Of a DNA stretch of 25,195 nucleotides, positions 1 to 25,195 are shown one piece after another. The first letter of the stretch is position 1. The number at the start of each line of letters is the position of its first letter. The notes under the pieces were generated by a model, which saw nothing but the letters and a program-made list of their open reading frames with translations, had not been told where the DNA came from and did not search any database. The translations under genes were made by a program, and so were the position numbers. Source of the DNA: a virus; the IMG/VR virus record IMGVR_UViG_3300029319_000468, positions 1-25,195 of that record. One strand, written 5' to 3'.

Positions 1-21
1 GTACATGGAGACCTCGCATAA
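1..21 (+). CDS. 3' end of an upstream tail gene (partial)
   Basis: An open frame enters from the left edge and reads VHGDLA before a TAA at 19-21. The stop overlaps the next start as TAATG. The last codons resemble the end of the following gene, which finishes CGDLA, so the upstream gene is probably a related tail-fibre-type gene. The GGAG at 7-10, inside the Gly-Asp codons, would serve as the ribosome binding site of the next gene. Only seven codons are visible, so function cannot be read. Confidence 0.4.
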   Translation, partial: VHGDLA

Positions 22-404
22 TGGCTAGTGAACTTAGAGTAAACACCCTGAAGGATGCCAGTGGCAACAACTCTGTTGCCATGAGTAATGTTGCAGAGGG
101 TACGGCAAAGGCTTGGGTCAACATTAATTTAACCACTCCTGCAATAGTTGATTCACACAACATAGCGTCATTAACTGACGGTGGTACTGGTAAGGGTGAA
201 CCACAATACACAAATAATTTTTCTAATGGAAATTATAGTGTTGTTGTTTCTGTTGGCATTAGTGGAGATATACTTGCATCAGAATTAGCAGCACAAGCAA
301 CAGTAGATAGTTCTAAACATAGAATTGTTGGTCGTGACATAGGCACTGAAGCTTTAACTGATTACGACATCGGTTGTAGTCAATGTTGTGGAGACTTAGC
401 ATGA
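21..404 (+). CDS. Small tail fibre-associated protein, 127 aa
   Basis: The N-terminus (MASELRVNTLKDASGNNSVA) is the sort of opening seen in many marine phage tail-fibre or receptor-binding accessory proteins, which share an 'R-V-N-T-L-K-x-A-S-G' start. The body is rich in Ser, Thr, Asn and Gly and predicted to be beta-rich. There is no signal peptide or membrane segment. The ATG at 21 overlaps the upstream stop and has GGAG at 7-10. The protein ends in CGDLA, and its TGA overlaps the next ATG at 401. A virion or tail role is inferred from composition and position beside a clearer fibre gene; the family assignment is from memory of similar sequences, not from a search. Confidence 0.7.
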   Translation: MASELRVNTLKDASGNNSVAMSNVAEGTAKAWVNINLTTPAIVDSHNIASLTDGGTGKGEPQYTNNFSNGNYSVVVSVGISGDILASELAAQATVDSSKHRIVGRDIGTEALTDYDIGCSQCCGDLA

Positions 405-1474
405 GTAAAGCAGCAGAACTCGCCGCACTGATTGGTTCGCAGACGGCGTTGTCGAACAGAAATATAATTATCAACGGCGCAATGAACGTGGCGCAACGAG
501 GTACGTCAAGCACTGGCATTGGTGCATCAGCAGGATATTTTACTGTAGACAGATTTGAAATATCTACAGGCAGCACTGCTGGTCGTCTAACAATGACGCA
601 AGAATCAGTGACTGACTTGCCCGGTTTTTCAAAAGCAATAAAATTAGATTGCACCACGGCAGATACATCCGTAGCTGCTGGTGAGTTTACTGCCATTGCT
701 TACAAAAACGAAGGTCAAAATGTGCAAGTATTACAAAAAGGAACTTCAAGCGCAAAATCAGTTACAATATCTTTTTATGCTAAAGGCACAGCTAAAACGT
801 ATATGTTAGAGTTATTTGATAACGAAAACAGTCGGCATAATACTCAACAATTTACTGTAAGCACATCTTGGACAAGGCATAGCATTACATTTGCTCCTGA
901 CACATCAGGAACTCTTACTAGTGACAACGCAAATCGTCTTTCTTTTTTCTTCTGGGTTCATGCCGGTTCTACTTTTACAAGCGGCACTTACACTGCAAAC
1001 ACTTGGGCCAGCACTACCTCTGCAAACAGAGCCGTAGGAATTGGTTCACTTTTCTCTAGCACCGATAACGAGTTGTTTATTACCGGCGTTCAGATGGAAC
1101 TAGGCGAACAGGCCACGCCGTTTGAGCATCGGTCGTTTGACGATGATTTGGCTGCGTGTCATAGATATTTCCACCAGTTTCAAAAATCTAGTGCAGGCGG
1201 CGAAATCATTATTGCTGGAGCAACTTCTGGCGGGACTAACTTCAACGCACATATGTTCATGCCCATGAGAGCAGCCCCAACAGTGACATTCCCTACATCT
1301 GCCTCAGTACGTCAGGGCAGTAGCACTTATAACGTAAGCAGTTGGAGTGCAAGCGCACACCATCCGAACGGAACATTCAATTTAAATGCCTCAATGGCAT
1401 CTTCGGCAACAGCAAACACTGCCTCTTTTGCGTACAGTTTTCAAAATGACATAAGTTTTGATGCGGAGTTGTAA
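401..1474 (+). CDS. Tail fibre / receptor-binding-type protein, 357 aa
   Basis: The N-terminal segment contains NRNIIINGAMNVAQRGTS, followed by a beta-rich, Ser/Thr-rich domain with the carbohydrate-binding-like feel of marine phage tail fibres. Near residue 230-260 it has a TGVQMELGEQATPFEHRS block and then a DDDLAACHRYFHQF block. Together these are a common signature of phage tail fibre or appendage proteins, known mainly from podoviruses and siphoviruses of Alphaproteobacteria. The start at 401 is preferred over the ATG at 383 because GGAG at 390-393 is seven bases upstream of 401 and the ATGA overlap with the previous stop is typical here. The C-terminal 100 residues are probably the variable receptor-contact region. 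Host range is likely set here, but that is inference. Confidence 0.8.
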   Translation: MSKAAELAALIGSQTALSNRNIIINGAMNVAQRGTSSTGIGASAGYFTVDRFEISTGSTAGRLTMTQESVTDLPGFSKAIKLDCTTADTSVAAGEFTAIAYKNEGQNVQVLQKGTSSAKSVTISFYAKGTAKTYMLELFDNENSRHNTQQFTVSTSWTRHSITFAPDTSGTLTSDNANRLSFFFWVHAGSTFTSGTYTANTWASTTSANRAVGIGSLFSSTDNELFITGVQMELGEQATPFEHRSFDDDLAACHRYFHQFQKSSAGGEIIIAGATSGGTNFNAHMFMPMRAAPTVTFPTSASVRQGSSTYNVSSWSASAHHPNGTFNLNASMASSATANTASFAYSFQNDISFDAEL

Positions 1475-1648
1475 ATGAACATATCATCAGCAAAATATGG
1501 CACGGATGACAAAGGCAATAACCATTGCATTATTATCGTTGAAGACGGAGTAACTAAGTTTGTTCCGCTTGCAGAAGATAACAGGCACTACATTGAAATT
1601 ATGGAACGGGTCAAGGCCGGTGACTTGACAATCGCTGACGCCGACTGA
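1475..1648 (+). CDS. Short conserved-looking phage protein, 57 aa
   Basis: An ATG directly after the fibre gene's TAA opens a 57-codon frame beginning MNISSAKYGTDDKGNNHCII and ending DLTIADAD. GGAG at 1465-1468 is six bases upstream, and the TGA at 1646-1648 overlaps the next start (TGATG). The tight packing, good ribosome binding site and compact acidic sequence favour a real gene. It has no membrane segment or recognisable motif. I do not recognise the family; a fibre accessory or chaperone role would be guesswork. Confidence 0.7.
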   Translation: MNISSAKYGTDDKGNNHCIIIVEDGVTKFVPLAEDNRHYIEIMERVKAGDLTIADAD

Positions 1649-1860
1649 TGAAGCTGGTGCAGGAGCCTCGCTTGGAACAGGAAATCAAAACACAGTTGCA
1701 GCTAGAAGCGCACGAGAAAGAGTGTGCCATGTTCCGTGAGTTAGTGCATGGTAAGCTGGACAGCTTGGACAAGCGCATGTGGCGTCTTGAGGCAATGATA
1801 ATGGGCAGCACACTGCTTGTGGTTGCAATGGTGGTCACAGTATTTATGGGAATGAATTAG
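1648..1860 (+). CDS. Holin-like small membrane protein, 70 aa
   Basis: Residues 1-48 are charged and helical with coiled-coil character (many Glu, Gln and Lys, plus a short LDSLDKRMWRLE stretch). Residues 50-68 form one strongly hydrophobic segment (roughly MIMGSTLLVVAMVVTVFMG), giving a single membrane helix near the C-terminus with a long cytoplasmic or periplasmic coil before it. Small one-helix proteins in phage late operons are often holins, holin partners or pinholins, so a lysis role is plausible. However, the lysin candidate lies far away on the other strand. The start overlaps the preceding stop as TGATG, with no strong Shine-Dalgarno, suggesting translational coupling. Confidence 0.6.
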   Translation: MKLVQEPRLEQEIKTQLQLEAHEKECAMFRELVHGKLDSLDKRMWRLEAMIMGSTLLVVAMVVTVFMGMN

Positions 1861-1861
1861 T

Positions 1862-3916
1862 ATGGCTGTATTCAGAGCATTTAAACCAGAAGCGATGAAC
1901 AAAATCGCCAAGAGCATGGGCTATACAGGCAACATGGCAGAGTTCCAAGACTTCATTGAACAAGACCCCGCACGTAAAGCACGTATGCAACAGTTCACTA
2001 ATGCTGCTGTGCAGATGGCAAAAGGTGGTGTAGTAAAGATGCAGACGGGTGGCACACCTAAGAATGTTACTGAAGCTAGTGTTGAAAGAATGTTTCAACC
2101 TGCATTGCCTCAAGGTGGCGTTACAGTCGCGGCGACAACTCCTTCTGAAATTGGGCAATATATTTCGCCGCAAGTAGGCACTGTAACTGGCACAACGGCT
2201 GTGCCTACAGGCAAAGCTACAACTCAACAAGCTGCTACTGTTCAAGAGGATCAAGCAGCACAAACACAAGCTGTTGCAGCCGCACCAGCCGTCGATGCAG
2301 CGGTTCAAGCTACCCAAGCAGCACAAGGCACTGTAGACCCTCGTGCGCAGGTCACAGCGGCCCAGCAAACAGCATCTAGTGTAGGCAATGTAACTGCCGC
2401 ACAGGGTAATGCTGTACTTATTGACAATCCTGTCCAGAGACAAATACAGCAAGGTGAACTTATTTCTGGTGCTGCTGATGCACAGACTGCTGCACAATTT
2501 ACTGAACAGATACAGGCTGCAGAGGCCACTCCTACTAAACAAGCTACGGTACAAGGGCAACTCGCACAGCTTACTGCTAATTTTGATGCCTCTAACCCAC
2601 CCGCATGGGCTGCAGGTGCTTTACGTAGTGCTAATGCAGAAATGGTTGCACGTGGTTTAGGTTCTTCGTCCATAGCTGCACAAGCTATCGTACAAGCTAC
2701 TATGGAATCTGCCCTTCCCATAGCACAAGCAGATGCCTCTACACTTGCACAGTTTGAATCACAAAACCTATCCAATCGTCAACAACGTGCCATGCTTGCC
2801 GCACAACAACGTGCGCAGTTTATGGGTCAAGAATTTGATCAGTCCTTCCAAGCACGTGTACAAAATGCTGCAAAAATTAGTGACATAGCAAATCAAAACT
2901 TTACAGCAGAGCAACAAGTACAACTTGAAAATAGTCGTCTTGCCAATACAATAAATCTAAACAATCTTTCAAACAGACAAGCACTTGTTGTTGCAGAAGC
3001 TGCTGCTCTTGCGCAGATGGATCAATCAAACTTAAATAACCGTCAACAAGCTGCGGTTCAAAATGCAGAAACTTTTTTGCAAACAGATATGGCTAATCTA
3101 TCCAATCAACAACAAACCGAATTATTTAAAACACAACAACAGGTGCAATCATTATTTACAGATCAAGCGGCTGAAAATGCATCTAGACAGTTTAATGCAA
3201 CAAGTCAAAATCAAGTTAATCAATTTTTTGCCAACCTCGCCACACAAGCTGCACAGTTTAACGCTGCACAAGCAAATGCACAGTCGCAGTTTAATGCGGG
3301 TCAAGTAAATACTGTAGAACGATTTAACGCTGAAATAAACAATCAACGTGATCAGTTTAATGCACAAAATCAACTTGTAATTGCACAGGCTAATGCGCAG
3401 TGGCGTCGTCAGATTGCTACTGCAGACACCGCTGCTGTTAACAGAGCAAATGAACTTAATGCAAATGCTGTTTTAGATATTAGTAAAACTGCATACGCTA
3501 ATCTCTGGCAACATTATGCTGACACTATGGAATGGGCATGGAAATCTGCAGAGGGTGAATTAGACAGAAAAGTAACCGTGGCTGTAGCAGAACTAGATGC
3601 AGAAGCGCAAGCAAAACTGGCTGAAGCAACTAAATCGTCTGCCTCTAAAACTGCAATCGGAGGTTTGATTGGAAGGCTTGGTTCTGCAGCAATTGAAAAA
3701 GGCATATTCTGTTGGGTTGCTCGTGAAGTTTATGGTCCTAGCAATACTAACTGGGTTAAATTTAGATTATGGATGCAAGAAAATTCTCCGTCTTGGTTAT
3801 ATGAAATATATATAAAGCACGGAAAGTCTTTGGCAGGGTATATTTCAAATAAACCAAAGGTAAAGTATGTAATCCGTTACTTTATGGATAAAGCTATACG
3901 GAGTAAATTTAAATGA
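1862..3916 (+). CDS. Large Ala/Gln-rich virion protein with C-terminal CWVAREVYG box, 684 aa
   Basis: The protein has three visible parts. Residues 1-65 hold a conserved-looking opening (FKPEAMNKIAKSMGY) and a MAKGGVVKMQTGG turn of a type common in marine podovirus structural proteins. Residues about 70-600 are low in charge and very rich in Ala and Gln, with recurrent NLSNRQ-like motifs (about residues 302-415) and QFNA-like motifs (about 442-503), suggesting a long repetitive helical or coiled rod. Residues about 616-684 form a separate Trp- and basic-rich domain starting CWVAREVYG, resembling the CFIATAxYG C-terminal box found in many bacterial and phage proteins. It is probably an internal virion, ejection or tail component. 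The start is the ATG right after the previous stop; the end overlaps the next gene by ATGA. Confidence 0.65.
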   Translation: MAVFRAFKPEAMNKIAKSMGYTGNMAEFQDFIEQDPARKARMQQFTNAAVQMAKGGVVKMQTGGTPKNVTEASVERMFQPALPQGGVTVAATTPSEIGQYISPQVGTVTGTTAVPTGKATTQQAATVQEDQAAQTQAVAAAPAVDAAVQATQAAQGTVDPRAQVTAAQQTASSVGNVTAAQGNAVLIDNPVQRQIQQGELISGAADAQTAAQFTEQIQAAEATPTKQATVQGQLAQLTANFDASNPPAWAAGALRSANAEMVARGLGSSSIAAQAIVQATMESALPIAQADASTLAQFESQNLSNRQQRAMLAAQQRAQFMGQEFDQSFQARVQNAAKISDIANQNFTAEQQVQLENSRLANTINLNNLSNRQALVVAEAAALAQMDQSNLNNRQQAAVQNAETFLQTDMANLSNQQQTELFKTQQQVQSLFTDQAAENASRQFNATSQNQVNQFFANLATQAAQFNAAQANAQSQFNAGQVNTVERFNAEINNQRDQFNAQNQLVIAQANAQWRRQIATADTAAVNRANELNANAVLDISKTAYANLWQHYADTMEWAWKSAEGELDRKVTVAVAELDAEAQAKLAEATKSSASKTAIGGLIGRLGSAAIEKGIFCWVAREVYGPSNTNWVKFRLWMQENSPSWLYEIYIKHGKSLAGYISNKPKVKYVIRYFMDKAIRSKFK

Positions 3917-4143
3917 TCACAAATGTAACTCGTCAGGTAGTGTCTGCTTTTAACGCAATACCAGAAATCAAAGAAAAGAAAACAAAGTCTTTTGGTTCAG
4001 GTATGATGGCACCCCTATTAAAAAAATCACAGACTACTCCAAACAAAATGGAAAAGGAACCCGCTTTTAAAGTGGCTAAAATGTATCAAAGAATACGTCG
4101 TGATCGCATGGATATTAAAGGAATGAGGAACAATGATACCTAA
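3913..4143 (+). CDS. Small basic phage protein, 76 aa
   Basis: A Lys/Arg-rich protein with no predicted membrane segment or Cys motif; the second half (residues 50-76) is basic and helical. The ATG overlaps the preceding TGA by four bases and has GGAG at 3900-3903, nine bases upstream. The 3' end overlaps the following gene by 11 bases. The operon position between two virion-type genes suggests a virion or assembly role, possibly nucleic-acid contact. I do not recognise the family. Confidence 0.65.
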   Translation: MITNVTRQVVSAFNAIPEIKEKKTKSFGSGMMAPLLKKSQTTPNKMEKEPAFKVAKMYQRIRRDRMDIKGMRNNDT

Positions 4144-4624
4144 CCAATCATTTAGTCGTCCCGTTCCGGGTGAATCGCTAACTGCCGAACTTGGTTCTAG
4201 GCCGTGGCAACAGCCATCTGAATTTTCTACAGTTGATGAGGCTGCTGAATATTATGTGACGCAGATTGCAAACGATGATTTTGCAAAAAGCCTGATACAT
4301 ACCATGAAAATGGGCGTCCCCCTGACAACCATTGCTAATAGCATTCAACTTGTTGGCGTTATGGAAGGTAAACATAGTGCCGACGTAGGCATTCTCATGC
4401 TGCCAATAATTATGGAAACTATGATGCTGATAGGCGATTCTGCTGGCGTTGAATATGACACAGGTATGGCCTCTGACAAAGCTATTAATGACGCTACTCT
4501 GTCTGCTGCCACAATTGATAAACTGGCAGAAGAGATGGACCGTGGTGAGCCAGAGCCAGTTATACAGGAAGAAGAGCCAGTGCAAGAGCAACAGCCAGTT
4601 GGTCTGATGGCACGGAGAAATTAA
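4133..4624 (+). CDS. Putative structural or assembly protein, 163 aa
   Basis: A mostly acidic protein. Residues 30-115 are a well-formed helical domain (DEAAEYYVTQIANDDFAKSL, then an MGVPLTTIANSIQLVGVMEG segment and a hydrophobic ILMLPIIMETMMLIGDSAGV stretch). Residues 135-155 are a Glu/Gln/Pro-rich linker, and the chain ends in a basic GLMARRN tip. The hydrophobic stretch near 85-105 is better explained as a buried helix than a membrane anchor because of its Glu and Asp. Proteins with this architecture recur beside ejection-protein genes in marine podoviruses, as far as I recall. Function is unassigned. It overlaps the upstream gene and is followed two bases later by the next. Confidence 0.65.
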   Translation: MIPNQSFSRPVPGESLTAELGSRPWQQPSEFSTVDEAAEYYVTQIANDDFAKSLIHTMKMGVPLTTIANSIQLVGVMEGKHSADVGILMLPIIMETMMLIGDSAGVEYDTGMASDKAINDATLSAATIDKLAEEMDRGEPEPVIQEEEPVQEQQPVGLMARRN

Positions 4625-4625
4625 T

Positions 4626-6164
4626 ATGAAATTTCTTGCTGACATTTTTGATTATCTTACAGATGAGGATACCGTAGCTGGATTTGCTACAGGTGTTTCT
4701 GAACAACTAGATCGTAGCGAAGCGCGTAGAGATAAGACTTTAGATCAACTACGAACTTATGGTCTTGAAAAAACTAATCGTCAAGAACAAGAATATATGA
4801 ATGACCTTGATGAAAATGAAGAGCAAGTGAAACTTCTTGCTGCAAAACTTGCTACCCCAGACCACTCTGCAAATTCACAACAGGTTCTTGCGGCTGCACA
4901 ATACCTCATACAAAACTTTACTTTAGCTGGCGCACAAGCAGAAGCAGACAGACTTCGCTCTCAATACCTGAAGTTTAATCTTGATCCTCTTGTAGATATT
5001 GGTAATGCTGCTTTAGAAAACGGTCAGACACTTTCTGTCCGTAGTATGGCTAGTGGTTTAACACGCCGCCCTGCTCCTGTGAATGTTGCTGATTCAGGAT
5101 TCCCAGTTCAACCTAGTCTCACTGACCGTTTATTTGGTGGCCTTACTGTTGAGGAAGAAGCACAACAAAGCGTTGAAGCAATGCAATCACTTATTCCAAA
5201 TGAAGACGCATTGCCAATCATAGCACAAACAGGATATGACGCTGACTTAATTATTAGGCCAGATGTTCCTCTTCGGCAAGAAATCATTAGATTAAAAGAA
5301 ATGATGGCAGATGCACAAAAAGCTAAAAATGTGCCTAAACAAAAAGTGATTGCTTCAAAAATACTTGTTCTTGAAGAAGAGGAAATTGCTGGTCGTAGAG
5401 GAGAGGCTAAAGAATTTACTGATACTCAATACAACAGGGCAAACGGTAATATTATTGAAACAATAGGCCAAATTTATAACATGAAAACCAAGGGTGATCT
5501 TATCAGAGGAGATCGCATCACCTTTGAAGAGGCTACTGATGCTTCAGCAGAAGCACTAAAATTTGGCGCACAAGCAACTGTGGATTTAAGTAATATACAA
5601 AAATCTGGCAATGCTAATATGTCAGAGGAAAGAGAAAAAATACTTTTAGCTATATCCATGAATAGACAATACACAGTTATAGAAAAAGAAATAGTCGTTG
5701 GTGTTGCAGATTTGAATCAAGAAACAAGAACTTTTGGAATTTTAACCATACAACTCTCTGACGACCCTAAAGCTAAACTATTTAAAAATGAATATTTTGC
5801 GGACAAAGAAGCACAGAGATCACAAGGTGGTGCCAACGGTCAGATTATTACTAGACCTCAAGATGACACGCAAAATGACACGCAGGATGACACGCAGGAT
5901 GCTTCGGGAGCGGACGGAGACAGTAGCGCAGAAGCATATGTTCCAGACGGAGATACAATTTCTACTCAAAAATCTACCGGAATTAATATTACAGACAAAC
6001 GTGTGACCGACGCTGTGGCTGCGTTTAAGAATCTACCCACGTCTGTTGGTGGATTGGACAAAAACAGAGCGAGAAGAGCCGTAGTGCAAGCCATAATTGA
6101 TGTAAATCCTAAAATTGATCCTAGAGAAGCTAGAAGACAAGCTAACATTCTTTTGGGGGATTAA
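4626..6164 (+). CDS. Putative internal virion / ejection protein, 512 aa
   Basis: The N-terminal 110 residues are charged and coiled-coil-like (SEQLDRSEARRDKTLDQLRT), followed by helical segments and a central globular part. Residues about 413-425 are a hydrophilic Asp-Thr-Gln repeat linker encoded by a 12-bp tandem repeat. A basic helical C-terminal domain follows (about 460-512, ending EARRQANILLGD). There are no Cys-rich motifs and no membrane helices. The size, order and neighbours (163-aa protein before, 1183-aa protein after) resemble the internal core / ejection protein cassette at the end of podovirus virion operons; this is inference from context. The start has GGAG about nine bases upstream of the ATG, and the next gene begins immediately after the TAA. 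Confidence 0.6.
   Translation: MKFLADIFDYLTDEDTVAGFATGVSEQLDRSEARRDKTLDQLRTYGLEKTNRQEQEYMNDLDENEEQVKLLAAKLATPDHSANSQQVLAAAQYLIQNFTLAGAQAEADRLRSQYLKFNLDPLVDIGNAALENGQTLSVRSMASGLTRRPAPVNVADSGFPVQPSLTDRLFGGLTVEEEAQQSVEAMQSLIPNEDALPIIAQTGYDADLIIRPDVPLRQEIIRLKEMMADAQKAKNVPKQKVIASKILVLEEEEIAGRRGEAKEFTDTQYNRANGNIIETIGQIYNMKTKGDLIRGDRITFEEATDASAEALKFGAQATVDLSNIQKSGNANMSEEREKILLAISMNRQYTVIEKEIVVGVADLNQETRTFGILTIQLSDDPKAKLFKNEYFADKEAQRSQGGANGQIITRPQDDTQNDTQDDTQDASGADGDSSAEAYVPDGDTISTQKSTGINITDKRVTDAVAAFKNLPTSVGGLDKNRARRAVVQAIIDVNPKIDPREARRQANILLGD
5862..5897 (+). repeat. Three tandem 12-bp units inside the 512-aa gene
   Basis: Three consecutive copies of GATGACACGCAR (the second starts with A) encode D/N-D-T-Q three times. 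The array lies in a hydrophilic linker of the 512-aa virion protein, so length changes in whole units would keep the frame. It is the only tandem DNA repeat I noticed in the late operon. Confidence 0.85.
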
Positions 6165-9100
6165 ATGGCTGAGATTGTTTTAAACAAAGAGTTTCTTATT
6201 AACAATGAGAAATTTTTAAACGATGCCCAAATATTCTTGGCTGAACGAGAAGATAAAGATTTGGGTGATCCAGAAGAAATATATGATGCCTTTATGGAAC
6301 ATTTTAGGTATCAGAATGTAAATGAAGTAACTGCACTAAAAGATTTGTACTACGTTTCAAATCAAGCAGACGCAGAGGGCATTGCTCGTATGGGTCGGCT
6401 GATGGATACGTATGACCGTATGGATAGTGACTTCGGCTTAGAAGCTGCTCAAGATTACTTGGGCGGCGTTTTTACTGCGCCATCAACATATGCTGGCATG
6501 TTTTCTTTTGGTGCTGCCAAGGCAGGTTCGCTTGCCGCACAACAAGGTATAAAGTTAGGAATTAAAGAAGTCATAAAACAAGCTGCAAAGAAAAAAGGTG
6601 TAAAGCTAACTAAAAAGCAACTTGATGACGTTACATTTGATACAACACGTAAGCGTCTAGCACGTCGTGCTGCCGGTGAAAAAATAGCACCTGTCACTGT
6701 TGCGGATAGGGCAAGAAACATAGGTCAAGGCATAAAAGCTGGCGGTTATCGTGCTGGGATTGGCTCTGCTGCTGTTGAAACTTTAGGTGCGGGTGCAGGA
6801 GTTACTGCCCAAGAGATGACACGTGTTCGTGCTATTGAAGACTACGAAGAAGTAGACTTGACTAACATTGGCTTGGCTACAGGTCTTTCAGCACTTACAG
6901 GCGGTGTTATTGGAACACTCACTGGTGCGCAAAGAGCAATTCGCTCTAATGTAGCAGAGCAGTATGTTATACGTGAATTAGGAAAACAAAAACGACAAAT
7001 TACGTTAGCATATAAAAATAAAACTCAACCCATATTTAATAGTAAAACATACGGTAAAGCTGCCAAAGAAAATGAAGCAGCACTAAAACTTTCTCTTGAA
7101 GAAACTCTCCCCGGCGCAAGAGCAGAAGGAGAAAAGGTTAAGAAAAAACTTACTGGTGGTCGTCGTAAGGCTTTTGAAAAGTACGAAAACTTGACAACAA
7201 GTTTACAAGATATGGAGATAAAAAATATTGCTGCTGCAGCAACTGCAATGATAAAGAAAATTGGTCCACGTGACGGAGTTGTTAGAGGTAGTAAAGAGGA
7301 TTTCCAAGAACGTATTACGTCACGTATTGCTCGTGGCTTAAAGGGTGGTCAGATAACTACAGATGGCATGGTTCAAATTATGAAGGATCATGGCATTACA
7401 CTTGATCAGTTTAGTGCTTTTTATGTAGCTGATATTTCTGAAGCTGCTAGAAAACTTGGTACGCAAGGAAGATTAGCTAAGGCAGAAGCGGATTCAATTA
7501 AAGCTGATCTGACCGCCATAGATAAATCTTTGATGGAGTTGGGTTCAAGCACAGAGGCAGCTTACGTTCAAGCTAAAAAGCTAACACAGGGTAAGTTTGG
7601 ATTGACTAGAGTGGGAGATTTTATATCTGCCTTAAATAAATCTCGTATTGGTCTTATGACTATTCAAGCTGCCACAACTGTTCGTAACACCACAAACGGA
7701 CTTATGCGTAACTATGTTTATGCACTAGAGAACTTGGGTACAGGTGCTTATAATATAGTGGAAGGGGGAGTACAGAAAGCATTTGCTTCTGCTACAAACA
7801 AACAATTAAGAGATATAGCAGACTTATCGGTGCGCACCGGCATTGCTCAAATGAAAGCTGGCGGCAAAGGACTTTTTTTTGACGACATGTTCTTTGGTAT
7901 GCAGTCACAGGAAGCTGCTATTTTAACTAAGATGTTGCGTGACCCCAGATTGCAATACTCTAATCAGGCGCAAGAAATGTTTAGAGAGTTGGGTGATATT
8001 GCTCAACTGAGTGGTTTTGAGGCTAGTCCCATGTTAAAGGCGGCTCGTTTTGCAAACGGCTTTAATACTATGAGTGATAACATGTTTAAATCTGCCATCT
8101 TCACTCGTGAGATAAATAAGATGATTCAGATTGATCCTGACGGAGTGTTTAAGAAAGCAAACATAAACGGTCTTGACGATCTATTAAAAAGAGAAAAGTT
8201 TGGATTTATAGGTGATAAAGCTATTGCTCGTGCAATGGATGAAGCACTAGACTTTACGTACCAGACAGGCAGATTTAAAGGACGTGAAGGTGGGTTTAAT
8301 GTGTTTGCTGATGGCTTTATACAATTTTTTAGCACTACATTTGGTTCCTCTGTAGTTCCATTTCCCCGCTATCTAATCAATCAATTTAGATTTGTATACG
8401 AACATGCCCCTGTGTTTGGTCTATTAAATATGGGCGGTATATTAAATAAAACAGGAAAGGGTGGCGCACAAGCTATGTCTGTGCGCATGGGTAAACAGTT
8501 TAGTGGTGCTGCCACGCTTGGTGCATTTTACGCTCTTCGCGTACATTATGGCGATGAAAATACTAAATTCTATGAATATAATGATCCAACAACGGGTGGC
8601 ACAATAAATGCCAAAGCCTCTCTTGGCCCGTTTATGGCATATGCTTATGTAGCAGATTTGCTATATCGTTTGGGTAAGCCGGGTGGAAAACTGTCAGAAG
8701 TTATGGGCGATCCAGACTTTAAACTACATGATAATGATCGTGTTGCTATGGAGAAGGTGAACACCAGAGAGATGATTGAAGCCTTTACTGGTAGCCAGTT
8801 CCGTTCAGGAACAGGACTTGATATTATTGATGGCTCTGTAAAACTTCTTCTTGGTGAGACAGCAGAAGCAAAAGCTAGTGACAGACTTGAATCTGCAGCA
8901 GCAAAATTCCTTGGAAATTATTTTAGCACGTTCAGTGTCGGTGCAGGTGTTATTAAAGACATCTATGCACAGTATGATCCTGCATATGTAAATGTTCCAG
9001 TTAGTGAAGATATTCAGTTCTGGCCTTACTTCTTTAAACAAGCAACACGCAGTCTTCCTATTTCGGCAGAGGGTAGTGAGGCGTTTTTGTGGTCACCTAT

Positions 9101-9716
9101 GGCACCCCGTGAGTCATTACAAAGTATTACCAAAACTATTCCCCTACGTAATGTTAATCCACTTCTTCGCCAGATTACAGGTTTAACATTTGAAGAACGT
9201 CGTAACTATGCTGAAAAAGAATTGAACCGTTTACAGTTTGATTGGGTTGAAGTCGCACCCCGTAAGACATTAGACCCTGCGTTGGACAATGAGGCTAGGG
9301 CTGCACTTGGAAATCATATTGAAAATGTCTTATCTAGTGAAGTGGTATCGCCGTTTTATCAATTGATTGAAAATGATACCAAGAAAAGAAAGTATCTTCG
9401 CACAATAGTGCAAGCAATTAAAACGGATGCCGTAAACATGGCCTCTGGATATCGTTCAGGAGACTCTCCAGAAGATTATCAACGTAAAAATCGTGTTCGT
9501 TTCTACAGAGAAGTACCTGCAGAGATAAGAAAGATTATGATTCAGGATTATAATGCTGAAGCTGGACACGCTGATTTTAACGAGACTCAAGACTTTGAAG
9601 AAATGTTAGAGCGATATTATCAAGAGGACGGGTATAAAGAAGAGTTGAGCAAACAGGAACTTGTAGAAATATATATGAGGCAACTAGGTTTCAGAGAAAA
9701 TTTACGTCTTCGTTAA
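6165..9716 (+). CDS. Very large internal virion / DNA-ejection-type protein, 1183 aa
   Basis: The largest gene in the window and the last of the late operon. It is helical, with two hydrophobic Gly/Ala-rich stretches (about residues 105-130 and 231-256) that could insert into membrane, long charged helices at about 290-480, and a basic, Arg/Tyr-rich C-terminus. I see no lytic transglycosylase, peptidase or polymerase motif. Podoviruses of T7 and HMO-2011 type carry one or more proteins above 1000 residues here that are ejected with the DNA and span the cell envelope; the size, position and hydrophobic segments fit that. The TAA is shared back-to-back with the stop of the first leftward gene. 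Assignment is by context, so the fold remains open. Confidence 0.65.
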   Translation: MAEIVLNKEFLINNEKFLNDAQIFLAEREDKDLGDPEEIYDAFMEHFRYQNVNEVTALKDLYYVSNQADAEGIARMGRLMDTYDRMDSDFGLEAAQDYLGGVFTAPSTYAGMFSFGAAKAGSLAAQQGIKLGIKEVIKQAAKKKGVKLTKKQLDDVTFDTTRKRLARRAAGEKIAPVTVADRARNIGQGIKAGGYRAGIGSAAVETLGAGAGVTAQEMTRVRAIEDYEEVDLTNIGLATGLSALTGGVIGTLTGAQRAIRSNVAEQYVIRELGKQKRQITLAYKNKTQPIFNSKTYGKAAKENEAALKLSLEETLPGARAEGEKVKKKLTGGRRKAFEKYENLTTSLQDMEIKNIAAAATAMIKKIGPRDGVVRGSKEDFQERITSRIARGLKGGQITTDGMVQIMKDHGITLDQFSAFYVADISEAARKLGTQGRLAKAEADSIKADLTAIDKSLMELGSSTEAAYVQAKKLTQGKFGLTRVGDFISALNKSRIGLMTIQAATTVRNTTNGLMRNYVYALENLGTGAYNIVEGGVQKAFASATNKQLRDIADLSVRTGIAQMKAGGKGLFFDDMFFGMQSQEAAILTKMLRDPRLQYSNQAQEMFRELGDIAQLSGFEASPMLKAARFANGFNTMSDNMFKSAIFTREINKMIQIDPDGVFKKANINGLDDLLKREKFGFIGDKAIARAMDEALDFTYQTGRFKGREGGFNVFADGFIQFFSTTFGSSVVPFPRYLINQFRFVYEHAPVFGLLNMGGILNKTGKGGAQAMSVRMGKQFSGAATLGAFYALRVHYGDENTKFYEYNDPTTGGTINAKASLGPFMAYAYVADLLYRLGKPGGKLSEVMGDPDFKLHDNDRVAMEKVNTREMIEAFTGSQFRSGTGLDIIDGSVKLLLGETAEAKASDRLESAAAKFLGNYFSTFSVGAGVIKDIYAQYDPAYVNVPVSEDIQFWPYFFKQATRSLPISAEGSEAFLWSPMAPRESLQSITKTIPLRNVNPLLRQITGLTFEERRNYAEKELNRLQFDWVEVAPRKTLDPALDNEARAALGNHIENVLSSEVVSPFYQLIENDTKKRKYLRTIVQAIKTDAVNMASGYRSGDSPEDYQRKNRVRFYREVPAEIRKIMIQDYNAEAGHADFNETQDFEEMLERYYQEDGYKEELSKQELVEIYMRQLGFRENLRLR

Positions 9717-10012
9717 ATATACTCTAGTATACCTATGGCTAATATCGCCGCAGATATAGCGTTAAGAACAATGATTGATCTGTCGTGCCACATAAAACCT
9801 ACCCATGCCCACATACTCATACCAATAACTCCAAGAACCATGTCTAGCAAATGTGAATAGTCTGCTGCTCGTATGACTATCGCTGCAAGGATAAAGAAGC
9901 TGGCCGTCCATTTGACGTACCAGCTTTTATCTTTGTAGGGGGTAACTTTGTTAACGGTTGTCGCCAGACCCACTGATTGTTCCTCGCTTCTTTCTGTCTG
10001 CGAGTTTTTCAA
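9713..10012 (-). CDS. Small three-helix membrane protein, TTG start, 99 aa
   Basis: After about 30 polar residues come three hydrophobic segments (roughly residues 33-49, 55-75 and 79-98), making a small polytopic inner-membrane protein. The start appears to be TTG at 10012-10010: GGAG (complement of 10020-10023) sits seven bases upstream, and no in-frame ATG exists until about residue 58. The first 62 bases overlap the MazG-like gene in another frame, and the Shine-Dalgarno is written in MazG codons. The stop shares TTAA with the opposing virion gene. The function is unknown; small membrane proteins at this end of a block may act in lysis or superinfection control, but nothing here shows it. 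Confidence 0.65.
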   Translation of the reverse strand: MKNSQTERSEEQSVGLATTVNKVTPYKDKSWYVKWTASFFILAAIVIRAADYSHLLDMVLGVIGMSMWAWVGFMWHDRSIIVLNAISAAILAIGILEYI

Positions 10013-10334
10013 GATTTTTCTCCATTATGTGACCAAGGTTCATGTCTAGTTCATCCGCTAATACCGCACAGTACCACATTACATCACCAATCTCGTACCC
10101 AATCTCAATGCGCTTGGCAAGGTACTCATCCTTTGATGCTCCGTCACGAATGAACTTCTTTACTTTGTTTGCAATCTCACCTGCCTCGCCTGTCAGGCCA
10201 AGAGTAAGATACTCCATAGCCTGACGCTTGGGAAAGATTGCTGTCTCACATGCACGAGACTGATACTCTGCTGCTTTTAAATCACTCAATTGCTTTTCCT
10301 CCATCCACCGTTTAGCCTCTAGTTCCAAGTCCAT
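9951..10334 (-). CDS. MazG-like nucleotide pyrophosphohydrolase, 127 aa
   Basis: The family hydrolyses non-canonical or excess (d)NTPs to monophosphates and pyrophosphate, using divalent metals held by an ExxE...ExxD motif. Here the motif is complete: E50-A-G-E53 in LGLTGEAGE and E81-I-G-D84 in YEIGDVMWY. The 127-residue length fits single-domain MazG phage proteins. GGAG lies about eight bases upstream of the ATG. The neighbouring ribonucleotide reductase suggests a shared role in managing the nucleotide pool. Some cyanophage MazG proteins were proposed to act on the alarmone ppGpp, but later tests favoured dNTPs; which applies here is unknown. The last 62 bases also code the start of the downstream membrane protein. 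Confidence 0.9.
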   Translation of the reverse strand: MDLELEAKRWMEEKQLSDLKAAEYQSRACETAIFPKRQAMEYLTLGLTGEAGEIANKVKKFIRDGASKDEYLAKRIEIGYEIGDVMWYCAVLADELDMNLGHIMEKNLEKLADRKKRGTISGSGDNR

Positions 10335-10524
10335 TTAGTTTCTCCAGATTCTCAAAGTATGCGGTGTTCCATCCCCGCTGCCATTCTTTGTGGCCCGTTG
10401 TTCCTTTCTTCATTGGATTAGCCCACTGATGGTAAAACTTTTTACGCTTGGCTACACGACTAAATGCCGTGTAACCTGATTCAAAACACTCCAGAAGTTT
10501 CTCATTCACTATTGGTTTCTTCAT
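10312..10524 (-). CDS. Small Rmf-like protein, 70 aa
   Basis: The sequence follows the pattern of ribosome modulation factor and its phage relatives: a GY-x-A helix (residues 17-20), an NPM turn near residue 37, and an H-K-E-W-x-x-G-W helix near 45-52. Cellular Rmf dimerises ribosomes in stationary phase; phage-borne proteins with this pattern are common but uncharacterised. It is basic, with one Cys and no membrane segment. The start has GGAG about eight bases upstream. It overlaps both neighbours by 23 bases. The Rmf similarity is by eye from short motifs and should be treated as a hypothesis. Confidence 0.6.
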   Translation of the reverse strand: MKKPIVNEKLLECFESGYTAFSRVAKRKKFYHQWANPMKKGTTGHKEWQRGWNTAYFENLEKLNGLGTRG

Positions 10525-10732
10525 TTTCTTCTCCTTGCGGCCAGTTTCGTAGGATTGCTAGGCGGTCTTCGTGTAGGGCAATCTTGTCTAGTTCGCCCTG
10601 TACTGCTTCCAAGATATCAGAGTGTTCTCCAATACCTGCTGGATTAGCAAAGTATATATCAATATTCGTTTTATGCAAGTGTATGTTTGCAATGGCATGA
10701 TTACTTAGTGCCTGTATCATTTGCTTCTTCAT
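10502..10732 (-). CDS. Small conserved-looking phage protein, 76 aa
   Basis: A soluble, helical, acidic protein: the first half reads NHAIANIHLHKTNIDIYF and then a GIGEHSDILEAVQGELDKIA helix, with an acidic tail. There is a strong GGAG ahead of the ATG at 10732. It overlaps a 41-aa frame upstream by 32 bases and the Rmf-like gene downstream by 23 bases, in keeping with the dense packing of this block. I recognise no catalytic motif. The family resembles small proteins found beside mazG and RNR genes in marine phages, but no function is known to me. Confidence 0.7.
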   Translation of the reverse strand: MKKQMIQALSNHAIANIHLHKTNIDIYFANPAGIGEHSDILEAVQGELDKIALHEDRLAILRNWPQGEENEETNSE

Positions 10733-10826
10733 TCTCCTTCTCCTTTCGTTTCTTCATCCACTCTTCGTAACAAGGATGATGAGGGTGGGGATTGTATTGA
10801 ACCCACCCATCACCACGTTTCCACAT
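10701..10826 (-). CDS. Very small ORF between RNR and 76-aa gene, 41 aa
   Basis: An ATG at 10826 opens a 41-codon frame with a distinctive composition (MWKRGDGWVQYNPHPHHPCY, then EEWMKKRKEKE). It starts 11 bases after the RNR stop and overlaps the 76-aa gene by 32 bases. No clear Shine-Dalgarno is seen, so translation would rely on coupling to the reductase. The Trp/His/Pro-rich N-terminus looks non-random for a spacer, and the frame fills an otherwise empty 104-base gap. Existence is plausible; function unknown. Confidence 0.5.
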   Translation of the reverse strand: MWKRGDGWVQYNPHPHHPCYEEWMKKRKEKENEEANDTGTK

Positions 10827-10836
10827 CAACTTATCA

Positions 10837-12777
10837 CTACGCTGCGGCAATGTCAACTACCTCACAAACACCAGCCGTACATGCCAACTCTCGTCCACCT
10901 GACGTAGTGTCTTCCTTTTCATAGTCTTGCAACCAAGTCCAATCTATAGATGCTGGCATACGCTTGAGCATATCACCATACTCTTCAACGGTGCAGTCTT
11001 GATATGGGGCTTGCTTGTATGTATGCTCACTGAATGGCAGGAAGCTGATACCTGACACTTCATCAAAGTGATCATATACCCATGCTCCTACATCCATCCA
11101 CTCGTTTTCTTTTACAGAGATAGTGACGGATGGCTTGTGTTCACACCAGTGACGCTGGTACAGAAGCCACAGTTCAAGCTGTTCAATGGCAGTCATATCA
11201 AAGCGAGTGACAGCACCATGAGGTGACTTCATTGGGAAGCTGAACACTGTCGTGCTGTCTGGCTTCATAACGTCTGGTTCTGCTGGGATGCCAACACTAA
11301 CCATGAACTGTGTCAATGGGTCTTTGTTGTCGCCACGTACCGTGCGAATATAGTATGGGTTGTGACGAGCATGGATACCAGAGGCACTGTCCACAAGCTG
11401 TGATACTGTACCAGACGGCTTGACACACGTAATAGCTGCTGACTGTGCAATGCCAAGCTGTTCAGCCGTAGCTGCATTGGTAGTGATAGCCTGTTCCTTG
11501 AGTGCGTTCAATGTAGCACCAATGTTCATACCAAGATGTGCAGACTTACCGGACATCATAGCATTGTCCATGATACCTGTCAGGGACACACCAAGCAGAC
11601 GTTCTTCTTCTGTATTATTCTTCCACACTTTACGAAGATACTTGAAGTCAGTAAGCGTGGACTGGAATGTGCCTAAGATAGTAGCAAGACGAACCTTGTC
11701 GGTCAGCGTTTGCTGTGTGTCGGACGCACGTACAACAACCTCTGACAAATTGCAGAACTGATATGGACGCAAGATAATTTCACTACAAGGGTTACATCCG
11801 AAATCTTGTTCTGCATCACGACGACCATTTTTAGATGCCTGTTCCTTTGCTGCCTTGCGGTTGAAGATACCACGCTCACCAGACTTGCTCTCATACAGAG
11901 ATACCCACTCACGCATGAATGTACCCATCTCTGGCTTTCCTTTGTAGGCAACGCTGTTGTTAGCCAGCGCACGTTGCCCTTCGCCTTCCCACCATTGACC
12001 TGATTTAGCATGACGCATTTGATCGTCATTCAGGTTAGACAGGCTGATGAGTGCGCTACGTCGGACACCACCTACGACTACAACCTCACCAATCTTACAC
12101 ATTAGATCGTGACACTCAATAGGAAACAGTCTACGACCTGCAGCTTTCTTGAACATCTCTACTGTAAAGTTAAATAACTCGTCCAGTGGGGCTGGGCCAC
12201 TCGCTCGACCACCAAAGGTCTTGAGACGTGCGCCAGCAGGACGAACCTCTGACATGTCCCATTGCGGTATTTGCCCTGCGTACAGGAGAGAGACAAGTTC
12301 ACGCAGTGACTTGGCCCAGCCCGGACGTGAATCGCCAACTTTGATGACAGTCGTTGTGTCATGCATATCTTCGTTGACGATAGGCAGCTTTTCTGTGTGA
12401 TGACGCTCAACAGAAAAGCCTACACCAGTGCCACACATGAGGATATACATCGTCTCGTCAAAAGCACGAGGGCTATCCACAGGTACGTAAGAGCAATTGT
12501 AACCACCTACGTGGCAACGATCCAGTGCAGGGCCAGCAGTCATCAAGGCTCTCATGCTTGGCATGATATCTTGATTAAGCACGGCCTCTTCAAGTTCTGC
12601 ACGTAATTCATCTGACAAAGCATAGTTGTGCTTCTGCCCAAGATGTTTTTCCATGTAGTCAAAGTACCGCTCGACGGTTTCACCCCATGTCTCACGGCGC
12701 TCTTCATCATCTTTCCAACGAGCGTATCGTGAAAGCGCAATGAAGTTCTGGTAGTCCGTAGGTAAATAGTTGTTCAT
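10837..12777 (-). CDS. nrdJ: Class II (adenosylcobalamin-dependent) ribonucleoside-triphosphate reductase, 646 aa
   Basis: It reduces ribonucleoside triphosphates to deoxyribonucleotides using a thiyl radical generated from adenosylcobalamin, with no oxygen-dependent metal subunit. The N-terminal SRYARW motif (16-21) is typical of monomeric RTPR. The catalytic set lines up with the Lactobacillus leichmannii enzyme: C95 and C342 as the reducible pair (C119/C419), C331 in NPCSE as the radical Cys (C408) with E333 (E410), and C633/C638 as the C-terminal shuttle pair (C731/C736). At 646 residues it is shorter than the 739-residue Lactobacillus enzyme. The start has GGAG in GGAGAGATAAAAATG, lying inside the end of the previous small gene. 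It implies the host makes or imports B12. Confidence 0.95.
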   Translation of the reverse strand: MNNYLPTDYQNFIALSRYARWKDDEERRETWGETVERYFDYMEKHLGQKHNYALSDELRAELEEAVLNQDIMPSMRALMTAGPALDRCHVGGYNCSYVPVDSPRAFDETMYILMCGTGVGFSVERHHTEKLPIVNEDMHDTTTVIKVGDSRPGWAKSLRELVSLLYAGQIPQWDMSEVRPAGARLKTFGGRASGPAPLDELFNFTVEMFKKAAGRRLFPIECHDLMCKIGEVVVVGGVRRSALISLSNLNDDQMRHAKSGQWWEGEGQRALANNSVAYKGKPEMGTFMREWVSLYESKSGERGIFNRKAAKEQASKNGRRDAEQDFGCNPCSEIILRPYQFCNLSEVVVRASDTQQTLTDKVRLATILGTFQSTLTDFKYLRKVWKNNTEEERLLGVSLTGIMDNAMMSGKSAHLGMNIGATLNALKEQAITTNAATAEQLGIAQSAAITCVKPSGTVSQLVDSASGIHARHNPYYIRTVRGDNKDPLTQFMVSVGIPAEPDVMKPDSTTVFSFPMKSPHGAVTRFDMTAIEQLELWLLYQRHWCEHKPSVTISVKENEWMDVGAWVYDHFDEVSGISFLPFSEHTYKQAPYQDCTVEEYGDMLKRMPASIDWTWLQDYEKEDTTSGGRELACTAGVCEVVDIAAA

Positions 12778-12779
12778 TT

Positions 12780-12941
12780 TTATCTCTCCGTTAGTGTTTT
12801 TATGTTTCGTATATTAGCACCGTCAACATCGTAGAAGTATTCACAAATGCCATCTTCAATCTCCATACCGACATCTTCGTCAGCAGGAATAGGATATTCT
12901 TCGGGGTCAATATCTATTGTGATGTAGACCTTAACCCTCAT
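12780..12941 (-). CDS. Small acidic protein upstream of RNR, 53 aa
   Basis: An ATG at 12941, overlapping the end of the DUF3310 gene by 11 bases, opens a 53-codon frame starting MRVKVYITIDIDPEEYPIPA. The pattern of beta strand, acidic loop (DEDVGMEIEDGICEYF) and another strand suggests a compact small fold. The frame ends two bases before the RNR start and contains that gene's Shine-Dalgarno in its last codons, so the two are probably translationally coupled. I have seen similar short proteins in marine phages but know no function. Confidence 0.75.
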   Translation of the reverse strand: MRVKVYITIDIDPEEYPIPADEDVGMEIEDGICEYFYDVDGANIRNIKTLTER

Positions 12942-13227
12942 CATAGCAGCCTTCTACTTCCTCTATTAATTCGTTAAGATACCACCGTGCTTTCTTCAAA
13001 TCTTCACTACCATTCTTGTATCTGTAACGCCATAGATATTTTAGTATATTACCTTGCAGATAAAACTCATAGCCATCACCTGTTGCAGCTTGTATAGCAT
13101 TGATGCACTCTATTCCAGACTTATTGTAGTGAGATGGATTGTTGACCATATCAACATTAGCATATGCTTCCTTGCCAGCTTGCTCCAATTCTTCTCTCCG
13201 CATTTTCATGTACTCTTCGTGTCGCAT
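12931..13227 (-). CDS. DUF3310 family phage protein, 98 aa
   Basis: Residues about 29-90 match the DUF3310 pattern: NPSHYN, then GIECINAIQ, a G-x-x-x-x-F/Y-x-x-GN-I-K/L-Y-L-W-R-Y block, and EDLKKARWYLNELI. This domain is widespread in phages; the T7 nucleotide kinase gp1.7 is, to my knowledge, related, so a nucleotide-metabolism role is possible but unproven. No P-loop is visible. The N-terminal 25 residues are a charged helix. The start overlaps the upstream stop as TAATG. Confidence 0.85.
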   Translation of the reverse strand: MRHEEYMKMRREELEQAGKEAYANVDMVNNPSHYNKSGIECINAIQAATGDGYEFYLQGNILKYLWRYRYKNGSEDLKKARWYLNELIEEVEGCYDEG

Positions 13228-13559
13228 TACGCATTTCCTTTCGTTCTACTCTTGAAGTGCAACTTTACAACATTACCATCTGTGTATTCAACATCAGGTT
13301 CTTCTTTTGTTGCAACTTCGTTGTAGTCTGGGCTTTCAATAAACTCTTCAATCTTACCTATCAACTCTGGGTTCTCTTCCATGTAAGCAACAGAACATGC
13401 AACAATCTCACTAAGGTGCATCATAGACATGTAGCTGCCTTTGTCAAGAGGGTTTTCTTTGTCCGTGATTATATTTACTTCTAGTTCTCCTGTCCAAGCA
13501 CAATCGTCGTCAATTACGGGCTTCAACTGAATGCAGAAGGATGTAGGGTCAATTCTCAT
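13227..13559 (-). CDS. Conserved-looking phage protein, 110 aa
   Basis: The frame could begin at 13568, but that ATG abuts GGAG (complement of 13569-13572) with no spacer; the ATG at 13559 is nine bases from it and is preferred, giving a protein starting MRIDPTSF. It is acidic, with a beta-rich first half (ELEVNIITDKENPLDKG), a helical middle (SMMHLSEIVACSVAYMEENP) and a C-terminal strand. No motif is recognised. It sits between endonuclease I and DUF3310 in the replication block. Confidence 0.7.
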   Translation of the reverse strand: MRIDPTSFCIQLKPVIDDDCAWTGELEVNIITDKENPLDKGSYMSMMHLSEIVACSVAYMEENPELIGKIEEFIESPDYNEVATKEEPDVEYTDGNVVKLHFKSRTKGNA

Positions 13560-13564
13560 GGTTC

Positions 13565-14020
13565 TCATCTCCTTTTTACTTTCGTTCCACTAAACTTAAT
13601 AAACTTGGGGTGTTTATTCTTGCCCTTCTCTTTCAACCAATCTTCTGGAATGATCCTGTCATAGTACATAAACCCGTACTTGATGCACCACTCTCCGTAT
13701 GTTGACTTAGCACCCTTTCGTAGCTTTCGTCTACTATTCTCAAAAACAAAGCGAATGTCAAGCTGCGTGTGCTGCCTCTTGATTGCGAGGTGCTTACGCC
13801 TATCAGCGGCTGTAAACATTCCCTTTGTCTCAATTATAATTCCGTTGTGCAGCACGAAGTCAGGTGTGTAGGTTCTGTATGCAAGGTCTTCCCATTCAAT
13901 CTTGAGTTTCTCATAGTCATACTTAACTTTGAGTTCATCCAGATAGAGGGACAGCTTATGCTCTAATCCGCTACGATACCCGTACTTACGTGCAGCACGG
14001 AATGCTTTATAGTTAGGCAC
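13565..14020 (-). CDS. T7 endonuclease I-like Holliday junction resolvase, 151 aa
   Basis: This enzyme cuts branched DNA such as Holliday junctions and replication forks, and in T7 also helps degrade host DNA. The sequence aligns by eye with T7 gp3 along its length (149 residues there): RSGLE with E20, YTPDF with D54, and ETKG with E64 and K66, matching the T7 catalytic set E20, D55, E65, K67. The later blocks D-R-R-K-H-L and R-F-V-F-x-x-S-R-x-K-L are also kept. The start is GTG at 14020, because no ATG occurs before residue 68 and GTG preserves the N-terminal helix; it overlaps the upstream stop. No strong Shine-Dalgarno is present, so coupling is likely. Confidence 0.95.
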   Translation of the reverse strand: MPNYKAFRAARKYGYRSGLEHKLSLYLDELKVKYDYEKLKIEWEDLAYRTYTPDFVLHNGIIIETKGMFTAADRRKHLAIKRQHTQLDIRFVFENSRRKLRKGAKSTYGEWCIKYGFMYYDRIIPEDWLKEKGKNKHPKFIKFSGTKVKRR

Positions 14021-14864
14021 TTTTTAGTTCCACATACTGCACAAGTTTTGGGAACTTGGCCTTTGATTTTGCTTGCGGTGCCTCAATTAGATTGGGCCAA
14101 CAAGCCTTTCTGAAATCACAGAAAGTACAGTTCTTGTTTAGAACTTTGTTGCCAGTAGGCTTTTTGTAGAAGTATTCATCTTCTGGTTCAAAGCACCGTT
14201 CAAACTCGTTTGCCTCTACCTTCTTTGCGGTTTCTTCAATGTGGGCTACCTCTTTGTCAATGTCAATGCCCGTGGCAGGAATATATTTAAACTTGCCATT
14301 GGCCTTGTTGACTACCCACCAACCCCCAGCACGTTTGCCTGTTGCTTTAGCATAGCCAGCAAGCTGTCCGATATAGCCAAAGCCATCACCACTAGCGAGG
14401 GAATCGTAGGAGTCAAACTTATTACGATAAGACCAGTCAGACGCAGACTTAACATCATCCACAGCCTCATCAATAACAAGGTCATACGTTCCGTTGATTT
14501 CCGTACCGTCTGACAGAGTGAGTGTAACACTATCTGAATCTCCATATTCAACTCCTGCTTCTGTAAGTAGTCCCTTGAAGACAGCTTCAACGATGTCTCC
14601 AAGCATCATGTTCATTACAAAGTTACCAGCTTTAGGTTGCGCTGCCTCTGGCTTGTTCTTTTCAAACCATAGCTGGCAGGTTGGCCTACCAACATTAGAC
14701 ATGCGCAACTTAAAGTCTCTAGGCTCCCTCTCGCCAAACTGACGAGCAAGTGCATCCATGATGTCCTTTCCAATTTGTTGGATTGTTTCAGGTGACATGG
14801 TGGATTTGCCTTTAGCAGCATCGTCCATGTACTTATGCAACGCCAGTTCAGCAGAGTGATTCAT
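14013..14864 (-). CDS. Cas4/RecB-like PD-(D/E)xK exonuclease with putative Fe-S cluster, 283 aa
   Basis: The nuclease core is visible: GDIVEAV (about 89-95, with E93), D128 in GTYDLVID, D137-V-K139 in the DxK motif, and Q167-x3-Y171 in YIGQLAGY. These are the motifs of the RecB/Cas4 nuclease family. One Cys before the core (C63) and C246-x2-C249-x5-C255 after it match the four Cys that hold a 4Fe-4S cluster in Cas4 and AddB-type nucleases. A 5'-3' or bidirectional ssDNA exonuclease role in recombination or DNA processing, analogous in position to T7 gp6, is inferred. There is no cas gene or CRISPR nearby, so it is a replication gene rather than part of an immune system. Confidence 0.88.
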   Translation of the reverse strand: MNHSAELALHKYMDDAAKGKSTMSPETIQQIGKDIMDALARQFGEREPRDFKLRMSNVGRPTCQLWFEKNKPEAAQPKAGNFVMNMMLGDIVEAVFKGLLTEAGVEYGDSDSVTLTLSDGTEINGTYDLVIDEAVDDVKSASDWSYRNKFDSYDSLASGDGFGYIGQLAGYAKATGKRAGGWWVVNKANGKFKYIPATGIDIDKEVAHIEETAKKVEANEFERCFEPEDEYFYKKPTGNKVLNKNCTFCDFRKACWPNLIEAPQAKSKAKFPKLVQYVELKSA

Positions 14865-15799
14865 TATGCTACCTCACTTTCAATTTCAATGAAGTCTTCT
14901 ACAAGTTCAGCTTCGTCTTCGGGTACGGCTTTGGCACTCTCTTCTTGGCGCTTCATAGCCTTATCATCCCACTCCTTGCAGATGTAGTCATTGAAGTTCT
15001 TTACCCATTCAAGGAAGTTACCAAGAAGTTCTTCGTCCTCTGGTTTTACTTCATGCACAACTGACATATCAGCTTTACACTTTGGAGTGAAGTAGCTGCT
15101 ACCATTTGGTAGGTTATTCTTGATGTTCTCAGAGAACACAATGTTGTGCATGAGCGGAAGACGTTCCTGACGAGCAAAGACACCAAACTCATCACCAAGT
15201 GACTTGAAGGCATCCTTATTGTCAATCTCCCAAATAAATGGGGTGGTCACTTCATCCAGTTCATTACCATTTGCATCTACAGGATTGTCGAGAGTCACCA
15301 CTCCAAACACTACACGTACACGTTTGATCTGCCGGATCAAGTCCTGCATGTCAGGTGGCAGTGCTTTAAAGTCTTCAATGTACCCAGATGGCTTACCACA
15401 GTTGAACCGACCAGTATTATCTTTCAAGTCAATGTTCAGGCTGTCTGCCATAATCGTGCGGTGGAAGCTGCCCTTTGGCTCGTTTGGCTTTGGGTTTTTG
15501 TTTGCAATATATCTGCGATACATAAACCTCTGCATAAACGGGCGCATGGTTACAGTTTTGCTATACACAAACTTAGACGAATCACCTTCAATGATCTCAA
15601 GGCGGAACATACCACCTTCAATCGTCTCTACATTTGTGAGGCGACCATTTACCTCTGCCTGACCCATAACTGGCTGATGCCAGATGCGCAGACGATTTAG
15701 GGTATTCGTTTTCTTGCTAGTCTTGCCGTCATCAGCGATGCCCGTTAGCTTCGCCAAAGCTGCAAAGTTGCCAGCATTAACATTTATTAGTTCACTCAT
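14864..15799 (-). CDS. Putative ssDNA-binding protein, 311 aa
   Basis: The chain has a mixed alpha/beta body (residues 1-260) and a strongly acidic C-terminal tail (from about 285, including EDEAELVEDFIEIESE). An acidic tail is a hallmark of phage and bacterial ssDNA-binding proteins such as T7 gp2.5 and E. coli SSB. Its place directly between DNA polymerase and the Cas4-like exonuclease fits such a role. I see no OB-fold motif that is decisive by eye, so the call rests on tail and context. GGAG lies about ten bases upstream of the ATG. The stop overlaps the next start as TAATG. Confidence 0.55.
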   Translation of the reverse strand: MSELINVNAGNFAALAKLTGIADDGKTSKKTNTLNRLRIWHQPVMGQAEVNGRLTNVETIEGGMFRLEIIEGDSSKFVYSKTVTMRPFMQRFMYRRYIANKNPKPNEPKGSFHRTIMADSLNIDLKDNTGRFNCGKPSGYIEDFKALPPDMQDLIRQIKRVRVVFGVVTLDNPVDANGNELDEVTTPFIWEIDNKDAFKSLGDEFGVFARQERLPLMHNIVFSENIKNNLPNGSSYFTPKCKADMSVVHEVKPEDEELLGNFLEWVKNFNDYICKEWDDKAMKRQEESAKAVPEDEAELVEDFIEIESEVA

Positions 15800-15841
15800 T
15801 ATTTCTTTACTCCTTTCTTGAGTTCAAGAGCCATAGTTATA

Positions 15842-17884
15842 TCATGCCACATCTTTCGTGTCAAGCCAGTTAGGACCGATTTTTGCTTCTAAAAGCATCG
15901 GAACATTTAACTTGACAGCAAAAGCATTGTTAATCAAGTCGGTAAGATTATCATTCATGTTCTTCACCAGAGAAATAATTTTTTCTTCTTCCTCTGGGTG
16001 AATGTCAATCACCACTGAATCATGCACTGTGTTAACAATACAACTCTTCATAGTTGATAATCTCTTTTCCATCTCAAGTAACACAACAGGAACAATGTCT
16101 GCTGTGGCAAATCCCTGCACGGGATAATTCTTTATCTGTGTAAAGTACGACACAGTTCCGTTCATCTTACGCACAACATTGGGAAATGAATACTGACGAC
16201 CAGATGGCGTAGTAATCATCTTTGTTGTCAAAGCCTCTTTAGCCAATCGGGAATGCCAAGCTGCGATGCCTTTGTACTTCGTATTGAAGTGTGTGTAATA
16301 CTCCGCTTCCGCTGCAGTTCTCCCATATCCCGTTGCACCATAAAGCGGAGCAAACGTATGCGCCTTCGCAGTCTGACGATCCGTAGGTTGACCAGCATCG
16401 GTAATAACCTTAGCGGTATATGAGTGTACATCAAACCCAGTAGATACTTCATCAATAGCAACTCCATCTTGTGATAGGAAAGCAGCGGCACGAAACTCCA
16501 ACTGCGCAAAGTCAGCTTCCATAATCTTGCCACCTTCCCACCGTGATACGAACACTTTTTTTACAGGAAAAGTGCCGCCACGTGGCATGTTCTGCATGTT
16601 TGGATCAGCACCAGAGAAGCGACCAGTAGCCGTGCGATGCTGCAGGAGACGGACATGCAGTTTACCGTCTGCCTTCCTGTAGGTATTTATGCCATCAACG
16701 AATGATGACAGGTAAGTATCTAGCGCACTCAAACGCTTTACCTTATTTAAGAAGCTGATTGCATCGTGCATATTGTGCTGACGTGCAAATCCTTCAAGTA
16801 TCTCAAGGTGTGTCTTGCTAGTTGTGAAACCATTAGCACTGACCCACTTGGCATCCGGTGCAGTAAAGCGTAGTCCAGCAACCCTTTCAGACTCAACAAA
16901 CACGTACCCGTTCCCATCACAAACCTTACATTTGTTTGGCCTTGCATACTTACTTCCATCTTTCCGGGTACGATACACCTTACCTGAACCGTCACAGGTG
17001 TGACACTTTTGTGGTTCTTTCTTGTAGACGATCTCGCTGTTCTCTTTCATCACAGTCTTGTATAACTCCTTTGACATATATGGATCAAAGTTGTTTTGCC
17101 ACATGGCTTTGTCAATAGGCTTGCGACTATAGATTACTTGAGACAATTGCTCTGGGCTATTGAGATTGACGTGACGATGCCCCATCAACTTATGTACCAT
17201 AGTCTCCAACTCACTTGTCAGTGTCTGCTTCTCGTTCTCAAACTCGACACGTACATCTTCCAGTACACTTTCGTTTACCTTGAACCCACGCTGATAAATT
17301 CTAGCCAGCACCACAGCGACTTGATTAGACAGGACAACAGTGTCCATAAGACCTGCGTACTCTTTGCTCATTAACTTTGCATACTGCCTGTCAGACAACT
17401 CCTGTGTCGCATGAAGGTCAGCAACTAGATACTCAGTAAGTTCGTTGTATGGTATGTCTCTGGTGCTTATGCCCTGTTTGAAATATTCTTTCAGTGTATC
17501 CTGCTTCTGCCAACTCAGTTCATAGCGTTGCGCACATGCGTCAAGAGACAGTGGTTCTTTCTGCCCACGCTGCATGACATACTCTGCCAGCATCGTGTCA
17601 AACACAGGGCCGTCATACTTGAAACCTGACTCCCACAGCCATACAAGATCGTGCGGGGCATTGTGGCATATCAAGATCGTAGCTTCATCCAGCATCATTT
17701 GCACACGATCAAAGTAGTCATCTTGATTGGGACGGTCAGCGTGATCAAATGGGAATGTCAGACACTGACCTTGGTCTGTCAGCATACCAACCATTACAAG
17801 TGAATTGGTAGGCTCAAACGGATCAAGATGCATCTTACCATCCCTATGTGTCACCGTGTTTTCTACATCAAGTGTTAGTTTCAT
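15842..17884 (-). CDS. Family A DNA polymerase with 3'-5' exonuclease and DnaJ-type zinc insert, 680 aa
   Basis: This is the replicative polymerase. The proofreading exonuclease is intact: D6-x-E8 (Exo I), N75-x3-D79 (Exo II), Y152-x3-D156 (Exo III). The polymerase motifs follow: A with D458 in EADFAQLEFR, B with K507, F511 and Y515 in KAHTFAPLYG, C with H621-D622-S623. Between the two domains, residues 294-326 contain two CxxCxGxG knuckles (C294/C297 and C319/C322), like one zinc unit of DnaJ, where other family A polymerases have thumb. This arrangement is the known signature of HMO-2011-type phages. F511 is equivalent to Phe762 of E. coli Pol I. There is AGGAG ahead of the ATG and a 17-base overlap with the endonuclease VII-like gene. 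Confidence 0.96.
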   Translation of the reverse strand: MKLTLDVENTVTHRDGKMHLDPFEPTNSLVMVGMLTDQGQCLTFPFDHADRPNQDDYFDRVQMMLDEATILICHNAPHDLVWLWESGFKYDGPVFDTMLAEYVMQRGQKEPLSLDACAQRYELSWQKQDTLKEYFKQGISTRDIPYNELTEYLVADLHATQELSDRQYAKLMSKEYAGLMDTVVLSNQVAVVLARIYQRGFKVNESVLEDVRVEFENEKQTLTSELETMVHKLMGHRHVNLNSPEQLSQVIYSRKPIDKAMWQNNFDPYMSKELYKTVMKENSEIVYKKEPQKCHTCDGSGKVYRTRKDGSKYARPNKCKVCDGNGYVFVESERVAGLRFTAPDAKWVSANGFTTSKTHLEILEGFARQHNMHDAISFLNKVKRLSALDTYLSSFVDGINTYRKADGKLHVRLLQHRTATGRFSGADPNMQNMPRGGTFPVKKVFVSRWEGGKIMEADFAQLEFRAAAFLSQDGVAIDEVSTGFDVHSYTAKVITDAGQPTDRQTAKAHTFAPLYGATGYGRTAAEAEYYTHFNTKYKGIAAWHSRLAKEALTTKMITTPSGRQYSFPNVVRKMNGTVSYFTQIKNYPVQGFATADIVPVVLLEMEKRLSTMKSCIVNTVHDSVVIDIHPEEEEKIISLVKNMNDNLTDLINNAFAVKLNVPMLLEAKIGPNWLDTKDVA
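16990..17005. repeat. Palindrome copy inside the DNA polymerase gene
   Basis: On the + strand this reads CGTCACAGGTGTGACA, one mismatch from the consensus TGTCACA-NN-TGTGACA. On the coding strand it encodes C-H-T-C-D of the first zinc knuckle. It shares 20 identical bases (16991-17010) with the copy in the primase gene, including the flanking CTTTT. Because the codons for CHxCD produce this palindrome naturally, a DNA-level role for this copy is uncertain. Confidence 0.6.
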
Positions 17885-18311
17885 TTATCTTCTCCTTGTG
17901 TTCTTTTAAGTATTGTATTGCTCGTTGCAATACTTCTTCACTATCGTCAAACCCACCCAATGATCTATTACATTTGTGGCATAGCCATCCCCTAAATGTG
18001 TCAGTATCGTGGCAATGATCTATTACCCATGCACCATTTTTCATATTGCCTTTACCAGCAACAGAATCCTCACCCTGCAAACATATTGGACATTTATGAT
18101 TTTTATCCGGCATTCCATACTGTTGTCTTAGTGCATTGCGAACCTTTCCTAGTTCTGTATTACACTTTTTACACTCTGGACGCAAGTAGTTTGCACCAGA
18201 GTGCCAGCTAAAAGCTGAGAAAGGTAAATGCTGCTTACATTTATTGCATGTCTTACCGTCACCTTCAACAAGATCATAGTCCTCAAGGTCAAACAGAAAT
18301 TGTTGTATCAT
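17868..18311 (-). CDS. Endonuclease VII-like HNH (beta-beta-alpha metal) nuclease, 147 aa
   Basis: The core matches the recombination endonuclease VII family: CPIC (about residue 74-77), W-V-I-D-H-C-H-D with the catalytic Asp-His, then T-x-R-G-W-L-C-H-K-C-N-R-S-L-G. The two CxxC pairs hold the structural zinc, and DHCHDT is the metal/catalytic site. In addition, residues about 22-50 contain CNKC and CKKC, a second zinc ribbon that is a common N-terminal addition. The family cuts branched DNA, or can act as a free-standing homing-type nuclease. It sits between helicase and polymerase, overlapping each by a few bases, so it looks integrated in the operon rather than a recent insertion. Confidence 0.9.
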   Translation of the reverse strand: MIQQFLFDLEDYDLVEGDGKTCNKCKQHLPFSAFSWHSGANYLRPECKKCNTELGKVRNALRQQYGMPDKNHKCPICLQGEDSVAGKGNMKNGAWVIDHCHDTDTFRGWLCHKCNRSLGGFDDSEEVLQRAIQYLKEHKEKINETNT

Positions 18312-19540
18312 ACCATATACCTTCCTGTACGATAGTCCAGTTCACAATGAACGACGCCATGCCATCCACTTAGCTTGTTCTTTACAACATTGATGTGCCG
18401 TTGCAAATCTTCTGGAGCATTGGGATCGTCGTCTTGCTTGACTGGGTTCTTTGCAATCAGAACCATCAGATCAGCCTCTGCTGCCTTACCTGTGCGTGAC
18501 CCCTCCATCATTGCCTGATTGAGAATGACCTTACCTTCTGCATCGGCAGAAAGCTGTGACATGTAAAACACAGCACACTCGTACTGCTTGGCAATCATAC
18601 GTGCGTGTATTGCATTAGCCTTGAGTGCTTCATCTGGACGAGCAAAGCCACCCTGCCGCGCAAACTTGTCACCCATGTCAAGAAGAATGACATCGGGCTT
18701 ATACGTCTTGCAGACTGACTCAACCCAAGACATATCACGTCCCGTAGCATCTTTGATCTTGATACGTTCTTTGATGGGGGCGTACAGATCACGCGCCTTA
18801 CTAGGATTTTTCTTTATCTCACGCATGGTCATGCCCGTGGCTGCTGTCAGATAACGTGCGCCAACACGGTGACTACCTTCCTCGTTACAGAGGATGATAC
18901 AGTTAGCACCCTGCGCTGCCATACCACCGGGGCTGGCAATCAAGCTGGCATGGAACGATGTCTTACCAGTGTTGGGCCGTGCGCCAATCTCAATCAGGTG
19001 TCCAGCATTAACGCCTTCCACAAACTGTGCGAGAGTAGGAATGTTAAACGTCCACCGTGCCTCAAGATCATTCTTTACTAGCAAAGTATCAATGTCGATA
19101 TCGTCCCACTCCACATTCATGTCAGGCAAGAAGTCATCGTTGTATTGCTCAAGCAGCCGTCTAAGCGACTCCAAGCTACCCTGATCACCATTGACGTATT
19201 CAAACCCCAATTCAGCAATGTCCGTACCCACAACCTGCTGAAACAGCTTGGACAGCACTTCTTGTGCTACGTCGCTGCCCATCGGGTTTTCCTTCTTGAT
19301 GTTGTTGAACACAGCAGAGTACGCCAACTTGTTTGATGGCGTCAGTGTGGGATTGTTAGACAAGAACAATGCCTCCACTTCCTCTGGTGTCACAGTGCGT
19401 TCATAGCGATCCATTGCCATGTCAATGGTCTTCTTGATCTTGCGGTTCTCTGGATTAAACAACCTGTCAGGACACTTAGCGCCACGATGTGCATCGTAGA
19501 ACTCCTTGTCCATCAGGCTCCTTATAATTGATAATTCCAT
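18308..19540 (-). CDS. DnaB/T7 gp4-type replicative DNA helicase, 410 aa
   Basis: This is a RecA-fold SF4 helicase that unwinds the fork ahead of the polymerase. Walker A is G186-ARPNT-G192-K193-T194 and Walker B is DVILLD at 283-288. The sensor-type YMSQLS motif (about 326-331) and a basic GSRTGKAAEADLM block (about 347-359) are where DnaB family motifs H3 and H4 lie. Residues 1-160 are a helical N-terminal region without the DnaB zinc or TOPRIM primase domain, because the primase is the separate gene upstream. The start overlaps the primase stop as TAATG, with AAGGAG just ahead, so the two are probably made together. Confidence 0.93.
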   Translation of the reverse strand: MELSIIRSLMDKEFYDAHRGAKCPDRLFNPENRKIKKTIDMAMDRYERTVTPEEVEALFLSNNPTLTPSNKLAYSAVFNNIKKENPMGSDVAQEVLSKLFQQVVGTDIAELGFEYVNGDQGSLESLRRLLEQYNDDFLPDMNVEWDDIDIDTLLVKNDLEARWTFNIPTLAQFVEGVNAGHLIEIGARPNTGKTSFHASLIASPGGMAAQGANCIILCNEEGSHRVGARYLTAATGMTMREIKKNPSKARDLYAPIKERIKIKDATGRDMSWVESVCKTYKPDVILLDMGDKFARQGGFARPDEALKANAIHARMIAKQYECAVFYMSQLSADAEGKVILNQAMMEGSRTGKAAEADLMVLIAKNPVKQDDDPNAPEDLQRHINVVKNKLSGWHGVVHCELDYRTGRYMV

Positions 19541-20307
19541 TACACTTCTCCTTTGTCTTGAAATAGATGCATCTTCTGTACATCCACGGGGTTACGGTAT
19601 TTTATGTCGTAGTTCAAGCGCAGCACTTTTACATTCCTCACGTGACCACGCAACTCTTTGGCGTACTGTAGTGTCTTTGGCAAAGCATCGGGGTCTAATG
19701 CCATGACGGCTGTCGAGAACTGCGAGAGATACCCTTTATGCAATTCAGAGAGGGAAGTTCCAAGAATTGCAACCCCGACAAAGGAATCGTACTCACCAAC
19801 AACGACTGCACTCACGCAGTCCTCAACAACCACAGCGACATTACCACGTCCATGAACAAATGGCAAGCCACTATTTCCATACCTTTTCCACTTGGGTAGC
19901 TTACGCCCCAACGCACGACCTGTCGCATCTACTGGTGTATTAGCGTGATAGCACACGAACACAGCCCTATGTTCTTTGACATCGTACATGAGATTGTCTG
20001 GGTCAATGCCCCACGTGTCTGCGTACTCTAACACAGCACTACGATTGTCATGCGGCACAATAAACTCAGGCAGTACGAAGTCATTTGTCACAGGTGTGAC
20101 ACTTTTCATCCTACGAATATCCTCTACAGATAAACGAGAACGAATAGAACCACTAACACTACAAGAGGCTTTGTAACAATTCCACAACAAAGACCCCATG
20201 TTATTGGTAGCAGTAAATGTCTTGTACGACTTACAGACAGGACAGTTGAGCCTACGAGACTCACCACTGGCAATACCTAAGTCCTCTACAAATGTACGTA
20301 CATCCAT
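19540..20307 (-). CDS. TOPRIM DNA primase with N-terminal zinc finger, 255 aa
   Basis: It makes RNA primers for lagging-strand synthesis. The zinc-binding site is C22-x2-C25...C44-x4-C49, as in T7 gp4 and DnaG. The TOPRIM catalytic fold shows E162 (in VVVEDCVSA) and D205-x-D207 (in ALDPDA). The length fits a primase half of T7 gp4, here split from its helicase. GGAG sits eight bases ahead of the ATG. A 54-base AT-rich gap separates it from the integrase, the only gap of note within the replication cassette. It contains one 16-bp palindrome copy at 20086-20101. Confidence 0.92.
   Translation of the reverse strand: MDVRTFVEDLGIASGESRRLNCPVCKSYKTFTATNNMGSLLWNCYKASCSVSGSIRSRLSVEDIRRMKSVTPVTNDFVLPEFIVPHDNRSAVLEYADTWGIDPDNLMYDVKEHRAVFVCYHANTPVDATGRALGRKLPKWKRYGNSGLPFVHGRGNVAVVVEDCVSAVVVGEYDSFVGVAILGTSLSELHKGYLSQFSTAVMALDPDALPKTLQYAKELRGHVRNVKVLRLNYDIKYRNPVDVQKMHLFQDKGEV
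20086..20101. repeat. Palindrome copy inside the primase gene
   Basis: A perfect copy of TGTCACAGGTGTGACA (7-bp arms, 2-bp centre). On the coding strand it reads in a different frame from the polymerase copy (V-T-P-V-T), so it is not explained by a conserved protein motif. It shares a 20-base run (20087-20106) with the copy in the polymerase gene. Confidence 0.7.
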
Positions 20308-20361
20308 TACATATCTCCATTATATATGTTTATATATAGGTCCGTTGGGCAATCACGATGT
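20308..20361 (-). promoter_or_regulatory. AT-rich gap between integrase and primase; possible promoter
   Basis: On the leftward strand the gap reads through TTGCCC and then alternating A/T including TATATATAAA and TATAAT, followed by GGAG and the primase ATG. The TATAAT to TTGCCC distance is about 22 bases, longer than usual, so any sigma70 promoter here would be weak or use another -10. It could also be an unwinding or attachment region next to the integrase; I found no tRNA-like sequence in it. Confidence 0.3.
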
Positions 20362-21261
20362 TTAGATATCATGATTTTTACGAGCCGTCAATGCTAAATC
20401 TGCACTGGTGAAAGTATTTTTCATGTACGGCTTCACACTCTGTGGGTTAGCATGTCCTGTAACCGACATAATTTGTGCCATACCGACACCAGCATCGACC
20501 ATTTCCGTTGTGCCAGTTCGCCGCAGGTCAGATAGTCGCAGTTCTTCGGGTAGACCAGCCTCACGCATGATCCTACGTGCCACTTTGGGCAAGCGGTGCA
20601 ATGAGTAAGGATGATAAACACCCCGAATAGGCTCTGTCATTGGTGCAACGTAAGGTTGAAAGCCAAAGTCTTGCTGCTGTTGAAACAACATATCCAACAA
20701 ATCACCAGATATGGGCAAGAACACCTCTGCCCTACGCTTTGACTGCTCAATATGTACACGAGACTTATCAAATTGTATAGAATCCCACTGTAGCATACGC
20801 ATGTCACCCAAACGCTGGCACCACTCGTATGCCATCTGTGCGATTAAACCCACATTGCGGCTGCTGTAGTCGCCATAAGCGGTGTTCAGGAAGGTCTGTA
20901 CCTGTTCCTTAGTCCACACCGTCCTACGGGGCTTTACAGAGCGTTTCTTGACAGCCAAGAATGGATTCACCAGCACAATCTCCATGTTCAACCCGTGATT
21001 AAACAGGATGCGAGAGGAAGACAGCACATGATTAGCAAACTGTACGCCCCTCTCACACCATTGGTTGTACGCCAGTTTTACCAGACGGGATGACACTTTG
21101 TCACATTGTCTATCCCGAATGGCCTTGCTGTCAATCACAGTGTCGAGCATGATACCAATGTGGTATTGATACTGTCTCTTAGTTTCTTCCCGTAAGTTAT
21201 TGAACTCATAGGAAGAATAGTAATCGTCGGCTAATCCTTGTAGATCATGCTTGGTTGCCAT
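20362..21261 (-). CDS. int: Tyrosine site-specific recombinase (integrase), 299 aa
   Basis: It would integrate or excise the phage genome by strand exchange. The N-terminal core-binding (SAM-like) domain spans about 1-110, and the catalytic domain shows R150 (in CQRLGD), K175 in the beta-hairpin, S244-x2-R247 in SDLRR, H270 in TGHANP and the nucleophile Y279. The usual His of HxxR is Ser here, a substitution seen in some active relatives. The start at 21261 is chosen because AGGAG is about eight bases upstream; a longer frame to 21339 would need a TTG start without a ribosome binding site. It overlaps the previous small gene by 31 bases. It lies first in the replication cassette, as in other marine podoviruses with integrases. 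Confidence 0.93.
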   Translation of the reverse strand: MATKHDLQGLADDYYSSYEFNNLREETKRQYQYHIGIMLDTVIDSKAIRDRQCDKVSSRLVKLAYNQWCERGVQFANHVLSSSRILFNHGLNMEIVLVNPFLAVKKRSVKPRRTVWTKEQVQTFLNTAYGDYSSRNVGLIAQMAYEWCQRLGDMRMLQWDSIQFDKSRVHIEQSKRRAEVFLPISGDLLDMLFQQQQDFGFQPYVAPMTEPIRGVYHPYSLHRLPKVARRIMREAGLPEELRLSDLRRTGTTEMVDAGVGMAQIMSVTGHANPQSVKPYMKNTFTSADLALTARKNHDI

Positions 21262-21446
21262 GAGACTATCTCCTCGTGAATTTCTGTGATCTCTGCCCTT
21301 TTCAAATTTAAACCTCGTGTTGTACAGGCACGATGCCAATCCAACATGAGGTTAGATTTAGCGTGTTCACTGTGGCTTGCCTTCCCGTACCAAGTTAGTT
21401 CACCGTGAAACTTATTGGGTGAAAAGGTAATTTTATACATCCTCAT
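21231..21446 (-). CDS. Small phage protein upstream of integrase, 71 aa
   Basis: A basic, mixed alpha/beta protein starting MRMYKITFSPNKFHGELTWY, with two Trp and three His; no metal motif. GGAG lies about seven bases ahead of the ATG. Its 3' end contains the integrase Shine-Dalgarno (in the Glu-Glu codons), so integrase expression is tied to its translation. A role as an excisionase or DNA-binding partner is possible from position but not supported by any helix-turn-helix that I can see. Confidence 0.7.
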   Translation of the reverse strand: MRMYKITFSPNKFHGELTWYGKASHSEHAKSNLMLDWHRACTTRGLNLKRAEITEIHEEIVSWQPSMIYKD

Positions 21447-21708
21447 TTTTCTTCTCCTCTTTTTTAAAGACGTTGTTTAAGAACCTTTTGTGGAAGTCCT
21501 CAATGCCCTTACTACGATACGCAGTGCTATTGCGGGAAAACCTAGCTTTCCACCGGCCAGTGGAAGGCCAGTAGATGTACTGTTTGTCATGTTCATTCCA
21601 AATGTACATCATACTGACTGCTCCCTCTACCCATTCATACCTGATATTGTTTTCTTTCAGGTATTCTTCCGCACCGATATCTCCTTCTTCGGTGTACCAA
21701 TAAGCCAT
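21433..21708 (-). CDS. Small Tyr/Trp-rich phage protein, 91 aa
   Basis: The first half is acidic and aromatic (MAYWYTEEGDIGAEEYLKEN), the middle has WPSTGRWKARF, and the C-terminus is basic with a highly charged KKEEKKNEDV tail. No catalytic or Cys motif. The ATG overlaps the DUF932 stop as TAATG, and the end overlaps the next gene by 14 bases. I do not recognise the family. Confidence 0.7.
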   Translation of the reverse strand: MAYWYTEEGDIGAEEYLKENNIRYEWVEGAVSMMYIWNEHDKQYIYWPSTGRWKARFSRNSTAYRSKGIEDFHKRFLNNVFKKEEKKNEDV

Positions 21709-22556
21709 TACGCTGCTACCAGTTCACGAAACTGCGGAGTATTGATCCAGCCAGCCACGTCCTGCTCACGCTTCCACAGGCTCTGTGCTTGCGTATCATT
21801 GCCTGTGCGGCGAAGTGCAAAACCATTAGTGTCTACATTCAATGGGTTAGCGTAGCTAGTGAATGCAGAATATAAAGCCCACACATTGCGACCACGTGTC
21901 ACAGTCTCGTGATTATACAAGCTGAACATCTTCTCTGCCTTCTCATCAGACATGATTGACTTGAGCATTGCACTCACATCAATGGTGTACAGCTTTGTCT
22001 CTGCCCACTTTTGATATGTGTCCGCCGTGTTATTGAAGTCCTGAATGGTATGTTCCAGTTCACCAATGAAACGATCCAAGTCAAAGTTAGTTGTGTTCTT
22101 ACGTTTGATCTTGTCGTAGTCGCCAGTGATCATACCATTCGTACAGAAGAAGTCGATGGCTCCGTAGTACACCTGATTGGAACAGCTACCGTCGATGCCA
22201 TGCAGGGCAATGAGACGGGGTGCAATGGTAGTCGTGTGCTTGTCTGTGACAATCTTACGCAGCACGTTGGGCATGACCATCTCCATCATCACCCATGCAT
22301 TATTACGCGCAGTGCTAAACTTGAGATTCATGTTGTCGCAAACCTCTTCACCAAGATGCTCCGACACAGCGTTGTGCGCACGAGTAAAGAAGTCACCGTG
22401 GCTGGCACATTTGAACTTCTTACCAACGATACCAAGGTACTCCCCTGTGTTGCCGTTGATGACGTACTTGGACTTGTGAAAGTGTGTGTCCTCGTAGACC
22501 ACAGGAAAGTTAATGTCTTCGGGGATTAGTTCTTCGGCTGTAAAATCTAGTGGCAT
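21708..22556 (-). CDS. DUF932 (phage/plasmid-like TIGR03299-type) protein, 282 aa
   Basis: The body follows the DUF932 pattern: an early YVINGNTGEYLGIVGKKFKC strand pair, a NMNLKFSTARNNAWVMMEMV core, a GSCSNQVYYGAIDFFCTNGM block near the middle, and a helical C-terminal half. DUF932 proteins are widespread in phages and plasmids; most lack a known function. The start at 22556 is chosen for its AAAGGAG. An in-frame upstream extension would begin at ATG 22604 or TTG 22634 and add a CHRCDKC segment, but no ribosome binding site supports it. It is the first gene after a good sigma70-like promoter and a palindromic site, so it may be separately regulated. Confidence 0.85.
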   Translation of the reverse strand: MPLDFTAEELIPEDINFPVVYEDTHFHKSKYVINGNTGEYLGIVGKKFKCASHGDFFTRAHNAVSEHLGEEVCDNMNLKFSTARNNAWVMMEMVMPNVLRKIVTDKHTTTIAPRLIALHGIDGSCSNQVYYGAIDFFCTNGMITGDYDKIKRKNTTNFDLDRFIGELEHTIQDFNNTADTYQKWAETKLYTIDVSAMLKSIMSDEKAEKMFSLYNHETVTRGRNVWALYSAFTSYANPLNVDTNGFALRRTGNDTQAQSLWKREQDVAGWINTPQFRELVAA

Positions 22557-22576
22557 ATTTTTTTCTCCTTTGCATT

Positions 22577-22592
22577 TGTCACACCTGTGACA
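22577..22592. promoter_or_regulatory. Palindromic operator-like site ahead of DUF932 gene
   Basis: A perfect TGTCACA-CC-TGTGACA, centred about 28 bases upstream of the DUF932 ATG, immediately before its AAAGGAG, and downstream of the promoter at 22623-22651. On the leftward strand it shares TGTCACAGGTGTGACAAA (18 bases) with the site at 24564-24579. The placement after the predicted transcription start suits a repressor site, or an mRNA hairpin of about five base pairs; the binding protein is unknown. Confidence 0.65.
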
Positions 22593-22622
22593 GTTGAAGC
22601 CCATGAGGGCAAGTGATGCTCT

Positions 22623-22651
22623 GTTATACAACAAAGCGTAGGTAAAGTCAA
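22623..22651 (-). promoter_or_regulatory. Sigma70-like promoter for DUF932 and downstream genes
   Basis: On the leftward strand, TTGACT (complement of 22646-22651) is followed by a 17-base spacer and TATAAC (complement of 22623-22628): five of six bases match in each box, with the ideal spacing. Start of transcription would be near 22616. The -35 box lies just beyond the stop of the lysin gene. It is the best host-type promoter I see in the window and suggests the phage uses host RNA polymerase for this block. Confidence 0.65.
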
Positions 22652-22652
22652 G

Positions 22653-23072
22653 TCAGTCCCACCGATAAAATACGTGGTCTCCGATTTGAACTGTCTTGTA
22701 TTTTGTCTCTGCCCATTCGGGCAGGACGTAGGTTGCATGGTAATGCGTGGCACCCTCAACAAAATCTCCAAGATTACCATTGTAAACGCCCACGGCGATC
22801 ATTTTGGCTATCTCAAATGCCTCTGTATCCGGTGTCTTGTCTGACTTGCCGTCACAGTACCAGCTAAACTGACAACGATTGCGCACGGGGAAGTTGGGTT
22901 TCCATGCGTATGTTGGCCCTTGGTATACAACCCCACACACGTCGTCAGGATACCTGTCGTCACGCACACGGTTCATCACCACTTGGGCTACCGCAACCTG
23001 CCCAATGAAGGGCTGGTCACGGGCCTCATGGTAGATGTTCAATGCAAGACACATAATTGCTGCTTCAAACAT
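22653..23072 (-). CDS. SleB/CwlJ-type cell-wall hydrolase (probable endolysin), 139 aa
   Basis: The family (Hydrolase_2) contains lytic transglycosylases or amidase-like enzymes that cut peptidoglycan. Here the whole small domain is present: LALNIYHEAR with E16 as the expected catalytic Glu, GQVAVAQVVMNRV, VCGVVYQ, FSWYCDG, a GATHYHATYV block and GDHVFYR at the end. It probably releases progeny phage. There is no signal peptide, so it would need a holin. The ATG at 23072 overlaps the previous stop (TAATG) and is about 11 bases from GGAG; the longer frame would start with GTG without spacing. It lies in the leftward block rather than with the virion genes. Confidence 0.9.
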   Translation of the reverse strand: MFEAAIMCLALNIYHEARDQPFIGQVAVAQVVMNRVRDDRYPDDVCGVVYQGPTYAWKPNFPVRNRCQFSWYCDGKSDKTPDTEAFEIAKMIAVGVYNGNLGDFVEGATHYHATYVLPEWAETKYKTVQIGDHVFYRWD

Positions 23073-23317
23073 TAGTAATCCCACTCCTTTATTTCTACGT
23101 TTTTATCCACGATGGCATTTTTTAACTGCCACCACGCATCATCAATGGCTTTGAGATCATCGTAGTCAATGGATGACAAGTCTCCAACACGGGTACGGAC
23201 AGGCACCCACGCTTTCAGCAGTTTTAGTATAGACCGTTGTTGATGGTCGCTGAAGTTTGCCCATGTTTCTACGGCTTCTTCCATACGAATTTCCCATTCT
23301 GTTTTTTCTTCACTCAT
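23072..23317 (-). CDS. Small acidic phage protein, 81 aa
   Basis: A soluble helical protein with many Glu and Trp (MSEEKTEWEIRMEEAVETWA) and a middle basic segment (SILKLLKAWVPVRTRVGDLS). GGAG lies about nine bases ahead of the ATG. It overlaps the lysin gene by one base, so their translation is probably coupled, but nothing in the sequence indicates a lysis function. The family is not recognised. Confidence 0.7.
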   Translation of the reverse strand: MSEEKTEWEIRMEEAVETWANFSDHQQRSILKLLKAWVPVRTRVGDLSSIDYDDLKAIDDAWWQLKNAIVDKNVEIKEWDY

Positions 23318-23329
23318 ATCATCTTCTCC

Positions 23330-23512
23330 TTAATCACAAGAGGTGTGTCGGGATATCACAGCCACCCAACATTGCTGGTCTTCATCGTAGTACGCTGGTG
23401 TCTCCAGCTTAGTGCCATACCCAAATGGGTGATAGCCACGAAAGTAATCTTCTACCTTGCGTTCAAGGATGGTGCGACTTTCGTGTTTGATATTAACTGT
23501 TATCGTTTTCAT
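23330..23512 (-). CDS. Small phage protein, 60 aa
   Basis: The start at 23512 is preferred: GGAG is seven bases upstream and the ATG overlaps the preceding TGA. A longer frame to 23530 has no ribosome binding site. The sequence (MKTITVNIKHESRTILERKV) is a strand and helix with a C-terminal aromatic part (YYDEDQQCWVAVISRH). No motif recognised. Confidence 0.7.
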   Translation of the reverse strand: MKTITVNIKHESRTILERKVEDYFRGYHPFGYGTKLETPAYYDEDQQCWVAVISRHTSCD

Positions 23513-24039
23513 GCTGCACTCCGCATCCATTCAGGCATCTCACGGCCCTTGTTATACTCTGCGAACCGCATTTTGTCAACAACATAAAACGTGCGGTATG
23601 CCACAATCGGCCACTCCTCATCTGTCTTGCAGTCATCATGGCCGCTGAAGCATTGTGGGTGCGGCGTCATAAAGTTGCTGACATCGGGGATGTACTTCTC
23701 TGCCTCGACCAGCGCATCAAAGTGTCGCATTGACGCATGTCCTGTATTGACAGTGCGGTCACTGCGTATGGGGTAACGCCACATGTACTCGTCATTCATG
23801 GCCTTCATCAGACGCACGGCGTACCTGTAGTTGACACGTGTCTCCCTTGCCCACTGCGTACAGGGGTGGTTTTTGTACGCTATCTTGTACAAGCCAGCTT
23901 CCTCTGCAAACTCCGGTGCATGTATGCGCACGGCAGTGTTCAGCATTTGTGCCTCTTCCAACACCATCTTGATGATGTGCTGGTCACACAGTTGTTGTGC
24001 GATAGCTTCTGGTTCTTTGTCAATGATGAACCTATTCAT
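23509..24039 (-). CDS. Conserved phage/bacterial protein with CDxHxxKM motif, 176 aa
   Basis: The N-terminus (MNRFIIDKEPEAIAQQLCDQ) and the following H-I-I-K-M-V-L-E-E-A-Q-M-L helix, the N-H-P-C-x-x-W-A-R-E-T block and a later T-P-H-P-Q-C-F stretch define a family I recognise from phages and bacteria, usually annotated only as hypothetical. The conserved Asp, His, Lys, Glu and Cys residues suggest an enzyme active site or metal site, but its reaction is not known to me. GGAG is eight bases ahead of the ATG. The length is in the usual 170-190 range. It overlaps genes on both sides by a few bases. Confidence 0.75.
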   Translation of the reverse strand: MNRFIIDKEPEAIAQQLCDQHIIKMVLEEAQMLNTAVRIHAPEFAEEAGLYKIAYKNHPCTQWARETRVNYRYAVRLMKAMNDEYMWRYPIRSDRTVNTGHASMRHFDALVEAEKYIPDVSNFMTPHPQCFSGHDDCKTDEEWPIVAYRTFYVVDKMRFAEYNKGREMPEWMRSAA

Positions 24040-24177
24040 GTTTCATCTCCTGTATTACTACATCTTCTGCGTTTGAAATTGCACCAGCTATACGAAACTG
24101 CTGTTCATACAAATGTCGTATAACTTCGTTAGTTCTTCTAAAACCTCTGCTTTTGTCAGGAACTCATTATCAGTCAT
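24032..24177 (-). pseudogene. Small gene apparently split by a one-base frameshift (about 48 aa if restored)
   Basis: An ATG at 24177 opens a frame MTDNEFLTKAEVLEELTKLY that stops early at 24088 after 29 codons. From about 24106 a different frame reads on as EQQFRIAGAISNAEDVVIQE and ends at a TAG (24034-24032) that overlaps the start of the 176-aa gene exactly in the style of this block. One extra base near 24106 would join the two parts into a natural-looking 48-residue protein. It may be a true mutation, a sequencing or assembly error, or a programmed frameshift; no slippery heptamer is evident. Confidence 0.45.
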
Positions 24178-24274
24178 GCTCAATCTCCTCGTAACCTTCG
24201 TTGAAGTATTCTTCCCATGTTTGTTCGGACAAGAACCAATCCAGTTCGTTGTCTATTTCTTTGTCTTCATTCAT
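24170..24274 (-). CDS. Very small acidic protein, 34 aa
   Basis: A short acidic, aromatic frame starting MNEDKEIDNELDWFLSEQTW and ending EEIEHD. The ATG at 24274 overlaps the preceding TGA and has GGGGGTG a few bases upstream. A longer frame to 24367 runs antiparallel in composition to the overlapping membrane protein gene and is less likely; a start at 24286 (38 aa) is also possible. It overlaps the next small gene by eight bases. Function unknown. Confidence 0.5.
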   Translation of the reverse strand: MNEDKEIDNELDWFLSEQTWEEYFNEGYEEIEHD

Positions 24275-24548
24275 GCTCACCCCCATTGCCTCTGCCAAGC
24301 CCACCGAAATACTGCGGCCTACGCTTGGCTGTTTCAAACACACCTGCCGTGATGAAGATGCCAGCAATCAACAGGGCATGGGCGATGGCACTGATGCCAA
24401 AGGCAACGACACTGCCCACCCACATGCTGAAGATGATACACCACATCCATGCCAGCACCTGCATTACCATGTGCCGTGTGTTCATGTCGGGTATGTGGGA
24501 CAGCGGATTGTACCGCCAGTCCATGATTAGTTTCCAGATGTTACTCAT
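24267..24548 (-). CDS. Two-helix membrane protein, 93 aa
   Basis: The N-terminus is polar with a DWRYNPLSHIPDMNTRHMVM segment, followed by two hydrophobic helices (about residues 31-50 and 53-72) and a basic, Gly-rich tail (RRPQYFGGLGRGNGG). It would sit in the inner membrane with both ends on the same side. Similar proteins occur in marine podoviruses as hypothetical genes. The small two-helix form fits a holin candidate for the SleB-type lysin in the same operon, but this is inference. The palindrome at 24564-24579 lies directly before its GGAG. Confidence 0.7.
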   Translation of the reverse strand: MSNIWKLIMDWRYNPLSHIPDMNTRHMVMQVLAWMWCIIFSMWVGSVVAFGISAIAHALLIAGIFITAGVFETAKRRPQYFGGLGRGNGGEHE

Positions 24549-24563
24549 TACTCACTCTCCTTT

Positions 24564-24579
24564 TGTCACACCTGTGACA
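24564..24579. promoter_or_regulatory. Palindromic operator-like site ahead of membrane protein gene
   Basis: A perfect TGTCACA-CC-TGTGACA, one base after the stop of the 55-aa gene and three bases before the AAGGAG of the 93-aa membrane protein gene. It is fully non-coding, and together with the copy at 22577-22592 shows that the palindrome recurs at the same place relative to a ribosome binding site. I see no clear -35/-10 pair right beside this one. Confidence 0.6.
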
Positions 24580-24580
24580 T

Positions 24581-24748
24581 TTAAGCACTATTCAAACCAG
24601 ATTTACCGTCATCACATGAAGAGAACATGTGCTGGCGATAGCGTTTAGAACGACGTGCCGCTGCACGTGCAATCTTCCACGGCTGTTCACGCTTCTTGAT
24701 TGGCTGCTTACGAGCCTGACGTTTTTCCTGATTCATATTTCCGTGCAT
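24581..24748 (-). CDS. Very small basic protein, 55 aa
   Basis: The ATG at 24748 has GGAG seven bases upstream. The sequence is packed with Arg and Lys (MHGNMNQEKRQARKQPIKKR, then a PWKIARAAARRSKRYRQHMF stretch), with a short polar tail ending GLNSA. It is probably a nucleic-acid-binding or ribosome-associated peptide by charge alone. It overlaps the 52-aa gene by 41 bases in another frame, and the stop is one base from the palindrome. Confidence 0.6.
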   Translation of the reverse strand: MHGNMNQEKRQARKQPIKKREQPWKIARAAARRSKRYRQHMFSSCDDGKSGLNSA

Positions 24749-24866
24749 TCGTCTTCTCCTTATCTCTGTTGTATGAACCCTTGCCCCTTTTGGGCGGCAC
24801 TACCTGCGCACGACGACGGTTTTGTGCCAACGCCCGTGCTACAGGATTCACTGGTCTGATTTTCAT
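24708..24866 (-). CDS. Very small basic protein, 52 aa
   Basis: The ATG at 24866 overlaps the previous gene's TGA (ATGA). The sequence begins MKIRPVNPVARALAQNRRRA and continues with a PPKRGKGSYNRDKEK block, a pattern I recall from short basic proteins in many marine phages; their function is unknown. It overlaps the 55-aa gene by 41 bases and contains that gene's Shine-Dalgarno. Both would be missed by a 60-residue cut-off. Confidence 0.65.
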   Translation of the reverse strand: MKIRPVNPVARALAQNRRRAQVVPPKRGKGSYNRDKEKTNARKYESGKTSGS

Positions 24867-25195
24867 GGCGTTGCCCACATGCTAGGTCTAGCATCAATAG
24901 TACCCATCGTTGTCACCTTTGCTTCTAACACAGATTCCTGTGTCTTGGCAAATACAAATGTGTCATTCTTGTATGGGTTGTATGTAACCTGCTTTGCTTT
25001 GGGCCATGCAGCCATGCCATTGCGATGACTGAAATATCCCACAACAAACGCATGTACATTTTTCCTGCCCTCTTGCCTCACCTTTCTCTGTCCCGCCTTG
25101 CGGATGACAAACTTGGGGTCAGCCAGTGTCAAAGCCAGCTTGTGTGCAATCACACGCCCCGTCTTGCAGGACATCACAGAGTAACACTTCTTGTG
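24863..25195 (-). CDS. Conserved-looking phage protein, 5' end outside window (at least 110 aa)
   Basis: The frame stays open to the right edge without a stop (HKKCYSVMSCKTGRVIAHKL at the edge), so the GTG or ATG near 25177 may not be the true start. The visible part is basic and beta-rich, with a RKNVHAFVVGYF motif in the middle and a TYNPYKNDTFVF segment later. The pattern resembles hypothetical proteins beside the small basic genes in marine podoviruses. No catalytic motif is recognised. Confidence 0.7.
   Translation of the reverse strand, partial: HKKCYSVMSCKTGRVIAHKLALTLADPKFVIRKAGQRKVRQEGRKNVHAFVVGYFSHRNGMAAWPKAKQVTYNPYKNDTFVFAKTQESVLEAKVTTMGTIDARPSMWATP

Follow-up and report, generated by a model that had tools for sequence, protein, structure and literature searches.

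A conserved Cys4 insert with a basic hairpin in the H1-H2 thumb loop of an HMO-2011-type phage DNA polymerase

Phages of the HMO-2011 type abound in the ocean (PMC9038755). Their family-A DNA polymerases, which are known from sequence only, carry a partial DnaJ domain comprised of two CXXCXGXG motifs. Between them, Zhang et al. (2019, PMC6918029) and Qin et al. (2022, PMC9038755) describe this domain from roseophages, from a pelagiphage, and from 207 metagenome genomes, and neither report gives it a function, in agreement with the initial annotation of the locus studied here, which took the insert to be known from HMO-2011-type phages and its role to be unestablished. The GenBank entry of the HMO-2011 polymerase already lists the DnaJ central domain (PF00684) beside the exonuclease and polymerase domains. 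Because Qin et al. (PMC9038755) required both motifs for group membership, the loss of a motif could not be tested in their survey. Among the papers searched, none mentions HMO-2011 together with DNA polymerase and thumb. The insert is real and already published as an observation, and it has gone unexplained since it was first annotated. What is new here is a conservation test without a presupposed outcome, the placement of the insert in the H1-H2 loop of the thumb, and the basic hairpin that it carries.

The window (the whole stretch of DNA analyzed, 25,195 bases of a virus record from an ocean phage) encodes a 680-aa family-A DNA polymerase at 15842..17884 on the minus strand, assigned to the HMO-2011 type by its translation, its Pfam matches, and its 67.5% identity to the polymerase of phage HMO-2011. 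Two Pfam domains score above their cut-offs: a 3'-5' exonuclease (PF01612, E 5e-8) at residues 54-165 (17390..17725, minus strand) and DNA_pol_A (PF00476, E 4e-53) at residues 351-674 (15863..16834, minus strand). The insert lies between these domains, as had been proposed, and an exonuclease and a polymerase domain with two CXXCXGXG motifs between them is the published definition of the group (PMC9038755). In a tree of 29 polymerases, the window polymerase joins its closest subgroup, to which CRP-345 belongs, with support of 100/100, and the whole HMO group including it has support of 87/88. The polymerase is a new member of the published HMO-2011-type architecture, and it has the same insert position and Cys tetrad as the polymerases of HMO-2011, CRP-1, CRP-2, CRP-3, CRP-345, CRP-603, CRP-738, and HTVC033P.

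Several features of the gene neighborhood were also observed. An Endonuclease VII-like gene (17868-18311, minus strand) sits with the helicase on one side and the polymerase on the other, overlapping both, whereas in HMO-2011 the helicase directly abuts the polymerase; this gene is possibly a mobile endonuclease. Directly after the polymerase is a gene for a 311-aa protein (14864-15799, minus strand), which adjoins the polymerase in many HMO-type relatives and whose C-terminal tail is acidic; in one relative (L340) the protein ends in EEVPF, resembling a single-strand binding protein (SSB). Elsewhere, family-A polymerases are split into two adjacent annotated open reading frames in Alcaligenes phage QDWS535 (L089, 183-2098) and in Vibrio phage ICP2_2013_A_Haiti (L092, 153-2246).

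The two motifs, which the initial annotation had placed within residues 294-326, are both exact CxxCxGxG matches: knuckle 1, CHTCDGSG, spans residues 294-301 (16982..17005, minus strand), and knuckle 2, CKVCDGNG, spans residues 319-326 (16907..16930, minus strand). The separation of 21 residues given for them holds as the distance from Cys297 to Cys319, but not as the gap between the motifs, which is 17 residues. Such motifs are rarely expected by chance, and only 39 of 200,000 shuffles of the polymerase sequence contained at least one CxxCxGxG. The DnaJ central domain has four CXXCXGXG repeats and two zinc sites. The insert shares its repeats with this domain (PF00684) but has two of the four, and it scores below the Pfam cut-off of 32.7 bits both in the whole polymerase (25.0 bits, residues 289-329) and when the insert is searched alone (29.2 bits). 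No further match, and hence no J domain, was found in the Pfam scan of the polymerase. A profile of the insert matched the zinc domain of Escherichia coli DnaJ (1exk, E 2.8e-6) and anti-TRAP (E 0.004) in the PDB, both of which are zinc domains, and the insert alone recovered HMO-type polymerases and weak DnaJ-like matches from phage genomes. With the other two repeats and the J domain missing, the label "DnaJ" is unfit for the insert, and "half-DnaJ Cys4 finger" describes it better.

Relatives were gathered from IMG/VR and GTDB genomes by peptide patterns lying outside the knuckles, together with published isolates, giving 358 full-length polymerases of about 33-98% identity, a sample in which very distant forms are under-represented since the best 80 loci per scan were taken. 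The initial annotation held that free loss of the cysteines by relatives would refute its reading of the insert; there were no losses among the relatives listed, as Cys294, Cys297, Cys319, and Cys322 were all present in 358/358 (359/359 with the window polymerase). With the window polymerase counted, the tetrad is kept in 129/129 clusters at 90% identity and 23/23 at 70%, and across the relatives every one of its cysteines is encoded by both TGT and TGC. Among 25 partial or ambiguous sequences, 17 have the whole tetrad, and the remaining eight lie on contigs that break off in or close to the insert or stop short of it. Other positions are less constrained: Gly301 is replaced in 7/359, and Gly324, the middle glycine of the second motif, is retained in 227/359 (63%) and is otherwise Ala, Thr, Lys, or Ser. 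Many relatives, including CRP-345 and CRP-603, thus have CxxCxxxG as their second motif where the window polymerase has the strict form, and a strict requirement for two CXXCXGXG would drop more than one third of the first 328 relatives, those two among them. The distance from first Cys to first Cys is 25, 37, or 38 residues. Given an invariant tetrad with a variable Gly324 and a variable hairpin length, the constraint is on four cysteines around a hairpin of variable length rather than on the DnaJ consensus, and a half-DnaJ Cys4 finger defined by the tetrad of two CxxC knuckles has no exception in the 359 sequences. Separately, the same two HMO-type phage contigs (L336/L337 and L340/L341) were binned in metagenome-assembled genomes of two phyla (Flavobacteriales TMED123 and Neomarinimicrobiota MED589), and one or both of these bins must therefore include contaminating phage DNA.

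The AlphaFold2 (AF2) model of the polymerase has a mean pLDDT of 92.2, with blocks of the insert at 86-93; around the four cysteines the model is confident, with block values of 86-90. Its order of elements is a 30-residue helix (205-234), a helix at 244-252, the insert, and helices at 357-369 and 373-402. From the AF2 secondary structure and the alignment, the thumb helix at residues 244-252, within NLNSPEQL (17129..17155, minus strand), corresponds to H1 of Klenow (NLSSTKQL), and that at residues 357-369 (16778..16816, minus strand) to H2 (STSEEVLEEL), where the helix names follow standard Pol I usage. The insert therefore occupies the H1-H2 thumb loop, at about residues 253-353 in the alignment (16826..17128, minus strand), consistent with its earlier assignment to the thumb. 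This loop is ∼100 residues here, in comparison with 15 in Klenow and 22 in StenR_269 and a related locus (L399). Because global alignment to Klenow and T7 with hhalign placed the loop region wrongly, and MAFFT put the NPSS helix of T7 after the gap, H1 was assigned by its motif. The additional thumb segment of T7 and SIO1 precedes the H1 motif (FNPSSRDHI and FNLGSPAQV, respectively), and the residues of the T7 thioredoxin-binding domain named in PMC5984650 run from K268 to E330, all before N335. The insert follows NLNSPEQL, downstream of H1, and so is not at the T7 site; the suggested equivalence with the thioredoxin-binding loop is not supported. In fold, the whole model most resembles DNA-bound Bacillus Pol I, and T7 polymerase is absent from its best 50 fold matches.

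Between the knuckles, residues 302-318 (16931..16981, minus strand) form a hairpin that in a charge scan is more basic than any other part of the polymerase, with the most basic 17-residue windows starting at 302-304. The polymerase overall is near neutral and its exonuclease region is acidic, while the family mean net charge of the hairpin is +5.85 over about 19 residues. Lys or Arg occurs at position 305 in 351/359 and at position 307 in 358/359 of the sequences listed. In four CRP-738-like relatives (L227, L086, L211, and L218), the hairpin is 12-13 residues longer and more basic still (e.g., KQVTKIKLGKKYRV).

We consider it probable, at about 0.6, that the insert is a one-zinc, half-DnaJ Cys4 module whose basic hairpin grips the product duplex from the tip of the thumb. 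The module would form part of the H1-H2 loop at the thumb tip, its two CxxC knuckles would pin the ends of the strongly basic hairpin, and the hairpin would lie along the DNA backbone where the duplex emerges from the active site, giving a firmer hold on DNA and perhaps a longer run length. It would be a within-chain analog of the T7 thumb loop with its thioredoxin, but on the other side of H1. Zinc binding by the insert is very likely, given that the tetrad is invariant while Gly324 varies and that the profile resembles DnaJ and anti-TRAP. Contact with DNA is likely, as suggested by the basic hairpin and its conserved Lys/Arg positions, by the Bacillus Pol I-DNA fold, by the two-knuckle finger of lambda Q, and by analogy with Taq polymerase, whose H1H2 loop touches the distal part of the primer-template duplex (PMC4132270). 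In this loop of Taq, the substitution E507K brings the Kd on primed DNA down from 102 nM to 1.1 nM (∼90-fold tighter) with processivity unchanged (PMC4132270), so an effect on processivity does not follow from stronger binding, and for the insert such an effect is plausible. Of the three roles that the initial annotation had suggested, binding DNA, a host processivity factor, or a chaperone client, the first is the best supported. Against it, StenR_269 and L399, the closest relatives with a short H1-H2 loop, do without the insert, and a basic patch would suit an acidic protein partner as well.

This last point leads to a second explanation, in which the insert is a docking site and the hairpin binds an acidic replication partner instead of DNA, such as an acidic-tailed phage SSB, a DnaB-like helicase, or a host factor. 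There is precedent in T7, whose SSB reaches the polymerase via the thioredoxin-binding domain and the C-terminal tail of the SSB (PMC7699545), and the downstream gene at 14864-15799, with its acidic C-terminal tail, stays beside the polymerase in relatives. The AF2 model of this neighbor is good (pLDDT 88.5) and has a beta-rich core, yet none of its PDB matches is significant (best E 0.049, not an SSB; RB69/T4 gp32 weak, E 0.14-0.34) and it matches no Pfam or PHROG family at E ≤ 0.001; its identification as a gp2.5-like SSB was accordingly rejected, and it is retained as a candidate single-strand binding protein. No partner of the insert is known, and the place of the loop on the duplex favors DNA, so that we regard docking as unlikely, though it is the main rival. 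It is improbable that the knuckle is a mere structural staple, stabilizing the enlarged thumb with no specific contact of its own: while the hairpin varies in length and the tetrad never does, as a staple would predict, this accounts neither for the charge of the hairpin, unmatched elsewhere in the protein across the family, nor for the Lys or Arg at positions 305 and 307.

Two further explanations concern the nature of the motif itself. Four conserved cysteines in CxxC pairs could act as a redox switch or form disulfides rather than hold zinc, and a figure legend of Qin et al. (PMC9038755) lists glutaredoxin (GRX) among the annotated genes of HMO-2011-type phages, but the solved structures most closely related to the motif pair are zinc domains, which makes this very improbable. 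Least credible is a chaperone role, with a DnaJ-like domain binding clients or recruiting host DnaK. The profile does resemble the DnaJ central domain, and lambda replication employs DnaJ (as cited in PMC9038755); set against this, the insert has just one half of the DnaJ zinc domain, the Pfam scan found no J domain, and the DnaJ glycine at position 324 is replaced in 37% of the relatives listed, and the client role suggested for the insert is not upheld. A DNA-gripping Cys4 module remains the preferred explanation, and the duplex contact made by this loop in Taq, together with a constant tetrad and basic hairpin, offers one testable hypothesis in place of a vague "DnaJ domain" label.

The tree of 29 polymerases places the HMO group beside the insert-free StenR_269 and L399 with support of 95/95, with the LKA1-like Autographiviridae polymerases branching outside both. 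A scan with the StenR_269 polymerase recovered only L399 as an insert-free relative among the matches listed. The LKA1-like polymerases (L402-L407 and L091) have H1-H2 inserts of their own, of 88-142 residues, with no CxxC and with a recurring GKN/GKK-x-G turn; homology between these and the HMO insert was considered and rejected, as the signal was not above that of shuffled columns. The H1-H2 site may have been filled on two occasions, or it may have held an old insert that the StenR_269 line lost and that was rewritten; the long branches preclude a choice between these histories. We tentatively suggest, at somewhat less than even odds, that the H1-H2 loop of phage family-A polymerases may serve DNA-holding modules as a second insertion site, distinct from the thioredoxin slot of T7 and filled at least twice (by the zinc-stapled basic hairpin in the HMO group and by Cys-free inserts in the LKA1-like group), which would provide a clamp that needs no host subunit. 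In LKA1, the gene directly after the polymerase with the H1-H2 insert (gp29.1; L403, 2421-2478) is annotated as a "DNA Polymerase-binding protein" and is a lead on binding partners of H1-H2 inserts. A self-contained DNA-holding module on a small family-A polymerase would be of interest for the study and engineering of polymerases.

Among known systems, the zinc finger of the lambda Q protein has a similar pair of motifs: this phage protein also has two CxxCxGxG (CRDCHGTG at 118 and CGRCKGVG at 144) with a basic stretch between them, and a first-Cys spacing of 26 versus 25 in the window polymerase. The host protein is different, and common ancestry would rest on PHROG 6060 (Q-like antiterminators), which matches 40/40 inserts with a best E of 1.6e-6, a score of a kind that short Cys motifs inflate; lambda Q chains in the PDB match the insert profile only at E 1.3-3. 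The lambda Q finger has been proposed to participate in DNA recognition (PMC9371919). Plant organellar polymerases have lysine-rich family-A thumb inserts that were modeled on duplex DNA and whose roles have been tested; no zinc motif is mentioned for these, and the roles are in lesion bypass, lyase activity, and end joining (PMC7699545). The LKA1-like inserts share the place of the HMO insert but have neither its CxxC knuckles nor detectable sequence homology to it. The thioredoxin-binding domain of T7 is likewise inserted at the thumb tip of a family-A polymerase from a phage, and its basic residues face the DNA (PMC5984650); it differs from the insert described here in that it is upstream of H1, has no Cys tetrad, and needs thioredoxin.

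Follow-up and report, generated by a model that had tools for sequence, protein, structure and literature searches.

Does the gap that separates the lysin and DUF932 genes of this phage hold a point from which its leftward genes can be controlled? The window, that is, the whole stretch of 25,195 nucleotides analysed here, belongs to an HMO-2011-type phage: its family A DNA polymerase is 67.5% identical to that of HMO-2011, and its gene order, as read from PHROG and Pfam matches, agrees with the HMO-2011 table. An earlier note on this DNA had proposed a promoter in the gap, a palindrome just downstream in the leader, and control of the leftward block at that palindrome. The features concerned are listed below; related contigs and loci carry L numbers.

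16990-17005, minus strand: one-mismatch copy of the dyad inside the DNA polymerase gene, a possible weak operator
19540-20307, minus strand: DNA primase gene (PHROG 47)
20086-20101, minus strand: putative operator copy inside the primase gene, exact dyad
20362-21339, minus strand: tyrosine integrase gene (PF00589); longest open reading frame, the true start may be internal
21708-22556, minus strand: DUF932 gene (Pfam PF06067), led by the promoter and the putative operator
22571-22565, minus strand: Shine-Dalgarno AAAGGAG of the DUF932 gene, whose ATG is at 22556
22577-22592, minus strand: putative operator, leader copy (dyad TGTCACA-N2-TGTGACA, here TGTCACAGGTGTGACA), replaced by GTCCCAA-N-TTGGGAC in related phages
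22599-22610, minus strand: short leader inverted repeat GCCC-N4-GGGC, between promoter and putative operator
22623-22651, minus strand: sigma70-type promoter TTGACT-17-TATAAC, just past the stop codon of the lysin gene
22653-23084, minus strand: cell wall hydrolase (lysin, Hydrolase_2) gene (PF07486), upstream of the promoter
24564-24579, minus strand: putative operator copy, intergenic, ahead of a Shine-Dalgarno and ATG, exact dyad

The promoter in the DUF932 leader

The proposed TTGACT-17-TATAAC is indeed present in the gap at 22651-22623 (-), where a scanner requiring T at the last -10 position misses it. Alignment of the gap among relatives also bore out the proposal: both boxes are exact at 17-bp spacing in 22 of 24 DUF932 leaders (the window plus 23 loci, many near-identical), and the spacer has diverged into seven distinct sequences. 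The exact boxes are absent from the two exceptions, L083 and L084. Some distant DUF932 genes (39-53% identity; among them L113, L114, L161, L168, L196 and L260) retain the form TTGAC[ATC]-17-TATAA[CG], which is absent in other distant relatives, e.g., L146 and L170.

Counting matches proved a poor guide. The window contains 17 promoter matches of at least 10/12, compared with a mean of 10.5 and a maximum of 20 in 50 shuffles, and because 10/12 matches are common we rejected the match count as evidence for a promoter. Four matches in the window reach 11/12, two of them being TTGACA-17-TATAAC, and the site in the gap is not, as had been claimed, the best promoter seen. Both TTGACA-17-TATAAC matches lie on the same strand, at 23579-23551 (-) and 15864-15836 (-), and are nearer to consensus than the DUF932 promoter; the latter coincides with the end of the polymerase gene. 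It is conservation that argues for a DUF932 promoter, which by match count alone would not exceed chance.

Spacing from the boxes predicts a transcript start near 22616, a position that would place the palindrome at about +25 to +40. Transcription of DUF932, the integrase and the replication cassette separately from the genes at the right edge, as the earlier note suggested, may be regarded as plausible, and the leftward block holds further promoter-like sites besides the one in the gap. The short inverted repeat between promoter and palindrome also occurs in relatives, as GCCG/CGGC in L057 and as GCCC/GGGC in L226, L215 and L301.

Palindromic sites and their exchange between related phages

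The palindrome lies in the leader as described (22592-22577), but it is not peculiar to the leader. The exact dyad TGTCACA-N2-TGTGACA, which defines the sites called group A here, has three copies in the window and none in 200 Markov shuffles, and no repeated 7-2-7 palindrome of any sequence arose within any of those shuffles; a loose count allowing up to three mismatches was unremarkable (5 in the window, 2.6 expected). For the copy within the primase gene, all 14 specified bases are retained by 10 of 13 aligned relatives, with up to 80 of 254 third positions differing, and in two of these 10 the centre has changed from CC to GG. The three relatives that lack this copy are L078 and L079, both devoid of group A sites, and L082, whose sole group A site is the leader copy. 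The one-mismatch copy in the polymerase gene is intact in three of seven aligned relatives and absent in L075, L009, L078 and L079.

A scan of viral contigs for one form of the 16-mer returned 68 stretches, mostly single-copy, and among the multi-copy contigs are relatives to which the DUF932 protein had led independently. Whole-record copy counts in ten chosen records were 8, 8, 7, 4, 4, 2, 1, 0, 0 and 0; group A dyads number eight each in L065 and L009, seven in L059, and four each in L076 and L044. Eight group A sequences, some redundant, supplied 38 exact sites. A Shine-Dalgarno and start codon follow within 44 nt in 24 of these, and nine have a promoter-like match of at least 9/12 within 110 nt upstream, all nine scoring 10. 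The arms are sequence-invariant, and the centre flips between CC and GG at corresponding places. In L059 (84-112), and at the same place in L009, a further promoter-like TTGACA-17-TATCTT is followed by an operator-like dyad 37 nt past the -10 box, a layout like that at 22577. L082 carries a lone group A dyad in its DUF932 leader (33-48) and no second copy in its 22-kb record; this leader looks like a recombinant.

Related phages hold other dyads at the same position. In group E DUF932 leaders, a like promoter is followed by GTCCCAA-N-TTGGGAC in place of TGTCACA-N2-TGTGACA, and this dyad lies at -33 to -38 in 18 of 19 distinct DUF932 leaders from contigs fetched by the group E pattern. The leader copy matches that pattern solely in L196 and L260, so the leader dyad is not simply the bait. 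Four of 18 group E leaders (L199, L215, L226 and L301) also contain the same kind of inverted repeat as the window. All six distinct group B leaders listed retain the promoter, and none of the six has a site of the tested classes; among GTCC-class leaders a minority has a comparable promoter match and none has a site in the leader. At the usual dyad place (-34), the L202 leader carries GTATCAA-N-TTGATAC, with a TGTCCCAA dyad 2 kb downstream in the same contig, possibly a further specificity or a hybrid.

Because a different, group-specific palindrome holds the same leader position in related phages, the palindrome is well supported as a putative control site, and this part of the earlier proposal stands. 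The notion of control at that one place fares less well, one copy lying inside the primase gene; control is probably spread across the block rather than exerted at a single point. The dyad differs between closely related phages, and for that reason we rejected the reading as a site for a host regulator.

Further dyads mark other lineages: TGTCTGA-N3-TCAGACA in L086, L088 and L090-L092, GTCCAA-N2-TTGGAC in CRP-345 and CRP-1, and AGTCCG-N4-CGGACT in HMO-2011. Perfect-arm copies in the last three phages lie within the early block or just ahead of it. L078, whose DUF932 protein is 93% identical and which lacks group A sites, has a single TGTCCCAAGTTGGGACA dyad ahead of a Shine-Dalgarno and ATG; its pattern, the one by which group E was reached, matched 116 stretches in viral contigs, and among the matches listed most had one copy and several had 4 to 10.

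Scanning for repeated perfect 6-base arms recovered the known sets of CRP-345, CRP-1 and HMO-2011 (5-6 copies, shuffle maximum 2). The same scan gave nothing above the shuffle maximum in the integrase-bearing isolates CRP-2, CRP-603 and CRP-207, in CRP-738 and HTVC033P (50,000 bases each for these two and CRP-207), or in L083, L084, L079 and L078. No repeated perfect dyad was found in the 20,964 of 52,963 bases scanned of CRP-3, a phage reported to integrate (PMC6918029). A mismatch-tolerant scan was too blunt, missing the known CRP-345 set; its counts exceeded those of shuffles by one in CRP-3, CRP-603 and CRP-207 and by two in L079 and L093. A TGTACA-N3 cluster in L079 was rejected, having no clean dyad on inspection. 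The main texts of PMC9038755 and PMC6918029 contain none of the terms palindrom, repressor and promoter.

The first early gene and its linkage to the sites

The first gene of the early block adjoins the first sites. It has no significant Pfam or PHROG match. With an alignment of the HMO-2011, CRP-345 and CRP-1 proteins as query, 77 contigs were found by the first-gene protein only (the main family), L112 among them at 100% identity to HMO-2011. At least two GTCC...GGAC sites are present in 73 of the 77; L125, L169, L170 and L172 have zero GTCC sites and carry CCCCAA or CCCCGA dyads instead, two of L125's four copies being imperfect. If the surroundings of the gene are taken to reach from -700 of its start to 5 kb past its end, the 77 contigs have 330 strict sites in 364 kb of such surroundings and a single one in the remaining 354 kb. 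Twelve records measure 36-57 kb; each has its sites gathered in one block of about 6 kb or less (65 sites altogether, none outside the blocks), and a reversed-pattern control gave none.

A set of 62 non-redundant loci contains 296 sites, of which 52 precede the first gene, 57 fall within it and 187 follow it. Most loci have a site about 100-400 nt ahead of the gene and another inside it at about +400. The intragenic site falls in the same frame in all 57 cases, and in 49 of them it encodes S-N/D-V-G or P-N/D-V-G within the linker of the protein. A Shine-Dalgarno and start lie within 80 nt downstream of 42% of main-family sites, compared with 19% of random positions. Promoters beside the sites are weakly enriched, and most sites have no recognisable promoter nearby.

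This placement bears on two readings other than that of operators. Start codons close behind the sites, both here and at 24 of 38 group A sites, are what would be expected of an RNA hairpin ahead of ribosome-binding sites that acts in translation or mRNA processing, possibly with the first-gene protein binding RNA. A 7-bp stem closed by two nucleotides, however, is not a feasible hairpin, and the invariant arms and CC/GG flips of group A indicate that sequence, not pairing, is conserved. The sites 100-400 nt ahead of the first gene and those inside it also fit a hairpin poorly, and we consider this explanation very improbable. Alternatively, the dyads could be ParB-like partition, replication or genome-organisation sites. 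Known parS sites cluster round parAB, much as these 16-17 bp palindromes cluster round one gene. At the sequence level, however, five first-gene proteins had no ParB model among their Pfam matches up to E 1, and sites in promoter leaders and ahead of start codons point to expression; there is hardly any likelihood in such a role.

The first gene of group A was identified at L065:6360-6905 and in L017, with sites ahead of it and directly past its stop codon. A profile of these two sequences, from which the candidate regulator of the window's group is assigned, matched the main family moderately (E 1.1e-5, 82% probability, residues 72-168); with six group E homologues added, the match was E 2.8e-5 (74%). 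The group B candidate (P0002) had no significant match to the main family. In a reverse test, the single L078 dyad led to many-copy contigs, and six of 13 loci examined hold a homologue of P0001, the first-gene protein of the window's group (phmmer E 2.3e-6 to 1.5e-3); in the five such loci with upstream sequence, sites begin 190-350 nt before the gene. By comparison with L065, the window phage's own first-gene regulator probably lies beyond the right edge, past 25195. Ahead of the L065 first gene there is also a row of four TGTC-N8-GACA dyads (6192-6273, starting at 6192, 6211, 6234 and 6258, 19-24 bp apart), which recurs in L017 with one member degenerate.

In tblastn searches of the phages collection, a main-family regulator matched HMO-2011, CRP-345 and CRP-1 only, and the group A protein had no match. 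Sequence searches of the PDB found no clear relative of the first-gene protein. AlphaFold models of moderate confidence (mean pLDDT 71 and 60) show a small all-helical protein; because of this moderate quality and because structure searches returned no solved structure that clearly matched, a helix-turn-helix is at most a possible reading.

Specificity, proposed function and comparison with known systems

Within the main family, operator bases covary with residues of one predicted helix (residues 111-118 of the AlphaFold model with mean pLDDT 71). Where position 3 of the helix is Thr, operator base 5 tends to be A; where it is Ser and position 7 is Lys, base 5 tends to be G. Counting half-sites outside the gene, Thr-Ala proteins have 171 A, 3 G and 2 C, and Thr-Lys proteins 106 A and 4 G. 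For Ser with Lys at position 7, G outnumbers A by 87 to 5; Lys-Lys proteins have G in all 22 half-sites, and Ser-Arg proteins have 69 A and 15 G. On a tree of the N-terminal domain minus the helix and linker, base 5 switched seven independent times, six with the rule, none against and one undecided (sign test p 0.031, a descriptive value since the rule was read off the same data). A simpler rule (position 3 not Thr) gave five, none and two (p 0.0625). The outer bases follow suit, with 286 GT and 0 CC for Lys/Arg boxes, 13 CC and 0 GT for Asp/Ser boxes, and 5 GT and 1 CC for L175 (Glu), counts that represent few independent events. In the contigs without GTCC sites, the CCCC set of L172 was seen before the rule was noticed; those of L169, L170 and L125 were sought afterwards. 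For these three the rule predicted A as the fifth base, and the sites that turned up are of the CCCCAA type. In L131 and L133 the site upstream of the first gene is GTCCAA, with flanks as in L143, and L131's other sites are GTCCGA, which suggests recombination just ahead of the regulator gene.

From the conserved promoter, the multi-copy site, the linkage of site sets to one gene and the covariation of site and protein, we infer binding, dimerisation, repression and a part in lysogeny. The account we think probable, with some reserve, is that the dyads are operators of a phage-encoded, probably dimeric regulator, the product of the first early gene, which would repress the early block. The 16-17 bp dyads bound by the protein would comprise those ahead of its own gene, those between genes, those in a handful of promoter leaders and those within certain coding sequences. 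Bound at 22577, the protein would occupy the leader at about +25 to +40 and halt polymerase early on its way from the DUF932 promoter; at the remaining sites it may obstruct polymerase like a roadblock or silence the whole block, after the manner of Cluster A phages. Most sites have no recognisable promoter nearby, a placement that fails to distinguish repression from other roles.

Such a protein would probably be the immunity repressor of an integrase-bearing phage. Of 37 chosen contigs, which comprise 34 of the 77 together with L065, L090 and L091, 31 have an integrase, as do all 29 with a length of at least 26 kb; on this ground we favour a role in lysogeny. No prophage backs this step, as 84,980 bacterial and archaeal genomes scanned with one sequence pattern gave 52 matches, among which tblastn confirmed no first-gene relative. 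The negative dyad scans of CRP-3, over the part covered, and of the integrase-bearing CRP-2, CRP-603 and CRP-207 also count against the account as a whole. The same protein and sites might instead serve the lytic cycle, switching off early genes as Cro does or acting as an activator, and play no part in lysogeny. This alternative keeps some weight because no genome relative was confirmed and because the gene heads the early block; its internal site near +400 would suit negative feedback. The integrase in every long contig speaks against it, as does the group-specific change of operators, which is typical of immunity groups (PMC6550527), and we regard a purely lytic regulator as rather unlikely.

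The site sets resemble several known systems in part. The Cluster A stoperators (L5, Bxb1; Rep) are described as phage-specific site sets spread over the genome, most of them off promoters, with motif and protein co-diverging (PMC6550527). Here too the sites are multiple, most without a promoter (nine of 38 group A sites have a promoter-like match upstream), and motif and protein diverge together. Stoperators, however, are reported as 13-bp, asymmetric and mostly in one orientation to transcription (PMC4351075), whereas the present sites are palindromic, their centre flips, and their putative regulator has no significant Pfam match. In Cluster O mycobacteriophages (Corndog), which lack an integrase, 17-bp dyad repeats (TGTTCGG-N3-CCGAACA) occur in more than 30 copies and are given as of unknown function (PMC4351075). 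These share with our sites a short dyad with invariant arms and a free centre, many copies, greater density in one transcribed block, and both intergenic and intragenic positions; ours differ in dyad sequence, in copy number (2-10 per contig), in having a candidate binding gene and in their lineage-dependent specificity. The master repressor MrpR of SPbeta is tyrosine-recombinase-like, and its 15-bp SPBRE motif lies in promoter regions (PMC10516654). The SPBRE is likewise a repeated element set, in a prophage, for one phage-encoded regulator, a binding we propose here from sequence comparison; the first-gene product is modelled as a small all-helical protein without a clear structural match.

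The dyads are scattered through the early genes of a widespread marine phage family. Several lineages differ in the version they carry, and this version and the first early gene, which probably encodes the repressor that binds it, change together. In a bolder form of the proposal, to which we give an even chance, this gene represents an undescribed family of DNA-binding immunity regulators with a readable residue-to-base code, acting via genome-distributed palindromic operators; the whole set, including the copy in the regulator's own coding sequence, would be rewritten upon a change of specificity, creating immunity groups in a dominant ocean phage type. Site sets that lead to their own regulator allow possible immunity groups to be recognised in metagenomes, and how repressor-operator specificity evolves can be tested on natural pairs that differ in a single helix and a single operator base. 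Distributed dyads of this kind may also help to interpret the unexplained Cluster O repeats.

One further small gene was seen. A protein of about 70 amino acids (KKSVKLYTDNVL...) is encoded at L065:5270-5485 (-) and corresponds to HMO-2011 gp71 and CRP-345 gp81; its gene adjoins the point where early and late genes diverge, in phages that belong to different operator groups.
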